Shown: piece by piece, positions 1 to 64,000 of the stretch
Position numbering within the stretch: position 1 is the first letter of the stretch
Layout: each line of letters starts with the position of its first letter
From: Maritimibacter sp. 55A14
GTDB lineage: Bacteria; Pseudomonadota; Alphaproteobacteria; Rhodobacterales; Rhodobacteraceae
NCBI RefSeq assembly: GCF_003122205.1
Contig: NZ_QEYE01000005.1
Location: forward strand, 62,001-126,000
DNA: 64,000 nt
Direction: 5' to 3'
Notes under the pieces: model-generated
Databases searched by the model: none
What the model saw: only the letters and a program-made list of their open reading frames with translations
Told to the model about the DNA's origin: nothing
Translations under genes and position numbers: made by a program

Positions 1-1829
1 TCGAGGACGTGATGTCGATGCTCAGCGAGATGGGCATCAACGTGATCGAGGCCGAGGAGGCCGACGAGGAGGCCGAAGGCTCCACCGAGGTCGTGGAGAC
101 CTCCACCTCCCGCGAGGTGACTGTCAGCACCTCCACTTCCGAGACGCTCGACCGCACCGACGACCCGGTGCGCATGTATCTGCGCGAGATGGGCTCGGTC
201 GAACTGCTGAGCCGCGAGGGCGAGATCGCCATCGCCAAGCGCATCGAGGCCGGCCGCAACACGATGATCGCCGGGCTCTGCGAAAGCCCGCTGACCTTCC
301 AGGCGATCACCATCTGGCGTGACGAGTTGCTGTCCGAGGACATCCTGCTGCGCGACGTGATCGACCTTGAGGCGACCTTCGGCTCGGGCATGGAAGACGA
401 GGGCGAGGGCAGCGTCGTGGGCGGGCTCGGCGCGGCCAACACCTCCGCCGCGCCGGCGGCCGAGAAGAAGAAGGCCGCCGAGGAGCCGGAGCTGGACGCC
501 GACGGCAACCCGATCAGCACCGACAGCGACGACGACGAGGACGACGACGAGCAGGCCGGCATGTCGCTGGCCGCAATGGAGGCAGCACTCAAGCCCCGCG
601 TGCTGGAGATGCTCGACCGGATGGCCGCGGATTACACGCGCCTGTCGGAGATGCAGGACAACCGCCTGTCGGCGACGCTGAACGAGGACAGCTCCTTCTC
701 CAAGGCCGAGGAGACGGAATACCAGGCCCTGCGCGCCGAGATCGTCGAACTGGTGAACGGGCTGCACCTGCACAACAACCGCATCGAGGCGCTGATCGAC
801 CAGCTTTACGGCATCAACCGGCGCATCATGTCCATCGACAGCGCGATGGTGAAGCTCGCCGACCAGGCGCGCATCAACCGGCGCGAATTCATCGACGCCT
901 ATCGCGGCTCGGAGCTCGACCCGAACTGGATGGACCGGATGGCCGAGAAGCCGGGCCGGGGCTGGCAGGCACTGGTCGAACGCTCCCGCGACAAGGTGGA
1001 GGAGCTGCGCTCCGAAATGGCCCAGGTCGGGCAGTATATCGGCCTCGACATCGAGGAATTCCGGCGCATCGTGAACCAGGTCCAGAAGGGCGAGAAGGAG
1101 GCCCGGCAGGCCAAGAAGGAAATGGTCGAGGCCAACTTGCGGCTGGTCATTTCTATCGCCAAGAAATACACCAACCGCGGCCTGCAATTCCTTGATCTCA
1201 TTCAGGAAGGCAATATCGGCCTGATGAAGGCGGTGGACAAATTCGAATATCGCCGGGGCTACAAGTTCTCGACCTACGCAACATGGTGGATCCGCCAGGC
1301 GATCACCCGCTCCATCGCGGATCAGGCGCGCACCATCCGCATTCCGGTCCACATGATCGAGACGATCAACAAACTGGTGCGCACCGGCCGCCAGATGCTC
1401 CACGAGATCGGGCGGGAACCGACGCCGGAAGAGCTGGCCGAGAAGCTGCAAATGCCGCTGGAGAAGGTCCGCAAGGTGATGAAGATCGCCAAGGAGCCGA
1501 TTTCTCTGGAAACTCCCATCGGCGACGAGGAAGACAGCCAGCTCGGCGATTTCATCGAGGACAAGAACGCCGTCCTGCCGCTGGACAGCGCCATTCAGGA
1601 GAACCTGAAGGAAACCACGACGCGGGTGCTCTCATCGCTCACCCCGCGCGAGGAACGGGTGCTGCGCATGCGCTTCGGCATCGGCATGAACACCGACCAC
1701 ACGCTGGAGGAAGTGGGCCAGCAGTTCTCGGTGACGCGGGAACGCATCCGGCAGATCGAGGCCAAGGCGCTGCGGAAGCTGAAGCATCCGAGCCGGTCAC
1801 GGAAGTTGCGGAGTTTCCTGGATCAGTGA
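1..1829 (+). CDS. rpoD: RNA polymerase primary sigma factor RpoD (5' truncated by window edge)
   Basis: Housekeeping sigma-70 factor that directs core RNA polymerase to -35/-10 promoters. The reading frame is open from base 3, so the N-terminus lies outside the window. Visible parts in order: end of region 1.1, region 1.2 ([11 protein letters not shown]), a long acidic non-conserved insert (several Asp/Glu runs near bases 400-560), region 2 with [16 protein letters not shown] and [15 protein letters not shown], region 3, and region 4 with the helix-turn-helix [17 protein letters not shown]. It ends in [11 protein letters not shown]. Codon use is typical of the window. The stop overlaps the GTG of the following PIN-domain gene, and base composition drops sharply right after it. 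The call is certain; only the 5' end is missing. Confidence 0.98.
1789..1827 (+). repeat. Copy 1 of an imperfect direct repeat: rpoD 3' end
   Basis: The last 39 bases of rpoD align without gaps to 2598-2636, with 27 of 39 identical positions counted by eye. Shared blocks are CGAG, CGGTC, CGGAAG, AGTT and GGATC at identical spacing. The two copies bracket an AT-rich cassette. This could be the trace of site-specific integration at the rpoD 3' end, but chance similarity is not excluded. Confidence 0.45.
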
Positions 1830-2410
1830 AGTCCTGCACCTTCGATTGGAACTGCGTAATTGCAGCCGAATGTGCCGAGGAACAGGGTATCTACATCCGT
1901 AAACTAGTAGAGTTGCATCGGTCTGGTGTTCTCGATGTTGGCATAACGACCGTATCAGCATCGGAGACACTTAAGGAATCGAAATCGTTTCCTGCGAGCG
2001 GCAAGCAGTTCAGGCGACGCATATCGGCGCTGGGGTGGGATGATCTCTCGATTGTTCTCGGTCCTTGTGTTGTTGGCTTGAGCTATATTGGCTTATCCAA
2101 ATTGGCCGACGAAACATTTAACAATGAAATCAATGCACTTTGGAACGTCATCTGTCCGGGCATTGAGCGCAAACTTCCAACATCTGTTTCGCAGGAAACT
2201 CTTTGGTCACCTCAATACAAGAAGTGGCGCAATGCTTGGTGCGACGTTCATACTTTGTGGACACACATCAACGATGACCGCGATATCTTTGTAACGACCA
2301 ACACGAAGGATTTTCAGGGTAATTTCGGTGAACTGAAAGAGCTTGGTTTGCGGGAAGTTGCATCCCCAAATGAGGTGTTGACCTCGACGACCTCCCGCTT
2401 GAAACGGTAG
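1826..2410 (+). CDS. PIN-like domain protein, probable nuclease toxin without antitoxin
   Basis: 194-residue protein with the layout of a PIN-fold metal-dependent ribonuclease. Candidate acidic residues are D7 in TFDWN, E47 in VSASET, D140 in CDVHTLW, and D150/D151/D153 just before [10 protein letters not shown] (154-163), the classic late PIN motif. The only plausible start is the GTG at 1826, since the first acidic residue is residue 7. This GTG overlaps the rpoD stop as GTGA, with no clear Shine-Dalgarno of its own, so translation may be coupled to rpoD. The gene is visibly AT-richer than its neighbours and uses codons rare elsewhere here, which suggests horizontal acquisition. No antitoxin gene is adjacent. 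PIN domains also occur in non-toxin RNA processing proteins, so a toxin role is inference. Confidence 0.75.
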
Positions 2411-2501
2411 GAAAGCGCCCTGCCCGAAATCGTGGGGCGCCTTGCGCGCTGCTGGGCAAGCGTCGGATCGTCCCGGCGGCCTGGCGTTTTGGTAAAGCCA
2501 G

Positions 2502-2594
2502 ATCTGGTCCCGCCGCATCGACCGCGAACATCATCTGATCTACCGGGCCAGCGCGACTGCGTTGGAGACTATCCAGTGCCGATATCACGACTGA
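2502..2594 (+). pseudogene. C-terminal remnant of a YoeB/Txe-family mRNA interferase
   Basis: This frame reads IWSRRIDREHHLIYR and, after a short stretch, IQCRYHD followed by TGA. It matches the C-terminal third of YoeB toxins, whose family signature is W-S-R-R-I-x-x-E-H-R-L-V-Y followed by a terminal CRYHY-like end. An in-frame TAA at 2493 cuts the frame just upstream and I found no convincing N-terminal half, so only a fragment of about 30 codons survives. No YefM-type antitoxin is present. It lies between the PIN gene and the second copy of the rpoD-end repeat, consistent with decay inside a small acquired cassette. Confidence 0.7.
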
Positions 2595-2597
2595 CCC

Positions 2598-2636
2598 CGA
2601 GACGGTCGCGGAAGCTCACCAGTTCTCAGGATCGTT
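2598..2636 (+). repeat. Copy 2 of the imperfect rpoD 3'-end direct repeat
   Basis: Non-coding stretch that aligns ungapped with 1789-1827 (27/39 identities). Read in the matching frame it gives RRSRKLTSSQD, compared with [12 protein letters not shown] at the end of RpoD. It lies four bases after the stop of the YoeB remnant. Divergence would be expected if this were a displaced, no longer selected original rpoD end. That explanation is inference. Confidence 0.45.
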
Positions 2637-2675
2637 TTCCACGGCCTTGGGTTGCGGGAGAGCACTTCCCGGCCC

Positions 2676-2960
2676 CTACCCTGTGATATCGAAGCTGCGC
2701 AGCCCGTCGCTGGGCTCGGCCTCCTCGGTCTCGATGTTCTGCACCACGGCCGCGCCCGGCCCTTCGTCGAGCGCATGGACCATCGCGGCCACGTCGGCCT
2801 TGCGCCCCTGAAGGAAGGCCAGCACCGACCCGTCATCCTCGTTGCGGACCCAGCCCGTCAGGCCGTGCGCCTCGGCCTGGCCCCTGGCCCAGGCCCGGAA
2901 CGACACGCCCTGCACGCGGCCGGTGATCCGGGTTCTGATCGCCACGCAATCCTTTTCCAT
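2676..2960 (-). CDS. acyP: Acylphosphatase
   Basis: 94-residue cytosolic enzyme that hydrolyses the carboxyl-phosphate bond of acylphosphates. The family signature is clear: GRVQGVSFRAW contains the phosphate-binding loop and catalytic Arg (R22), and GWVRNEDDGSV carries the catalytic Asn (N40). Length equals the family norm. An ATG six codons upstream (2978) exists, but AGGGAGAGGA sits directly before the ATG at 2960, which favours the shorter start. It is divergent from the YjbQ-type gene at 3071. Confidence 0.93.
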   Translation of the reverse strand: MEKDCVAIRTRITGRVQGVSFRAWARGQAEAHGLTGWVRNEDDGSVLAFLQGRKADVAAMVHALDEGPGAAVVQNIETEEAEPSDGLRSFDITG

Positions 2961-3070
2961 CTTTCCTCTCCCTGTCATCGGCCCGCCCTATCCCAGCATC
3001 CGGGCCGCCCCTCATGCAAGCCCGTCATGCAAGCCTTGCATCGGCGCGGGGAAATCCGCAGGCTGGCCCC

Positions 3071-3481
3071 ATGCAGACGGTCTTCACGCTCCGGACGGAC
3101 GGTCCCGGCCTCTACGAGTTCACTTCGCAGGTCACCGGCTGGACGCGCGGGGCGGATGACGGGCTGCTCACGCTTTTCATCCGGCACACCTCCGCCAGCC
3201 TCCTGATCCAGGAGAACGCCGACCCGGCCGTACAACGCGACCTGCTGGCCTTCCTGCGCCGGCTGGCGCCCCATGCGGACGACCCGGCGATGGAGTACCT
3301 CACCCACCGCACCGAAGGCCCCGACGACATGCCCGCCCATATCAAGGCGGCGCTGCTGCCGGTCAGCCTGTCGATCCCGGTGCGCGGCGGACAACCGGTG
3401 CTGGGCACCTGGCAGGGTATCTATCTGGTCGAGCACCGCGATGCGCCGCGCAACCGCGAGGTCGCCGCGCATCTGGCCTGA
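3071..3481 (+). CDS. Secondary thiamine-phosphate synthase-like protein, YjbQ/UPF0047 family
   Basis: 136-residue small protein of the YjbQ family. Recognisable motifs are LFIRHTSASLLIQENADP (about residues 36-53), HIKAALLPVSLSIPV, and GTWQGIYLVEHRD near the C-terminus. Some family members have weak thiamine-phosphate synthase activity in vitro, but the physiological role is unsettled. The start is the ATG opening MQTVFTLRTDGPG; an upstream in-frame ATG at 3014 would add unrelated residues. It is convergent with dodecin, 10 bases apart. Confidence 0.88.
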   Translation: MQTVFTLRTDGPGLYEFTSQVTGWTRGADDGLLTLFIRHTSASLLIQENADPAVQRDLLAFLRRLAPHADDPAMEYLTHRTEGPDDMPAHIKAALLPVSLSIPVRGGQPVLGTWQGIYLVEHRDAPRNREVAAHLA

Positions 3482-3491
3482 CGCGCGGGCG

Positions 3492-3695
3492 TCAGTCGTC
3501 GAGCACGAAGGTCACCATCATGTTGACCTGAAACTGCGTGACCTTGCCGTTCTCGACCTGCGCCCGTTGTTCCTTGACCCAGGCGCCGGTGATCCCGCGC
3601 AACGTCTTGGAGGCGCGTTCTATGCCTTCCGTCACCGCGTCGTCGAAACTCTTGGTGGAGGTGGCGGATATCTCGGTAACTCGTGCAACACTCAT
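3492..3695 (-). CDS. Dodecin, flavin-binding storage protein
   Basis: 67-residue protein matching bacterial dodecins, which assemble into hollow 12-mers that bind FMN or riboflavin pairs and buffer free flavin. The sequence opens SVARVTEISATSTKSFDDAV, continues with GIERASKTLRGITGAWVKEQ and ends QFQVNMMVTFVLDD, the usual three-strand/one-helix pattern. AGGAGG lies eight bases before the chosen ATG at 3695; the upstream ATG at 3737 would add an unrelated leader. Its closeness to the riboflavin cluster (from 5.3 kb) is functionally suggestive, though the genes are not co-transcribed. Confidence 0.92.
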   Translation of the reverse strand: MSVARVTEISATSTKSFDDAVTEGIERASKTLRGITGAWVKEQRAQVENGKVTQFQVNMMVTFVLDD

Positions 3696-3800
3696 GGCGA
3701 TGTCCTCCTTTTTCTCGACTCCTGAGACCAACGGCATTCCTTCCGTTGCGGTTCCATCCTACCACACCTCACCGCACGGGCCGAAATCCTGCGGCGGACC

Positions 3801-4490
3801 TCAGCCCAGTGCCGCCGGATTGGGCATCAGGAAGACCTCGCGCACCGCCGCGCGGGCGGGTTGGTCGAGCGCATAGACAACGGCATTCGCCACGTCCTCG
3901 GGTTGAAGCTTGTCGGGCTTGGGCTCGTCGAAAAAGGGCGTATCGACCATCCCCGGCGCAATCACCGTGCAGCGGCCGCCCCATTCGGCCATTTCCTCGG
4001 CCAGGTTGGCGCCGTAGCCGTGCACGAACCATTTTGTGGCGCCATAGACCGACCCCGCGATGGCGCGTCGCCCCGCCGCCGAGCCGGTCAGCAGCATGTG
4101 CCCCTTGCGCTTGCGCAGCTCCGGCATCGCCGCCTTGGCGGTCCAGAGAAGCGCGGTGATGTTGAGCGCGACCATCGCCTCCCATTCCTCGGGGCGGCCG
4201 GCCTCGGTCCCGGCGGCGCTGCTGCCGCGGCCGGCATTGGCGAAGGCCGCGTCGAGCCGCCCGAAGCGGTCGACCAGCCGCGCGACGGCGTTCTGCTGCG
4301 CGCCCAGATCGGTGGCGTCCCCCGGCAGGGCCATCGCCGCGTCGCCGCCCAGCTCCGCCGCCAGCGCGTCGAGCTTGTCGCGGCTGCGCGCCATGAGCCC
4401 CACACGCCAGCCCGCGGCGACCGCCGCGCGCGCCGTGGCGGCCCCGATCCCCGAAGATGCGCCGGTGATGAAAAGCGTTCTGTCGCCCAT
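3801..4490 (-). CDS. Short-chain dehydrogenase/reductase (SDR)
   Basis: 229-residue NAD(P)-dependent oxidoreductase of the classical SDR type. It has the N-terminal Rossmann motif TGASSGIG (residues 9-16), an FANAG motif, a catalytic Ser region at [12 protein letters not shown], and YGATK as the catalytic YxxxK. The PGMVDTPFF segment follows. It resembles YdfG-like broad-specificity 3-hydroxy acid dehydrogenases, but the substrate cannot be read from sequence. An AGGAGG lies a few bases before the ATG. It lies 40 bases downstream of the folate gene on the same strand and could share its transcript. Confidence 0.9.
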   Translation of the reverse strand: MGDRTLFITGASSGIGAATARAAVAAGWRVGLMARSRDKLDALAAELGGDAAMALPGDATDLGAQQNAVARLVDRFGRLDAAFANAGRGSSAAGTEAGRPEEWEAMVALNITALLWTAKAAMPELRKRKGHMLLTGSAAGRRAIAGSVYGATKWFVHGYGANLAEEMAEWGGRCTVIAPGMVDTPFFDEPKPDKLQPEDVANAVVYALDQPARAAVREVFLMPNPAALG

Positions 4491-4530
4491 GTCGTGACCT
4501 CCTGAAGAATGATGCGGGCGGGCGGCCGGA

Positions 4531-5175
4531 TCAGACCGGCACGATCACCGCCTCGGTCATCGGAACATCGAAGGGCTGCGGGAAGATCGTGTCGATCACC
4601 TGTATCCCGTAGCCGACCCCGATGACATGTGGAGCCGCCCCCGCGGCCTTCAACCCAGCCAGCGTCCTGTCGTAGTAGCCGCCGCCATAGCCCAGCCGGA
4701 AATTGCCCTCGCCCAGGCCGACCACCGGGGCGATCACGATATCGGGGCGCAACTCCGGCGCATCGGCGGGTGGGACGGGAATGTTCCAGATACCGCGCTC
4801 CAGCGCCATACCGGGTTCCCAGGCGCGGAAGATGAGCGGCGCGGCCTTCTCCACCACCACGGGCAGGGCCAGCCGGGCGCCCGCGTCGCGGCGCGCCGCG
4901 GCCCATCCGCGCAGGTCGGGCTCGCCCCGGAACGGCCAGTAGAGCGCGATCACCGCGCCGGCGCTTTCGGGCAGACGGCGGTCCAGTTCCTCGGCCAGCC
5001 TGCGGTCTGCGGCCTGCCGGTCGGCCACCGGAAGCGCCTGCCGGGCCGCGATCAGCCGGGCGCGTTCCGCCTTGCGCCAGCGCGCCACGTCGCGCAGCGC
5101 CGCGGCATCCGCCCCGTCCTCGAAAAGATGCGCATAGCACGGCGCCTCGCCGCCCCGGTCCTCGTCCTCGGCCAT
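4531..5175 (-). CDS. 5-formyltetrahydrofolate cyclo-ligase
   Basis: 214-residue enzyme that converts 5-formyl-THF to 5,10-methenyl-THF using ATP, in folate one-carbon metabolism. The diagnostic ATP/folate motif [16 protein letters not shown] is near residues 156-171, preceded by [13 protein letters not shown]. The N-terminal [14 protein letters not shown] helix is also typical. About 20 extra residues precede it, a pattern seen in alphaproteobacterial members. GGGGG precedes the ATG. Divergent from nrdR across 166 bases. In some proteobacteria this gene lies beside the 6S RNA gene; no convincing 6S structure was found here. Confidence 0.93.
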
Positions 5176-5341
5176 GCTGTTCCCCCGTCTTGTCCCTGCT
5201 TATCAGAGCAGCCCACCGGGGCGGCTGCAAGCCCGGTCCGGCCTATCAGCATATAGGGGGCGCAATTCGCCCCTACCCAATCTCTCGCGGGTGACTTATA
5301 GTCGATGTGGATATGTGTGGACGACCACCAAGGGAGGGGCC

Positions 5342-5815
5342 ATGCGCTGCCCGTTTTGCGGAAATATCGACACCCAGGTGAAGGACTCGCGCCCCGCCGA
5401 AGACCACGTCGCCATCCGGCGTAGGCGATTCTGCCCGGCCTGCTCGGGACGTTTCACCACCTATGAGCGGGTGCAGCTGCGCGACCTGGTGGTCATCAAG
5501 AGCAACGGACGGCGCGAGGATTTCGACCGCGACAAGCTGGAACGCTCGATCCGGATCGCGTTGCAGAAGCGCCCGGTGGACCCGGAACGCATGGACCAGA
5601 TGATCTCCGGCATCGTGCGGCGGCTGGAGAGCATGGGCGAGACCGACATTCCCTCCAACACCATCGGCGAGATCGTGATGGAGGCGCTGGCCCGGATCGA
5701 CACGGTGGCCTATGTGCGTTTCGCCAGCGTCTACAAGAATTTCCAGGCGGTCGAGGATTTCGAGGACTTCATGTCGGAACTGCGCCCGCCGGACCCCCCC
5801 GAAGAAAAGGCATGA
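5342..5815 (+). CDS. nrdR: Transcriptional repressor NrdR
   Basis: 157-residue zinc-ribbon/ATP-cone regulator that represses ribonucleotide reductase genes according to the nucleotide pool. The N-terminal zinc ribbon is MRCPFCGN ... [16 protein letters not shown] with four Cys; the ATP-cone follows ([18 protein letters not shown]). Length is standard. GGGAGG stands shortly before the ATG. Its end overlaps the ribD start as ATGA, so the two are translationally coupled, the usual arrangement with riboflavin genes. Confidence 0.97.
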
Positions 5816-6915
5816 GCCAGGCCGCCGACGCGCGCTGGATGGCGCTTGCGCTGTCGCTGGGCGCGCGCGGCATGGGCAAGGTCTGGCCGAACCCGGCGGT
5901 GGGCTGCGTGGTCGTGGCGGGAAACCGCCTGGTCGGGCGCGGCTGGACACAGCCCGGCGGGCGGCCGCATGCAGAGACTGTGGCGCTGGCGCAGGCCGGC
6001 GCCGCCGCGCGGGGTGCGACCGCCTATGTCACCCTGGAGCCCTGCGCCCACCACGGCGTGACGCCGCCCTGCGCCGAGGCGCTGGCCGCGGCGGGCGTGG
6101 CGCGCGTCGTCACCGCGCTGGAGGATCCCGACCCGCGGGTCGCGGGCGGCGGCCATGCGGTGCTGCGCGCGGCGGGCATCGCGGTGGAGACGGGGCCGGG
6201 CGAAGCTGCCGCCCGCCACGACCATCGCGGTTTCCTGACGCGCGTGACGCAGGGCCGCCCGATGCTGACGCTGAAACTCGCCACCACGCTCGACGGGCGC
6301 ATCGCCACCGCGGCGGGCGAGAGCCGATGGATCACCGGGTCCGAGGCGCGGCGCATGGTCCATGCTCTCCGGGCGCGGCACGACGCGGTGATGGTCGGCG
6401 CCGGCACGGCACGGGCCGACGACCCGCTGCTCACGGTGCGCGGCATGGGGCCGGTGCGTCAGCCGGTCCGAATCGTCTGCGACACGCGGCTGAGCCTAAC
6501 GCCCGAGAGCCGCCTGGGCCGCAGCCTGGACGATGCGCCGCTGTGGATATGCCACGGGCCGGAAGCGCCGGACGCGGCGGTGCGCGCCTGGCGCGACGCG
6601 GGTGCCACGACGCTGGCCTGCGCGGCGGGGGCGGATGGATGGCTGGATATGGGGGATGTGCTGGGGAAACTCGGCGATGCCGGGCTTACGCGGGTCTTTT
6701 GCGAAGGCGGCGGGACACTGGCGGCCTCGCTCCTGGGCGGGGGGCTCGTCGATGAATTGATCGGGTTCACCGCCGGCATGGCGCTGGGTGCGGATGGCCG
6801 CCCGGCGACGGGGCCTCTCGGCCTTTCGACCCTGGGGGAGGCGCCCCGGTTTCAGCTTCACGCCTCGCGCGCCATCGGCGGCGACATCATGCATCATTGG
6901 GTGACGCAGAGTTAG
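5812..6915 (+). CDS. ribD: Bifunctional riboflavin biosynthesis deaminase/reductase RibD
   Basis: 367-residue cytosolic enzyme for the second and third steps of riboflavin synthesis: deamination of the pyrimidine, then NADPH-dependent reduction of the ribosyl side chain. The deaminase half has the zinc motif HAE near residue 53 and [11 protein letters not shown] near 84-94. The reductase half starts around residue 145 ([15 protein letters not shown]), with [12 protein letters not shown] and [13 protein letters not shown] later. It overlaps nrdR by four bases. The next rib gene, ribE, is 5.4 kb away because an opposite-strand capsule module intervenes. Confidence 0.97.
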
Positions 6916-6928
6916 CGTCGGCGCAGGG

Positions 6929-7144
6929 TTACTTGGCCGGGTGGCGGCGCGCCCCGTCATGCAGGTCCGACCGGAACAGATCGACCATCTCGGATTTGGT
7001 CAGGCCGTTCGACAAGGATTTGAGTTTCTCGCTCCGGGGAATGCGAAACCCGCGCAGCGTGGGGACGGCAATACGCACGATGCCCGGTTTCACCCGGTCG
7101 CGCAGATTGCGGTTGATCGACAGATAAGGTCCAGAGACAGACAT
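6929..7144 (-). CDS. Small basic protein of unknown function next to kpsC
   Basis: 71-residue protein, not recognised. It is rich in Lys/Arg with no membrane segment or signal peptide, and ends in a polar tail (FRSDLHDGARRHPAK). The start at 7144 (MSVSGPYLSINRN) is chosen because ACGGAG precedes it by about nine bases; an in-frame ATG at 7195 has no such site. A promoter-like pair lies upstream at 7185-7213. It is on the same strand as the kps genes but separated from kpsC by 311 AT-rich bases, so it is probably transcribed independently. It converges on ribD with 13 bases between stops. Confidence is limited by small size. Confidence 0.6.
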   Translation of the reverse strand: MSVSGPYLSINRNLRDRVKPGIVRIAVPTLRGFRIPRSEKLKSLSNGLTKSEMVDLFRSDLHDGARRHPAK

Positions 7145-7455
7145 TAACGCTACTCCGTATCCATGGTTAGCGCCCCCTAGGCGGAAATATGCCACGTCTT
7201 AAGGCTTTTTCAATTTCATAAGCACGCGGCAATCGCAGATGTTTCCGCAGGACTGTTTCTCAGGCCATTGTTTTTCTGAACGTTTTCAGGTTGACCGTGG
7301 TAAAATTACATCCTCGTGATGTAGCGTCGGACCCAGAATTGCCACAATTGACCGGACCCTATTGTATACGACAGGCCCACAGTTATCTTTTATGGAATTT
7401 TTTGTTTCCGAAACACTCGCCTTCCGCGCGACTCACCTGCAAGGCCATCGGCGAT
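7145..7455. other. 311-base AT-rich intergenic region between kpsC 3' end and the small gene
   Basis: No coding frame here looks real. The stretch is clearly AT-richer than its surroundings. It holds a six-base inverted repeat TACATC-N5-GATGTA at 7307-7323, a short stem CTGAA-N4-TTCAG at 7276-7289, and the promoter-like pair at 7185-7213 for the small leftward gene. The inverted repeats could be regulator sites or weak terminators; no T-run follows on the kpsC coding strand. Confidence 0.5.
7185..7213 (-). promoter_or_regulatory. Candidate promoter for the 71-residue gene
   Basis: On the minus strand TTGAAA (7208-7213) is followed after 17 bases by ATATTT (7185-7190), about 41-46 bases before the ATG at 7144. 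The TTGAAA box and the CATAT-like -10 also resemble alphaproteobacterial heat-shock sigma promoters. Sequence inspection only. Confidence 0.35.
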
Positions 7456-9534
7456 TCACCGCCGACGCCAGAGATGCGCCTGCGAGGCGAGCAGGCCCTG
7501 AATTTTCGAGAGCGTGCGGTTGCCGGGACCGCCGGTCGTGAAACCGCCGGTCTCCAGCCGGTCGAGCACGACCTCCACGGGACAGGCGCGCCCGGTGAGG
7601 GGATCGAAATAGCGCGGATAGCCGATCAGCGCGGCATGAGTCAGGCCGGTCAGACAGGGACGCGCGCGGCGGCGCTCGGGCACCGGCCCGTGATCCTCGG
7701 TCAGCCCCCAGCCCGCATAAAAGGGCGCGCCCAGGCAATGCACCGGGACGCCGCGCAACAGCGCCTCGAAACCCAGGAGCGAGGTCATCGTCCAGACCTC
7801 GTCCGCGACCGCGAGGAGCGGCGCGGGCGCGGTACCGCGCAGAACGAGATCGGCCAGCGCCAGCGCGTCAGCCTCGTCCACGGCACCCGCCCTGAGACCG
7901 GCCTCCACATCCGGGTGCGGCTTGTAGAGGATCAGCGCGTCCGGGCGCGCGGCCCGCACTGCGTTCAGCAGTCCCAGATTGCTGCGCGTCTCGCCCGCAC
8001 CGCACAGGATCGACGCGTCGTCCTCCACCTGTCCAGGCACCAGCACGACCTTGCGGTCCCGTGGCAGGTCGGGCAGGTCGTGCGCGCCGGTGTTGTACTT
8101 GCTCGCGCCGCCCGCGCGCAGGCGTGCGATCAGCGCCTCCGCCCGCGCCCGTGCCGGCTGCGGCAGCGCGTCCGAGGCCGCAATCAGCCGCTCCAGCCGG
8201 CTTTCACACGCCGGATCGTAGTAGATGCCCAGATCGTCGGATACAAGCGAGAGCGGCGGCACCAGTTCCGCCCCCAACCCGCGCGAGCGCAGGAAACCGT
8301 CCTCCACCCGCAGAAGCGGCACCCCGGCCTGCGCGGCGCGTGCGGCCAGACCCGGCGGCTCCTTCCCCGCCCAGACCATCAGGCGCCGTCCCGTCCGCGC
8401 GGCAAGCGCCAGCGCCTGATCCGCGTCGCGGGCGTGGCGCAGCCCCGGCCCGAAACCGCCGAAGACACGCTGCATGTGCCCCCGCTTCCAGAGCCGGATG
8501 CCCAGCCCGACATAGCCCGCGCGATCCTCGCGCCAGGCGCGCGCCTCGGCCTCCAGCGTGTCGCAGGCGGTCTCGAAACTCCCCGGCGCATCGGCGTGGA
8601 GGTCGTACCAGACGGGCATCTCCAGCATGGCGGCCGCGAAGAGCTGCGCGGGCGTCAGCTTGCGCCCGCGCCGCGCGACCGGCCGGCGATCCGCGCTGAG
8701 CCCCCAGCCGGCATAGAAGGGCTGGCCGAAGACCTGCGGCCGGTGCCCGGCCAGGATCGCCTCGAACCCGAGTTGCGAGGACACCGTATAGACCGCCGCC
8801 GCCCCATCGAGCAGCCGCCAGGGCGACAGCGGCGCGGCGACGAGCGTGGTGCGCGCATCCGCATCCGCCGGGCCGAAATGGCCGGGGCGCAGGCCGCGCG
8901 CGGTCTCCGGATGGGTCTTGATCACGATGCCGGCGTCGGGATGCTCGGCCCGTGCGGCCTCCAGCATCTGTGCGAATGTCTCCGCATCCGCCCCGCCCAG
9001 CCGGATCGAGGCATCGCCGCGGGTCTGGTCCACGACCAGCACATAGCCCGGATCGGGCGGGTCGAGCGCGGGATCGCAGGCGCAGTATTTCGACAGATGC
9101 GCGGCGCGCATCCGGGCGATGCCGGCCTCGGCCCGCGCGAGGAGCGCGGGATCGTCGAGCGGCGCATGTACCAGCATTTTCTCCAGGTCACTGGCTGCGG
9201 AGGCATCGCAATGAAGGCCCCGCCCGTCAAGCATCAGCCCGATCGGCAGGCCGCCCGCGCGTCCCGGCAGGACCGAGCGCAGGAAGGCGTCCTCGACCCG
9301 CACGAGCGGCACGCCGCGCTGCGCCGCCACCCAGGCACCCCGGCGCGATGTCGGACCCGCGCCCCAGACCGCGACGCCGTCCCCCGGCCCCGGCAACCCC
9401 AGGCGCAGTTCATGACCAGCAAGCGTCAGGATGCGCCGGATGCGCCGGCCGGTCAGAAACCCGCCGCTATAGACGAATAGCCGCCGGGGCAGCACCGTCC
9501 CGGCGGCAGGCTCGTCAGGACCCGGCGCCGTCAC
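7456..9534 (-). CDS. kpsC: Capsule polysaccharide Kdo transferase KpsC
   Basis: 692-residue cytoplasmic enzyme that builds the poly-Kdo linker on the lipid anchor of group 2-type capsules. It consists of two related glycosyltransferase modules. Each carries the same signature, LGFEAILAGHRPQVFGQPFY then AGWGL near residue 250, and LGFEALLRGVPVHCLGAPFY then AGWGL near 580. Each also has an SKY motif (LSKYCACD, ASKYNTGA) and an RVEDxFLRS motif. This tandem duplication is diagnostic of KpsC. It starts at a GTG nine bases after the stop of the export gene upstream, so it is in one operon with it. Confidence 0.95.
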   Translation of the reverse strand: MTAPGPDEPAAGTVLPRRLFVYSGGFLTGRRIRRILTLAGHELRLGLPGPGDGVAVWGAGPTSRRGAWVAAQRGVPLVRVEDAFLRSVLPGRAGGLPIGLMLDGRGLHCDASAASDLEKMLVHAPLDDPALLARAEAGIARMRAAHLSKYCACDPALDPPDPGYVLVVDQTRGDASIRLGGADAETFAQMLEAARAEHPDAGIVIKTHPETARGLRPGHFGPADADARTTLVAAPLSPWRLLDGAAAVYTVSSQLGFEAILAGHRPQVFGQPFYAGWGLSADRRPVARRGRKLTPAQLFAAAMLEMPVWYDLHADAPGSFETACDTLEAEARAWREDRAGYVGLGIRLWKRGHMQRVFGGFGPGLRHARDADQALALAARTGRRLMVWAGKEPPGLAARAAQAGVPLLRVEDGFLRSRGLGAELVPPLSLVSDDLGIYYDPACESRLERLIAASDALPQPARARAEALIARLRAGGASKYNTGAHDLPDLPRDRKVVLVPGQVEDDASILCGAGETRSNLGLLNAVRAARPDALILYKPHPDVEAGLRAGAVDEADALALADLVLRGTAPAPLLAVADEVWTMTSLLGFEALLRGVPVHCLGAPFYAGWGLTEDHGPVPERRRARPCLTGLTHAALIGYPRYFDPLTGRACPVEVVLDRLETGGFTTGGPGNRTLSKIQGLLASQAHLWRRR

Positions 9535-9543
9535 GCCGCCGCC

Positions 9544-10695
9544 TCACTGCGAGGCGAGTTGCGTGGCCGAGTTGACCGAGGTGATCGAACCCGTGAGCGC
9601 CCCGAGAACCTTGATCCACTGCACATAGGGCGCCTCGGTGACATAGACCGTGTCGCCGTCGCGGATCAGGAAGTCGCGGGCCTCGAACATGCCGTTGGTC
9701 TCGGTCAGGTCGAGTACATAGACCATCCGCTGCAACCCGATCAGGTCGTCGCGGCCCAGAACCGCATTGGCCACCGGCGCGGGCTCGTCGCGCAGAACGA
9801 AGACGCCGGTCGGATCGGCGAGGTTGGAGTTCAGCCCGCCGACCTGCGCGATCGCCTCCAGCGCCGAGAGATCGGGCGAGTCGAAGGGCACGCGGGTCTG
9901 CGCGCCGGTCGCGCCCATCGCGGTGAAAGCGCGCGTGTCCTGTTCCACGATGATCCGGTCGCCGGGCCGCAGCGCGATGTCGAGATCGGGTTCCTGGAAC
10001 AGATCCTCCAGCCAGACCGTGCCGCGCTCCTTGCCGCGGATCACCGTGACCTTGGTCGTCTCGGACTCCATCGCGGGGCCGATGCCGCCCGCGCGCGCGA
10101 TCATCGCGGTCAGGGTCCGGGTGGAGCGTTCGATCGGATAGACGCCCTGCCCGGCCACGCCGCCCACGATGCTGATGGTGGACCCGTCGCCTGCGGCGCG
10201 CGCCACCATGATCTGCGGATCGGGGGTCTGCGGATCGAGCTTCCGGGTGATGATCCGGCGCAGTTCCTCGGGCGTGTTGCCCGCCGCGCGGATGCGCCCG
10301 GCATAGGGAATGAAGATATGGCCGGTGCCATCGACCTGCACCTCGGTCAGCGGCGTGCCGCCCGATCCGCCACCCGGCGCACCGACGCTGAGCAGCCCCT
10401 GCTCGACATTCTCGTAGACGGTCATAGCGAGGACATCGCCGGGCCGGATCGTGTCCGACCCCAACTGCCTGGCATTCAGGAAGGCGGGCGAGAAGCCCAG
10501 TTCCGGCGTCACCGCCGTTGCGCGGGTCACGCGGTCATTGACCGAAACCACGAAGGCATTGCCCTGCCGCTGCACGGAGCCCGAATAGATCTCGCGCTTG
10601 CTGGGCCCCGAACGAGGCAATCCGCAACCCGCCACAGTGCCCGCCAGCACCACGAGGACCAGAATCCTGGCCCCCTTCACCACACGCATTTTCAC
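9544..10695 (-). CDS. Capsule polysaccharide export outer-membrane lipoprotein (Wza/KpsD-type)
   Basis: 383-residue polysaccharide-export (OPX) protein thought to form the outer-membrane channel for capsule. The N-terminus is a lipoprotein signal, ILVLVVLAGTVAGCG, with the lipobox Cys in AGC. The poly-export domain follows (DTIRPGDVLAMTVYENVEQG, then YAGRIRAAGNTPEELR), then SLBB-type repeats (IVGGVAGQGVYPIERS; LRPGDRIIVEQD). The C-terminus has a hydrophobic/amphipathic segment. AAGGAG seven bases before the GTG at 10695 decides the start; the ATG two codons later is the alternative. Lies between kpsS and kpsC on the same strand. Confidence 0.92.
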   Translation of the reverse strand: MKMRVVKGARILVLVVLAGTVAGCGLPRSGPSKREIYSGSVQRQGNAFVVSVNDRVTRATAVTPELGFSPAFLNARQLGSDTIRPGDVLAMTVYENVEQGLLSVGAPGGGSGGTPLTEVQVDGTGHIFIPYAGRIRAAGNTPEELRRIITRKLDPQTPDPQIMVARAAGDGSTISIVGGVAGQGVYPIERSTRTLTAMIARAGGIGPAMESETTKVTVIRGKERGTVWLEDLFQEPDLDIALRPGDRIIVEQDTRAFTAMGATGAQTRVPFDSPDLSALEAIAQVGGLNSNLADPTGVFVLRDEPAPVANAVLGRDDLIGLQRMVYVLDLTETNGMFEARDFLIRDGDTVYVTEAPYVQWIKVLGALTGSITSVNSATQLASQ

Positions 10696-10746
10696 GGCAA
10701 GGCTCCTTACTGCTCGTTCCTGCCTTATGTTTTTCGGAGAGCCTAC

Positions 10747-10767
10747 AGAAAAGGCTTGAAAAAAGCC
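10747..10767 (-). terminator. Weak hairpin with T-run between kpsS and the export gene
   Basis: On the minus strand GGCTT-TTTTC-AAGCC is followed by TTTTCTG. The stem is only five base pairs, but the layout is that of an intrinsic terminator or attenuator in the 89-base gap between kpsS and the next gene. It could lower expression of the downstream pair. Confidence 0.35.
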
Positions 10768-10784
10768 AGTCACTTAAAGGCGAA

Positions 10785-12077
10785 TCACCGGACCACGCGC
10801 AATTGTTGCGCCGGCGCCGCGTCGCCCCGGAAAAGCGCGTCATAGGGATCGTGTTCAGCCAGCAGCATGTCGGTGACCCGACGCAGGAGTTGGCGGCGTC
10901 CGCGGGCGGAATAGAAGCCGCCCTGAACCTGGCTGGTTTCCATCAGGTAGTGGCGGTAGCTGCGATAGGCGCGAGTGTCGGGCAGGTCGGGGTCGGCGAA
11001 GAACTCTTCCAGCGGCTGGTCGGACAGGAACTCCGGCTTGCAATAGACGGCGCGGCCGAAGGCGCGCACCGGCACCCCGCGCCAGAGCGCCTGTTGCGCC
11101 GCGGTAGAGTTGATCGTCACGCAGCTTCGCGCCTGATCCAGAAGCGCCGCCAGCTTGCCGCCGCGCACGAAATGCACGCGCTCCGCAATGCCCAGCGCGC
11201 GCGCCTTGCGCATGGCCTCGCGTCGCAGGGGCTGGCGCCCGTCCTCCAGCGGATGGGCCTTGATGACCAGGTGATGATGCGTCGGCGCACCCCGCGCGAA
11301 ACCTTCGAGGCAGATATCGACAAACCCGGTCATCGAGGTGAAGGGGCTGTGGCTCTGGACAGATGCGTCGTGCCCCAGTTGCAGAAGCACCAGGTGATAG
11401 GCGAAGCCGCCCTGCTTGATCCGCCGGGTTGCGATCGTGCGTTGCAGGGCGTGGCGCGGGATTGCCAGCAGGCGCAGGAGATAGAGCCGGAATTCCTGCG
11501 CGACGGTCAGGCTGCGATGCGGCCGGAAATTGGCGTAGCGGCGGTTCCGGGTCAGCACATGGAAATGATAGAGCGCGCCATAGAAGACATGCTGGCGCAT
11601 GTCGCCCCAGCGCGGCGGTGCATCCGGCAGGTCGAGGTCGCGCCCCCTGAGTTGCGCCTGCATCTGCGCAACCGGCATGTCCATGAGCCGCGAATGGCCG
11701 TTCACGCCGCCGCGCTCATAGGTCACCCAGTAGGGCCGCAGATAGCCTTCCTCGAAACAGTGGACGGTAATCCCGGCCTGGCGCGCGCCCTGGACCGCAG
11801 CGGCATGGACCGGGCGGGTATCGCCATAGAGCACCAGATCGGTGACGCCGTGGCGGGTGAGCAGCGCGCGCAGCGCCGCCGGCCATTCATCGGGTCGGCC
11901 TGTGAAAGGGGTATAGCTGGCGTGATCGCGCCAGAAGACCTGATCGCCGCGATTGAAGCCCACGCGGTGGACGCGCGCGCCGGCGCTGAGCAGCATCCGG
12001 CCAAGCTGGTCGAAGAACGGTCCGTGCGGGCCCTGCAAAAACAGGAAGCTGCGCCCTGCCCCGGATACCATGCCCAT
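10785..12077 (-). CDS. kpsS: Capsule polysaccharide Kdo transferase KpsS
   Basis: 430-residue glycosyltransferase expected to add the first Kdo to the lipid acceptor of capsular polysaccharide. The start region RSFLFLQGPHGPFFDQL is characteristic of KpsS, as are GFNRGDQVFW, LYGDTRPVH, CFEEGYLRPYWVTYE, and the later VIKAHPLEDGRQ and TINSTAAQQALWRGVPV. The ATG at 12077 has GGAG about ten bases upstream and fits family length; in-frame ATGs at 12140 and 12200 would add poorly conserved basic residues. First gene of the leftward kpsS-export-kpsC group. No KpsM/T/E transporter genes are in the window. Confidence 0.93.
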   Translation of the reverse strand: MGMVSGAGRSFLFLQGPHGPFFDQLGRMLLSAGARVHRVGFNRGDQVFWRDHASYTPFTGRPDEWPAALRALLTRHGVTDLVLYGDTRPVHAAAVQGARQAGITVHCFEEGYLRPYWVTYERGGVNGHSRLMDMPVAQMQAQLRGRDLDLPDAPPRWGDMRQHVFYGALYHFHVLTRNRRYANFRPHRSLTVAQEFRLYLLRLLAIPRHALQRTIATRRIKQGGFAYHLVLLQLGHDASVQSHSPFTSMTGFVDICLEGFARGAPTHHHLVIKAHPLEDGRQPLRREAMRKARALGIAERVHFVRGGKLAALLDQARSCVTINSTAAQQALWRGVPVRAFGRAVYCKPEFLSDQPLEEFFADPDLPDTRAYRSYRHYLMETSQVQGGFYSARGRRQLLRRVTDMLLAEHDPYDALFRGDAAPAQQLRVVR

Positions 12078-12316
12078 ATTGCCGCTTCTCCACCTGCCGC
12101 CCCTGCCGCGCCGGAACTGTTGCCCGAACCGCCGGGCCATGTCATCAGAATCGACGAATTTTCCGGTATTTTTCCGGCATTTGTGTAGCCATTTCTGCAT
12201 ATTCCGCGTCTGCTCCTGCCCGAGCGCGGCCAGGATAGGTCCGGGCCGCAGCCTCTTGCCTGCCGGACGCACAGCCGCTACGCCTGCCTGCGGACAGTCA
12301 CGAAAGGCCCGGCGCC

Positions 12317-12913
12317 ATGTTCACAGGCATCATCACCGATACCGGCACCATCCTGGAGCTGGAGCGGCGCGGCGATCTGCGCGCGCGCATCGCCACCGGC
12401 TATGACACCGCCACAATCGACATCGGCGCCTCCATCGCCTGCGATGGGGTCTGCCTGACGGTGGTGGCGCTGGGACGCGACGGGCAGGACTGGTTCGAGG
12501 TGGATATCTCCGCCGAGACCGTCTCGAGGACCAACCTGGCGCGCTGGAAACCCGGCGCGCGGGTCAATCTGGAACGCGCGCTGCGCGTGGGCGACGAGCT
12601 GGGCGGGCATATCGTCTCGGGCCATGTGGACGGGATCGCGGAAATCACCGCGCTGGCCGACGAGGGCGACAGCACCCGCGTCACGCTGCGCGCGCCCGAG
12701 GCGCTGGCGCGGTTCATCGCGCCCAAGGGCTCGGTGGCGCTCAACGGCACGTCGCTGACAGTGAACGAGGTGGAAGGCACCAGTTTCGGGATCAATTTCA
12801 TTCCGCACACCAAGGACGTCACCACATGGGGCGAGGCGGCGGTGGGCGACGCCGTCAATCTGGAGATCGACACGCTGGCGCGCTACGTCGCGCGGCTCAG
12901 GGACTGGGCATAG
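12317..12913 (+). CDS. ribE: Riboflavin synthase alpha subunit
   Basis: 198-residue enzyme that dismutates two 6,7-dimethyl-8-ribityllumazine molecules to riboflavin. It begins with the conserved MFTGIITDTGTI and has two lumazine-binding repeats: ASIACDGVCLTVV in the first and GSVALNGTSLTVNEVEG in the second, with GHIVSGHVDG between them. Length matches the family. No FMN riboswitch could be recognised in the bases before it. It stands alone between the leftward capsule operon and the leftward PAP2 gene. Confidence 0.97.
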   Translation: MFTGIITDTGTILELERRGDLRARIATGYDTATIDIGASIACDGVCLTVVALGRDGQDWFEVDISAETVSRTNLARWKPGARVNLERALRVGDELGGHIVSGHVDGIAEITALADEGDSTRVTLRAPEALARFIAPKGSVALNGTSLTVNEVEGTSFGINFIPHTKDVTTWGEAAVGDAVNLEIDTLARYVARLRDWA

Positions 12914-12923
12914 CGGCGCGCGG

Positions 12924-14006
12924 CTAGAGCGTGGTCTCCACCGCCTTTTCCTGCGCATTCGCGGGCTGGTGGCGGGAGAGCCGCGCCGCCAGTTTCCAGC
13001 ACAGGATCGCCAGGATGATCCCGGCATAGCCGTCCACAGCGTAATGCCAGCCGAGATGCACCGATCCGAGCAGGATCAGGAATGTGAAGAGGCTGAGCAG
13101 CAGCCCAGCCCAGCGCGCATAGGCGAAACCGCAGAGCGCCAGCAGCGTCGAGGAGGCCAGGTGCATGCTGGGCATCGCCGAAATGCCGCCTGCCAGCCGG
13201 TCGTCGCGAAGGTAGCCCTCCCAGAGCAGATCCTGCACGTTCAGCGCCCAGACCGGGCTGACTTCGTTGAATCGGTTGAGCATGTCCATCAGCGGCACGA
13301 ACGTCTCCCCGAAACCCAGTCCCTGGTAATAGACCGGCCCGGCGGAGGAGAACGCCATCGCGAGGAGATTGCCGCCGATGGCCCAGGTCAGGACGAAAGC
13401 CAAAAGGAAGGTCATCCGCCGGCGCTGGTCGGTCACCGAAAAACACACGAGGAAAAGCACGAAATACGTCAGGAAGAGCCAGAAATGGTAGACTCCGTTG
13501 ATGAAGGTGGTCATCTCCGGTGTGCCCAGGAGTGGCTTGAGTAGCTCATACGGGTGGTAGCCGAAATGCAGCAGCCGGTCGAACTCGGCGAAGGCCACGT
13601 CCCAGTCGAAGGGCTGGACATGGGGAATGACGGTCTTGAAATAGGTGAAGCTATCGAAGAAAACGACGAGGCAGAAGAGCGCGAAGGCGCCGCCGATCAT
13701 GCGCTCGGGGTCGACCAGCACGCCGCGGATCTTGCCCACAAAGGCGTCCAGCGGACGGGCGGGCCGTTCGAACACAGCCATCAACAGAAGCGTCCGGACG
13801 CACAGGATCATCAGGAAAAGCGGAATCATCACGCCGAAAAGCGTGGCGAGCGATTGCATCAGGGTGTTGTCATAGGCCAGGCCCAGAAACCGGGCGGTGG
13901 TCATCGCCGCCAGGGAATGAACGCCGATGAGCCCGGCGAACAGCCCGTGTCTTTTCATGAAACCCTGGAGATCCGGGTTGCGGCGCCCGGTCTCGGAAGC
14001 GGTCAT
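12924..14006 (-). CDS. PAP2-like integral membrane phosphatase/phosphotransferase
   Basis: About 360-residue polytopic membrane protein with six or more hydrophobic segments. The C-terminal half has the two PAP2 signatures: GGISAMPSMHLAS (SxMPSMH type) and GSVHLGWHYAVDGYAG (H...D type). It resembles the family that includes inositolphosphorylceramide synthase and related lipid phosphotransferases. The substrate is unknown; a lipid-linked phosphate or phospholipid is likely. The start is taken at the ATG at 14006; an in-frame GTG two codons upstream is possible. It lies opposite the rib genes, between ribE and ribBA. Confidence 0.85.
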   Translation of the reverse strand: MTASETGRRNPDLQGFMKRHGLFAGLIGVHSLAAMTTARFLGLAYDNTLMQSLATLFGVMIPLFLMILCVRTLLLMAVFERPARPLDAFVGKIRGVLVDPERMIGGAFALFCLVVFFDSFTYFKTVIPHVQPFDWDVAFAEFDRLLHFGYHPYELLKPLLGTPEMTTFINGVYHFWLFLTYFVLFLVCFSVTDQRRRMTFLLAFVLTWAIGGNLLAMAFSSAGPVYYQGLGFGETFVPLMDMLNRFNEVSPVWALNVQDLLWEGYLRDDRLAGGISAMPSMHLASSTLLALCGFAYARWAGLLLSLFTFLILLGSVHLGWHYAVDGYAGIILAILCWKLAARLSRHQPANAQEKAVETTL

Positions 14007-14224
14007 GGTCACGGCGAAACTCCACGACAATCGACAGAACTTTGCGGTCAGTGATCCCGCCCCATTGTGTCACCAGTTGGGCGAAAGCCTGAAACTTACC
14101 GCGCATTGTCGCGCCGGGCGGCGGGCTGCCCGCCCCGACGGGCGTGTCCTCGCGGCCCGTGGCTCTGGTCAGTGGCCGCGGAATGTTCTATCTGGCCAAG
14201 CGGAAAGCGCAGAGGTGAATCGCC

Positions 14225-15346
14225 ATGAGCACGGACAGCCAGGAACAGGACCGGCAAGACTATTCCGGCGCGATTTCCTCGATCGAGGAGATCATCGAGG
14301 ACGCGCGCAACGGCCGGATGTTCATCCTCGTTGATCACGAGGACCGCGAGAACGAGGGCGATCTGGTGATACCGGCGCAGATGGCCACCCCGGACGCAAT
14401 CAACTTCATGGCCAAATACGGCCGCGGGCTGATCTGCCTGGCGCTGACCGGCGCGCGGATCGACGCGCTGGGCCTGCCGCTCATGGCGTCCTACAACGCC
14501 TCGCGCCACGAGACCGCCTTCACCGTCTCGATCGAGGCGCGCGAGGGCGTCACCACCGGCATCTCGGCGCATGACCGCGCGCGCACCGTGGCGGTCGCGA
14601 CCGATCCGGGCACCACCGCGGCCGATATCGCCACGCCGGGCCATGTGTTTCCGCTGCGCGCGCAGGATGGCGGCGTGCTGGTGCGGGCCGGACATACCGA
14701 AGCCGCGGTGGACGTGGCCCGGCTGGCGGGCCTCAACCCATCGGGGGTGATCTGCGAGATCATGAACGAGGACGGCACCATGGCGCGGCTGCCCGACCTG
14801 GTCGCCTTCGCCCGGCGCCACGGCATGAAGATCGGCACGATCTCGGATCTCATCGCCTATCGCCGCCGCCACGACAATCTGGTCACCGAGACCGACCGGC
14901 GTCCGGTGCGCTCGTCCTATGGCGGCGACTGGACGATGCGCGTCTTCACAGACCGCACCAAGGGCACCGAGCATGTGGTGCTGACCAAGGGCGACATCAC
15001 CACGCCCGAGCCAGTGCTGGTGCGCACCCATTCGCTGCATGCGCTGGAGGATGTGCTGGGCCTGGGCCCCGGCCCCGCCGATCAGGTGGAGCGCGCGATG
15101 AAGATCGTTGCCGCCGAGGGGCGCGGCGCGGTCTGCCTGTTCCGCGACCCGCGCGCCACGCTGCTGCTGGACGACGACGAGGACGGCCCGCGCACCGTGC
15201 GCCAGGTCGGGCTGGGCTCGCAGATCCTGTCGTCGATGGGGCTGCATGACCTGATCCTGCTCACCGACTCGCCCGCCACACGCTATGTCGGGCTCGACGC
15301 CTACGGGCTGCGTATCGTGGGCACCCGCCCGATCACCGAGGAGTGA
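14225..15346 (+). CDS. ribB: 3,4-dihydroxy-2-butanone-4-phosphate synthase with degenerate GTP cyclohydrolase II-like domain
   Basis: 373-residue RibBA-type fusion. The N-terminal RibB domain (about 15-210) is intact: [26 protein letters not shown] and [11 protein letters not shown] carry the metal/substrate residues that make dihydroxybutanone phosphate from ribulose 5-phosphate. The C-terminal part (about 220-373) has the RibA fold outline, but where RibA has SECLTGD and RCDCG with zinc-binding Cys, this protein reads [16 protein letters not shown], and RQEGRGIGL is replaced by [11 protein letters not shown]. The cyclohydrolase half is therefore probably inactive, as in the RibBX variants reported from Proteobacteria. 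Four bases before ribH. Confidence 0.93.
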
Positions 15347-15349
15347 GCC

Positions 15350-15904
15350 ATGGCCGGACATGAGACACAGGACGCGCTGGCGCTGCCGAAATTCGACAAG
15401 CCGGTGAAGCTGCTGATCGTGGTCGCGCCCTTTTACCGCGACATCGCCGACAACCTTGTCAAGGGCGCGCGCGCGGTCATCGAGGCGGCCGGCGCCACCG
15501 CCGAACTGGTCGAGGTGCCGGGCGCGCTGGAGGTGCCCGTGGCGATCCGCATCGCGCACCGGCAGTCGAATTTCGACGGCTTCGTGGCGCTGGGCTGCGT
15601 GATCCGGGGCGAGACCACGCATTATGAGACGGTCTGCAACGACAGCTCCCGCGCGCTCATGCTGCTGGGACTCGAGGGCGCGCATATCGGCAACGGTATC
15701 CTGACGGTCGAGAACCGTGCCCAGGCCGAGGTCCGGGCCGATCCCGCGGAGATGGACAAGGGCGGCGGCGCGGCGGCCGCGGCGCTGCATCTGGTCGCGC
15801 TTTTCCGGAAATACACCGGCAGCCCCAAGGGCATCGGCTTCCGTCCCGCATCCGAGGAATTCCGCATCGCCGAAAGCGACAAAACGGGGCCGCAACGCAC
15901 ATGA
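15350..15904 (+). CDS. ribH: 6,7-dimethyl-8-ribityllumazine synthase
   Basis: 184-residue lumazine synthase, which condenses the RibB and RibD products in the penultimate riboflavin step and assembles into hollow oligomers. Motifs: LLIVVAPFYRDIADNLVKGA, EVPGALEVPVAI, GCVIRGETTHYE and the catalytic region near NGILTVENRAQAEVRA. The C-terminus carries a tail of about 20 residues. Follows ribB by 4 bases and overlaps nusB as ATGA. Confidence 0.96.
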   Translation: MAGHETQDALALPKFDKPVKLLIVVAPFYRDIADNLVKGARAVIEAAGATAELVEVPGALEVPVAIRIAHRQSNFDGFVALGCVIRGETTHYETVCNDSSRALMLLGLEGAHIGNGILTVENRAQAEVRADPAEMDKGGGAAAAALHLVALFRKYTGSPKGIGFRPASEEFRIAESDKTGPQRT

Positions 15905-16380
15905 CCGCCCATTCAGACCGTGAGACGATGCAGCGCGCCCGCGCCGCAGCCCGGCTCAACGCCGTCCAGGCGCTTTTCCAGATGGAGGCGACGGGCGGTG
16001 CGCTCGACGATGTGCGCCACGAGTTCGAGACGCATCGGCTGGGCGCCACCCTCGGCGACGAGGAGGAACTGGCGGAGGCCGACCTGTGGCTCTTCCGCGC
16101 GCTGCTCGAAGGCGCGGTGGAGCGGCAGGCGAAGATCGACCAGATGACGGACCGCGCGCTGGTTGCGAAATGGCCGATCGCGCGCATCGACCCGACGCTC
16201 CGGGCGCTGTTCCGCGCCGCAGGCGCCGAACTGGTGGGCCGCGACACGCCGCCGCGCGTGGTGGTCAACGAGTTTGTGGAAGTGGCCAAGGCCTTCTATC
16301 CCGAGGGTCGCGAGGTCAAATTCGTCAACGCTGTGCTCGACCACATGGCGCGCGAGGCCAAGCCCGACGCCTTCGCCTGA
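15901..16380 (+). CDS. nusB: Transcription antitermination factor NusB
   Basis: 159-residue all-helical RNA-binding protein that, with NusE, loads antitermination complexes on rRNA transcripts. ARLNAVQALFQME starts the first helix, and PRVVVNEFVEVAKAFYPEG with EVKFVNAVLDHMAR form the C-terminal signature. The four-base overlap with ribH couples translation; the ribH-nusB pair is widespread. Confidence 0.96.
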   Translation: MTAHSDRETMQRARAAARLNAVQALFQMEATGGALDDVRHEFETHRLGATLGDEEELAEADLWLFRALLEGAVERQAKIDQMTDRALVAKWPIARIDPTLRALFRAAGAELVGRDTPPRVVVNEFVEVAKAFYPEGREVKFVNAVLDHMAREAKPDAFA

Positions 16381-16462
16381 GCGACGCGCTTGCCGCTGGT
16401 CGCGCGAAAGTGATCGCCTCCGGGCGTGGACGTGCTACCTGTGGATGCGAAAGGCCCGGCCG

Positions 16463-17035
16463 ATGCGTCTGCGTGCCACGATCCTTGTCCTTCTCTGCTG
16501 CTGGCCGCTGATCGCGGCCGCCGCGCCGGAGCGATACGTGCTCGACGCCGCGCGTTCGGATGTGGACTTCATCTACGAACTGGACGGCGACTGGGTCCGC
16601 GGCAGCATCCCGATCATCGACGCCGACCTGCAGCTCGACTTCTCGGCGATCAGCCGGTCGCGCGTGTCGGTGCGGCTCGACGCCACCCGCACCCGCGCGG
16701 GCTTCATCCTGGCCACGCAGGCGGTGCGTGGTGCAGGCGGGCTGGACGCGGCGGATTACCCGGTGATCTCGTTTCGAAGCACATCGGTTCGCGCGGACGG
16801 GCCGAACCGCGCGCGCATTTCAGGGCGTGTGCGGATGCGCGGGGTCGAACGCGACATGGTCCTGCTGGCCCGGCTCTACCGGCAGCGCGGCACCGAACCG
16901 GGGGATCTGAGCCGCATAACCCTGCGCCTGACGGGCGCGCTCAACCGCAGCGATTTCGGCTCCACCGCCTATTCCGGGCTGGTGGGCGACCGCGTCGGGC
17001 TCGATATCATGGCGCGGGTGGAGCGGCAGGACTGA
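16463..17035 (+). CDS. Exported YceI-family protein
   Basis: 190-residue protein with a signal peptide (MRLRATILVLLCCWPLIAAA) and a single YceI-like lipocalin-type barrel: YVLDAARSDVDFIYELDG, then VRLDATRTRAGF, YPVISFRSTSV and RISGRVRMRGVERDM. YceI domains bind isoprenoid-type lipids such as polyprenyl chains in the periplasm; the role here is unknown. The ATG is preceded by AAAGG. Stands between nusB and an MFS gene on the same strand with gaps of 82 and 115 bases. Confidence 0.88.
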   Translation: MRLRATILVLLCCWPLIAAAAPERYVLDAARSDVDFIYELDGDWVRGSIPIIDADLQLDFSAISRSRVSVRLDATRTRAGFILATQAVRGAGGLDAADYPVISFRSTSVRADGPNRARISGRVRMRGVERDMVLLARLYRQRGTEPGDLSRITLRLTGALNRSDFGSTAYSGLVGDRVGLDIMARVERQD

Positions 17036-17150
17036 CGAACCACCGTTTGGGGAACCAAGGCACAAAACCGCCATCCGGTGACGCTGGCGGCACTGCGCGC
17101 CGGGTCGCCGCCGGGGCAATCTGCCCGCGACACCCTGCCGGAGCGGCCCG

Positions 17151-18389
17151 ATGCGCCTGCTGATCTCCTTTGCCGCCCTGTTCCTGTCGGTGACGCTGCT
17201 CCAGCTCTCCTCGGGCGGGATCGCACCGCTCGACGCGCTCTCCGGGCTGGCCTCGGGCTTCACCGCGGCCGAGGTCGGCCTGCTGGGCTCGGCCCATTTC
17301 CTGGGCTTCTTCATCGGCTGCTGGTGGGCGCCGCGGCTTCTGGGCACGGTCGGCCACGCGCGCGCCTTCGCCGCCTTCACCGCCGCCGGCACGATCGGCA
17401 TCCTGATGCATATGCTGCTGGTCGCACCGCTGGCCTGGGCCGGGATGCGGATGCTGACCGGGCTCTGCGTGGCGGGTTGCTACACGGTGATCGAGGCCTG
17501 GATGCAGGCGCGGCTGACCAACGCGACGCGCGGCCGCGCGATGGGGGTCTACCGGCTGGTCGATCTGCTGGCCGGGCTTGGCGCGCAATTGCTGATCGGG
17601 GTGCTGGAGCCCGCAAGCTATGTCTCCTACAACCTGCTGGCCATACTCTGCTCCGCGGCGCTCTTGCCGCTGGCGCTGACCCGCAGCGCCGAGCCCGTGA
17701 CGATGGCCGCGCCCCGGCTGCGTCCGGTCATGGCGATCCGGCTGTCGCCGCTGGCTGCGGCGGGCGTTCTTGTGGCGGGGCTCTCGGGCGCCTCCTTCCG
17801 CATGGTGGGGCCGCTCTACGCGCAGGAGGTGGGGCTCGCCACCGGGCAGATCGCGCTCTTCCTGGCCGCCTTCGTGCTGGGCGGCGCGCTGGCGCAATAC
17901 CCGGTCGGATGGTTCGCCGACCGCTTCGACCGGCGGCATGTCCTGGCCTGGCTCTCACTGCTCTCGGTCGGCGCCTCGGGGATGACGGTGATGCTGGCCG
18001 ATGGCGGCTCCACCGCGGTGCTGGGCGCAGCGGTGGTCTTCGGCATGGTGACCTTCCCGATCTTCTCGGTCTCGACCGCCCATGCCAACGATTTCGCGAC
18101 CCCCGATCAGGCGGTGGAACTGAACGCCAGCCTGCTCTTTCTCTACGCCACTGGCGCGATCGCGAGCCCGCTGATCGTTTCGGCCCTGATCGCGGCTCTG
18201 GGGCCGGCGGCGATGTTTGGCTTCATCTCGGCGGCGCATCTTGGGCTGCTCGCCTTCGGGCTCTACCGGATGCGGATGGCACGCCGGGCACCGCGCCAGA
18301 CCCGCTATGTGTACACGCCCCGCACCTCGGCCATCGTGGGGCGGCTCTTGCGCAACGGGCGCGAACGCGCCGCACCGGATCGCCGCTAG
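17151..18389 (+). CDS. Major facilitator superfamily transporter
   Basis: 412-residue inner-membrane carrier with about 12 hydrophobic segments and the two-bundle MFS plan. The first half has a GLLGSAHFLGFFIGCWWAPR loop and a GVYRLVDLLAGLGAQ helix; the inter-bundle A-like motif GWFADRFDRRHVL is clear near residue 250. It resembles YcaD-like MFS members common in Rhodobacteraceae. The cargo cannot be assigned. The polar C-terminal tail is Arg-rich. It is followed by a 342-base non-coding stretch with a strong nested hairpin. Confidence 0.9.
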   Translation: MRLLISFAALFLSVTLLQLSSGGIAPLDALSGLASGFTAAEVGLLGSAHFLGFFIGCWWAPRLLGTVGHARAFAAFTAAGTIGILMHMLLVAPLAWAGMRMLTGLCVAGCYTVIEAWMQARLTNATRGRAMGVYRLVDLLAGLGAQLLIGVLEPASYVSYNLLAILCSAALLPLALTRSAEPVTMAAPRLRPVMAIRLSPLAAAGVLVAGLSGASFRMVGPLYAQEVGLATGQIALFLAAFVLGGALAQYPVGWFADRFDRRHVLAWLSLLSVGASGMTVMLADGGSTAVLGAAVVFGMVTFPIFSVSTAHANDFATPDQAVELNASLLFLYATGAIASPLIVSALIAALGPAAMFGFISAAHLGLLAFGLYRMRMARRAPRQTRYVYTPRTSAIVGRLLRNGRERAAPDRR

Positions 18390-18731
18390 AGCCACTTCCC
18401 TGAACCCCGTTGTCCGAAGTGCGGCCGCCAGCACATTCGGAGACGAGCCGCGGGGTTGCCAGACCGCGGGATGGCGATCCGACATATGAGCGGCCCACTT
18501 TATCCCGGCCATGTCCGAACAGGATCGGAGCTTTGCGCGGACGCCACCGCATCTCCAGCCCGTCGGGGCGGCGCTGGCAATCGCGCGGCGGCCTGCGGCC
18601 TCGATCCCGCACGGGGCCAGCAGGTGAACCCCGAGCAAGGCATATGTGGCAGATCGAAGGAAGGCCGCTCTAGAACCCGGCGCGCGGCTGCGCTAGACCG
18701 TGCCGGACACGGCATTGGCCAAGGGACAGAC
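18390..18731. other. 342-base intergenic region with a nested hairpin (18403-18457)
   Basis: No credible gene. Fourteen bases after the MFS stop there is a two-tier inverted repeat: outer stem AACCCCG (18403-18409) with CGGGGTT (18451-18457), inner stem CCGAAGTGC (18414-18422) with GCAC-A-TTCGG (18431-18440), closing an eight-base loop. No T-run follows, so it is not a standard intrinsic terminator; it may be an mRNA 3' structure or part of a small RNA. The remainder to metG shows nothing further except the metG ribosome-binding site AAGGGA. Confidence 0.5.
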
Positions 18732-20450
18732 ATGGCACGCATCCTCATCACCTCGGCGATCCCCTATATCAACGGGATCAAGCATCTGGGCAATCTGGTG
18801 GGCAGCCAGTTGCCCGCCGATCTCTACGCCCGCTACGCGCGGGCACGCGGGCATGAGGTGATGTTCATCTGCGCCACGGACGAGCACGGCACGCCCGCCG
18901 AACTGGCCGCCGCCAAGGCCGGCAAGCCGGTCGCTGAATACTGCGCCGAGATGTACGAGGTCCAGAAGGCGCTGAGCGACGGTTTCCGGCTTTCCTTCGA
19001 TCATTTCGGGCGCTCCTCCTCGGCGCGCAACCGCGCGCTGACGCAGCATTTCGCCGCACGGCTGGCCGAGGCCGGGCTGATCGAGGAAGTGACTGAATCC
19101 CAGGTCTATTCCGTCGCCGACGGCCGCTTCCTGCCCGACCGCTATATTGAGGGCACCTGCCCCAATTGCGGCTATGACAAGGCGCGCGGCGACCAGTGCG
19201 AGAACTGCACCAAGCAGCTTGACCCCACCGACCTGATCGAGCCGCGCTCCGCCGTCTCGGGCTCCACCGATCTGGAAGTGCGCGAGACGCGGCACCTCTA
19301 CCTGCGCCAGTCGGCGATGCGCGGCAAGCTGGCGGAGTGGATCGACAGCAAGACCGACTGGCCGGTCCTGACCACCTCGATCGCAAAGAAATGGCTCAAT
19401 GACGGCGACGGGCTGCAGGACCGCGGCATCACCCGCGATCTGGACTGGGGCGTGCCGGTGCAATTCGACGGCGCGCCCTGGTCCGGCATGGAGGGCAAGG
19501 TCTTCTACGTCTGGTTCGACGCGCCCATCGAATATATCGCCGCGACCGCCGAATGGGCGGATGCGAACGGGCTGGACGAAGCCGCCTGGCGGCGCTGGTG
19601 GCGGCTCGACGAGGGCGCGGAGGACGTGCGCTACGTGCAGTTCATGGGCAAGGACAACGTGCCTTTCCACACGCTGAGCTTTCCCGCCACGATCATGGGC
19701 TCGGGCGAGCCCTGGAAGCTCGTCGATTACATCAAGTCCTTCAACTACCTCAATTACGACGGCGGGCAGTTCTCCACCAGCCAGGGGCGCGGTGTCTTCA
19801 TGGACCAGGCGCTCGAGATCCTGCCGGCGGATTACTGGCGCTGGTGGCTGCTGAGCCACGCGCCGGAAAATTCCGATGCCGAGTTTACCTGGGAGAATTT
19901 CCAGGCCAGCGTGAACAAGGACCTGGCCGATGTGCTGGGCAATTTCGTCTCTCGCGTGACCAAGTTCTGCCGCTCGAAATTTGGCGAGGCGGTGCCGGAG
20001 GGCGGTCCTGACATGCCCTTCGATGCGGCTACGCGAGACGCATTTCAAGGCTACATGAACAACTACCAACGTCACATGGCCGAAATGGATATTCGCAAGG
20101 CAGCGCGCGAGCTTCGCGCGATGTGGGCGCTTGGGAACGAGTGGCTTCAGGCGGCGGAACCGTGGGCCTTGTACAAGCAGGACGAGGATGAGGCCGCCGC
20201 GCGAATCCGTTGGTCGCTCAACCTGATCCGGTTCTATGCCATCGTCTCAGCACCCTTCATCCCCGACACGTCCGACCGGGTACTGGAGGCCATGAATTGC
20301 GAAGACAGAACCTGGCCGAGCGGCGTCGAAACCGCTCTGACCGCACTCCCGCCCGGCCATGCCTTCACTGTGCCTGATAACCTCTTCCGCAAGATCGCGG
20401 ATGCCGAACGCGAAGACTGGCAGGCGCGCTTCGCCGGGCAGCGCGCCTGA
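18732..20450 (+). CDS. metG: Methionyl-tRNA synthetase
   Basis: 572-residue class I aminoacyl-tRNA synthetase. [20 protein letters not shown] contains the HIGH-equivalent HLGN; a knuckle with four Cys ([17 protein letters not shown], about 147-163) marks the zinc-binding form; [11 protein letters not shown] is the KMSKS-equivalent. The anticodon-binding helical domain follows, and no C-terminal EMAP-like dimerisation domain is present. AAGGGACAGAC precedes the ATG. It is followed after eight bases by a glycosyltransferase gene, so they are probably co-transcribed. Confidence 0.97.
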
Positions 20451-20458
20451 GGCGGCGC

Positions 20459-21445
20459 ATGCAGGCGGAAATCCGGTTCCATCTTCCCGCGAAGGACCTG
20501 GAAGGGTTCCGCAATGCCCAGCATCTGCGGATTTTCCGCCGCATCGAGGAGGCGCTGGCCCCGCGCGGCGCGGCGATCCGGGTGCTGCCGATCGAGCCGC
20601 CGCCCCAAACATCGCCCGACGACGGTTCCGTTGACCCGCGCTTTCCCGACGCGCATCTGCATATCCTTTGGAACGGACGGCAGCGACGGCACAACGTGCT
20701 GAACGCGGCGCTGGCCTATATCGAACCCTACTGGCATCTCGACCCGCGCGGGGTTCTCTGCGACAGTTCCATCGCCGGGCGCGCCTACGACCCCGGCACC
20801 GTGCCCTTCCGCAGGGCCGATCCGCTCTTTCAGGCGCTGCGCCGGCGGCTGGTGGTGAAGCGGCACTCCCGCTACCAGCAGATGCGTGCGAAGACCCCCG
20901 TGCCCGAAGGCGCGATCGCGGTCTTCCTGCAGGGCCGCACCCCCTATCGCGACGGCTCCGCCCATTGCAGCGCGGAAGAGATGCTGCGCTGTGTGGCGCG
21001 GCACGCGGGCGGGCGGCCGGTCGTCGTCAAGGGCCATCCGCTGGGCAGCGGGATGGACGATATCGCGCTGGTGGCCGACCTGATGGCCGAGGGCCACGAC
21101 CTGCACCCCACCGACGCCAATGTGCATGACATCCTGGCCGCCTGCTGCGTCACCGTCTCGGTCAATTCCGCCGTGGCGATGGAAGGCTTCCTGCACCGCA
21201 AGCCCGCGATCCTCTTCGGCCGCTCGGACTTTCATCACAATGCCGAAACCGTGCGCGACCCGGCGGAGTTTCCCACCGCACTGGACCGCGCCCTGACCCG
21301 GCGCGGGGGCCATGCGCAGTTTATCCACTGGTATTTCGCGCAAAACTGCCTGTCGCTGCACGACCCGGATTTCACGGAGGCGGTGCTGGCACGCTTCGCC
21401 GCCGCGGGCTTCCCGGCTGAGCGTCTGGGACTGGCGCCCGGCTGA
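20459..21445 (+). CDS. Capsule-type (KpsS/KpsC-like) glycosyltransferase, single module
   Basis: 328-residue soluble protein that shares the C-terminal nucleotide-sugar half of capsule Kdo transferases: AIAVFLQGRTPYRDG, VVVKGHPLGSGMDD and TVSVNSAVAMEGFLHRKPAI followed by LFGRSDFHHN, the S-x-x-x-x-E-x-x-x-x-x-K-P pattern. It is shorter than KpsS and lacks the KpsC duplication. A cell-surface glycan role is likely; donor and acceptor are unknown. Eight bases after metG, same strand, with a weak GGCGG before the ATG. It is 8.4 kb from the kpsS-kpsC module, so assignment to the same glycan is speculative. Confidence 0.75.
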   Translation: MQAEIRFHLPAKDLEGFRNAQHLRIFRRIEEALAPRGAAIRVLPIEPPPQTSPDDGSVDPRFPDAHLHILWNGRQRRHNVLNAALAYIEPYWHLDPRGVLCDSSIAGRAYDPGTVPFRRADPLFQALRRRLVVKRHSRYQQMRAKTPVPEGAIAVFLQGRTPYRDGSAHCSAEEMLRCVARHAGGRPVVVKGHPLGSGMDDIALVADLMAEGHDLHPTDANVHDILAACCVTVSVNSAVAMEGFLHRKPAILFGRSDFHHNAETVRDPAEFPTALDRALTRRGGHAQFIHWYFAQNCLSLHDPDFTEAVLARFAAAGFPAERLGLAPG

Positions 21446-21503
21446 TCACACGTCCGCGCGAGCCGGGTTGACCGGCGCGGAAACCGTGCCACCATTTCAA
21501 ACC

Positions 21504-22043
21504 ATGAGGACACTTCTCGCCCTCCTGATGCTGGGCGCCCCGGCGCTCGGCGACACCTGCCCGCCCCTGCCCGACCGGGCCGGGGAACGGGCGCAGCTTC
21601 TGGCCGAGGCGCACGAGGCCCCGGATGCGCGGGCCGGAAGGATCGCCATGAACGCGCTCTGGGAGTTCTGGGCCACCGCGCCGGACGACCGGGCGCAGGA
21701 TCTGCTGGACCGTGGCATGGAGCGGCGCGCATCCTATGATTTCGAGGCCGCGCATGACGCGTTCGACGCATTGGTTAACTACTGCCCACATTACGCCGAG
21801 GGCTACAACCAGCGCGGCTTCGTGCATTTCCTGCGCGGCCAGTACGGCTATGCGCTGGAGGATCTCAACCGGGCGCTGGCACGCGATCCGCAACATGTGG
21901 CCGCGATGGCCGGCAAGGCGGTGACGCTGATGAACCTGGGCCGGATCAAGGCCGGCCAGGCGGTCCTGCGCGAGGCGCTGACGCTCAACCCCTGGCTGCC
22001 GGAGAGGGGCATGCTGCTCGCGGAGCCGGGCGAGGAGCTGTGA
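21504..22043 (+). CDS. Exported TPR-repeat protein
   Basis: 179-residue protein with a short signal peptide (MRTLLALLMLGAPALG) and two to three tetratricopeptide repeats. YDFEAAHDAFDALVNYCP then YAEGYNQRGFVHFLRGQYGY, and ALEDLNRALARDPQHVAAMA fit the A-G-Y-F-A-P pattern; LREALTLNPWLPER closes the array. Probably a periplasmic scaffold. No partner can be named. The gap to the next gene is 96 bases, so membership of that operon is uncertain. Confidence 0.82.
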   Translation: MRTLLALLMLGAPALGDTCPPLPDRAGERAQLLAEAHEAPDARAGRIAMNALWEFWATAPDDRAQDLLDRGMERRASYDFEAAHDAFDALVNYCPHYAEGYNQRGFVHFLRGQYGYALEDLNRALARDPQHVAAMAGKAVTLMNLGRIKAGQAVLREALTLNPWLPERGMLLAEPGEEL

Positions 22044-22139
22044 CCCCCGCCGGTAAAATCGTGATCGTGCCGTGTGTTTGAAAGCGGCCCGCCCCGTGTC
22101 ATGCTTGCCGATACCAACCGGACATGGGGAGGCCACCGG

Positions 22140-22592
22140 ATGAAACACCGAATGCTGAGCGCCGCCGTTGCGGCGATGATGGCCACGCCAGTTTTGGCCG
22201 CCGAGGGCGAGCGGGTGCAGATCACGGGAGAGATGATCGACACCTGGTGTTATTACTCCGGCGTCATGGGCGGCCCCGACGCGGTGCAGGGCACGGCGCA
22301 TCATACCTGCGCGCTCTGGTGCTCGGCGGGCGGTATCCCGGTGGGGCTTCTGGCCGAGGATGGCACCGTCTACATGGTACTCAAGATCGAGGGCGATGAC
22401 GGTTCGGCGGGCGGCGACACGCAGCTCCGGCTGGCCTCGCATACCATCACCGCGGACGGCATGCTCTACACCCGCGACGGCATCAATTACATCGTGGTGG
22501 AGGACGTCGTGAGCGACGCCGGCATCACCAATCCCAACCATGAGGATTTCGGCCCCGTGCCGGGCTTCGCCATTCCGGACCCGAACCAATGA
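22140..22592 (+). CDS. Exported cysteine/histidine protein of unknown function, SCO-linked
   Basis: 150-residue protein, family not named with confidence. A signal peptide ending near TPVLAAEGE exports it. The mature part has a compact potential metal or haem site: C37 in IDTWCYYSG, then H54, H55, C57 and C61 in GTAHHTCALWCSAGGIPVGL. The rest looks like a small beta-barrel (VYMVLKIEGDD; GINYIVVEDVV). The start is the ATG at 22140 just after an AGGCCACCGG stretch. It overlaps the next gene as ATGA, and that one overlaps an SCO gene, so three exported proteins form one translationally coupled unit. A role in copper delivery or thiol chemistry is inference from context. Confidence 0.82.
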   Translation: MKHRMLSAAVAAMMATPVLAAEGERVQITGEMIDTWCYYSGVMGGPDAVQGTAHHTCALWCSAGGIPVGLLAEDGTVYMVLKIEGDDGSAGGDTQLRLASHTITADGMLYTRDGINYIVVEDVVSDAGITNPNHEDFGPVPGFAIPDPNQ

Positions 22593-23167
22593 GGCAGCTC
22601 GGACAGCGCATCGCCGCCCCGCTCGCCGCGTGCCTTCTGGCCGCGCCCGTTGCCGCGCAAGACTTCTCCGAAGGCTCCGAGGCGAAATCCTGGAACCTCG
22701 CCGCCGAACAGCCCGCGCGCTTCGAGGCCCGCGTCGTGGACATCCTGTGCGAGTTGACCGGCGACTGCCCGGAAAACTGCGGCGACGGCCGCCGGCAGCT
22801 CGGGCTCGAGCGCAGCGCCGATGGCGTCCTCGTCTATCCCAACAAGAACGCCCAGCCCGCCTTTACCGGCGCGGTGGTGGAGCTTCTGCCCTATTGCGGC
22901 CGCGAGGTGGAGGTCGACGGGCTGATGATCGACGACCCCGATCTGGGCGCGCGCAACATCTACCTGGTGCAGCGCATCCGCGAGGCGGGCGGCGACTGGG
23001 TCAAGGCGGACCGCTGGACGGGCGAATGGGCCGAGGCGCATCCCGACGCGCCGGGCAAAGGCCCCTGGTTCCGGCGCGACCCGCGCATCCGCGCGGAGAT
23101 CGAGGCGCATGGCTATCTGGGCCTCGGAGAGGAGGCTGACGCGGCCTTCATCGAGGACTGGTTCTGA
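22589..23167 (+). CDS. Second exported cysteine protein of unknown function, SCO-linked
   Basis: 192-residue protein with a signal peptide (LAACLLAAPVAAQ). The mature N-terminal domain reads ARVVDILCELTGDCPENCG with C54, C60 and C64, followed by RRQLGLERSADGVLVYPN and a further Cys in LLPYCGREVEVDGLMI. This resembles the preceding protein in order (strand, Cys, Cys pair, Gly-rich turn), so the two may be distant paralogues with OB-like domains. The C-terminal part is an acidic/aromatic extension ending FIEDWF. It overlaps neighbours by four bases on the 5' side and one base on the 3' side. Function unknown; metal handling is suggested by the cysteines and the SCO partner. Confidence 0.82.
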   Translation: MRQLGQRIAAPLAACLLAAPVAAQDFSEGSEAKSWNLAAEQPARFEARVVDILCELTGDCPENCGDGRRQLGLERSADGVLVYPNKNAQPAFTGAVVELLPYCGREVEVDGLMIDDPDLGARNIYLVQRIREAGGDWVKADRWTGEWAEAHPDAPGKGPWFRRDPRIRAEIEAHGYLGLGEEADAAFIEDWF

Positions 23168-23766
23168 TGCGGCCGCTGGCGCTCTGCCTTTCCCTCGCGC
23201 TGGTCGCGGGCGCGGCGGGCGCGCACGATTCCGCCGACGATCACCCCGGTCCGGCGGCGGCGGACGCGCTGCCCTTCGCGCTGGGCGGCCCCTTCAGATT
23301 GACCGATCAGCACGGGCGGAGCCGCAGCGAGGCCGACCCGGAAGGCGATCTGCAACTGCTCTTCTTCGGCTATGCCAACTGCCCCAGCATCTGCTCGGCC
23401 GCGATGCCGATGATGGCACAGACAGCCGATTTGCTCGCCGCGCGGGGGATCGGCGTCACGCCCGTGATGATCACCGTCGATCCGGCCCGCGACACGCCGG
23501 CGGGCATGGCCGAACCGCTGGCCGAGTTGCACCCCGACTTCATCGGTCTGACGGGCAGTGAGGATGCGCTCAGGCGCGCCTATGACGCCTTTCAGGTGGA
23601 GCACGAGCTGGTCTTCGAAGACCCGTTCGACGGTCCGATCTACGCGCATGGCAGCTTCGTCTACCTGCTCGACGCCGCGGGTGCGGTGCTGACGCTGATG
23701 CCGCCCGTGCTGACGCCCGAACGCGCGGCGGCGATCGTGGCGGGCTACGCGGAACGCGGCGCCTGA
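23167..23766 (+). CDS. SCO1/SenC-family copper chaperone/thiol protein
   Basis: 199-residue exported thioredoxin-fold protein. After the signal peptide, the copper site is complete: C72 and C76 in [11 protein letters not shown] and the distal H162 in [14 protein letters not shown] proteins deliver copper to the CuA site of cytochrome oxidase or act as thiol reductases. This copy is not in the cox operon (which starts near 56 kb) but is coupled to two unknown exported Cys proteins, so a client other than aa3 oxidase is possible. It ends 52 bases before the tRNA gene. Confidence 0.93.
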
Positions 23767-23818
23767 GGCTTGCGCCCGGCACCGTTCCGACCTACCCAAT
23801 GAGGCAGACGCTCCACGG

Positions 23819-23904
23819 GCCCGCGTGGTGGAATGGTAGACACATGGGACTTAAAATCCCTGGGCCGAAAGGCCGTGCCGGTTCGAGTCCGGCCGCGGGT
23901 ACCA
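23819..23904 (+). tRNA. tRNA-Leu (anticodon UAA)
   Basis: The acceptor stem GCCCGCG pairs with CGCGGGT; the anticodon arm GGGA-CTTAAAA-TCCC places TAA at 23852-23854. The long variable arm (GGGCC GAAA GGCC) is typical of class II tRNA-Leu, and the T arm contains GGTTCGAGTCC. CCA is encoded at 23902-23904. Confidence 0.97.
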
Positions 23905-24017
23905 CCGCCCCGGCAGCACCATGCCGACAGGCGCGCTGCGTCAGATCGTCATTGGCAACCGGGGGTGCGAAGGCCTACATTCAAAGGGAACGCTCACGGA
24001 ATGAACGGAGGCCCCCA

Positions 24018-24332
24018 ATGCCACGTCTTGTGAAACTCTTCATCTTCCACGGCTTCATCGGTGTGGTGCTGGGGGCCGTTTTCACCGGGATGCTTCTGTG
24101 GTTCAACGTCGCCAATCTGGGACATCTGGTCACCCATTCGCCGGAGGGCTGGCTGGCCGTGGTCATGCTGGTCTGGTTCAGCGGCATCACCTTCGGCGGC
24201 GTGCAGATCGGCATCCGCGTGATGGGCATGGCCGAGCCCGAGGAGGACGGGACCGGCGGCCGCCGCGACCCGATTCCGGAGGTCCAGCCGGTGCCGGTCG
24301 AGGTTTACGCGGGCGGCTCTACCCGCCGCTGA
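24018..24332 (+). CDS. Small membrane protein with two transmembrane segments
   Basis: 104-residue protein, not assigned to a family. Two hydrophobic spans are seen: [20 protein letters not shown] and [20 protein letters not shown]. The tail is acidic and then Pro-rich (ending YAGGSTRR). GGAGGCCCCCA precedes the ATG. It stands alone between tRNA-Leu and the putR 3' end, with which it converges. Confidence 0.78.
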
Positions 24333-24359
24333 GCCTCTGTCCCCGGCGCGAAGACCGGC

Positions 24360-24818
24360 TCATGCCATGTCGTCCTTGACCGCCTCCATCGCGACATAGG
24401 TCGAGGTGTGCGAGACATAGGGAAGCGCCGAGATCTTCTCGCCCATCACGTGCCGGTAAGTGGCCATGTCGCTGGTGCGCACCTTGAGCAGGTAGTCGAA
24501 GCCGGCGGCCAGCATGTGACACTGCTCGACCTCGGGGATCTGCACCACGGCACGGTTGAACGCATCGAGCGCCGCCGCCTTGGTGTCGGTCAGCTTCACC
24601 TCCACGAACGAGATATGGTCGCGCCCCAGCTTGATCGGGTCGAGCAACACCCTGTAGCCAATGATGACGCCTTCGCTCTCCAGCCGCCTGAGTCGTGCCT
24701 GGGTGGGCGATTTCGACAGGCCGATGGCACGCGCCAGATCGGTTACTGTGATGCGCCCGTCTGTGGAGAGCACGCGCAGGATCGCGAGGTCAAATCGGTC
24801 GAGATCGGCGGCTTTCAT
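24360..24818 (-). CDS. putR: Lrp/AsnC-family transcriptional regulator of proline use (PutR)
   Basis: 152-residue regulator with an N-terminal winged helix-turn-helix (LAILRVLSTDGRITVTDLAR and AIGLSKSPTQARLRRLE) and a C-terminal RAM ligand-binding domain (ISFVEVKLTD; QCHMLAAGFDYLLKVRT). It is divergent from putA over 117 bases containing two similar dyads (24867-24920). In Rhodobacter and Agrobacterium such a PutR activates putA in response to proline; the same role is inferred here from position and sequence type. Confidence 0.93.
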   Translation of the reverse strand: MKAADLDRFDLAILRVLSTDGRITVTDLARAIGLSKSPTQARLRRLESEGVIIGYRVLLDPIKLGRDHISFVEVKLTDTKAAALDAFNRAVVQIPEVEQCHMLAAGFDYLLKVRTSDMATYRHVMGEKISALPYVSHTSTYVAMEAVKDDMA

Positions 24819-24866
24819 TGTCGTTTTTCCCGGTAGATAATCGCAATTCAGGAAAAGCTCTGCCAT

Positions 24867-24920
24867 ATTTGCTGCAATAAGCCAATCGTCCTGCATACCA
24901 TCGGATATATTGGCGCAAAT
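24867..24920. promoter_or_regulatory. Probable PutR operator between putR and putA
   Basis: Two 13-base elements face each other: ATTTGCTGCAATA (24867-24879) and TATTGGCGCAAAT (24908-24920, whose complement is ATTTGCGCCAATA), identical at 11 of 13 positions. Each contains its own small dyad (TTGC-T-GCAA; TTG-GCG-CAA). Centres are 41 bases apart, close to four helical turns, as expected for an Lrp-type octamer wrapping DNA. The right element is 16 bases before the putA start. Confidence 0.6.
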
Positions 24921-24935
24921 CCTGGAGGCTCGACC

Positions 24936-27900
24936 ATGACCGACTCGCTTGCCAAAATCCGTTCCGCGATGCGCACCGACACCCTGCCCGACGAGGGTGC
25001 GGTGCTGCGCCACCTGATTGCCGAGGCCGATCTGGACGATGCAGCCCGAAGCGCGATCCAGAACCGCGGGGCCAAGCTGGTTGAAAAGATCCGGACCTCT
25101 GCCGGCCCCGGCCTGATGGAGGTCTTCCTGGCCGAATACGGGCTCTCGACCGAGGAAGGCATCGCGCTGATGTGCCTGGCCGAGGCTCTGCTGCGGGTGC
25201 CCGACGCCGACACGATCGACGCGCTGATCGAGGACAAGATCGCACCCAGCGACTGGGGCAAGCATCTGGGACATTCGTCCTCCTCGCTGGTCAACGCCTC
25301 CACATGGGCGCTGATGCTGACCGGCAAGGTGCTCGACGACGAGCACGAGCGCGGCCTGGCGGGCACGCTGCGCGGCGCGGTCCGGCGTCTGGGAGAGCCG
25401 GTGATCCGAACCGCCGTCGGCCGCGCCATGCGCGAGATGGGCCGCCAGTTCGTGCTGGGCGAGACGGTGCAATCGGCGATGCGCCGCGCCCGCGCGATGG
25501 AAGCCAAGGGCTACAGCTACTCCTACGACATGCTGGGCGAGGCGGCGCGCACCGATGCCGACGCACGCCGCTACCAGCGCGCCTATTCCGACGCGATCGC
25601 GGAAATGGCGGAAGCCTGCGACAAGGGCGACATCCGCATGAACCCCGGCATTTCCGTGAAGCTCTCGGCGCTCCATGCCCGCTACGAGGTCGCGCAGCGC
25701 GACCGCGTGATGAGCGAACTCGCCCCGCGCCTGGCTGGTCTCGCCCGGCAGGCCAAGGATGCCGGCATGGGCCTCAATATCGACGCCGAGGAGGCCGACC
25801 GGCTGGACCTGTCGCTCGACGTGATCGAGAAGGTACTCTCGGACCCGCGGCTGGCGGGCTGGGACGGGTTCGGCGTCGTCGTGCAGGCCTACGGGCCGCG
25901 CGCGGGCCATGTTCTCGACTGGCTCTACGCGCTGGCCGGCAAGCTCGACCGCAAGATCATGGTGCGGCTCGTCAAGGGCGCTTACTGGGACACCGAGGTG
26001 AAGCGCGCGCAGGTCTTGGGGCTGGACGGCTTCCCGGTCTTCTCGCGCAAGGCGTCCACCGACGTCAGCTATATCGCCAATGCCCGCAAGCTCCTGCGCA
26101 TGACCGACCGCATCTATCCGCAGTTTGCCACCCACAACGCCCATACTGTGGCGGCGATCCTGGAGATGGGCAGCGACCGGCGCGATGCGTTCGAGTTCCA
26201 GCGTCTGCACGGCATGGGCGAGCGGCTCCACGACATCGTCCTGGCCGAGGAGAAGACCCGTTGCCGGATCTACGCGCCGGTCGGCGCGCATCGCGACCTG
26301 CTGGCCTATCTGGTCCGCCGGCTGCTGGAGAATGGCGCCAACTCCTCCTTCGTCAACCAGATCCTCGACCCCGACGTACCGGCGTCCGAAGTCGCCGCCG
26401 ACCCGTTCGCGGCGGTGGCGCAGTATATCGGCGCGCCTGAGAACCCGGTGATCGACCACCCGTCCGCGATCTTCGGCGAGGGCCGGGTGAATGCGCGCGG
26501 CTGGGACCTGACAGATCCCGAGGATCTTGCCGATATCGAGGCCGCCCGCGCGCCTTGGCGCGATACCGTCTTCGAGGCCGCTCCGATCATAGCGGGCAAA
26601 TCAAAGGACGGGCCCGCCCATGACGCGATGAACCCGGCCGATCCAACCGACAAGGTGGGGCATGTGACCGACGCCTCGCCCGAGGATGTGGAGACCGCGC
26701 TGGCCGCCGCGACGCCCTGGGAGGCCGGGCCGGCGGAACGCGCCGAGGTGCTGCGCCGGGCCGCCGATCTCTACGAACGTGATTTCGGTCTGGTCTTCGC
26801 GATCGTCGCGCGCGAGGCGGGCAAGACCCAGCTCGACGCCGTGGGCGAATTGCGCGAGGCGGTGGATTTCCTGCGCTACTATGCCGGGCAGACCGACCAG
26901 CCCAACCCCGCGCGCGGCGTCTTTGCCTGCATCTCGCCCTGGAACTTCCCGCTGGCGATCTTCACCGGGCAGCTTTCGGCGGCGCTGGCGGCGGGCAACG
27001 CGGTGGTCGCCAAGCCCGCCGAACAGACCCCGCTCATCGCACATGCGGCGGTGAAACTCCTGCATGAGGCCGGCGTACCCCGCAGCGCGCTGCAATTCCT
27101 GCCCGGCGACGGCGGCACGGTGGGCGCGGCGCTCACCTCCGATCCGCGGGTGGACGGCGTCTGTTTCACAGGCGGCACCGATACTGCGATGCTGATCAAC
27201 CGCGCGATGGCCGCCAAGCTCGATCCCAACGCCCCGCTCATCGCCGAGACGGGCGGGCTCAACGCGATGATCGTGGACAGCACCGCGCTGCCCGAACAGG
27301 CGGTGCGCGACATCCTCGCTTCGTCCTTCCAGAGCGCCGGCCAGCGCTGTTCGGCGCTGCGCTGCCTCTACGTGCAGGAGGACATCGCGCCGACGCTGAC
27401 CCGAATGCTCTTCGGCGCGATGGAGGAGCTCAGCCTCGGCAATCCCTGGGACCTCTCCACCGATGTGGGTCCGGTCATCGACGACGAGGCCCGCAGCCGC
27501 ATCGTGGAGCATGTCGAACGCGCCCGCAGCGAAGGCCGTGTGCTCAAGGAAATGCCGACACCCAATACCGGCAATTTCGTCGGCCCCACGGTGATCCGCG
27601 TGGGCGGAATAGGCGAGATGGGGCAGGAGATTTTCGGCCCGGTCCTGCATCTGGCGACCTTCAAGTCGCGCGACCTGCACCGTGTCATCGACGCGATCAA
27701 CGCCACCGGCTACGGGCTGACCTTCGGGCTGCACACCCGGATCGACGACCGCGTGCAGGAGATCGTGGACCGCATCGAGGTCGGCAACATGTATGTCAAC
27801 CGCAACCAGATCGGCGCGGTGGTGGGCAGCCAGCCCTTTGGCGGCGAGGGTCTGTCGGGCACCGGGCCCAAGGCGGGCGGGCCGAACTACGTGCCACGGT

Positions 27901-28418
27901 TCACCGCGCGGCCCCGGCCCAGCCTGTCGCCGGACGACGCCCCGCCGGCGCCCGTCGATGCCGTGGCCGCGGCGCTCAATGCGCTCGCGGTGCCCGATAC
28001 GCCGCATGAGGTCCTCGACATGCCCGGACCGACCGGCGAGTCGAACCGTCTGTCGCTCTATCCGCGCAGGCGGATTCTCTGCATGGGACCAGGGCGCGGG
28101 GCCGCCGACCGCCAGGCCGCCGAGGTGCGCGCGACCGGCGCCGTGCCGCTCACCGTCTCCGAGGGCGGCGATGTCTCCGGCCAGCTCGACCCCGAGGCAC
28201 TGGCCAGCCTGGCCCCGCTCGACGGGGTGCTCTGGTGGGGGGACGCCGAGACCGCCCGCGCCTGCCGCGAGGCGCTGGCGCGGCGCGATGGGCCGCTCAT
28301 CCCGCTGATCTGCGAGGAAGGCGGAGCGTCGCGGCTCTGGATGGAGCGCCATGTCTGCGTGGACACCACCGCGTCGGGCGGCAACGCGCAGCTTCTGGCG
28401 GCGGGCGGCGAAGCCTGA
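24936..28418 (+). CDS. putA: Bifunctional proline dehydrogenase/L-glutamate gamma-semialdehyde dehydrogenase PutA
   Basis: 1160-residue enzyme that oxidises proline to glutamate at the membrane face. The FAD-dependent proline dehydrogenase barrel occupies about 150-470 (GISVKLSALHARYE, MGLNIDAEEADRLDLSLDV, KGAYWDTEVKRAQ). The NAD-dependent aldehyde dehydrogenase domain occupies about 560-1000, with SPWNFPLAIFTG, catalytic Glu in LIAETGGLNAM and catalytic Cys in SAGQRCSALRC. A C-terminal extension follows. The N-terminal ribbon-helix-helix of enterobacterial PutA is absent, which fits regulation by the separate PutR next door. CTGGAGG precedes the ATG. Confidence 0.97.
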   Translation: MTDSLAKIRSAMRTDTLPDEGAVLRHLIAEADLDDAARSAIQNRGAKLVEKIRTSAGPGLMEVFLAEYGLSTEEGIALMCLAEALLRVPDADTIDALIEDKIAPSDWGKHLGHSSSSLVNASTWALMLTGKVLDDEHERGLAGTLRGAVRRLGEPVIRTAVGRAMREMGRQFVLGETVQSAMRRARAMEAKGYSYSYDMLGEAARTDADARRYQRAYSDAIAEMAEACDKGDIRMNPGISVKLSALHARYEVAQRDRVMSELAPRLAGLARQAKDAGMGLNIDAEEADRLDLSLDVIEKVLSDPRLAGWDGFGVVVQAYGPRAGHVLDWLYALAGKLDRKIMVRLVKGAYWDTEVKRAQVLGLDGFPVFSRKASTDVSYIANARKLLRMTDRIYPQFATHNAHTVAAILEMGSDRRDAFEFQRLHGMGERLHDIVLAEEKTRCRIYAPVGAHRDLLAYLVRRLLENGANSSFVNQILDPDVPASEVAADPFAAVAQYIGAPENPVIDHPSAIFGEGRVNARGWDLTDPEDLADIEAARAPWRDTVFEAAPIIAGKSKDGPAHDAMNPADPTDKVGHVTDASPEDVETALAAATPWEAGPAERAEVLRRAADLYERDFGLVFAIVAREAGKTQLDAVGELREAVDFLRYYAGQTDQPNPARGVFACISPWNFPLAIFTGQLSAALAAGNAVVAKPAEQTPLIAHAAVKLLHEAGVPRSALQFLPGDGGTVGAALTSDPRVDGVCFTGGTDTAMLINRAMAAKLDPNAPLIAETGGLNAMIVDSTALPEQAVRDILASSFQSAGQRCSALRCLYVQEDIAPTLTRMLFGAMEELSLGNPWDLSTDVGPVIDDEARSRIVEHVERARSEGRVLKEMPTPNTGNFVGPTVIRVGGIGEMGQEIFGPVLHLATFKSRDLHRVIDAINATGYGLTFGLHTRIDDRVQEIVDRIEVGNMYVNRNQIGAVVGSQPFGGEGLSGTGPKAGGPNYVPRFTARPRPSLSPDDAPPAPVDAVAAALNALAVPDTPHEVLDMPGPTGESNRLSLYPRRRILCMGPGRGAADRQAAEVRATGAVPLTVSEGGDVSGQLDPEALASLAPLDGVLWWGDAETARACREALARRDGPLIPLICEEGGASRLWMERHVCVDTTASGGNAQLLAAGGEA

Positions 28419-28454
28419 GGACCGCCCCCCGCGCGGCGGGCCGGGCGGCGGTCC
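28419..28454 (+). terminator. GC-rich hairpin after putA
   Basis: GGACCGCC (28419-28426) pairs with GGCGGTCC (28447-28454) directly after the putA stop, with a GC-rich 20-base loop. No T-run follows, so it is a possible factor-assisted terminator or 3' stabilising structure. Confidence 0.4.
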
Positions 28455-28541
28455 GCCACGCCCCGGCCGCCGCGCGCCACGGGCTTGACCCGGCCGCCGC
28501 CAGGGGGCAGCGTCGGATGTCCGCGCAGCCCCGGAGCGCCC

Positions 28542-29291
28542 ATGATCCCGATCCGCGATCACAATCCCTCCCTCACGACGCCCTGGGTCACCTGGGGCCT
28601 GATCGCGGCGAATGTGCTGGTCTTCCTGTCCTACTGGCCGCTCTTCAACGACCCGCCGGCGCTGATGCGCTTCTTCCACGACTGGGCGCTGATGCCCGCG
28701 CGGGTTAGCCGGGGCGAGGCGTATCACGGACTGGTCACCTCCATGTTCCTGCACGGAGGGCTCCTGCATATCGCGGGCAACATGCTCTTTCTCTGGATAT
28801 TCGGCGACAACCTGGAAGACATGTTCGGCCATGCCGGGTTCCTGGCCTTCTACCTCGCCTCGGGCGTAGCCGCGGCGCTGGCGCAATACGCGACCGCCCC
28901 CTTCACCACCGCGCCGATGGTGGGGGCCTCAGGCGCGGTGGCCGGCGTGATGGGGGGCTATCTGCTGCTCTATCCGCGGGCCCGCGTCGATGTGCTGATC
29001 GTCATCTTCTTCTATGTGCGCATCCTGGCGCTGCCCGCCTGGGTCATGCTGGGGATCTGGTTCGCCTTCCAGCTGATCAGCGGCCTGGGGGCAACGGACG
29101 CCACGGGCGGCGTGGCCTACTGGGCCCATGCCGGCGGCTTCCTGGTCGGGCTCGGGCTGACGCTGCCGGTCTGGATCGCGCATGGCGGGCCGCGCTTCTG
29201 GGCCGCGGGCGCCGGCGCGCCACCCTGGCCCGAGGCCCGCTACCGCGTCGGCCACACGCATATCCCGCGGGTTCCGCGCCGGCGGCGTTGA
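28542..29291 (+). CDS. Rhomboid-family intramembrane serine protease
   Basis: 249-residue polytopic protein with six hydrophobic spans. The catalytic dyad is visible: S130 in GASGAVAGVMGG and H196 in AYWAHAGG. The oxyanion-helping HGGLLHIAGN motif (H71, H76, N80) is also present. Rhomboids cleave substrates within the membrane; the substrate here is unknown. The start is the ATG opening MIPIRDHNPS, the standard N-terminus of this subgroup. Confidence 0.94.
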   Translation: MIPIRDHNPSLTTPWVTWGLIAANVLVFLSYWPLFNDPPALMRFFHDWALMPARVSRGEAYHGLVTSMFLHGGLLHIAGNMLFLWIFGDNLEDMFGHAGFLAFYLASGVAAALAQYATAPFTTAPMVGASGAVAGVMGGYLLLYPRARVDVLIVIFFYVRILALPAWVMLGIWFAFQLISGLGATDATGGVAYWAHAGGFLVGLGLTLPVWIAHGGPRFWAAGAGAPPWPEARYRVGHTHIPRVPRRRR

Positions 29292-29368
29292 ACCGCGGCG
29301 CGCCGGCGCTTCCACGCCGCGCCGGCCCCCGCTACGATATGCGCGGACCCGCCGCGAAAGGATGCGCC

Positions 29369-29755
29369 ATGCCCGAACCCGCCCCCTTCTCCGATCCCGT
29401 CACCGTCACTTGCCATTGCGGCGCGGTCGAGCTGCGCGTGCATCTCTCCGGCGGGCTTGCAACGGCGCGGCGCTGCGACTGCTCCTTCTGCCGGCGCCGC
29501 GGCGCCGCCGCGGTGACGGCGCCCCTCGACGGGCTGGAGGTGGTCCGCGGCGCCGACCGGCTGACGCTCTATCGATGGGGGACCGGAACGGCGCGGCATT
29601 TCTTCTGCGCGACCTGCGGCGTCTACACGCATCACCGGCGCCGCTCGAACCCGAACGAATACGGCGTCAACCTGGGCGCCATCGAAGGCGTGAACCCGCG
29701 CGAACTGGAACCCGTCCCCTGGAGCGACGGCGTCAACCATCCCTCCGACCGCTGA
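29369..29755 (+). CDS. GFA-family (CENP-V/glutathione-dependent formaldehyde-activating-like) zinc protein
   Basis: 128-residue protein with the GFA zinc pattern: TCHCGAVEL, CDCSFCRRRG and FFCATCGVYTHH, binding two zinc ions. Some family members conjugate formaldehyde with glutathione, but most, including ones of this size, have no proven reaction. GAAAGG lies before the ATG. Its stop is immediately followed by a copy of the intergenic repeat. Confidence 0.88.
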   Translation: MPEPAPFSDPVTVTCHCGAVELRVHLSGGLATARRCDCSFCRRRGAAAVTAPLDGLEVVRGADRLTLYRWGTGTARHFFCATCGVYTHHRRRSNPNEYGVNLGAIEGVNPRELEPVPWSDGVNHPSDR

Positions 29756-29825
29756 TTTCTTCTTGCCGCAAATATCCCGGGGGTGAATGGCCCGGGCACC
29801 GGGCCAGAGGGGGCGGGCAGCCCCC
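29756..29825 (-). repeat. Intergenic repeat, copy A (inverted orientation)
   Basis: Minus-strand copy of a family present three times here. Read on the minus strand it has a GC hairpin GGGGGC-N5-GCCCCC (29809-29825) and, after a spacer, a core CCCCCGGGATATTTGCGGCA then AGAAGAAA (29756-29783). It fills the gap between the GFA gene and the argF 3' end, where the genes converge. It looks like a REP-type element; a terminator function is possible. Confidence 0.7.
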
Positions 29826-29827
29826 TT

Positions 29828-30754
29828 TCACACGCCCAGGCACCAGCGCATGATGGCCTTCTGGGCGTGCAGCCGGTTCTCCGCCTCGTCGAAAATCACC
29901 GATTGCGGCCCGTCCATGACCGCGCTCGTCGCCTCGTCCTCGCGATGCGCGGGCAGACAATGCATGAAGAGCGCGTCGGGCTTGGCCGCGGCCATCAGCC
30001 GGTCGTTGACCTGGTAGCCGCGCAGCAGGTTGTGCCGCCGTTCCTTGGTGGACTGGCTGTCATGCATCGATACCCAGGTGTCGGTCACCACAAGGTCGGC
30101 GCCCGCCACCGCCTTCATCGGGTCGCGCTCGATCTCCACCCGGCTGCCGGCCTTGCGCGCCGCCTCGACGAAGACCGGCTCGGGGTCGAGCGGCGGCGGG
30201 CCGGTGAAGGTCAAATCGAAGCCGAACTGCCCGGCGGCATGCAGGAACGACGCGCAGACATTGTTGCCGTCGCCCGACCAGACCACCTTGCGCCCCGCGA
30301 TGGGCCCGCGGTGCTCCTCGAATGTCATCACGTCGGCCATGATCTGGCAGGGATGGGTGCGGTCGGTCAGCCCGTTGATCACCGGCACGTCGGAATACTC
30401 CGCCATCTCCAGCAGTACGCTTTCGTCGAAAGTGCGGATCATGATCATGTCCACATAGCGCGACAGGACGCGGGCCGTGTCGGCGATGGTCTCGCCATGA
30501 CCGAGCTGCATCTCGCTGCCCGAGAGCACCATCGTCTGCCCGCCCATCTGCCGCACCCCGACATCGAAGGAGACGCGGGTGCGCGTCGAGGGTTTCTCGA
30601 AAATGAGCGCGACCATGCGCCCCGCGAGCGGCTGCGCGTCGTCGGGCGTGCCGCGCGGCCGCCCGGCGCGCGCGGTCTTCATCGCCCGCGCGGTGTCGAT
30701 GATGTCCCTAAGCTCGTCCCGATCTGTCTTGTGGATGTCGAGGAAATGATTCAT
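29828..30754 (-). CDS. argF: Ornithine carbamoyltransferase
   Basis: 308-residue enzyme making citrulline from ornithine and carbamoyl phosphate in arginine synthesis. The carbamoyl-phosphate motif [13 protein letters not shown], the HPCQ motif in [13 protein letters not shown], and the ornithine-site [11 protein letters not shown] are all present. The start is the ATG opening [15 protein letters not shown]; an upstream alternative adds a non-conserved leader. Second gene of argD-argF; a repeat copy lies between them. Confidence 0.97.
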
Positions 30755-30786
30755 GTCGTCTCGCTTCGCTTTGTCGTTGCACGGGC

Positions 30787-30831
30787 GGGGGCCAGCCCCC
30801 ACACCCCCGGGATATTTCCGGCAAGAAGAAA
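30787..30831 (+). repeat. Intergenic repeat, copy B
   Basis: GC hairpin GGGGGC-CA-GCCCCC (30787-30800) followed by the core CCCCCGGGATATTTCCGGCA then AGAAGAAA (30804-30831). The core differs from copy A at a single position. It sits within the argD-argF intergenic gap, antisense to transcription, so it could affect read-through between the two arginine genes. Confidence 0.7.
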
Positions 30832-30847
30832 GGCAGGGCCGGTGCGG

Positions 30848-32029
30848 TCAGCCATCGCCGCGCTCAAGCGACGTGGCGGCGCGGTCGAGGCGCGCCACCG
30901 CCTCGGCGATCTCGTCGTCGGAAATGGTGAGCGGGGGCAGGAGCCGCAACACGTTGTCGGCCGCCGGCACGGTCAGCAGATGCGCGCCGTAGCCCGCCTG
31001 CACCACGTCGGTATTGGCGGCCTTGCATTTCAGCCCCAGCATCAGCCCGGCGCCCCGCACCTCCTCGAAAATCTCCGGGTGGCTTGCGACCAGCCCTTCG
31101 AGCCGCTGGCGCAGCGCGCCCGCCTTGCGGCCCACGGTGTCGAGGAACTCCGAATCGGCGACGATCTCCATCACCTTCGCGCCGACAGCGCAGCCGAGCG
31201 GGTTGCCGCCATAGGTCGAGCCATGCGTGCCCGCCACCATCGGACTGCCCGCGGCTTCGGTCGCCAGCACCGCGCCCAGCGGGAAGCCGCCGCCGATGCC
31301 CTTGGCCACCATCATGATATCGGGCGTAATGCCCGCCCATTCATGGGCAAAGAGCCGGCCAGTGCGCCCCATGCCGCATTGCACCTCGTCGAGGATCAGG
31401 AGCGCGCCGGTGCTGTCGCAGGCGTCGCGCAGCCCCTTGAGACACTGGTCTGGCAGCGGGCGGATGCCGCCCTCGCCCTGCACCGGCTCGATCAGCACCG
31501 CGGCCGGCGCGTCCTCGAGCGCGGCGTAGAGCGCATCGTGATCGCCCCAGGGCAATTGCCGGAAGCCTGGTATCAGCGGGCCGAAGCCCCTGGTCATCTT
31601 CTCCGAGCCCGCAGCCGCGATGGCGGCGGTGGAGCGGCCGTGGAACGCGCCCTCGAAGGTCAGTATCTCGGTGCGCTCCGGCTCGCCCCGGTCGAACCAG
31701 TACCGGCGCGCCATCTTGACGGCAAGCTCCAGCGCCTCGGTCCCGGAGTTGGTGAAGAAGACCGTATCGGCGAATGTCGCCTCGACCAGTACCTCGGCGA
31801 GCTTCTCCTGCGCGGGGATATGGTAGAGGTTCGAGGTATGCCAGAGCTGTCCGGCCTGCGTGGTCAGCGCCTCGACCAGCGCCGGATGGGCATGGCCCAG
31901 CGCGTTGACGGCGATGCCAGCACCCATGTCCAGGTATCGGGTACCGTCGGCCTCCTCCAGCCAGCAGCCCTCTCCCTTCACGAAGCTCAGGGGCGCGCGG
32001 TTGTAGGTCGGCAGGACGGCAGGGATCAT
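30848..32029 (-). CDS. argD: Acetylornithine aminotransferase (class III)
   Basis: 393-residue PLP enzyme converting N-acetylglutamate semialdehyde to N-acetylornithine. Motifs: [41 protein letters not shown], and the PLP-binding Lys in [15 protein letters not shown]. The ArgD/succinylornithine transaminase group is hard to separate by sequence, but pairing with argF supports ArgD. First gene of the leftward argD-argF pair. Confidence 0.96.
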
Positions 32030-32185
32030 CTGATCGCTCCTCGGGACAGGTCTGAATAGGGGATGTGCGCAAAGCGCGGCAGGAAAGTCAATCGGAAGGG
32101 CGGCGCGCGGCCATGCACATGGGCCCGTCGGCGCAGGGCGCGGCCCAGCGGCGCGCCGGTATGGTGCGGTGTCGGCCGCGGCGGC

Positions 32186-32998
32186 TCACGACTTCAGCCG
32201 GTAACCCCTGGCAAACCAGCGCCAGACCAGCGCGCCGACTGTGAGGATAGCGGCGAGCGCGACGCCGACCCCCGCCCAGGGGTTGACATCCGAGGTGCCC
32301 AGCACCCCGTAGCGCATCCCGTCGATCAGGTAGAACACCGGGTTGAGATGCGAGATCGTCTGCATCAGCGGCGGCAGCGTCTCGATCGAATAGAAGGTGC
32401 CCGAGAGGAAGGATAGCGGCGTGACGATGAAATTGGTGATCGCGGCCATGTGGTCGAATTTCGTGGCCAGTATGCCCGCCATGATGCCGATCACCGCCAT
32501 GAAAGCGGCGCCCAGCACCGCGAAACAGAGCGCCCAGAACGGATGCGCCACGCCCAGCCCCAGCCAGGGGAAGAAGACCAGCGCCACGGCGCAAGCCACC
32601 AGCAGCCCGCGCGCCACGCCGCCCGCCACATAGCCCAGCACCAGCTCCAACGGGGCGAGCGGCGGCATCAGCGTATCGACGATGTTGCCCTGCACCTTGG
32701 CGATCACGATCGATGAGGATGTATTGGCGAACGAGTTCTGGATCACCTGCATCATCAGGATGCCCGGCGCGAGGAACTGCACGAAGGGCACACCCATCAG
32801 CTCTCCGCGCCGCGCGCCCAGCGCCAGATCGAAGATCAGCAGGAAAAGCCCCGCCGTCGCCAGCGGCGCCAGAAGGGTCTGCGTCCAGACTGCGGTGAAG
32901 CGGCGGATCTCGCGTTCGGCGAGCGTCAGAAGCCCCATCCAGTTGACGCGGCCGAAGCGGCGGACGCCCATGGCGGCTGTTTCCGGCGAATGTGCCAT
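32186..32998 (-). CDS. ABC-2 type transporter permease
   Basis: 270-residue inner-membrane permease with six hydrophobic spans (e.g. LLAPLATAGLFLLIFDLAL; GLLVACAVALVFFPWLGLGV) and the ABC-2 signature near the end, FIVTPLSFLSGTFYSIETLP followed by FYLIDGMRYGVLG. It resembles YadH/NodJ-like drug or polysaccharide exporters. No ATPase gene is adjacent, so its partner is encoded elsewhere. Divergent from gcrA. Confidence 0.9.
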   Translation of the reverse strand: MAHSPETAAMGVRRFGRVNWMGLLTLAEREIRRFTAVWTQTLLAPLATAGLFLLIFDLALGARRGELMGVPFVQFLAPGILMMQVIQNSFANTSSSIVIAKVQGNIVDTLMPPLAPLELVLGYVAGGVARGLLVACAVALVFFPWLGLGVAHPFWALCFAVLGAAFMAVIGIMAGILATKFDHMAAITNFIVTPLSFLSGTFYSIETLPPLMQTISHLNPVFYLIDGMRYGVLGTSDVNPWAGVGVALAAILTVGALVWRWFARGYRLKS

Positions 32999-33149
32999 GC
33001 TTGCTCCAGGATTTCGGTGTTGCGCACCTTGTATCCGACCGTCCGGTGGTTACAATAGGCAGACCTCGGATTTCTCCTGGGATGGACGGAACGACACGGG
33101 CGCAGCCGGGAGACCGGCGTCGCGCGTCAATGAAGAGTTGAGGGGACCC

Positions 33150-33731
33150 ATGTCCTGGACCGATGAACGCGTAGAGCTGCTCAAGAAGATGTGGATTGAC
33201 GGCAAGAGCGCCAGCCAGATCGCCAAGGAACTTGGCGGCGTCACCCGCAATGCGGTGATCGGCAAGGTGCACCGGCTGGGCCTGTCCAACCGCGCCACTG
33301 GCGGCAGCGCCAAACCCGCGGCGGAGGACGCCGCGGCAGCCGCTCCGCGCAAGGAGGCTGCGAAGCCCAAATCCACCGGCGCCAAACCCGCATCGCCGCA
33401 GGCCCCCGCCGAGGCGCCGGCCAAGCCCGCTTCCCCCGCGCCCGCCCGCAAGCCGATCGTCAGCGCGGGCCAGCCCTTGCCGCCGCAGCCTTCGGCCAAC
33501 GAGATCAGCCCCGAGGCGCTGGCCACCGTGCGCGAGGTGGAGAAAAAGGCTCGCAAGCTGACGCTGATGGAATTGACCGAACGGACCTGCAAATGGCCCG
33601 TGGGTGACCCCGCGACCGAGGATTTCTGGTTCTGTGGGCTGCCCTGCCAGTCCGGAAAACCCTATTGCGAGGCCCATGTCGGCGTGGCGTTCCAGCCGAT
33701 GTCCTCGCGCCGCGACCGCCGGGCGAGGTAG
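33150..33731 (+). CDS. gcrA: Cell-cycle regulator GcrA
   Basis: 193-residue alphaproteobacterial transcription factor that works with sigma-70 at promoters carrying GANTC sites methylated by CcrM. The N-terminal DNA-binding part is highly conserved (MSWTDERVELLKKMWIDGKS then ASQIAKELGGVTRNAVIGKV). A long Ala/Pro/Lys linker follows (about 50-120). The C-terminal sigma-binding region has LTERTCKWPVGDP and FCGLPCQSGKPYCEAH. AGGGGA precedes the ATG. Confidence 0.96.
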   Translation: MSWTDERVELLKKMWIDGKSASQIAKELGGVTRNAVIGKVHRLGLSNRATGGSAKPAAEDAAAAAPRKEAAKPKSTGAKPASPQAPAEAPAKPASPAPARKPIVSAGQPLPPQPSANEISPEALATVREVEKKARKLTLMELTERTCKWPVGDPATEDFWFCGLPCQSGKPYCEAHVGVAFQPMSSRRDRRAR

Positions 33732-33840
33732 GGCGCCACCGCACCCCGCACGCGCTCCTGCACGCTTGGAACGGCCGAGCAAATCGCGTATCGTTGCCAA
33801 AACGGGCGCGGGGCGCGCATCGGCAGAAACGAACGGGCAG

Positions 33841-34323
33841 ATGGTAAAGGCAACAGGAGTTCCGCAACTTCCCATCCGGACGCGCGGCGCGCGCAAGCAT
33901 GACGTGCGCACGCAATTCGCCGCGCTCTGCTACCGCCCACGGGACGGACGCAAGGGCATCGAGGTGCTGCTCGTGACGAGCCGCGAAAGCGGACGCTGGC
34001 TGGTGCCAAAGGGCTGGCCGATGGACCGCCAGACCCCCGCCGCCGCCGCCGCCCGCGAAGCTTATGAGGAAGCCGGGGTACTGGGCCGGATGCGCGACGA
34101 GGTGATCGGTCTCTATTCCTATCAGAAGGAGATGGTCGAGGACGCGCTGCCCTGCGTCGTGGCGGTCTTCGCGCTTGAGGTGCGGGAGGTCCTCAAGGAC
34201 TATCCCGAAGCCAGCGAGCGCAAGCGCAAGTGGTTCTCCGCCCGCAAGGCCGCCGCCAAGGTAAAGGAACCCGAGCTTGCCGAGATCATCCGCAGTTTCG
34301 CCGGGCGCACCGCGCGGGGGTGA
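33841..34323 (+). CDS. Nudix hydrolase with an altered Nudix box
   Basis: 160-residue protein with a single Nudix fold. The box reads GWPMDRQTPAAAAAREAYEE then AG; the REAYEEAG helix (72-79) is intact, but the first Glu of the GX5E pattern is Gln (Q64). Similar changes occur in the DIPP-like subgroup that acts on diphosphoinositol polyphosphates or diadenosine polyphosphates. The substrate is unknown. The start is the ATG at 33841; the ribosome-binding site is weak. A DUF1178 gene follows after 80 bases. Confidence 0.87.
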   Translation: MVKATGVPQLPIRTRGARKHDVRTQFAALCYRPRDGRKGIEVLLVTSRESGRWLVPKGWPMDRQTPAAAAAREAYEEAGVLGRMRDEVIGLYSYQKEMVEDALPCVVAVFALEVREVLKDYPEASERKRKWFSARKAAAKVKEPELAEIIRSFAGRTARG

Positions 34324-34403
34324 TGCCGCGGGGGGCGGTGCAAGGTATTGATAAACGCCCGGCATCGTATATCTATCCGGCACAGGATGTTCGGGAAGAC
34401 AGG

Positions 34404-34847
34404 ATGATCCGCTACACCCTTCGATGCGACAGGGACCACCAGTTCGAAAGCTGGTTCCGGTCGGGCGACGCCTTCGACAAGCTGCTGGCCGGCGGCATGG
34501 TCGCCTGCTCTATCTGTGGCTCGGACCGGGTGGCCAAGGCGGTGATGGCGCCGCGGGTGCGGCCCGCGCGCGACGCCGCGCCCGCCCCGGACGGACCCAC
34601 GCCGGGGCCGCTCAGCACACCCGCGAGCCCCGCCGAACAGGCGCTGGTCGAACTGCGCCGGCGCATCGAAGCGGAATCGGATTACGTGGGCGGCGAGTTC
34701 GCGGCCGAGGCCCGGCGCATCCATGCCGGCGAGTCCGAGCGGCGCGCGATCCACGGCGAGGCACGGGTCGATGAGGCCCGCGCCCTGACCGAAGAGGGCA
34801 TCCGTTTCACCCCCCTGCCCTTCGCCGCGACCCGCAAGACGAACTGA
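34404..34847 (+). CDS. DUF1178 family protein
   Basis: 147-residue protein of unknown function common in alphaproteobacteria. It starts MIRYTLRCDRDHQFESWFRS, has a CSICGS pair that with the first Cys may bind zinc (C8, C35, C38), a Pro-rich middle, and the conserved ending EARALTEEGIRFTPLPF. Usually found beside a Nudix gene as here. GACAGG precedes the ATG. Confidence 0.88.
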   Translation: MIRYTLRCDRDHQFESWFRSGDAFDKLLAGGMVACSICGSDRVAKAVMAPRVRPARDAAPAPDGPTPGPLSTPASPAEQALVELRRRIEAESDYVGGEFAAEARRIHAGESERRAIHGEARVDEARALTEEGIRFTPLPFAATRKTN

Positions 34848-35106
34848 GCGGGGTGCGGCGGGCCTGACGGTGCTCGCCACAGGCGCAAGGCCGCAGGCCG
34901 CCGCGCGATCGCCAGCCCGCCGCGACGGCCGGCGATGTGGGTGTACTTGCGCTAAGCCCTGATCCTGGTCGGATGCGGCAGGGATTACAGCATGTTGCTC
35001 TCGATCTGATCCATTACACCCCGGCAGGACATCCTGTCGCTTGCCCTTCCCGCACGCCCCGCGTAAGAGACAGGCGGATTTGAACGGCAGCTCCGGGGAC
35101 CGCGCC

Positions 35107-36336
35107 ATGCCGCTTCTGGTTATGAAATTCGGCGGCACGTCCGTCGCCGATCTGGACCGGATCAGGAACGCCGCCGCGAAGGTCCGGCGCGAGGTCGAGG
35201 CCGGCTATGACGTGATCATCATCGTCTCGGCGATGTCCGGCAAGACCAACGAGCTGGTCTCCTGGGTCGGCGAGACATCGCCCTTCTACGATGCGCGCGA
35301 ATACGACGCGGTGGTCAGTTCCGGCGAGAACGTGACCGCGGGGCTGATGGCGCTGACGCTTCAGGAAATGGACGTGCCGGCGCGAAGCTGGCAAGGCTGG
35401 CAGGTGCCGCTCAGGACGACATCGGCCCACGGCGCGGCGCGGATCGAGGAGATACCGCGCGCCAATATCGACACCAAGTTCCGCGAAGGCATGCGCGTGG
35501 CGGTGGTCGCGGGCTTCCAGGGCATTTCGCCCGAGGGCCGGATCACCACGCTGGGGCGCGGCGGGTCGGACACCACGGCGGTGGCCTTTGCCGCCGCCTT
35601 CGACGCGGAGCGCTGCGACATCTACACCGATGTGGACGGTGTCTATACCACCGATCCGCGGATCACCGAAAAGGCCCGCAAGCTCGACCGGATCGCGTTC
35701 GAGGAAATGCTGGAGCTGGCCTCGCTCGGGGCCAAGGTGCTCCAGACCCGGTCGGTCGAACTGGCGATGCGCTACAATGTGCGCCTTCAGGTGCGCTCAA
35801 GCTTCAGCGACGAGCCCGGAACGCTTGTCTGCGGCGAGGAGGAAATCATGGAGAGCAACGTTGTCTCGGGCGTCGCCTATTCCCGCGACGAAGCGGAAAT
35901 GACACTGGTTTCGGTGGCCGACCGCCCCGGCATCGCCGCGGCGATCTTCGGGCCGCTGGCAGATGCGGGCGTGAACGTGGACATGATCGTGCAGAATATC
36001 TCGGACGAAGGGCGCACCGACATGACCTTCTCCTGCCCGGTCGATCAGGTTGGTCGCGCGCAGAAGGCCATGCAGGGCACGCGCGACCGAGGCGAGGTCA
36101 ATTTCCACGAACTGATCGCCGATACCGAGGTCTGCAAGGTCTCCGTCGTGGGAATCGGCATGCGCAGCCATGCCGGCGTGGCCGCCACGATGTTCCGCAC
36201 GCTCGCCGCAGAGGGGATCAACATCAAGGTCATTTCAACCTCCGAGATAAAGATTTCCGTTCTGGTCGACCGGAAATACATGGAACTTGCGGTTCAGGCG
36301 CTCCATGATGCGTTCGGACTGGAGAAGTCCGCCTGA
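35107..36336 (+). CDS. lysC: Aspartate kinase
   Basis: 409-residue enzyme that phosphorylates aspartate, the first step to lysine, threonine and methionine. The kinase domain opens with VMKFGGTSVADLDRIRNAA and has TLGRGGSDTTAVA; the two C-terminal ACT domains (SVADRPGIAAAIFGPLADAG; VVGIGMRSHAGVAATMFRTL) provide feedback control. The ATG follows GGGGACCGCGCC. ptsP starts 21 bases downstream, so co-transcription is likely. Confidence 0.97.
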   Translation: MPLLVMKFGGTSVADLDRIRNAAAKVRREVEAGYDVIIIVSAMSGKTNELVSWVGETSPFYDAREYDAVVSSGENVTAGLMALTLQEMDVPARSWQGWQVPLRTTSAHGAARIEEIPRANIDTKFREGMRVAVVAGFQGISPEGRITTLGRGGSDTTAVAFAAAFDAERCDIYTDVDGVYTTDPRITEKARKLDRIAFEEMLELASLGAKVLQTRSVELAMRYNVRLQVRSSFSDEPGTLVCGEEEIMESNVVSGVAYSRDEAEMTLVSVADRPGIAAAIFGPLADAGVNVDMIVQNISDEGRTDMTFSCPVDQVGRAQKAMQGTRDRGEVNFHELIADTEVCKVSVVGIGMRSHAGVAATMFRTLAAEGINIKVISTSEIKISVLVDRKYMELAVQALHDAFGLEKSA

Positions 36337-36357
36337 CAACGGATCGAGACGAGGGCC

Positions 36358-38604
36358 ATGCCCGAGACAACCGACCGCGACTCCCGCAGGCTGCTGCGCC
36401 GCTTGCGCGATACCCTCGCCGATGAGGGCGAGGGCCAGCAGCGACTGGATCGAATCACCAGCCTGATCGCCGATTCGATGGGCACGGACGTGTGCTCGAT
36501 CTACCTGCTGCGTGATTCGGACACGCTGGAACTGTGCGCCACCGAGGGGCTGAAGCCCGAATCCGTGCACCAGACGCGGCTGCGCGTGGGCGAGGGGCTC
36601 GTCGGCCGCGTGGCGGGTGAGGCCACCCCGATCAACACACCCGACGCGCCGGCCGAGCGCGGCTTCCGCTACATGCCCGAGACCGGCGAGGAGAGCTTCT
36701 CGACATTCCTCGGCGTGCCGATCCAGAGGCTTGGGGAGACGCTGGGCGTGCTCGTCGTGCAGTCGCGCGGCACGCGCGACTATTCCGGCGACGAGGTCTA
36801 TGCGCTGGAAGTCGTCGCGATGGTGCTGGCGGAGATGGCCGAACTGGGCGCCTTCGTCGGCGAGGGCGCAGCGATGGCCGCGCGCCACCAGCAGCAGGTG
36901 ATGATCCAGGGCGGCACCGGGCAGGAAGGCGCCGCCATCGGGCATGTCCTGCTGCACGAGCAGCGTGTCGTCGTCTCCAACCCCGTGGCCGACGACCCGG
37001 AGGCCGAATGCGCGCGCCTGCACGAGGCGATGGACAACCTGCGCGGCAATATCGACGACATGCTGTCGGCGACGATGGGCGGCGCGGGGGAAGAGCATAC
37101 CAAAGTTCTGGAAGCCTATCGCATGTTCGCCAATTCCAAGGGCTGGGTGCGGCGCATGGAGGAGGATATCGCCCGCGGCCTGTCGGCGGAGGCCGCGGTG
37201 GAGAAGGAGCAATCGGCGGCGCGCGCGCGCATGAACCGGGTACCCGACGCCTATCTGCGCGAACGGCTGCACGACCTCGACGACCTTTCGAACCGGCTGC
37301 TGCGGCTTCTGACCGGCAAGGGGCGCGCCAGCCTCGACGAGATGCCTGGCGACCCGATCCTTGTGGCGCGCAACATCGGACCGGGCGAGTTGCTTGAGTA
37401 CGGCCGCGCGCTCAAGGGCGTGGTGCTGGAGGAGGGCTCGGTCGGCAGCCACGCCACCATCGTCGCGCGTGCATTGGCCATTCCGCTCATTATCCATGCC
37501 GACCGGATCACCACCGAGGCGCTGAACGGCGATCCGATCCTGGTCGACGGCGATCAGGGCCTCGTGCATCTGCGCCCCGAGGAGACCGTGGCCGCCGCCT
37601 TTCTCGACAAGATCGCGATGCAGGAACAGGCGCAGGAACGCTATGCCTCGATCCGCGACAAGCCCGCCGAGACCCGCGACGGGGTCCGCATCGCGCTGCA
37701 CATGAATGCCGGGCTGATGGCCGACCTGCCCAGCCTGCCGGGCTCGGGCGCCGAGGGCGTGGGGCTCTTCCGCACCGAGTTGCAGTTCCTCACCCGTACC
37801 ACCGTGCCGCGGCGCGGGGCGCTGGCGGCGCTCTACGGCCGGGTGATGGACGCGGCCCAGGGAAAGCGCGTGGTCTTCCGCACGCTCGATATCGGCTCCG
37901 ACAAGGTGCTGCCCTACATGAAGCGCGAGGACGAGCCGAACCCGGCGCTCGGCTGGCGCGCGATCCGCGTCGGGCTCGACAAGCCGGGGGTCATGCGAAT
38001 GCAGTTGCAGGCGCTGATCCGCGGCGCCGCCGGGCGGCCGCTGTCGGTGATGTTCCCCTTCATCGCGCAGGTGCAGGAGTTCGGCGACGCCCGGCGCTTC
38101 CTGCTCGACGAGATCGAGCGCGAGCGCGCGCTGGGCCATGTCCTGCCCGAGACGCTGGAGATCGGCGCGATGCTGGAGACGCCCTCGATGGTCTTCGCGC
38201 CGCGCTGCTTCTTCGAGACGGCCGATTTCATCTCCATTGGCGGCAACGACCTCAAGCAGTTCTTCTTCGCCGCCGATCGCGAGAACGAGCGCGTGCGCAA
38301 GCGCTACGACACGCTGAACGTGAGCTTCTTGAACCTGCTCGAAATGATCGTCAAACGCTGCGCGGAGACCGGCACGCATCTGAGTTTCTGCGGCGAGGAT
38401 GCCGGGCGACCGATCGAGGCACTCTGTTTCGCGGCGATCGGGATCCGCACGCTGTCGATGCGCCCGGCTTCCATCGGGCCGGTCAAGAGCCTGCTCAGGC
38501 GAGCCGATCTGAGCCAGGTGCGCGCCGCCATCGACCAGGCCCGCGCCGAGGGGGTGCAATCGGTGCGCCCGGCGGTGATGGAGTGGCTGAACGCGCAGAG
38601 CTGA
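36358..38604 (+). CDS. ptsP: Phosphoenolpyruvate-protein phosphotransferase PtsP (enzyme I-Ntr)
   Basis: 748-residue enzyme starting the nitrogen-type phosphotransfer chain (PtsP to NPr to EIIA-Ntr). The N-terminal GAF sensor domain (about 20-160) contains VCSIYLLRDSDTLEL and FSTFLGVPIQRLGE. The phosphohistidine domain has the active His in GSVGSHATIVARALAIPLI. The PEP-binding barrel carries GVGLFRTELQFL, VFRTLDIGSDK and FISIGGNDLKQFFFA. Closely follows lysC. Confidence 0.97.
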   Translation: MPETTDRDSRRLLRRLRDTLADEGEGQQRLDRITSLIADSMGTDVCSIYLLRDSDTLELCATEGLKPESVHQTRLRVGEGLVGRVAGEATPINTPDAPAERGFRYMPETGEESFSTFLGVPIQRLGETLGVLVVQSRGTRDYSGDEVYALEVVAMVLAEMAELGAFVGEGAAMAARHQQQVMIQGGTGQEGAAIGHVLLHEQRVVVSNPVADDPEAECARLHEAMDNLRGNIDDMLSATMGGAGEEHTKVLEAYRMFANSKGWVRRMEEDIARGLSAEAAVEKEQSAARARMNRVPDAYLRERLHDLDDLSNRLLRLLTGKGRASLDEMPGDPILVARNIGPGELLEYGRALKGVVLEEGSVGSHATIVARALAIPLIIHADRITTEALNGDPILVDGDQGLVHLRPEETVAAAFLDKIAMQEQAQERYASIRDKPAETRDGVRIALHMNAGLMADLPSLPGSGAEGVGLFRTELQFLTRTTVPRRGALAALYGRVMDAAQGKRVVFRTLDIGSDKVLPYMKREDEPNPALGWRAIRVGLDKPGVMRMQLQALIRGAAGRPLSVMFPFIAQVQEFGDARRFLLDEIERERALGHVLPETLEIGAMLETPSMVFAPRCFFETADFISIGGNDLKQFFFAADRENERVRKRYDTLNVSFLNLLEMIVKRCAETGTHLSFCGEDAGRPIEALCFAAIGIRTLSMRPASIGPVKSLLRRADLSQVRAAIDQARAEGVQSVRPAVMEWLNAQS

Positions 38605-38622
38605 AGCTGCGCGCGGGCAAGG

Positions 38623-38667
38623 CCGGGGCGCTGCCCCGGACCCCGGGATACTTTGGGCAAGAAGAAA
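38623..38667 (+). repeat. Intergenic repeat, copy C
   Basis: Hairpin CCGGGGC-GCT-GCCCCGG (38623-38639) followed by the core CCCCGGGATACTTTGGGCAA then GAAGAAA (38641-38667). Same architecture as copies A and B with a few changes. It lies in the convergent gap between ptsP and the GNAT gene, in plus orientation. Confidence 0.7.
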
Positions 38668-38678
38668 GCCGGGGGTGG

Positions 38679-39167
38679 TCAGCCCGTCCAGGGCGCGACC
38701 GCACCCTGGGGTGGCGGGCCGGGATCGGGGTCCAACGCGGCGATCAGGACGCGGTCGGGGTTGGTGGGCGGCGGGAAGTCCACGCCCTCGGCGCGGGCGA
38801 AACCGAAGCGCCGGTAATAGGGCGCGTCGCCCACCAGCAGCACCCAGTGCCAGCCCAGCGCGCGGGCGCGCGCGAGGCTCTCGCGGATGAGGAGCGCGCC
38901 CAGCCCCTCGCCCTGGCGCGTGGGGTGCACCGCGACTGGGCCCAGCAGGAGCACCGGCCGGCCGCCTACGCGCACCGGCCAGCAACGGATCGCACCGCCC
39001 ACCGCGTCATACTCGTCGCGCGCCACCAGGCAGAGCCCCGCCACCGGCGCCACGCCCTCGCGCAGCCGGTAGGAGGAGAGCGCTTCGCGCCCCGGCGCGA
39101 AGCTGAGGTCATAGAGCGCCTCGACCTCCCACCAGTCTTCTGGCGTTTCCTGATGCAGCCGGACCAC
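38679..39167 (-). CDS. GNAT-family N-acetyltransferase
   Basis: 162-residue acetyltransferase resembling YhbS-type members. The acetyl-CoA loop is AVHPTRQGEGLGALLIRESL (about 77-96), after PVLLLGPV; GDAPYYRRFGFARAEG is the C-terminal signature. Substrate unknown. It converges with ptsP over repeat copy C. Confidence 0.88.
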   Translation of the reverse strand: MVRLHQETPEDWWEVEALYDLSFAPGREALSSYRLREGVAPVAGLCLVARDEYDAVGGAIRCWPVRVGGRPVLLLGPVAVHPTRQGEGLGALLIRESLARARALGWHWVLLVGDAPYYRRFGFARAEGVDFPPPTNPDRVLIAALDPDPGPPPQGAVAPWTG

Positions 39168-39253
39168 CCTGCCCCCGGGAGATTGTGTTTTTGACTGGCA
39201 ACGCCCCTAGCACGCGCGCTAGGTCTTGGGCAAATATCAAAAGGAGCCGCTTC

Positions 39254-39862
39254 ATGTTCTACCGTCCCGCCGATGGCCACGGTTTGCCGCACAACCCGTT
39301 CAACGCCGTGGTCACGCCGCGCCCGATCGGCTGGATCTCCACCCGCGGGACCGACGGGCGGGAGAACCTGGCGCCCTATTCCTTTTTCAACGCCGTGGCC
39401 TATGTGCCGCCGCAGGTGATGTTTGCCTCCACCTCCGCCAAGGAGGATCGCGGGCACACCAAGGACAGCGTCGCGAATATCGAGGCGGCGGGCGTCTTCT
39501 GCGTCAATATTGTGGAGGAGGCCGCGAAGGAGGCGATGAACCTGACCTCGGGAGCCTATGACGGCGATACCGACGAGTTCGAACTGGCCGGCATCACCCG
39601 CGCCGAATGCGAGACGATCCCCTGTTCGCGGGTCGCCGATGCGCCGGCCAATCTGGAATGCCGCGTCACCCAGATCGTGAAGCTGAGAGGCGAGGCGAAT
39701 TTCGTGGTCTTCGGCGAGGTAACGGGCGTGCATCTGCGCGACAATTGCCTGGTGGACGGCATTTTCGACATCACCCGGTTCAACCCACTGTCGCGGCTGG
39801 GCTACCGCGACTACACCGTGGTGCGCGAGGTGTTCAGCCTGAGCCGGCCGGGCGAGGGCTGA
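39254..39862 (+). CDS. Flavin reductase-like (FMN-binding split barrel) protein
   Basis: 202-residue protein of the flavin reductase domain family. VVTPRPIGWISTRG begins the FMN-binding region, followed by NLAPYSFFNAVAYVPPQVMF and a GEVTGVHLRDNCLVDG segment. Members of this group are often annotated as conserved flavoproteins with unknown substrate. AAGGAG is before the ATG at 39254. Confidence 0.88.
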   Translation: MFYRPADGHGLPHNPFNAVVTPRPIGWISTRGTDGRENLAPYSFFNAVAYVPPQVMFASTSAKEDRGHTKDSVANIEAAGVFCVNIVEEAAKEAMNLTSGAYDGDTDEFELAGITRAECETIPCSRVADAPANLECRVTQIVKLRGEANFVVFGEVTGVHLRDNCLVDGIFDITRFNPLSRLGYRDYTVVREVFSLSRPGEG

Positions 39863-39955
39863 ACGGGTCGCGCCCGGCCGGGCCGGCTTTTCTATCGACA
39901 GGCTGCCGCGGAGTTGGCATATGTTGCCCGCATAGGGTGACGGATACGGTTTCAT

Positions 39956-40906
39956 TTGCCGAACAAGCAGAAAATTCACTTCGTCTACACGCGTACCAAG
40001 CTGAAACGCGGGAGCACGATGATGCGTGCCCATCAGCTCTGCCAGATCGCGCAGTCGCAGCTTGACGGGAGGTACGAGTTCGGTCTTTTGGCCATGCCCT
40101 CCGGGCTGGTTCCGGGTCTGCAGCGGGCCTGGGTGGCGCAACAGCCACCGGGCGGCGTCTATTTCGTCACCAAGTTCTGCACCCGCGATCTGTCGCCCGA
40201 AAACGCGCTGCGGCTTCAGCGTAAGGCGGCGGGCGTCTGTTTCGACCATGTGGACCGCGACCTGAGCACTATCGCGACAGCGGGGGCCGATATCCATATC
40301 TGCACCTCGCATGCGCAGAAGGCGGCGCTGGAAGCGATACAGGCCGAGCGCCCGATGATCGGCGGCAAGGCGATGCTGCTGCTCCACAATCCCGACGCCC
40401 GGCTCTACGGCATGGCGTTCGGCGGGCCGGACTCGTTCCGCGCGGTCTATTGCGGCCACCGCAAGGTGACCTGTCTGAGCGAAGCGATCCTGAAGGAGGT
40501 GACCTTTCTGGAGGCCGACACGACCCGCAAGATGGCCCGGCAGATCGTCCGCCTGCCGGAGTTCAATTTCCATTATGGCGTGCGCCGGGAAGACGTGCCC
40601 GACAGCAAGGTCATCAAGCCCTTCACCAAGGGGTTCAACGCCGCGCTCTGCAAGTCCAACATCATCGTCAACCGCCAGGCCCCGGACGCGGTGGAGTTCC
40701 TCGGCCCGGACTATCCCTATCTGATCGAGGGCAGTGGCGAGGTGGAGATACTGGAGACGCTGGCGCGGGCGAAGGACGATTTCGGCGGGCCGGAATGGCG
40801 GCGCGGATTGCAGGTCATGGCCTCGGTCGCAGAGAGGGTGAGCGCCCCGGCGCTCGCCGCTCAGATCGAGGACATCCTCGCGGAACTGGGAGTGAAGGCG
40901 CAATGA
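39956..40906 (+). CDS. Unassigned protein, probably glycan-related; coupled to a methyltransferase
   Basis: 316-residue protein, family not recognised. A TTG at 39956 is the only start that keeps the conserved-looking KIHFVYTRTKLKRGSTMM then RAHQLCQIAQ; a TGA lies in frame 18 bases upstream, and the next ATG (40019) would remove the first strand. GGVYFVTKFCTRDL, VCFDHVDRDL, DIHICTSHAQKAAL and NIIVNRQAPDAVEF suggest a two-domain Rossmann/GT-B-like fold, hence a possible glycosyltransferase, but no signature settles it. It overlaps the next gene as ATGA. No signal peptide or membrane segment. Confidence 0.7.
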   Translation: MPNKQKIHFVYTRTKLKRGSTMMRAHQLCQIAQSQLDGRYEFGLLAMPSGLVPGLQRAWVAQQPPGGVYFVTKFCTRDLSPENALRLQRKAAGVCFDHVDRDLSTIATAGADIHICTSHAQKAALEAIQAERPMIGGKAMLLLHNPDARLYGMAFGGPDSFRAVYCGHRKVTCLSEAILKEVTFLEADTTRKMARQIVRLPEFNFHYGVRREDVPDSKVIKPFTKGFNAALCKSNIIVNRQAPDAVEFLGPDYPYLIEGSGEVEILETLARAKDDFGGPEWRRGLQVMASVAERVSAPALAAQIEDILAELGVKAQ

Positions 40907-41631
40907 GACTAGGACGGCCCAAACCCGGGCATGAACAGCATCCCGATTTCCCGAAGATCGACGGGATGCGCTATACCGAGGTGCTGGGCGCCATCGAGGC
41001 GCGGCGCGGGATCGACTGGTATCTCGAGATCGGCTCGCGCAGCGGCACCTCGATCGCGCAGCGCAAATGCAATTTCGTCGCCGTGGACCCGTTTTTCGCG
41101 ATCAAAGCCCCGGTCTTCAACGGCGCGCCGCAGATGCATTTCATGCAGATGACGAGCGACGATTTCTTCGCCAGCGGCTTTCTGCAGAAAGCCGGCATCC
41201 GCCCCGATCTGGCCTTCATCGACGGGCTTCACCTCTTCGAGTTCGCGCTGCGCGACTTCATGAATGCCGAGAAGACAATGGGCCGCGACGGGATCATCTG
41301 CCTGCATGATGTCTGCCCGTTCAACTATGCCATGACGACGCGCGACACCGCCTATTACGAGAAGCTGCGCCGCCCCTGGACGGGCGATGTCTGGAAGGTG
41401 ATGGCGGTGCTGATGGAGTACCGACCGGATCTGAAGATCGACATTCTCCCGGCGCACAAGACCGGGCTGGGCTGCGTGACACACCTGGAGGCCGGAAACA
41501 CCGTTCTGGACGAGAAATACGACGAGATACTGGCGCGCTATCAAGATTTCGAACTCGAGGATGCGGGTGCCGGCAGCTATTACGGAAGCTTCAGCCTGCG
41601 CGATCCCGAGGCGTATCTGCACGAACTATGA
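40903..41631 (+). CDS. Class I SAM-dependent methyltransferase (Methyltransf_24-like)
   Basis: 242-residue protein with a Rossmann-type fold: WYLEIGSRSGTSIAQ resembles motif I, NFVAVDPFF the acidic ribose-binding strand, and LAFIDGLHLFEFALRDFMNA with IICLHDVCP the pattern typical of Methyltransf_24 enzymes that often modify sugars or cell-surface glycans. It overlaps the previous gene by four bases, so the two products probably act together. It converges with the AraC gene, overlapping by six bases at the 3' ends. Confidence 0.82.
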   Translation: MRLGRPKPGHEQHPDFPKIDGMRYTEVLGAIEARRGIDWYLEIGSRSGTSIAQRKCNFVAVDPFFAIKAPVFNGAPQMHFMQMTSDDFFASGFLQKAGIRPDLAFIDGLHLFEFALRDFMNAEKTMGRDGIICLHDVCPFNYAMTTRDTAYYEKLRRPWTGDVWKVMAVLMEYRPDLKIDILPAHKTGLGCVTHLEAGNTVLDEKYDEILARYQDFELEDAGAGSYYGSFSLRDPEAYLHEL

Positions 41632-42564
41632 CCCCACCCCGCCTGCGGCGCGGCGCATTGCGGCGGGCGAGACGCCGTGATGGGCGGTGAAGGCGCGGGT
41701 GAACGCGCTGCGCGAGGCGAAACCGACGCGCTGCGCCACCCGGTCCACAGGCTCGGAGCCTGCGATCAGCAGGCTGGCCGCGCGCGCCAGGCGCAGGGCG
41801 CGCAGGAACTCCATTGGCCCCGTGCCGTGGAGTGCCGCAAACCGTGCCGCGAAGCTCGACCGGCTCATGCCCGCGCGGGCGGCAAGGCTCTCGATCCCGT
41901 GCGGCGCGCCGGGATCGGCGAGGAGCGCGTCGAGCGCCGGGCGGAGGCGCGAATCGGCCAGAAGCGGCATCCAGCGCATCACCGGATCGCCGGCACGGAG
42001 GCGCGCGCGGAAGAGCCGGATCACGCATTGCAGCAGTAGCGCCCGGATCATCGCCCGGCTGCCCGGCGCCGGATCTGCAAGCTCCGCCAGCAGTGCCTCG
42101 ACCCCCGCCGCAAGCCCCGGTGCCTCGTCGGCATTGGAGTGGATCGGGGCGCGCAGCAGGTCGACGATCCCGTAGGTGCCGCGCAGCGAGACGGTGGCAT
42201 GGGCGCAAATCGCGACCATCCGGTCCGGACCGGCGGCCCCCGCCCCGGCGATGTGATGGGCCAGCCGCAATTCCGCGGGCGCGCAGGCGGGCGGGCGCGC
42301 AGGCCCCGTATCGCCAGTGTTGCGCAGGCTGTGGGCGAGCCCGGCGGGCACCAGCACGAGGCTCCCGGCACGGATCGGCAGGCTCTCGCCCCGGCCGAAG
42401 AGAAACCGGCCCGAGCCGGAGAGCACGTAATGCACCGTCGCCCCGCCATCGCGGCCCAGCCCCAGCGAACAGGCCCCACGCAATTCGCAGAGCGCGAATG
42501 GGTCGGCGACGATTTCCAGCCGGTCGAGCAGGTCCGGGCTGTCAGGAGCATGGACGGCTTTCAT
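41626..42564 (-). CDS. AraC-family transcriptional regulator
   Basis: 312-residue regulator with an N-terminal cupin sensor (VHYVLSGSGRFLFGRG, LVLVPAGLAHSLRN) and a C-terminal double helix-turn-helix (IESLAARAGMSRSSFAARFA; VDRVAQRVGFASRSAFTRAF then TAHHGVSPAAMRR). It is divergent from the exported isochorismatase-fold hydrolase across 129 bases, so that gene is the likely target. The effector is unknown. Confidence 0.92.
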   Translation of the reverse strand: MKAVHAPDSPDLLDRLEIVADPFALCELRGACSLGLGRDGGATVHYVLSGSGRFLFGRGESLPIRAGSLVLVPAGLAHSLRNTGDTGPARPPACAPAELRLAHHIAGAGAAGPDRMVAICAHATVSLRGTYGIVDLLRAPIHSNADEAPGLAAGVEALLAELADPAPGSRAMIRALLLQCVIRLFRARLRAGDPVMRWMPLLADSRLRPALDALLADPGAPHGIESLAARAGMSRSSFAARFAALHGTGPMEFLRALRLARAASLLIAGSEPVDRVAQRVGFASRSAFTRAFTAHHGVSPAAMRRAAGGVGS

Positions 42565-42693
42565 GCGGGCATGACTGGCACGGATCGGCCTTCAGGGCAC
42601 GCAGAAAGACTCTCATGGCACGTATTCCGGACGGAGGGGCACATGGCTCCGGCTATGTATAGGACCTGTTCAACAACCCGATGGAGAGAGACC

Positions 42694-43512
42694 ATGTGTT
42701 CGGACCACGAAGACCGCCGCCGTGACGCGCCGCATCTCAACCGCCGCCAGGCGCTTGCCACGGGCGTCGGCGCCGCCGCCGCCGGCCTGGCCGCCACGCA
42801 GCGCGCCGCGGCCCAGACGGATCCCTATGCCGACCCCGCCGAGCCCGCACTGCCGCCCAGCACGATGGAACTGGACCTCACGCGCGCCGCGCTGGTCGTA
42901 ACCGACCCGCAGATCGACTTCCTGAGCCCAGACGGCGTGACCTGGGGCGTTGTCGGCGCGAGCGTGGAGCGCAACGGAACGGTGGGCAACATCGAGCGGC
43001 TCTTCAAGGCCGCGAAATCCGCGGGCCTCACCGTGGCGATCTCGCCGCATTACTACTATCCGACCGATCATGGCTGGAAATTCGAGGGCGCGCTGGAAAA
43101 GCTGATGCACAAGATCGGCATGTTTGACCGCGAGGGTCCGCTGACGATGGACGGATTCGAGGGCTCCGGCGCGGACTGGATGCCGCAGTACGAGCCCTAC
43201 ATCCACGACGGCAAGACGATCATCTGCTCGCCCCACAAGGTCTACGGACCGGAGACGAACGACATGGTTCTGCAACTGCGCAAGCAGGGCGTGGACCAGG
43301 TGATCCTGGCAGGCATGTCGGCCAATCTCTGCACCGAAAGCCATATGCGTGAGCTTCTGGAACAGGGGTTCGAGGTGGCTGTGGTCAAAGACGCCACCGC
43401 CGCCGCGATGTTGCCCGAGGGCGACGGCTATCTGGCCGCGCTGACCAATTTCCGATACATGGCCAACGCCGTCTGGAGCACCGACGAGGCGGTCGCACAT
43501 CTGGCCGGCTGA
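42694..43512 (+). CDS. Tat-exported isochorismatase-family cysteine hydrolase
   Basis: 272-residue protein. The N-terminus carries a twin-arginine signal (LNRRQALATGVGAAAAGLAA, about 15-34) ending near ATQRAAAQT. The body is an isochorismatase-like fold with the likely triad D71 (VVTDPQIDFL), K182 (SPHKVYG) and C213 (GMSANLCTESHMREL). Most relatives are cytosolic amidases or nicotinamidase-like; an exported, pre-folded member is unusual. Substrate unknown. GGAGAGAGACC precedes the ATG. Divergent AraC regulator next door. Confidence 0.88.
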   Translation: MCSDHEDRRRDAPHLNRRQALATGVGAAAAGLAATQRAAAQTDPYADPAEPALPPSTMELDLTRAALVVTDPQIDFLSPDGVTWGVVGASVERNGTVGNIERLFKAAKSAGLTVAISPHYYYPTDHGWKFEGALEKLMHKIGMFDREGPLTMDGFEGSGADWMPQYEPYIHDGKTIICSPHKVYGPETNDMVLQLRKQGVDQVILAGMSANLCTESHMRELLEQGFEVAVVKDATAAAMLPEGDGYLAALTNFRYMANAVWSTDEAVAHLAG

Positions 43513-43600
43513 CAAGCCGGTGATCGGGCCTGCCGGGCCTTCCCCTCGGCCCGCGAAACGCCTAGCCTTCGCCCGACGGCAATCCGGGCGGAGGCATTTC

Positions 43601-44488
43601 ATGAAAACGATGATCGGCGTGATCGGCGGCAGCGGTGTCTACGAGATCGACGGGCTGAAGGACGCCGAATGGCGGCAGGTGGAAAGCCCGTTCGGCACGC
43701 CCTCGGACGCGGTGCTGACCGGCACGCTCGACGGGGTGGCGATGGCCTTCCTGCCGCGGCACGGGCGCGGGCATGTGCACAGCCCCTCCTCGGTGCCCTA
43801 CCGCGCCAATATCGACGCGCTCAAGCGCCTGGGCGTGACCGACGTGATCTCGGTCTCGGCCTGCGGATCGTTCCGCGAGGAGCTGGCGCCGGGCGATTTC
43901 GTCATCGTCGATCAATTCATCGACCGCACCGTGTCGCGCGAGAAGAGCTTTTTCGGCCGCGGCTGCGTGGGCCATGTGAGCCTGGCGAATCCGACCTGTC
44001 CGCGGCTGGGCGACGCCTGCGAGGCCGCCGCGAAAGCCGCAGGGGTCACGGTGCACTGGGGCGGCACCTATCTGGCGATGGAAGGGCCGCAATTCTCCAG
44101 CCTGGCGGAGTCGCGAATGTATCGCGAAGCCTGGGGCGCCGACGTGATCGGGATGACCAACATGCCGGAAGCCAAGCTCGCCCGAGAGGCCGAGCTCTGC
44201 TACGCCTCGGTCGCCATGATCACCGATTACGACAGCTGGCACCCGCATCACGGCGAGGTCGACATCTCGGACATCATCGCGACACTGACCGGCAATGCGG
44301 GCAAGGCGCGGGCGCTGGTCGCCGGGCTGCCGGGCCTTCTGGGACCGGACCGGACCCCCTGCCCGCATGGCTGCGACCGGGCGCTCGATTTCGCCATCCT
44401 GACCGCGCCCGAGGCCCGCGACCCGGCGCTCGTGGCCCGACTCGACGCGGTGGCGGGGCGGGTGCTGGGCGAAACCGCAGCGGGCTGA
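43601..44488 (+). CDS. mtnP: S-methyl-5'-thioadenosine phosphorylase
   Basis: 295-residue enzyme that splits methylthioadenosine into adenine and methylthioribose 1-phosphate. IGVIGGSGVYEI is the N-terminal phosphate loop; FLPRHGRGHVHSPSSVPYRA, SACGSFREELAPGDFVIVDQ and TYLAMEGPQFSSLAESRMYR are family signatures. apt, which recycles the adenine, lies 1.1 kb downstream on the same strand. The ATG follows GGCGGAGGCATTTC. Confidence 0.96.
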   Translation: MKTMIGVIGGSGVYEIDGLKDAEWRQVESPFGTPSDAVLTGTLDGVAMAFLPRHGRGHVHSPSSVPYRANIDALKRLGVTDVISVSACGSFREELAPGDFVIVDQFIDRTVSREKSFFGRGCVGHVSLANPTCPRLGDACEAAAKAAGVTVHWGGTYLAMEGPQFSSLAESRMYREAWGADVIGMTNMPEAKLAREAELCYASVAMITDYDSWHPHHGEVDISDIIATLTGNAGKARALVAGLPGLLGPDRTPCPHGCDRALDFAILTAPEARDPALVARLDAVAGRVLGETAAG

Positions 44489-44517
44489 CACCCGGCTCAT
44501 TGATAAGGAACGGCTTC

Positions 44518-45147
44518 ATGTCCCTCGAACTCTGGCTCGCCTTCGTCGCCGCCTCCACGGCGCTGCTGCTGATCCCCGGCCCTACGGTTCTTCTGGTGCT
44601 TTCCTACGCGCTTAGTCAGGGCCGCCAGGTGGCGCTGTCCTGTGCCGCAGGCGTGGCGCTTGGCGATCTCGTCGCGATGACGGCCTCGCTTGCAGGGCTC
44701 GGCGCCCTCGTCCTCGCCTCGGCCACGCTCTTCACGGTTCTCAAATGGATCGGCGCGGCCTACCTGGTCTGGATGGGAATCAGGCTCCTTCGTGCGCCGC
44801 GTGCCGGCAGACTGGAGGCGCAGGCGCCCGGCGACAGCAGCGCGAACCGGGTCTTTGCCCATGCCGCGGCCGTCACCGCGCTCAACCCGAAATCCATCGC
44901 CTTCTTCATCGCCTTCGTGCCGCAATTCGTGACGCTCGACGCGCCACTCGCCCCGCAATTCGCCGTCCTCGTCGCCACTTTCGTGGGACTCGCCGCGCTC
45001 AACGCGCTGGCCTATGCGCTGGCCGCCGACAGGCTGCGCGCCACGATCCGGCGGCCTGCCGTCATCACCGGCCTCACCCGCGCGGGCGGTGCGGCGTTGA
45101 TCGGCATGGGGGTGATGACCGCCACCCTGCGCCGCGCGCCGGGCTGA
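44518..45147 (+). CDS. LysE/RhtB-family exporter
   Basis: 209-residue inner-membrane protein with five to six spans. [20 protein letters not shown] is the LysE signature, and [18 protein letters not shown] is the second conserved segment. The family exports amino acids or homoserine-type compounds; substrate unknown. TAAGGAA precedes the ATG. Located 29 bases after mtnP, so possibly in one transcript. Confidence 0.92.
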
Positions 45148-45156
45148 CGCGCCGCG

Positions 45157-45537
45157 ATGCTGCGCTGGCTCGACCTGATGACCGACCAGGACCGCCGGGC
45201 GCGGCTGGGCCGTTTCATCGAGGAACTGACCGACGAGGTCTTCCAGGTCATCCGCTGGGTCATCGTGGTGGGCTTCGTGCGATTCCTGGCCGACAGCTAC
45301 GGCGCGCCCGTTCTGGAGGCGCTCTATTGGGCGCTCGCCGCGCTGCTCTTCGCCTATCTGGCCGCCCGCTTCCTGCTGCGGCCCGAACTGCGCGTGGTGC
45401 CCAACCCGGCGCGGCGCTGGCAGCGGCTGCTGCAAAGCCTCGTCAATCTGGTGGTCTGCGTGCTGGCTTTCCTTGCGGTGCTCTGGCTGGTGGAGACACT
45501 CTCGCAGATCGTGGCGCAGCAGCGCGCCGGCGGCTGA
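45157..45537 (+). CDS. Small membrane protein of unknown function
   Basis: 126-residue protein with an amphipathic N-terminus ([19 protein letters not shown]) and about three hydrophobic segments, including [35 protein letters not shown] and [20 protein letters not shown]. Not recognised. It follows lysE by nine bases and precedes apt by 68, suggesting a shared operon. Confidence 0.72.
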
Positions 45538-45605
45538 GCCCTTGCAGGCGCGCGGCGGATCGGCGAAAGAAAAGGCCGGGGACAGGACAGGACCGGAACA
45601 TACCG

Positions 45606-46145
45606 ATGGAAAAGACCAAACGCGTCGAGGACTACATCCGCACCATCGCCGATTTCCCGCATGACGGGATCATGTTCCGCGATGTCACCACACTTTTCGC
45701 CGATGCGCGCGGCTTCCGCATCGCGATCGACCAGTTGCTGCACCCCTATGCGGGCACGCGGATCGACAAGGTCGTGGGGCTGGAGGCGCGCGGTTTCATC
45801 CTGGGCGGCGCGATCGCGCACCAGCTTTCCGTGGGCTTCGTGCCGGTGCGCAAGAAGGGCAAGCTGCCGGGTCCGACCATCGCCGAGGAATATCAGCTCG
45901 AATATGGCGAGGCGGTGATGGAAATCCACGACGATGCGCTGGAGCCGGGCGAGCGGGTGCTGCTGGTCGACGATCTTCTGGCCACTGGCGGCACCGCGGA
46001 GGCCGGCATCCGGCTGATCGAGCGGCTTGGGGCCGAAGTCGTGGGCTGCGCCTTCATCATCGACCTGCCGGATCTGGGCGGGCGGGGCCGGCTGGCGCGG
46101 CTGGGCATGTCGGTCCACCACCTCTGCGAATTTTCCGGGGCCTGA
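45606..46145 (+). CDS. apt: Adenine phosphoribosyltransferase
   Basis: 179-residue enzyme making AMP from adenine and [20 protein letters not shown] is the conserved N-terminus; [15 protein letters not shown] and the PRPP loop [16 protein letters not shown] are present. The link with mtnP upstream forms an adenine salvage route from methylthioadenosine. A stem-loop at 46220-46251 follows. Confidence 0.97.
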
Positions 46146-46219
46146 TAACCTGTTGGTAAGGAAACCGGGCTAGACCGTGAGGGTCGGCACCTGGCCGGCG
46201 CTGCTTGCATATGAGACCA

Positions 46220-46251
46220 GAACGCCCCGTCCGCCCCCGGATGGGGCGTTC
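46220..46251. terminator. Stem-loop between convergent apt and FAD oxidase genes
   Basis: GAACGCCCC pairs perfectly with GGGGCGTTC, and inside it TCCG pairs with CGGA around a CCCC loop, with one internal mismatch. It lies in the gap between two convergent genes, so a bidirectional role is possible. It lacks a T-run on either side. Confidence 0.5.
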
Positions 46252-46271
46252 GACCTCCGCGCCCGGCTCGT

Positions 46272-47684
46272 TCAGCGCAGCATCGCGCCCGGATTCATGA
46301 TCCCGGCCGGGTCGAGCGCGGCCTTGATCGCCCGCATCGCCGCCAGCTTGGCCGGGTCGCCATAGCGTTCCAGATCCTCGACCTTGAGCCGCCCGATCCC
46401 GTGCTCGGCGGCGACCGACCCGCCCAACTCATGCGCCAGGTCATGAACCGCACGCTTGATCGCCGGGCGCACGGCCTCGTGATCCGCGCGGCGACCGCCC
46501 TTTGGCGGGAAGACGTTGTAATGCAGGTTGCCGTCTCCTACATGCCCGAAGCAGTTGATCCGGAAGGACCCGATCCGCGCCACCGCCGCGCGGCCGCATT
46601 CGATGAAGTCCGGGATCGCGCCCAGCGGCACCGAGATATCGTGCGAGGAGACCGACCCGATGCGCCGGTTGGCCTCCGGTATCGCCTCGCGCAGAGCCCA
46701 GAATTCGGCCCGCTGCGCCTCCGACTGTGCGAGGACCCCGTCGAGGATCAGCCCCGCCCCGGTCGCCTCTTCCACCAGCCGCTCCAGCGCCGCATCCACG
46801 TCGAGCGCCGCCGGCGCGCCGATATCCATCAGCACCGCCCAGTCCGGCGCCGCGTCGAAGGGCTGGCGCAGGTCGGGCATCGTCTCGGTCAGGAAATCGA
46901 AGCTCTGCCGGTGGATCAGTTCAAAGGCCGAGACCGCGCCGCCCAGCCGCTCGTCGGCCAGCGCCAGCAGCCGAAGCGCGGCCTGCGGGTCGGGCACCGC
47001 GACGAAGCCCGCGCGCATGGCCGCCGGGCGCGGATGCAGCCTCATGGAGGCCGCGGTGATGATCCCCAGCGTGCCCTCCGCCCCGATCAGCAGGTCGCGC
47101 AGGTCATAGCCGGCATTGTCCTTGCGCAGCCGCGTCGACCCGTGCCAGATCGCGCCGTCGGGCAGTACCGCCTCGAGCCCGAGACAGAGCGCGCGCGCAG
47201 TGCCGTAGCGCAGCGTATTGACCCCCCCGGCATTGGCCGAAAGGATGCCACCCATCCGCGCCGAGCCCTCCGAGGCAATGGAGAGCGGGAAGAGCCGCCC
47301 GGCCTCCTCCGCCGCGCGCTGCACGTCGGCCAGCACCGCGCCCGCCTCGGCCACCAGCGTGTTCTCGCCTGCACGCACCTCGCGGATTGTACGCATCCGC
47401 TCCAGCGACAGAAGCACCGGCTTCGGACCCTCGGGCACGATCTGGCCACCCACCAGCCCGGTGCCCCCGCCATACGGCACGATCCCCACTCGGGCCGCCG
47501 CGCAAGCGCGCACGACCTCCGCCACCTCGGCGGCGCTCGCGGGCGCCACCAGCAGCGCCTCGGCGCCGTGGAACCGCCCACGCGGCTCCTCCCGGTATCC
47601 GGGGGCGTAGTCGCGGAAGGCCGCCTCGGGCAGCAGCCCGCGCAGGCGGCGGGCGAAATCCTCGGTCACCGGGGCGAGCGTCAT
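46272..47684 (-). CDS. FAD-linked oxidase (GlcD / D-2-hydroxyacid dehydrogenase type)
   Basis: 470-residue flavoprotein of the vanillyl-alcohol oxidase fold. The FAD-binding domain has IVPYGGGTGLVGGQIVPEG and SEGSARMGGILSANAGGVNT; the C-terminal FAD-oxidase domain has NCFGHVGDGNLHYNVFPPKG and AAEHGIGRLKVEDLERYGDP. It is closest in pattern to D-2-hydroxyglutarate or D-lactate dehydrogenases; which substrate is used is not decidable here. The ATG at 47684 gives the normal family length. Confidence 0.93.
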   Translation of the reverse strand: MTLAPVTEDFARRLRGLLPEAAFRDYAPGYREEPRGRFHGAEALLVAPASAAEVAEVVRACAAARVGIVPYGGGTGLVGGQIVPEGPKPVLLSLERMRTIREVRAGENTLVAEAGAVLADVQRAAEEAGRLFPLSIASEGSARMGGILSANAGGVNTLRYGTARALCLGLEAVLPDGAIWHGSTRLRKDNAGYDLRDLLIGAEGTLGIITAASMRLHPRPAAMRAGFVAVPDPQAALRLLALADERLGGAVSAFELIHRQSFDFLTETMPDLRQPFDAAPDWAVLMDIGAPAALDVDAALERLVEEATGAGLILDGVLAQSEAQRAEFWALREAIPEANRRIGSVSSHDISVPLGAIPDFIECGRAAVARIGSFRINCFGHVGDGNLHYNVFPPKGGRRADHEAVRPAIKRAVHDLAHELGGSVAAEHGIGRLKVEDLERYGDPAKLAAMRAIKAALDPAGIMNPGAMLR

Positions 47685-47721
47685 GGAACGGTCCTGTCGG
47701 GACGGGTGTCGCGGGCGCGGG

Positions 47722-48549
47722 TCACTCCAGCGGCCCGGCCAAGAAGTGCGGACGCAGCACTTGGACCACGGGCCGCTCCGGCAGTTCGCGCAGCGATATC
47801 TCCAGCGCGCTCTCGCCGCTCTCCACAATCTCGAACTTCGCCTCCATGCCGGCCAGGAAGCGCCGCAGGTTGCTCTCACCGAACCAGTGCATGGGCAGCA
47901 CGACCGAGGCGCGCAATTCGCCCAGCACGCGGATCATCGCCTCCTGTGCCATCGTGAAGCCGCCATCCACGGGCGCCATCACCACGTCGAGCCGGCCCAG
48001 TGCGGCGTATTGCTCGGGGCTGGGCTCGTGATGGAGATGCCCCAGATGACCGATGCAAAGCCCCGCCACCTCGAAGACGAAGATCGAGTTGCCGTTGTTG
48101 CGCCGCCCCTCGAATCCGCCGCGGATATCGGTGGGCACGTTGCGCACCAGCAGATCGCCCAGTTCCAGATGGTGCAGCGTCGGCTCCCCGGCCACGTCCC
48201 AGCCCTGCAGGACGTTGGGAATGCGCGGATCGGGGCTCGACGTCCAGTGGCTGGAATGCGCGATGTTCATGGTCACGACATCGGGTACTATGTCGCCATA
48301 GCCCAGCGTGCCGGTATAGTCTGTGGCCGCGACGATACCCTCCGGCGTCTCCAGCACGAAGGTCGCATGACCCACATAGTTCAGCCTCACCCGGTCACGC
48401 CCCAAGGGCGCGCCGAAGGCGGAATGATGGAGATAGACGATACCGGGCGCGGCATCGGCAAGCGCGACGCAATGGCTCTGGCGCGTCTGCGCCGCAACGC
48501 CGGCGGGGAGCAGAAAGGCAAGGCAGGCGGCAAGGGCAAGGCGGATCAT
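47722..48549 (-). CDS. Exported metallo-beta-lactamase-fold hydrolase (UlaG-like)
   Basis: 275-residue protein with a signal peptide (LALAACLAFLLPAGVAAQ). The body has an MBL-type frame: LNYVGHATFVLETPEGIV, TMNIAHSSHWTSSPDPRI, LCIGHLGHLHHEPSPEQYAA and VVLPMHWFGE, providing His/Asp ligands although the canonical HxHxDH is changed to HSSHWTS. It resembles UlaG-type or YcbX-neighbour 'Zn-dependent hydrolase' proteins. AAAGGAG eight bases before the ATG at 48549 decides the start. Same strand as the FAD oxidase, 37 bases upstream. Confidence 0.83.
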   Translation of the reverse strand: MIRLALAACLAFLLPAGVAAQTRQSHCVALADAAPGIVYLHHSAFGAPLGRDRVRLNYVGHATFVLETPEGIVAATDYTGTLGYGDIVPDVVTMNIAHSSHWTSSPDPRIPNVLQGWDVAGEPTLHHLELGDLLVRNVPTDIRGGFEGRRNNGNSIFVFEVAGLCIGHLGHLHHEPSPEQYAALGRLDVVMAPVDGGFTMAQEAMIRVLGELRASVVLPMHWFGESNLRRFLAGMEAKFEIVESGESALEISLRELPERPVVQVLRPHFLAGPLE

Positions 48550-48689
48550 GGCTCGCGCTCCTTTCTCGTCCCGGATCATAGCGCGGCCCGTCCCCGAGTC
48601 ACGCCCGACCTGCGGCTTCGCCTTTCCGAAAATACTCATGATCCCGCGCCCGCCGCCGGATGCCGTCTGCGGGACGGCGTGCATGCGTC

Positions 48690-49274
48690 TCAGCCCGCTC
48701 CGGTGCGCCCGCGCCGGTCGCGGCGCAGGCTGGCATAGAGCACATGGTTGCGCCAGCGCCCGTTGATCTGGAGATAACTTTGCGCCACGCCCTCATACTT
48801 GAAGCCGGATTTCTCCAGCACCCCGCGCGAGGCCAGGTTCTCGGGCAGGCAGGCGGCCTCAACACGGCTCAGGTCGAGCTCGGTGAAAGCGTAATGCACC
48901 ACAGCCTCGATCGCCTCGCGCATGTAGCCCCGCCGGGCGTGGCGCTCGCCGATCCAGTAGCCCAGCGTGCCGGATTGCGCCGGTCCGCGGCGGATATTGT
49001 CGAGCGTGATCGCGCCCAGAAGAATCTGGCCCTCTCGCCGGATCAGGAACAGCGGCACCGCAGTACCCCCCGCCACCGACCGGTGCGCCCAGAAAACCCG
49101 GTTGGTGAAGGATTTGCGGGTGAAGTGATCCGTGGCCCAGACCGGCTCCCACGGTTTCAGGAAATCCGCGCTCTCGCGCCGCAGTTTCGCCCATTGCGCG
49201 TGGTCGTGATGCGCCGGAAGGCGCAGCGTCATGCGCTCGGTCTCGATGCTGACCTTCGGGCGGCGCAGCAGCAT
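48690..49274 (-). CDS. RimJ/RimL-type GNAT acetyltransferase
   Basis: 194-residue acetyltransferase related to ribosomal-protein alanine N-acetyltransferases. RLPAHHDHAQWAKLRRESAD opens the fold; GTLGYWIGERHARRGYMREA holds the acetyl-CoA loop; RVEAACLPENLASRGVLEKS then GFKYEGVAQSYL is the RimJ-type C-terminus. The start overlaps the M16 protease stop as ATGA, so it is the last gene of the ctaC-to-rimJ strand. Confidence 0.92.
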   Translation of the reverse strand: MLLRRPKVSIETERMTLRLPAHHDHAQWAKLRRESADFLKPWEPVWATDHFTRKSFTNRVFWAHRSVAGGTAVPLFLIRREGQILLGAITLDNIRRGPAQSGTLGYWIGERHARRGYMREAIEAVVHYAFTELDLSRVEAACLPENLASRGVLEKSGFKYEGVAQSYLQINGRWRNHVLYASLRRDRRGRTGAG

Positions 49275-50536
49275 CAGGCCGCCAGACGCTCCGTCAGCCG
49301 TGCCAGTTCCGGCGCGCCGGTCACCGGACCGTAGAGCGCCATCGCCGCCCGTGCCGATCGGCAGAGCCCTTCCGCAAAGCCGCGCACATCGTCGCGGCCG
49401 ACCGCCTCGATCCTGGCCACGGTCTCCTCCACCGGGGGCACCCGGTTCCAGATCGAGATCAGCCGCGCCAGCCGTTCGCAGCGGGACGAGGGGCTTTCGA
49501 GCCCCATCAGCATCCCGGCCTTGAGCTGCGCACGGGCGCGGGCGACCTCGGCCTCGCTCATGTCAGTGGCCGCACGCCTGAGCTCATCGACCGACAGCTC
49601 CGCCAGCGCGCCCAGGTCCTCCGCCCCCGTGCCCGCATAAATCGTCATCAGCCCGCTATCGGCAAAGGCGCCGGCCTGCGCGAAGATCGTGTAGCAGAGT
49701 CCGCGCCGCTCACGCGCTTCCTGGAAGAGCCGCGAAGACATGCCGCCGCCGAAGGCGGTCGAGAAAATCTGCGCCGTGTAATAGGCCGGATCGCGATAGC
49801 CTGCGGTCTCGAAGGCCAGCGTCATATGCGCCTGCTCCAGCGGCTTCTCCCGCCGCCACTCGCCACCCTTGAAGCGCGCCGGTTCAGCCTGAACCTTGGG
49901 CCGCGCGGGCATCCCGCCAAAGAGCCTTTCGGCCTCGGCCACGATACGGTCATGATCGACCGCGCCCGCCGCCGACAGGATCAACTGGCCGGGGCCGTAA
50001 TGTTCCGACACGAATCCGAAGAGATCGTCGCGGCTGAAACCGCGCACCCGGTCCGCCGGTCCCAGGATCGACCGCCCGATGGGCTGGCCGGGATAGGCCG
50101 CTTCCTGGAGCCAGTCGAAAACCACGTCGTCGGGCGTGTCCAGCACTTGCCCGATCTCTTGCAGGATGACGCCGCGCTCCACCTCGATCTCGCGCGGATC
50201 CATCGCCGGGTTGAGCAGGATATCCGCGATCAGATCGAGCGCCAGCGGCACGTCCTCTTGCAGCACGCGGGCGTAATAAGCCGTCATCTCGCGCGATGTA
50301 TAGGCGTTGATATAGCCGCCCACATCCTCGATCTCCTCGGCGATCTGAAGCGCGGTGCGCCGCCGGGTACCCTTGAAGGCCATGTGTTCGAGGAAATGCG
50401 CGATGCCGTTCTGTTCCGCCCGCTCGTGGCGGCCGCCGGCATCCACCCAGATGCCCAGCGCCGCCGATTTCAGCGGGGGCATGTGCTCGGTCACGATACG
50501 GAAACCGTTCGAAAGCGTGTGGAACTCTACTGTCAC
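49274..50536 (-). CDS. M16-family zinc peptidase (mitochondrial processing peptidase-like)
   Basis: 420-residue inverzincin-type protease. The active motif HFLEH is in GIAHFLEHMAFKGT (HxxEH), with the downstream Glu in ERGVILQEI. The second, inactive domain contains FGGGMSSRLFQEARERRGLC then YTIFAQAG. It starts at a GTG (50536) overlapping the thrC stop as GTGA, so translation is coupled. This thrC-M16-rimJ string is typical of the Rhodobacterales. Confidence 0.95.
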   Translation of the reverse strand: MTVEFHTLSNGFRIVTEHMPPLKSAALGIWVDAGGRHERAEQNGIAHFLEHMAFKGTRRRTALQIAEEIEDVGGYINAYTSREMTAYYARVLQEDVPLALDLIADILLNPAMDPREIEVERGVILQEIGQVLDTPDDVVFDWLQEAAYPGQPIGRSILGPADRVRGFSRDDLFGFVSEHYGPGQLILSAAGAVDHDRIVAEAERLFGGMPARPKVQAEPARFKGGEWRREKPLEQAHMTLAFETAGYRDPAYYTAQIFSTAFGGGMSSRLFQEARERRGLCYTIFAQAGAFADSGLMTIYAGTGAEDLGALAELSVDELRRAATDMSEAEVARARAQLKAGMLMGLESPSSRCERLARLISIWNRVPPVEETVARIEAVGRDDVRGFAEGLCRSARAAMALYGPVTGAPELARLTERLAA

Positions 50537-51924
50537 GTCTGGGTCCTCTCCCGGATCAGGGCTTCCAGCGATGTAAGCGTATTGGGCACCTTTGTCACCC
50601 GTTCCGGCAGATCGAAGAGATCGGCCATCCGGTCGGGCAGCGCGGGACGGTGGCCGGTGGCGGCCTCCACCGCGTCGGGGAATTTCGCCGGATGCGCGGT
50701 GGCCAGCGTCACCATCGGGGTCGCGCCGATGCCCTGTTCCTCGGCCACCTTGACGCCCACGGCGGAATGCGGGCAGAGCGTCCGGCCCATCCGCCGCGCC
50801 GCGCGCGCGATGATGGCGCGGGTCTCCTCCTCCGACGCCCGGCCGGAGGCGAAGAGCTCGCGCAGCCGGCCCAGCGCGCCCTGGCTCACGTCGAACCCGC
50901 CCTTGGCCTTCAACTCGTCCATGAGCTGCGCCACGGCGCGCCCGTCGCGGTCGTAGACATCGAAGAGCGCGCGCTCGAAATTGGAGCTGACCTGGATATC
51001 CATCGACGGGCTGATCGAGGGCGTCACCCCTTCGGTCCGATAGGCGCCGCCGGTGAGGCAACGGTGCAGGATGTCGTTCTGGTTGGTCGCGATCACCAGC
51101 TTCTCGATCGGCAGACCCATGCGCCGGGCAATATGGCCCGCGAAGATATCGCCGAAATTTCCGGTAGGCACGGTGAAGCTGACCGCGCGATGCGGCGCGC
51201 CCAGGCTGACTGCGGCGGTGAAGTAATAGACCACCTGCGCCAGCACCCGCGCCCAGTTGATCGAATTGACCCCGGCCAGCCGCACCGCGTCGCGGAATTC
51301 GAAATCATTGAACATGTCCTTCAGCCGCGCCTGGCAATCGTCGAAATCGCCGGCCAGCGCCAGCGCGTGGACATTCGCCTCGGTGGGCGTGGTCATCTGG
51401 CGGCGCTGCACCTCCGACACGCGCCCGTCGGGAAAGAGGATGAAGACATCCACCGCCGCGAGCCCCCGAAACGCCTCGATCGCGGCCGAGCCGGTATCGC
51501 CGGAAGTCGCGCCCACGATGGTCACACGCTCACCCCGGCGGGTCAGTTCGGCCTCGAAAAGCTGGCCGATGAGCTGCATCGCGAAATCCTTGAAGGCCAG
51601 CGTCGGACCGTGAAAAAGTTCCAGCAGGAAATGGTTCGGCCCAAGCTGGCAGAGCGGCGCACGTGCGTCGTGGCCGAAGCCTTGATAAGCGCGCGCGATG
51701 ATCTCGGCGAACTCCGCATCCGCGAAGCTGTCGCCCACGAAGGGGCGCATCACGCGGAACGCGGCCTCTTCGTAGCTCAACCCTGCCAGCGCCGCGATCT
51801 CGCCCGCGGGCATCTGCGGTACCTCGGCGGGAACGTAGAGCCCGCCGTCGCGCGCGAGCCCGGTGAGCATGGCCTCGGAAAAGGTCAGATCCGGGGCCTG
51901 GCCCCGCGTGGAGATATAGCGCAT
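50533..51924 (-). CDS. thrC: Threonine synthase
   Basis: 463-residue PLP enzyme forming threonine from O-phosphohomoserine. The N-terminus MRYISTRGQAPDLTFSEAML is conserved; the PLP-binding Lys is in FHGPTLAFKDFAMQLIGQ, and GATSGDTGSAAIEAFRG is the phosphate-binding loop. Length fits the long (type I) form. Fourteen bases beyond surf1 on the same strand. Confidence 0.97.
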   Translation of the reverse strand: MRYISTRGQAPDLTFSEAMLTGLARDGGLYVPAEVPQMPAGEIAALAGLSYEEAAFRVMRPFVGDSFADAEFAEIIARAYQGFGHDARAPLCQLGPNHFLLELFHGPTLAFKDFAMQLIGQLFEAELTRRGERVTIVGATSGDTGSAAIEAFRGLAAVDVFILFPDGRVSEVQRRQMTTPTEANVHALALAGDFDDCQARLKDMFNDFEFRDAVRLAGVNSINWARVLAQVVYYFTAAVSLGAPHRAVSFTVPTGNFGDIFAGHIARRMGLPIEKLVIATNQNDILHRCLTGGAYRTEGVTPSISPSMDIQVSSNFERALFDVYDRDGRAVAQLMDELKAKGGFDVSQGALGRLRELFASGRASEEETRAIIARAARRMGRTLCPHSAVGVKVAEEQGIGATPMVTLATAHPAKFPDAVEAATGHRPALPDRMADLFDLPERVTKVPNTLTSLEALIRERTQT

Positions 51925-51937
51925 TTGCCTCGTGTCC

Positions 51938-52618
51938 TCAGACGGTTCTCTGTCTGATACGCCACAGGAGATAGAGTGTCATCCCCAACCAGAGCACGGA
52001 AAGTGAGAACCATGTGATTGCGTATTCCAGGTGGTCGTTGGCGATGCCCGACATGTCCACCGGCCAGGGCGTGGCGGGTCCGGTGTCGCCGGTTTCGTCG
52101 CGCGCGACCAGCAGCACCGGTTCGGTTCCCAGGTGGCGGGCCATCGCGGGCACATCGCGGGCGAACCAGATATTGGCGTCCAGATCGGGCTCCGGCGTGA
52201 AGCTGGCGTCGATCTCGTCGGGCCAGTGCAGGTTGCCGGCCACCGTCACGTCGTCCTGGACGGGAAGCGGCGCGTCGCCCCGTGCCTGCGCCACGAAGCC
52301 GCGGTCGAGCAGGATGCGCCGGCCGCCGGTCTCGAAGGCCGAGATCAGCCGGTAGCCCGGCCCGACCAGCCTGCGTGAGCCCAGAATGCGAATCGCGCCT
52401 TCGCCGATCCGCCCGGACGCGCGGACCGGAAGATAGTTGTGCGCCGCCGCATCCGGCCCGTCGGGCAGCGCCACCGGCGCCGCGGTCATCGCCGCGCGCA
52501 TCTCCGCCAGCACGCTTTCCTTCCAGGCAAGCCGCTGCATTTGCCAGATGCCCAGCGCCATCAGCACGGCAAAACCCGCCAGCCCGAAGATCGTCGGCAG
52601 GATCATCCGCATCCGCAT
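51938..52618 (-). CDS. SURF1-family cytochrome oxidase assembly protein
   Basis: 226-residue inner-membrane protein assisting haem a insertion into subunit I of aa3 oxidase. It has the SURF1 plan: an N-terminal span (ILPTIFGLAGFAVLMALGIW) followed by QMQRLAWK, a periplasmic domain with GRRILLDRGFVAQARG, and a C-terminal span (SLSVLWLGMTLYLLW). It lies 72 bases after ctaE; a terminator-like hairpin in that gap may lower its expression relative to ctaE. Confidence 0.93.
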   Translation of the reverse strand: MRMRMILPTIFGLAGFAVLMALGIWQMQRLAWKESVLAEMRAAMTAAPVALPDGPDAAAHNYLPVRASGRIGEGAIRILGSRRLVGPGYRLISAFETGGRRILLDRGFVAQARGDAPLPVQDDVTVAGNLHWPDEIDASFTPEPDLDANIWFARDVPAMARHLGTEPVLLVARDETGDTGPATPWPVDMSGIANDHLEYAITWFSLSVLWLGMTLYLLWRIRQRTV

Positions 52619-52634
52619 GTCACGCCCCCAATCG

Positions 52635-52662
52635 AAAAGCGCGGGGCCTGCCGGCCCCGCGC
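52635..52662 (-). terminator. Intrinsic terminator after ctaE
   Basis: On the minus strand GCGCGGGGCC-GGCA-GGCCCCGCGC forms a perfect ten-base-pair stem with a four-base loop, followed by TTTTCGATT. It lies 28 bases beyond the ctaE stop. This is the clearest terminator in the window. Confidence 0.75.
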
Positions 52663-52690
52663 ATGAAATTCCCGAGTCCCCGGTGCCGGA

Positions 52691-53533
52691 TCAGCCGCCC
52701 CAGACGTAGATCGCGGCGAAGAGGAAGAGCCACACCACATCGACGAAGTGCCAGTACCAGGCGGCGGCCTCGAACCCGATGTGCTGCTGCGGCGTGAAAT
52801 GGCCGTTCAGAGCCCGCACCAGGCAGACGGTCAGGAAGACCGTGCCGATGATGACATGGGCGCCGTGGAAGCCCGTCGCCATGAAGAAGCTGGCCCCGTA
52901 GATATTGCCGGAGAAGCCGAAGGCCGCATGGCTGTATTCATAGGCCTGGAACAGCGTGAAGATCACGCCCAGAACGATCGCCAGGATCAGCCCGTTGGCC
53001 AGGTCCTTGCGGTTGTTCTCATGCACCAGCGCGTGGTGCGCCCAGGTCGCCGCCGCGCCCGAGCAGAGCAGGATCAGCGTGTTGATCAGCGGCAGGTGCC
53101 AGGGGTCGAATGTCTCGATCCCGGCCGGCGGCCAGACACCGTCCACGCCGGGGCTCAGCCCGTCGGGGTTCATCGGATAGAGCGCGTGCTTGAAGAAGGT
53201 CCAGAACCAGGCCGCGAAGAACATCACCTCGGACATGATAAACATGATGAAGCCGTAGCGCAGGCTGATGCGCACCACCGGGGTGTGATCGCCGGCATGG
53301 CTTTCGGCCACCACATCCGACCACCAGGCGAACATGACGTAGAGCACCAGAAGCAGCCCGATCAGGAACACCCAGGGATTGGCACCCGGTGTCGCCGGAG
53401 CGCCATCAGGCAAGTCCAGCCACTGGAAAAACAGCACCGCGCCGAAGAGCATGGTGAACGCCCCGACCGCGCCCATGAAGGGCCAGATGCTGGGGTTCAG
53501 AATGTGGTAGTCGTGGTTCTTTTCATGCGCCAT
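52691..53533 (-). CDS. ctaE: Cytochrome c oxidase subunit III
   Basis: 280-residue membrane subunit with seven hydrophobic segments. Conserved pieces: [53 protein letters not shown] and [19 protein letters not shown] at the C-terminus. It stabilises subunit I and contains bound lipid in known structures. Four bases separate its ATG from the ctaG stop. Confidence 0.98.
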
Positions 53534-53537
53534 TGGT

Positions 53538-54125
53538 TTATCCCTCGGTTGGCACGGTCTTTTCAGACTGCTTTTCGTCTTGTTGGAGTCCGGCCTGCGA
53601 TTGCGGCAGGTCGGTCTCGTGGAAGGTATAGCTCAGCGTGATCGTGTGGGCGTATTTCGCCTCGCGGTCGTCCACGATGCCCGGATCGACATAGAAGCTC
53701 ACCGGCATCTGCACCCGCTCGCCGGGCTCCAGAACCTGCTCGGTGAAGCAGAAACACTCGATCTTGGAGAAGTAGTAGCCCGCCGAGAAGGGCGCGACAT
53801 TGTAACTCGCGGTGCCCGCGACGCGGCGGTCGGTGGGGTTGTAGGCCTCGTAGAAGGCCAGCCCCTCCTCGCCGATTTTCAGGGTCATTTCCTTTTGCAT
53901 CGGACGGAATTGCCAGGGCATGCCGCTTTCCAGCGAGGCGTCGAAGCGCACGGTGATCGTCTGGTCCAGCGCCTTTTCCGGGGCCGCCACCGCGGTGTTG
54001 GTCTCCCCGCCGTAGCCGGTGACGCGGCAGAACCAGTTATAGAGTGGCACCGCCGCCGCCGAGAGCGAGCCCATCACCGCCAGGACGGCGAGAAGCGAGT
54101 AGACGGTCTTCCTCTGCCCGGTCAT
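53538..54125 (-). CDS. ctaG: Cytochrome c oxidase copper-B assembly protein CtaG (Cox11)
   Basis: 195-residue membrane-anchored copper chaperone that loads CuB of subunit I. One N-terminal span ([20 protein letters not shown]) and a periplasmic domain with the copper-binding CFCF in [16 protein letters not shown]. It overlaps the small upstream gene as ATGA. Confidence 0.97.
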
Positions 54126-54307
54126 TTGTCCTGCTCCGCAAGCGAAGGGCGGATGGTGTGATCGAAGGCTTCCATCATCTGCCCGCTCGACAGTTTCGCG
54201 ATGGTGATGCCGAAGACGATCAGCACGAAGGCGCCCAGCACGAGACCGACGCCCAGATTGCGCGACCGCCGCCGCGTGTGAAGCTCATGGTCCCGGCCGA
54301 GCGCCAT
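54122..54307 (-). CDS. Small cox-operon membrane protein (CoxF-like)
   Basis: 61-residue protein with one membrane span (LGVGLVLGAFVLIVFGITIA) flanked by basic residues on the N-terminal side. A gene of this size between ctaB and ctaG is standard in Rhodobacterales. Its ATG overlaps the ctaB stop as ATGA and its stop overlaps the ctaG start, so it is fully translation-coupled. Proposed assembly role follows from position only. Confidence 0.85.
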   Translation of the reverse strand: MALGRDHELHTRRRSRNLGVGLVLGAFVLIVFGITIAKLSSGQMMEAFDHTIRPSLAEQDK

Positions 54308-55260
54308 CACCAGCCCTCCACCAGCGTGACGCCCGCGCGGTCGAGGCCCGCTTCGGCCATCAGCGCCAGGAAATGCAGGAAGAGATAATAGAGCGACTGC
54401 CGGAAGAAGCGCTTCTCGGCGCGGTAGCCATCGGCCCCGGCCTGCACTTCGTCGCGCCGCCAGAGCCGGAGCGCGCCAAGCACGAAGCGCGCGTTGAGAA
54501 CCAGCGCCGTGGCCAGGAAAACCGGCCCGCCGATGGCGCTGAAGGCGATGCCCAGCGCGAGCGCCGCCAGCAGGAGCGTGTAAACCAGCACTTGCCGCCG
54601 GGTCACCCTGCGGCCATGAGTGACAGTCAGCATCGGCACGCCGGCCTTGGAATAGTCATCCTTCATGAACAGCGCGAGCGCCCAGAAATGCGGCGGCGTC
54701 CATATGAAGATGAGCGCAAACATCAACGCCGCCTCCAGGCTGACATGGCCGGTGGCCACGACCCAGCCGATCATCGGCGGAAACGCCCCGGCGGCACCGC
54801 CGATGACGATGTTCTGCGGCGTCGCGCGCTTCAGCCACATGGTATAGATCACGGCGTAGAAGAAGATGGTGAAGGCCAGCAGCGCCGCGGCCATCGGGTT
54901 GGCGGAAAGCCCCAGCATCATCACCGACAGGATCGACAGGCCCAGCCCGACATCGCGGGCGGCCTCGCCGCTGATGCGTCCGGCGGGCACGGGGCGGCGC
55001 GCCGTGCGTTTCATCACCGCGTCGATATCCGCGTCCCACCACATGTTGAGCGCGCCCGACGCGCCTGCGCCGATGGCGATGAAGAGGATCGACGCCGCCG
55101 CCAGCAACGGATGGACCGCCACCGGCGCGACGAAAAGCCCGGCCAGCGCGGTGAAGACGACCAGCGACATCACCCGCGGCTTCAGGAGCGCGAAATAGTC
55201 GCCGAACTGCGCTTCCTGCGCGCCCGCGGCCGTGCCCTGAATGGTGCTCGTATCGCTCAT
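54307..55260 (-). CDS. ctaB: Protoheme IX farnesyltransferase (heme O synthase)
   Basis: 317-residue polytopic prenyltransferase that makes haem O, precursor of haem A for aa3 oxidase. The prenyl-diphosphate motif is NMWWDADIDAVMKRTARRPV, with a second site near DDYSKAGVPMLTVTHG. About eight to nine spans. Sits 56 bases after ctaC. Confidence 0.97.
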   Translation of the reverse strand: MSDTSTIQGTAAGAQEAQFGDYFALLKPRVMSLVVFTALAGLFVAPVAVHPLLAAASILFIAIGAGASGALNMWWDADIDAVMKRTARRPVPAGRISGEAARDVGLGLSILSVMMLGLSANPMAAALLAFTIFFYAVIYTMWLKRATPQNIVIGGAAGAFPPMIGWVVATGHVSLEAALMFALIFIWTPPHFWALALFMKDDYSKAGVPMLTVTHGRRVTRRQVLVYTLLLAALALGIAFSAIGGPVFLATALVLNARFVLGALRLWRRDEVQAGADGYRAEKRFFRQSLYYLFLHFLALMAEAGLDRAGVTLVEGW

Positions 55261-55316
55261 CTGTCCTCCGGGTCAGGCGGCTTGCCGGAAACGGCCCGGA
55301 CCGCCGGACGGCCGTC

Positions 55317-56180
55317 TCAGTCGTTCGCCGCCACCTTGACGCTGGCCGCGCCGTCGCCGTACTTGGCCATCGCCGTTTCGCGCCAGGCGTCATATTGTTC
55401 CTGGCTGACCACCTTGACGGTAATCGGCATGTAGGAATGGTCCTTGCCGCACAACTCCGAGCACTGGCCGAAATAGACGCCCTCGCGTTCCGGCTTGAAC
55501 CACAACTCCGCCAGGCGGCCCGGCACGGCGTCCTGCTTTACGCCGAAGGCGGGGACGGTCCAGGCATGGATCACGTCGGCGCCGGTGACCTGAACCACCA
55601 CGGTCTTGTTGACCGGCAACACCACGGCGGTATCGGTCGCCAGCAGGTACTCGTCCTCGGCAAAGCCGTATTCGGCCAGGTCTTCCTTGGCCAGCATGAA
55701 GCTGGAGAAGCCGAAATCATCGTCCACATATTCGTAGTCCCAATACCACTGGTTTCCGATTGCCTTGATGGTGATGTCGGCCTCGGGAATTATCTGCTGC
55801 TTGAACAGGACCGGCAGCGAAAAGGCGCCGATGAAAACCAGGATCAGGATCGGCACCAGGGTCCATGTCACCTCGATCAACGAATGGTGCGTGAAGCTCG
55901 CCGGATTGGGGTTGGCGCGGCGGTTGTAGCGCAGGATCACGATGGCGATCAGCAGCAGAACGAAAAGGCAGATCGGCGTGATGATCCACAGCAGCATACC
56001 GTCGAGCCAGTGCAGATCGCGCGCAATCTCGGTCGCCGCTGGCTGGAAGCCGATGCCTTTCGGATGCGGCTTGCCCACCGTCTCCAGACCCTCGAACGTC
56101 TCCTGAGCGTGGGCCATGCCGGTGACGAGGCTGGCCGATGCGGCGGCGGTCAGGCCGGATAGAAGGGAAGTCAGTTTCAT
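55317..56180 (-). CDS. ctaC: Cytochrome c oxidase subunit II
   Basis: 287-residue electron-entry subunit. Signal peptide ([16 protein letters not shown]), two spans ([39 protein letters not shown]), and a periplasmic CuA cupredoxin domain with [11 protein letters not shown] and [16 protein letters not shown] giving the two Cys, His and Met ligands. No fused cytochrome c domain. The ATG at 56180 lies after a weak site in AGGACAAAACGCG. First gene of the leftward ctaC-ctaB-coxF-ctaG-ctaE group; ctaD is not in the window. Confidence 0.97.
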
Positions 56181-56317
56181 CGCGTTTTGTCCTGTCTTGC
56201 ATCGCGGCTGTCTGGCCGGTTGCGGGCCCCGGCGCCGCGCGCACGGAATCCCCGTTGTGTCCGCTTTCTGAAAAACCATATTAGGGACATGGAGACAAGG
56301 CGTTCCTGCCCTCCGGT

Positions 56318-56331
56318 TTGATCTATGTCAA
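56318..56331. promoter_or_regulatory. FNR/FnrL-like box between ctaC and tldD
   Basis: TTGAT-CTAT-GTCAA matches the FNR/CRP-type consensus TTGAT-N4-ATCAA at nine of ten positions. It lies 138 bases before the ctaC start and 32 bases before the tldD start. FnrL in Rhodobacteraceae controls aerobic/anaerobic respiration genes, so repression of the cox operon at low oxygen is plausible. Inferred from sequence only. Confidence 0.5.
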
Positions 56332-56362
56332 ATCAGCCATCCTGTTGTGAAGAAAGGGAAAG

Positions 56363-57796
56363 ATGCCCCAGACAGCCGAAACTGAGACATTTCGTCCCTT
56401 CCGCGACGCGCTCGACGAGGGGCGTGCCGCGGCCATTCTGCGCGATGCGGTGGCCGGCGCCGATGATGGGGAGCTGTTCCTGGAACGCCGCCGGTCGGAG
56501 CATCTGGCCTTCGACGACGGCCGCCTGAAGACTGCGAGTTTCGACGCCTCCGAGGGGTTCGGCCTGCGCGCCGTGCGGGGTGAGGCCGCCGGCTACGCGC
56601 ATTCCACCGAGATATCCGAGCGCGCCCTGACCCGCGCGGCCGAGACCGCGCGCCTGGCGGTCGGCGCGGGCGGCGGGCGGCTCGCCCCGCCGCCGCCGGC
56701 CACCAACCGGCATCTCTATTCCGATGCCGACCCGATGGCCGATGCCGCCTTCCCCGCCAAGGTCGAGACCCTGCGCGAGATGGACGCCTTCCTGCGCGAT
56801 CTCGACCCGCGGGTGGTGCAGGTCTCGGCCAGCCTCGCGGCCTCGCTTCAGGAGGTGCATATCCTGCGCCCCGAGGGCGGCCATGTCCGCGACACGCGCC
56901 CGATGGCGCGGCTCAACCTGTCGGTCATCGTGGAGGAGAACGGCCGGCGCGAGAGCGGCAGCGCCGGCGGCGGCGGGCGCTTCGGGCTGGCCGGGCTGAT
57001 CGCGCCGGATCATTGGCAGGGGATCGCGCGCGAGGCGCTGCGCATCGCGCTGGTCAACCTGCGCGCCGAACCCGCCCCGGCGGGCGTGATGGACGTGGTG
57101 CTGGGTGCGGGCTGGCCCGGCATTCTGCTGCACGAGGCGATCGGCCACGGGCTGGAGGGCGATTTCAACCGCAAGAAGACCTCGGCCTTCGCCGGGCTGA
57201 TGGGCAGCCGGATCGCGGCGAAGGGCGTGACTGTGCTCGACGACGGCACCCTGCCCGACCGGCGCGGCTCGCTGAGCGTGGACGACGAGGGCACGCCCTC
57301 GCGGCGCAACGTGTTGATCGAGGACGGGGTTCTGGTGGGTTATATGCAGGACCGGCAGAACGCCCGGCTGATGGGCGTTGAGCCCACCGGCAACGGCCGC
57401 CGCGAAAGCTTCGCCCATACCCCGATGCCGCGGATGACCAACACCTACATGCTGGGCGGCGAGGCCACCCGCGACGAGGTTCTGGCGGAGTTGAAGGACG
57501 GGATCTATGCGGTCGGCTTCGGCGGTGGCCAGGTGGACATCACCAACGGAAAGTTCGTCTTCTCCTGCACCGAGGCCTACCGGGTGCAGAACGGCAAAGT
57601 GGGCGCGCCGGTCAGGGGTGCGACGCTGATCGGCGACGGCGCGACCGCGTTGCAGCAGATCCGCGCCATCGGCAGCGATATGGCGCTCGATCCCGGCATC
57701 GGCAATTGCGGCAAGGCCGGACAATGGGTGCCGGTGGGCGTGGGCCAGCCGACGCTGCTGATCGGCGGGCTGACTGTGGGCGGCGCGGCGGCATGA
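56363..57796 (+). CDS. tldD: Metalloprotease TldD
   Basis: 477-residue subunit of the TldD/TldE protease, which degrades unfolded peptides and matures some modified peptides. The zinc-binding motif HExxxH is in LLHEAIGHGLEGDFN; other conserved parts are SVDDEGTPSRRNVLIEDG and GFGGGQVDITNGKFVFSC. The partner TldE/PmbA is not in the window. GGGAAAG precedes the ATG; divergent from ctaC. Confidence 0.96.
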   Translation: MPQTAETETFRPFRDALDEGRAAAILRDAVAGADDGELFLERRRSEHLAFDDGRLKTASFDASEGFGLRAVRGEAAGYAHSTEISERALTRAAETARLAVGAGGGRLAPPPPATNRHLYSDADPMADAAFPAKVETLREMDAFLRDLDPRVVQVSASLAASLQEVHILRPEGGHVRDTRPMARLNLSVIVEENGRRESGSAGGGGRFGLAGLIAPDHWQGIAREALRIALVNLRAEPAPAGVMDVVLGAGWPGILLHEAIGHGLEGDFNRKKTSAFAGLMGSRIAAKGVTVLDDGTLPDRRGSLSVDDEGTPSRRNVLIEDGVLVGYMQDRQNARLMGVEPTGNGRRESFAHTPMPRMTNTYMLGGEATRDEVLAELKDGIYAVGFGGGQVDITNGKFVFSCTEAYRVQNGKVGAPVRGATLIGDGATALQQIRAIGSDMALDPGIGNCGKAGQWVPVGVGQPTLLIGGLTVGGAAA

Positions 57797-57836
57797 CGTC
57801 AGGCGCGCCGCGCCTGACCGTCCCGCCGGTGTCCGA

Positions 57837-57852
57837 TTCACGATGCGTTAAC
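57837..57852. promoter_or_regulatory. CtrA-like box upstream of dprA
   Basis: TTCA-CGATGCG-TTAAC: two TTAA-type half sites seven bases apart as in the CtrA consensus TTAA-N7-TTAA, the first with one mismatch. It ends 43 bases before the dprA ATG. Competence genes including dprA are reported CtrA targets in some Rhodobacteraceae; binding here is unproven. Confidence 0.4.
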
Positions 57853-57895
57853 CGACTCGCGGCAATCCTGTCTTCCGACCCTGGAGACAGAAGAC

Positions 57896-59047
57896 ATGCC
57901 AAAACCGATCCCGCCCGGCACCGCCGAGGGCCGCATCGCCTGGCTGCGCCTGATCCGCTCACGCCGGGTGGGACCGCAGACCTTCCAGCGCCTGATGGCC
58001 GAACATGGCGACGCCGAGGCCGCGCTCGACGCGCTGCCTGCCGTGGCCGCGGATGCGGGCATGGACCGCTACACCCCCTGCCCCGCCGACGCCGCCCGCC
58101 GCGAGTTCGAGGCCGGGATGCGCTGCGGCGCGCGGCTGCTCTGCCTGGGTGAGCCCGACTATCCCGCCGCGCTGGCCGATATCGCCGACGCGCCGCCGGT
58201 GCTCTGGGCACTGGGCCATGTGGGGCTGGCGCGCCGGCCGATGGTGGCGCTGGTGGGCGCGCGCAACGCCTCGAGCCTGGGGACGCGGATGGCGCGGTCG
58301 CTGGCCGCGGGACTGGCGGAGGCCGGTTTCGTCACCGTCTCCGGGCTGGCGCGCGGTATCGACACGGCCGCGCATCTGGCCAGCCTGAAGACCGGGACCG
58401 TGGCCGTCATGGCCGGCGGGGTGGACCAGATCTATCCGGTCGAGAATACCGGGCTCGCCGCCGATATCGCGCGCGACGGGCTGCGCCTGTCGGAACGCCC
58501 GGTCGGCTATCACCCGCAGGCGCGCGACTTCCCGCGCCGCAACCGCATCGTGTCGGGCCTGGCGCAAGGGATCGTCGTGGTCGAGGGCGCCGCCCGGTCG
58601 GGCAGCCTGATCACTGCGCGCACCGCGCTCGACCAGGGGCGCGAGGTGATGGCCGTGCCCGGACACCCGATGGACGCGCGCGGCGCCGGCTGCAACATGC
58701 TGATCCGCGACGGCGCGACTCTGGTGCGCAACGCCGGCGACGTGGCCGAAGCGCTGGCCCGGATCGCACCCGAGGCGCTGGCGCCCGCTGTGCCGGAACC
58801 CGCGCGGCAGGCTCCCGCCGCCGCGCGGCAGGTCGCGCCGCAGAGCCCGGCCCGGCCCGGCCCGGGCGGCGGCGCCGACATGGGCAGGCGCATCCTGGCG
58901 CTGCTCAGCGCCACGCCGATCCCCGAGGATCAGCTTATCCGCGACCTCGCGCTGCCCGCCCGCGACGTGGCCCGCGAACTGGTCACACTGGAACTCGACG
59001 GCAAGGTTGCGCGGCGCGCCGGCGGGATGCTGGCGTTGGCGGTCTGA
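57896..59047 (+). CDS. dprA: DNA-processing protein DprA
   Basis: 383-residue protein that binds incoming single-stranded DNA and loads RecA in natural transformation. The Rossmann fold has MVALVGARNASSLGTRMARS, GLARGIDTAAHLASLKTGTV, MAGGVDQIYPVENTGL and FPRRNRIVSGLAQGIVVVEG then AARSGSLITAR. An N-terminal SAM-like helical region and a C-terminal winged-helix-like DUF (LLSATPIPEDQLIRDLALPA) frame it. GGAGACAGAAGAC precedes the ATG. topA follows after 174 bases. Confidence 0.96.
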   Translation: MPKPIPPGTAEGRIAWLRLIRSRRVGPQTFQRLMAEHGDAEAALDALPAVAADAGMDRYTPCPADAARREFEAGMRCGARLLCLGEPDYPAALADIADAPPVLWALGHVGLARRPMVALVGARNASSLGTRMARSLAAGLAEAGFVTVSGLARGIDTAAHLASLKTGTVAVMAGGVDQIYPVENTGLAADIARDGLRLSERPVGYHPQARDFPRRNRIVSGLAQGIVVVEGAARSGSLITARTALDQGREVMAVPGHPMDARGAGCNMLIRDGATLVRNAGDVAEALARIAPEALAPAVPEPARQAPAAARQVAPQSPARPGPGGGADMGRRILALLSATPIPEDQLIRDLALPARDVARELVTLELDGKVARRAGGMLALAV

Positions 59048-59221
59048 CACCCTCGGCGGCCCCGCGGGCGGCCATGTCCGCGCCGGCACCCGACGCGCGG
59101 GCGGACCGCCCCGGACCGGCCGGCCAAATGGCAGGCGGCGCGCAAGTGCCATTGACAATCCCCCCAAAGACGCCATTTTCGCCCGCCACGGGTCCCCACC
59201 TGAACAGATGAGGTTTGCTGC

Positions 59222-61912
59222 ATGCCAGTCGTTGTCGTCGAATCCCCCGCAAAAGCGAAGACGATCAACAAGTATCTGGGCAGCGACTACACCGTTCTGG
59301 CCTCCTACGGCCATGTCCGCGACCTACCACCCAAGGACGGATCGGTCGATCCCGAACACGGTTTCGACATGAAATGGGAGATCGGCCGCGACAGCGCGAA
59401 ACATGTGCGCGCCATCGCCGAGGCGCTCAAGAACGACCCCAACCTGATCCTCGCCACCGACCCCGACCGCGAGGGCGAGGCGATTTCCTGGCACCTGGAG
59501 GAGGCGCTGCGCAAGCGCAAGGCGCTCAAGAAGGACACGCCCGTCTCGCGCGTGGTGTTCAACGCGATCACGGAATCCGCCGTGACCGAGGCGATGAAGA
59601 ACCCGCGCCAGATCGACGCGCCGCTGGTGGAAGCCTATCTGGCGCGCCGGGCGCTTGATTATCTGGTGGGCTTCAACCTCTCGCCGGTGCTCTGGCGCAA
59701 GCTGCCGGGGTCGAAATCGGCGGGCCGGGTGCAATCGGTCTGCCTGCGGCTGATCGTCGAGCGCGAGATGGAGATCGAGGCGTTCAACCCGAAGGAATAC
59801 TGGTCGGTCGCCGCGACGCTGCGCACCCCGCGCGGCCAGGATTACGAGGCCCGCCTGGTCACGCTGGCCGGCAGGAAGCTGGAGAAATTCGACATCGCCA
59901 GCCGCGAGTCGGCGGAACTGGCCGTGCAGGCGGTCACCTCGCGCGCGCTCTCCGTCACCTCGGTGGAGGCCAAGCCGGGCAGCCGCAACCCCGCCGCGCC
60001 CTTCATGACCTCGACGCTCCAGCAGGAGGCCAGCCGCAAGTTCGGCATGGGCGCCAAGCAGGCGATGTCGGCGGCGCAGCGGCTCTATGAGGCCGGCTAC
60101 ATCACCTATATGCGGACCGACGGCATCGACATGGCGCCCGAGGCAGTGATGGCCGCGCGCGACGCCATCAAGGCGCGCTGGGGCGACAGCTACCTGCCCA
60201 AATCGCCGCGCATGTACAAGAACAAGGCCAAGAACGCGCAGGAAGCGCATGAATGCATCCGCCCCACCGACATGGACCGCGACCCGTCGAAGCTGGCGCG
60301 GCTGGAGAGCGACCAGCGCAAGCTCTACGACCTGATCTGGAAGCGCAGCATCGCCAGCCAGATGGAGGCCGCGAGGCTGGAACGCACCACGGTGGAGGTC
60401 GGCTCGGACGACGGCCAGGTCGGGCTGCGCGCGACCGGGCAGGTGGTGCTCTTCGACGGGTTCATGAAGGTCTACGAGGAAGGCCGCGACGATGCGGGCG
60501 GCGATGACGACCGGCGCCTGCCGCAGATCGCGCAGGGCGACCCGGCGCCGCTGGTCGCGGGCGGCCAGCGCGCAGCCTTCGCGAAGCTCACCGAGGGCGG
60601 TGAGGCAGTCGTCGAGACCGAAAGCGAGTTGCGGCGGGAGCCCAACGCGGTGCTGGCCGGCGAGGACGCGGTGCTGGCCCAGCAGCATTTCACCCAGCCG
60701 CCGCCGCGTTATACCGAGGCGACGCTGGTCAAGAGGATGGAGGAGCTGGGCATCGGCCGGCCCTCGACCTATGCCTCGATCGTCACCACGATCCAGGACC
60801 GCGGCTATGTCACGAAGGAGAAGAACCGCCTGATCCCCGAGGACAAGGGGCGGCTGGTGACGATCTTCCTGATCAATTATTTCCGCAAATACGTGGGCTA
60901 CGACTTTACCGCGGAACTCGAAGAGGACCTGGACCGCGTCTCGGCCGGCGACAAGGACTGGAAGGAGGTTCTGGACCGCTTCTGGCGCGATTTCTCCGCC
61001 GCGATCGCGGAGACGTCTGAGCTGCGCATCACCGAGGTGCTGGAGACCATCAACGAGGTGCTGGCCCCGCATCTCTTCCCACCGCGCGAGGATGGCGGCG
61101 ATCCGCGGCTCTGCCCGCATTGCGGCGCCGGGCGGCTGAGCCTGAAGACGGCGCGCTCGGGCGGTGCCTTCATCGGCTGCTCGAACTATCCCGAATGCCG
61201 CTACACGCGGCCGCTCTCGGTACCCGGCGGCGAGGATGACGGGGCGATCGGCCCGGACGGCAAGCTGCTTGGCCATGACGAGAACGGCCTGCCCGTGTCG
61301 CTGCGCAAGGGCCGCTTCGGGCCATATGTGCAGCGTGGCGAGGCCAGCGAGGAAGATCCCAAACCGCCGCGCGCCTCGCTCCCCAAGGGCGTCGAGACCG
61401 ATGCCGTCGACCTGGCCTACGCGCTGAAGTTGCTCGACCTGCCTCGCGCGATCGGTCCGCACCCGGATGACGGCGAGCCGGTGGAGGCCGGGATCGGGCG
61501 CTACGGGCCCTATGTGCGGCACGGCAAGACTTATGCCAACCTGCCCGAAACGGCCGAGGTCTTCACCGTGGGCATGAACCGCGCAGTGGAGCTTCTGGCG
61601 CAGAAGGCCGCGCGCGGCGGGCGCGGACGGGCGTCGGCGGCGCCGCTGCGCGAGTTGGGCGAGCACCCGTCCGAAGGCGGTCCGGTCAATGTCATGGACG
61701 GCCGCTACGGGCCTTATGTGAAATGGGGCAAGATCAACGCGACCCTGCCGAAGGAGACCGACCCCGCCGCCGTCACCATGGACGAGGCCGTGGCGCTGAT
61801 CGCCGAGAAGGCGGCCAAGGGCGGCAAGGGCGGGCGCGGCGCGAAGTCGGGCGCGAAATCCGGGGCGAAGTCAGGCGCGAAATCCGCCCCACGCAAGCGC
61901 AAGACCGGCTGA
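59222..61912 (+). CDS. topA: DNA topoisomerase I
   Basis: 896-residue type IA topoisomerase relaxing negative supercoils. The Toprim domain opens PVVVVESPAKAKTINKYLGS, with ATDPDREGEAISWHLEEAL; the catalytic Tyr is in AGYITYMRTDGIDMAP. One clear C-terminal zinc ribbon (CPHCGAGRLSLKTARSGGAF then IGCSNYPEC) is followed by three topoisomerase C-terminal repeats marked by RFGPYVQRG, RYGPYVRHGK and RYGPYVKWGK. The tail is Lys-rich with four GAKS repeats. AGATGAGG lies before the ATG. Confidence 0.97.
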   Translation: MPVVVVESPAKAKTINKYLGSDYTVLASYGHVRDLPPKDGSVDPEHGFDMKWEIGRDSAKHVRAIAEALKNDPNLILATDPDREGEAISWHLEEALRKRKALKKDTPVSRVVFNAITESAVTEAMKNPRQIDAPLVEAYLARRALDYLVGFNLSPVLWRKLPGSKSAGRVQSVCLRLIVEREMEIEAFNPKEYWSVAATLRTPRGQDYEARLVTLAGRKLEKFDIASRESAELAVQAVTSRALSVTSVEAKPGSRNPAAPFMTSTLQQEASRKFGMGAKQAMSAAQRLYEAGYITYMRTDGIDMAPEAVMAARDAIKARWGDSYLPKSPRMYKNKAKNAQEAHECIRPTDMDRDPSKLARLESDQRKLYDLIWKRSIASQMEAARLERTTVEVGSDDGQVGLRATGQVVLFDGFMKVYEEGRDDAGGDDDRRLPQIAQGDPAPLVAGGQRAAFAKLTEGGEAVVETESELRREPNAVLAGEDAVLAQQHFTQPPPRYTEATLVKRMEELGIGRPSTYASIVTTIQDRGYVTKEKNRLIPEDKGRLVTIFLINYFRKYVGYDFTAELEEDLDRVSAGDKDWKEVLDRFWRDFSAAIAETSELRITEVLETINEVLAPHLFPPREDGGDPRLCPHCGAGRLSLKTARSGGAFIGCSNYPECRYTRPLSVPGGEDDGAIGPDGKLLGHDENGLPVSLRKGRFGPYVQRGEASEEDPKPPRASLPKGVETDAVDLAYALKLLDLPRAIGPHPDDGEPVEAGIGRYGPYVRHGKTYANLPETAEVFTVGMNRAVELLAQKAARGGRGRASAAPLRELGEHPSEGGPVNVMDGRYGPYVKWGKINATLPKETDPAAVTMDEAVALIAEKAAKGGKGGRGAKSGAKSGAKSGAKSAPRKRKTG
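61838..61885 (+). repeat. Tandem 12-base repeat coding for GAKS in the TopA tail
   Basis: Four consecutive 12-base units of the type GGCGCGAAGTCG encode GAKS four times in the basic C-terminal tail of TopA. Units differ only at synonymous third positions. Copy number may vary between strains. Confidence 0.85.
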
Positions 61913-61933
61913 CGGGCCGACCCGCCCACGCCG

Positions 61934-62644
61934 TCAGATTGACGCCTGGGACATCAACCGTTCCGAAATATCCGCGCGCAGCCTGCGCAGCGCGGCGCCG
62001 CGCGGCGTGCCCGATTGCACCTGCGCCTCCGCCGTGCGGGTGCTGAACTGAAGCGTCACGTCGCCAGCCGCCCCGGCCACACTGCGCAGGAATTGCAGGG
62101 TATAGGCCAACTCACGCGGGGTGCCGCCGGCCAGACGCCGGGCCGCCTGTTCCAGATCCTCGCGATAGGTCAGCCCTTCCGGACAGACCCGCCCCTTCGG
62201 AACCGGGCGTGGCCCCGCCGGCGCCGCCGCGCCCGGCAGCCGCGACAACACCGCCTGCTGGAATCCGGCGATCCCCGCCAGGGGCTTGGCCAGGAACCCG
62301 TCGGCACCGGCCGCGATGGCCAGGTGGCTGGCCGCGTCTTCGCCGCTTGTGGCCAGGATCACCGGCACGCGCGGCGTGGCACTGTCCATCTCGGCAATGA
62401 GATCGAGGCCCGAGCCGTCGGGCAGCCCCAGATCGACGATCGCCACCGCGGGAAAGTATGTCCCCAGATGCCGGCGCGCGGCCTTCAGGCAATCGGCCCG
62501 GCGGATGCGCGCGCCGCTGGCCAGGCAGAGCAGACGCACGGCCTCGGACGCGAAGCGGCTGTCCTCGACCAGGAGAACGGTGAGCCCGGCGAGCGGGCGC
62601 GCAGCGTTGGCCCGCGGGCGGTGGAATTCGGGAAAGTCATCCAT
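61934..62644 (-). CDS. Stand-alone response regulator with an uncharacterised C-terminal region
   Basis: 236-residue protein. Residues about 20-128 form a receiver domain: acidic pair E27/D28 in VLLVEDSRFA, phospho-acceptor D71 in AIVDLGLPDGSG, T99/S100 in ILATSGED, and K120 in FLAKPLAG. The C-terminal part (about 130-236) is not a recognised DNA-binding or output domain; it looks helical (EDLEQAARRLAGGTPRELAY). No histidine kinase is adjacent. AAGGA eight bases before the ATG at 62644 fixes the start. A CtrA-like box lies 53 bases upstream. Confidence 0.85.
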   Translation of the reverse strand: MDDFPEFHRPRANAARPLAGLTVLLVEDSRFASEAVRLLCLASGARIRRADCLKAARRHLGTYFPAVAIVDLGLPDGSGLDLIAEMDSATPRVPVILATSGEDAASHLAIAAGADGFLAKPLAGIAGFQQAVLSRLPGAAAPAGPRPVPKGRVCPEGLTYREDLEQAARRLAGGTPRELAYTLQFLRSVAGAAGDVTLQFSTRTAEAQVQSGTPRGAALRRLRADISERLMSQASI

Positions 62645-62696
62645 GATCCGGATCCTTTTGAAGCGTGTTCGTGGCATCAGCCTCACCCGGTCATGC

Positions 62697-62711
62697 CTAA
62701 TGCCGCGTTAA
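62697..62711 (-). promoter_or_regulatory. CtrA-like box upstream of the response regulator gene
   Basis: On the minus strand TTAA-CGCGGCA-TTAG has the TTAA-N7-TTAA layout of CtrA sites with one mismatch. It lies 53 bases upstream of the response-regulator ATG. Unproven. Confidence 0.35.
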
Positions 62712-62795
62712 CGGAGCGCCTGCGGCCAATCCCCGCCTTGCCCGCGCCCCGCGAGCGGGCTAGATCGGCGCCATGTCCAGCCTAGGGAGATCCCG

Positions 62796-63200
62796 ATGAT
62801 CGGCCGCCTCAACCACGTCGCCATCGCCGTGCCAGACCTCGAAGCCGCCAGCGCGCAGTATCGCGACACGCTGGGCGCCCGCGTCGGCACGCCGCAGGAC
62901 GAACCCGAACACGGTGTCACGGTCGTCTTCATCGAACTGCCCAACACCAAGATCGAGCTTTTGCACCCGCTGGGCGAGGCGAGCCCGATCAAGGGCTTCC
63001 TCGAGAAAAACCCTGCGGGCGGCATCCACCACATCTGCTACGAGGTCGAGGATATCCGCGCCGCGCGCGACCGGCTGCTGGCGGCGGGCGCCCGCGTGCT
63101 GGGCTCGGGCGAGCCCAGGACCGGGGCGCATGGCAAGCCGGTGCTGTTCCTGCATCCCAAGGATTTCACCGGCACGCTGGTCGAACTGGAGGAGGTCTGA
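62796..63200 (+). CDS. mce: Methylmalonyl-CoA epimerase
   Basis: 134-residue vicinal-oxygen-chelate enzyme interconverting (R)- and (S)-methylmalonyl-CoA in propionate metabolism. Metal ligands and family motifs: RLNHVAIAVPDLEAA, FIELPNTKIELLHPLG, GGIHHICYEVEDI and HPKDFTGTLVELEE. Three bases before the next gene. The mutase is not in the window. Confidence 0.95.
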   Translation: MIGRLNHVAIAVPDLEAASAQYRDTLGARVGTPQDEPEHGVTVVFIELPNTKIELLHPLGEASPIKGFLEKNPAGGIHHICYEVEDIRAARDRLLAAGARVLGSGEPRTGAHGKPVLFLHPKDFTGTLVELEEV

Positions 63201-63203
63201 GCC

Positions 63204-63482
63204 ATGACCATCACCGGCGCAATCGTGCTTTTCGCGGTGATATGGTTCCTGTGCCTCTTCATCGCGCTGCAGGTCCGAATCACCAGCCAGTCCGAGGATG
63301 GCCATGTGGAGCCGGGCACCCCGGCCTCGGCCCCGGCGCACATCGACATGAAGCGCCGCTTCCTGTGGGTGACGGCCGTGACGGTAGTGCTCTGGGCAAT
63401 CGCCTGCGCGGTGATCATGGCCGAGATCATCACGATCCAGGATATCGACGTCTTCGGCCGCTACGGCGACGGCCACTACTGA
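63204..63482 (+). CDS. DUF1467 family small membrane protein
   Basis: 92-residue protein with two membrane spans (ITGAIVLFAVIWFLCLFIAL; FLWVTAVTVVLWAIACAVIM) joined by a polar loop. The mce-DUF1467 pair recurs in alphaproteobacteria; function unknown. Only three bases from the mce stop, so co-translated. Confidence 0.87.
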   Translation: MTITGAIVLFAVIWFLCLFIALQVRITSQSEDGHVEPGTPASAPAHIDMKRRFLWVTAVTVVLWAIACAVIMAEIITIQDIDVFGRYGDGHY

Positions 63483-63503
63483 CCGGGCCGCGCTCCCGCA
63501 GCG

Positions 63504-64000
63504 TCAGGGCCGGTCGTCGCCCACCAATGCGTGGTAGATATGGGTGAAGGCCGCCACGCCCACCAGTGGCACGATCAGGTTGAGCACCGGCACGGTCAGC
63601 GGGATCGCCATAAGGACGCCTGCCGCCCAGATCGACACCATGTGCTTGCGGCGCAGCGCGCGCGCCGCGCGTTCGCCCAGCCGCCGGATCGCGACGAGCT
63701 GGAAATACTCCACCCCCAGCAGATAGCCGTTGACCAGCCAGAAGATCACCGGGGCCAGCACCGTGGAGAGCAGATAGATGATCAGCGCCACCGCATTGGC
63801 GGCCAGCATGATCAGCAGGAAGCGCAGCGCATCCCGGATCTGGTCGCCCAGCGGCGCGCCCCCGGCGGGTGGCAGATGGGCATAGTGGCGCGCCTCCACC
63901 GCGTCGGCCACCTGGTCGAGAAATATTCCCGTGAAGGCCGCCGCGACCGGCACCATCAGGAAGACCGAGAGCAGCGTGACCCCCAGCACCGCCGCGCCCG
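63504..64000 (-). CDS. EI24/CysZ-like membrane protein (5' truncated by window edge)
   Basis: C-terminal 165 or so residues of a polytopic protein of the EI24 domain family, which includes the sulfate permease CysZ. Hydrophobic segments: LLSVFLMVPVAAAFTGIFLD, FLLIMLAANAVALIIYLLST and AAGVLMAIPLTVPVLNLIVP; VNGYLLGVEYFQLVAIRRLG is a family-type motif. The frame is open to the window end, so the N-terminus is missing. A sulfate role is not established. Confidence 0.85.
   Translation of the reverse strand, partial: GAAVLGVTLLSVFLMVPVAAAFTGIFLDQVADAVEARHYAHLPPAGGAPLGDQIRDALRFLLIMLAANAVALIIYLLSTVLAPVIFWLVNGYLLGVEYFQLVAIRRLGERAARALRRKHMVSIWAAGVLMAIPLTVPVLNLIVPLVGVAAFTHIYHALVGDDRP

Follow-up and report, generated by a model that had tools for sequence, protein, structure and literature searches.

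An operon-like module of two related exported cysteine proteins and a dedicated SCO protein in the Rhodobacteraceae and other alphaproteobacteria

The window analysed in this study is a stretch of 64,000 nucleotides from Maritimibacter sp. 55A14 (contig NZ_QEYE01000005.1, positions 62,001 to 126,000 of the forward strand). It carries a three-gene module, p1-p2-SCO, whose features are listed here by their positions in the window.

22140..22592, + strand: p1, open reading frame from ATG at 22140 to TGA at 22592, 150 amino acids
22589..23167, + strand: p2, open reading frame, 192 amino acids
23167..23766, + strand: SCO (SCO1/SenC), open reading frame, 199 amino acids, PF02630
23819..23904, + strand: tRNA-Leu(taa), detected with ARAGORN; 3' border of the module in the window and outside it

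The p1 and p2 genes overlap by 4 nt (ATGA) and p2 and SCO by 1 nt (TGATG). The initial annotation had proposed three genes for two putative exported cysteine proteins and an SCO protein, overlapping by one to four bases, and both the reading frames and the overlaps were found as described. Among the Rhodobacteraceae loci (see below), the p1/p2 spacing is -4 in 32 loci and the p2/SCO spacing is -4 or -1 in 53. Sec-type signal peptides were recognised in p1 and p2 by eye, with no predictor. The flanks are ordinary, with methionyl-tRNA synthetase and a TPR protein (named by eye) on the 5' side and the tRNA-Leu gene on the 3' side. Scanning for promoters and terminators gave no informative signal. 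The cox operon (surf1-cox3-cox11-cox10-cox2, assigned by eye) lies at about 51938-56180, that is, 28-32 kb from the module, in line with the 32 kb claimed earlier.

The distribution of the module was examined at several levels. In an order-level sample of 149 genomes, p1 was strongly matched in 24 and p2 in the same 24, and SCO adjoined p1-p2 in 21/21 sampled neighbourhoods outside the window. From named genomes a scan recovered 217 relatives, and 80 loci among them were retained (Roseovarius, Litoreibacter, Jannaschia, Ruegeria, Tateyamaria, Sulfitobacter, Yoonia and others). In these Rhodobacteraceae loci p2 adjoins p1 in 80/80, three of the p2 genes being cut or without a recognised start, and SCO is adjacent in 77 of the 78 found on contigs long enough to judge. 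The exception is Palleronia rufa (L137, 9020-9800), in which p1-p2 is present and the stretch from p2 to the downstream esterase holds no recognisable SCO. Class-wide, the pair was detected in 15/385 genomes and, with the phylum samples included, in at least 12 alphaproteobacterial families. In the other families p1 and p2 are paired at 17/17 loci, and SCO is adjacent at 11/17, covering most of these families. Two families (f156 and f157) keep p1-p2 with no adjacent SCO, so that the minimal module is the p1-p2 pair, which SCO usually accompanies.

When the flanks were compared across 88 neighbourhoods, no neighbour besides p1-p2-SCO was constant. A conserved wider operon was rejected, because the flanks vary and the rhodanese, predicted esterase and OPG genes recur in a subset only. 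About 20-24 of the 88 neighbourhoods carry, 3' of the module, a gene for a signal-bearing rhodanese-domain protein and one for an LpqC-like esterase, together with opgH-, opgG- and opgC-like genes and a TPR protein gene on the other strand; this arrangement lies ~1.5-8 kb downstream of p1 (L065, L068, L069, L076, L100 and others). OpgC-like and TPR-like genes were also seen just upstream of the module in a distant family (L154, f31). In a locus of family f156 (L185, 4293-4673) the end of a cytochrome c gene overlaps the start of p1, and in a relative (L186, 6727-6969) the same cytochrome c gene is degenerate and p1-p2 intact.

The third gene product is a bona fide member of the SCO family, with a predicted copper or thiol activity. 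It matched PF02630 at E 2.2e-39 (134.9 bits, against a curated cut-off of 22.8), and the CxxxC motif and distal histidine (C72-x3-C76 and H161) are intact in 77/77 Rhodobacteraceae sequences. SCO proteins are usually interpreted through cytochrome oxidase. At least one SCO is present in 149/149 genomes of the order, and module genomes have 2-5; because a further copy is always present in them, the module SCO was rejected as the oxidase's sole SCO. In a tree of 59 SCO sequences, a single clade with 100/100 support unites the module SCOs of the Rhodobacteraceae and of two near families; the housekeeping-type SCOs fall outside it, as do the SCOs of other clusters, for example the copper-gene cluster in the same genome. 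Module SCOs from more distant families, seven in number, have a weakly supported placement in this tree. These results support the module SCO as an extra, dedicated copy alongside the housekeeping SCO. The second SCO of the window genome (L205, G000:C18:5000-20000) lies in a copper-type cluster with, by eye, genes for a DUF411-like protein, SCO, PCuAC, a second SCO-like protein and a CcdA-like protein.

The only cysteines of p1 are C37, C57 and C61, accompanied by H54 and H55, and its putative site has the pattern C37-x16-H54-x2-C57-x3-C61; W36 and H134 are also invariant in most orthologues. The pattern in p2 is C54-x5-C60-x3-C64 ... C103, whereas C15 is a residue of the signal peptide and is not conserved. 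In the Rhodobacteraceae, C37, H54, H55, C57 and C61 are kept in 80/80 p1 sequences and C54, C60, C64 and C103 in 78/78 p2 sequences, a conservation well beyond chance. H55 was placed outside the core set because it is replaced by F in a distant p1 orthologue (L155) and by K, R, E or A in the paralogous domains described below, and C37, H54, C57 and C61 stay in both. Thus, of the residues singled out in the initial annotation, all four of p2 and four of p1 belong to the conserved set and H55 is dispensable. The only exceptions to invariance are two damaged copies: in one assembly (G683) a stop codon takes the place of p1 W36 and p2 C103 is changed to F, so that both proteins are damaged, and in another (G848) p1 C37 is changed to Y, with an early stop, and p2 is intact. 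Both assemblies are fragmented, and sequence error is possible. The CxxxC spacing of p1 and p2 is the same as in SCO itself.

No known family was recovered above a curated cut-off by profile searches. Pfam gave no match for p1 or p2 up to E 10; NCBIfam gave none for p2 and, for p1, two matches that are both far under cut-off. The distant p1 of L154 had sub-threshold matches to DUF4431 and MerB only. Sequence searches of the PDB with p1 and p2 returned nothing credible, and the p2 matches, mostly designed beta-trefoils over its C-terminal part, were taken as chance. A search of open-licence papers by topic and motif string found no description of a p1-p2-SCO module. The two proteins are related exported proteins that were previously unnamed.

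That p1 and p2 are paralogues, guessed earlier from their appearance, is now supported by profile comparison and by the same predicted fold. The two profiles align with hhalign at E 1.4e-5 (probability 80%), and the p1 HMM matches p2 proteins from several families (E 4e-5 to 4e-4). In the alignment C37, C57 and C61 of p1 correspond to C54, C60 and C64 of p2, and the fourth residue differs, being H54 in p1 and C103 in p2. AlphaFold2 models, with a pLDDT of 88 for p2 and a moderately confident p1 (pLDDT 73, pTM 0.62), have the order beta-helix(Cys)-beta-beta-beta-beta in both proteins; they are OB-like barrels in which the cysteines lie between the first two strands, and p2 has additional C-terminal helices. 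Foldseek found no match to either model in the PDB at E <= 0.001. With a second-look structural aligner, the neighbours were almost all OB-fold proteins: for p2, the NigD-like 3k0y (Z 6.7), NlpE, YgiW and SilF-Cu(I) (Z 4.5 over 70 residues, 3.4 A), and for p1, SSB and PriB (Z 6.6). An OB fold, which the strand order of the models fits, is likely for both proteins and no firmer than that, since the best Z values (6.6-6.7) fall in the range that the tool terms uninformative. The predicted fold carries no information on the function of p1 and p2. A DNA-binding role, suggested by the SSB and PriB neighbours, was dismissed, since it does not fit the signal peptides and the Cys/His sites.

Two known types of copper site were compared. 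The Cu(I) site of CusF/SilF consists of Met, His and Trp residues. These chaperones are small periplasmic OB-fold metal proteins, as p1 and p2 would be, and SilF-Cu(I) is among the p2 neighbours noted above, with a Z value in the uninformative range, but the invariant residues of p1 and p2 are of another pattern (Cys3His and Cys4) and there is no match to that family in Pfam; their assignment as chaperones of this type was rejected. The CuA site of COX2 is built on a cupredoxin fold with the ligands H ... CxxxC ... H ... M. This type was also rejected, as p1 and p2 had no cupredoxin match in Pfam and their models are OB-like, the CxxxC spacing alone being in common.

In proteins of ~250 amino acids with an N-terminal hydrophobic stretch, the C-terminal part was found to be a p1-like domain that retains the four ligand-type residues. 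At 10/10 loci (L059-L061, L157 and L194-L199; p1 HMM E 6e-5 to 3e-11) the gene lies directly 3' of one resembling a Ferric_reduct plus Rieske protein, and a gene for a small membrane protein often adjoins the pair. These operons are predicted to encode an uncharacterised alphaproteobacterial redox complex. They share with the module the homologous p1 domain and its core, GE..D..C-x13-H-x2-C-x3-C, and differ from it in that a membrane-anchored protein carries the domain at its C-terminal end and that p2 and SCO were not matched there. A search of plasmids for p1-like proteins found only a homologue from the planctomycete Phycisphaera mikurensis (PSMK_RS15550; L158, NC_017081.1 25150-37281), which is encoded on the conjugative copper-resistance plasmid pPSMK1 inside a copper/RND island. 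Its neighbours are genes for a four-helix Cu-binding protein, a metal-sensitive regulator, DUF2946, TolC/RND proteins (an RND adaptor among them), DUF2231 and Rieske proteins. Like p1 it is exported and has the same C/H/C/C core; it differs in that the alignment is confined to the core and that its surroundings are a copper/RND island where, over the stretch examined, neither p2 nor SCO is annotated. The two contexts suggest that the p1 domain has a metal-related or redox function.

These contexts also bear on the possibility that p1 and p2 carry iron, as rubredoxin-like or Fe-S proteins of a respiratory electron-transfer chain, the linkage to SCO being secondary. The constant Ferric_reduct/Rieske partner, the Rieske gene adjoining the p1-like gene on pPSMK1 and the cytochrome c gene that overlaps p1 in L185 would fit such a role. 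We consider it improbable: p1 and p2 look Sec-exported by eye, whereas Fe-S proteins usually fold before export by Tat, and the neighbouring cytochrome c gene has decayed in L186.

In another reading, p1 and p2 would bind zinc or use structural disulphides, and SCO would be a thiol-disulphide reductase or isomerase with no role in copper. Some SCO/PrrC family members act in thiol chemistry, Cys4 and Cys3His are common sets of zinc ligands, and the predicted exported rhodanese 3' of the module in 24/88 neighbourhoods hints at sulphur. However, the odd number of invariant cysteines in p1 is hard to reconcile with disulphides alone, the Cu-ligand residues of SCO are fully retained and the plasmid homologue has copper genes around it. 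This reading is judged unlikely.

Copper enzymes encoded elsewhere were considered as clients. The co-occurrence with nosZ or nirK that had been put forward as a check was absent at the genome level (NosZ, 7/24 module genomes and 42/125 others; NirK, 3/24 and 18/125); a genus-level test gives p 0.03 for NirK, which shows that this test is biased by genus size. PCuAC occurs in all genomes of the sample and is therefore uninformative on the module. SBP56 (MtoX) was considered because mtoX clusters carry their own SCO: in the mtoX-SCO1/senC-mauG clusters, as in the module, a small conserved cluster has an extra SCO with a proposed periplasmic copper client (PMC5739008), but the module is without an SBP56 or MauG gene, and p1 and p2 have no match to the SBP56 family. 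SBP56 occurs more often in module genomes than in the others (16/24 vs 44/125, Fisher p 0.006), but the association is gone under within-genus permutation (p 0.34) and thus follows lineage; eight module genomes are without a strong match to SBP56, and SBP56 is found in 44 genomes that have no module. An MtoX-type gene lies ~19-25 kb from the module in three genomes belonging to two genera (G003:C17, G028:C7 and G107:C7), and no operon shared by the two was seen in the stretches examined. The precedent of the SCO family, that of the mtoX clusters and the SBP56 counts would speak for a delivery line in which copper moves via SCO, p1 and p2 to a distant client (the CuA site of the aa3 oxidase, MtoX or another cuproenzyme). 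Against it stand the loss of the SBP56 signal within genera, the missing NosZ and NirK association and the presence of housekeeping SCO and PCuAC in all genomes anyway, and we regard such a line as rather unlikely.

We favour, with a probability of about 0.48, the reading that p1 and p2 are the SCO's own clients, a pair of redox or relay proteins that would hold a metal, probably copper, in thiolate sites. The pair is preferred as client because it persists without SCO in two families, because nothing else is constant at the loci and because the p1 domain occurs elsewhere as the constant partner of a b-type/Rieske redox membrane protein; the strict pairing of p1 and p2, the intact Cu-site residues of SCO and the dedicated SCO clade favour the same reading. 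The initial annotation had proposed a dedicated copper/thiol delivery module for another periplasmic client; the SCO is indeed extra and dedicated, and the client is more probably p1-p2 themselves. As we envisage it, p1 and p2 would be secreted paralogous OB-fold proteins with one putative thiolate metal site each, which consists of Cys3-His in p1 and of Cys4 in p2 and would lie for the most part on the helical stretch that connects strand 1 to strand 2. The dedicated SCO would mature them in the periplasm, where its CxxxC/His site may either load Cu(I) or keep their cysteines reduced so that the metal can enter. The loaded pair, perhaps as a complex, would then act as a periplasmic redox or copper relay to a respiratory or oxidative partner encoded elsewhere. 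The families f156 and f157 count against this reading, as SCO may there be replaceable by another copy or may not be specific for p1 and p2, and so does the moderate confidence of the p1 model.

The p1-p2-SCO operon looks like a self-contained means of making a new periplasmic metal- or redox-active pair: a clade of SCO proteins accompanies two unnamed exported proteins, the ligand-type residues of which are near-invariant in at least 12 families. Owing to these residues and to the SCO clade, the identity of the client and of its metal can be tested with one operon. Should p1 and p2 prove to carry metal, this would also explain the paralogous domain encoded directly after the ferric-reductase/Rieske fusion. 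It is possible, though doubtful, that p1 and p2 are the founding members of a new superfamily of OB-fold thiolate-metal redox domains (Cys3His/Cys4), which alphaproteobacteria would use in two forms, a soluble pair matured by SCO and a membrane-anchored partner of a ferric-reductase/Rieske complex, and which would represent an undescribed periplasmic carrier for electron transfer or copper relay.
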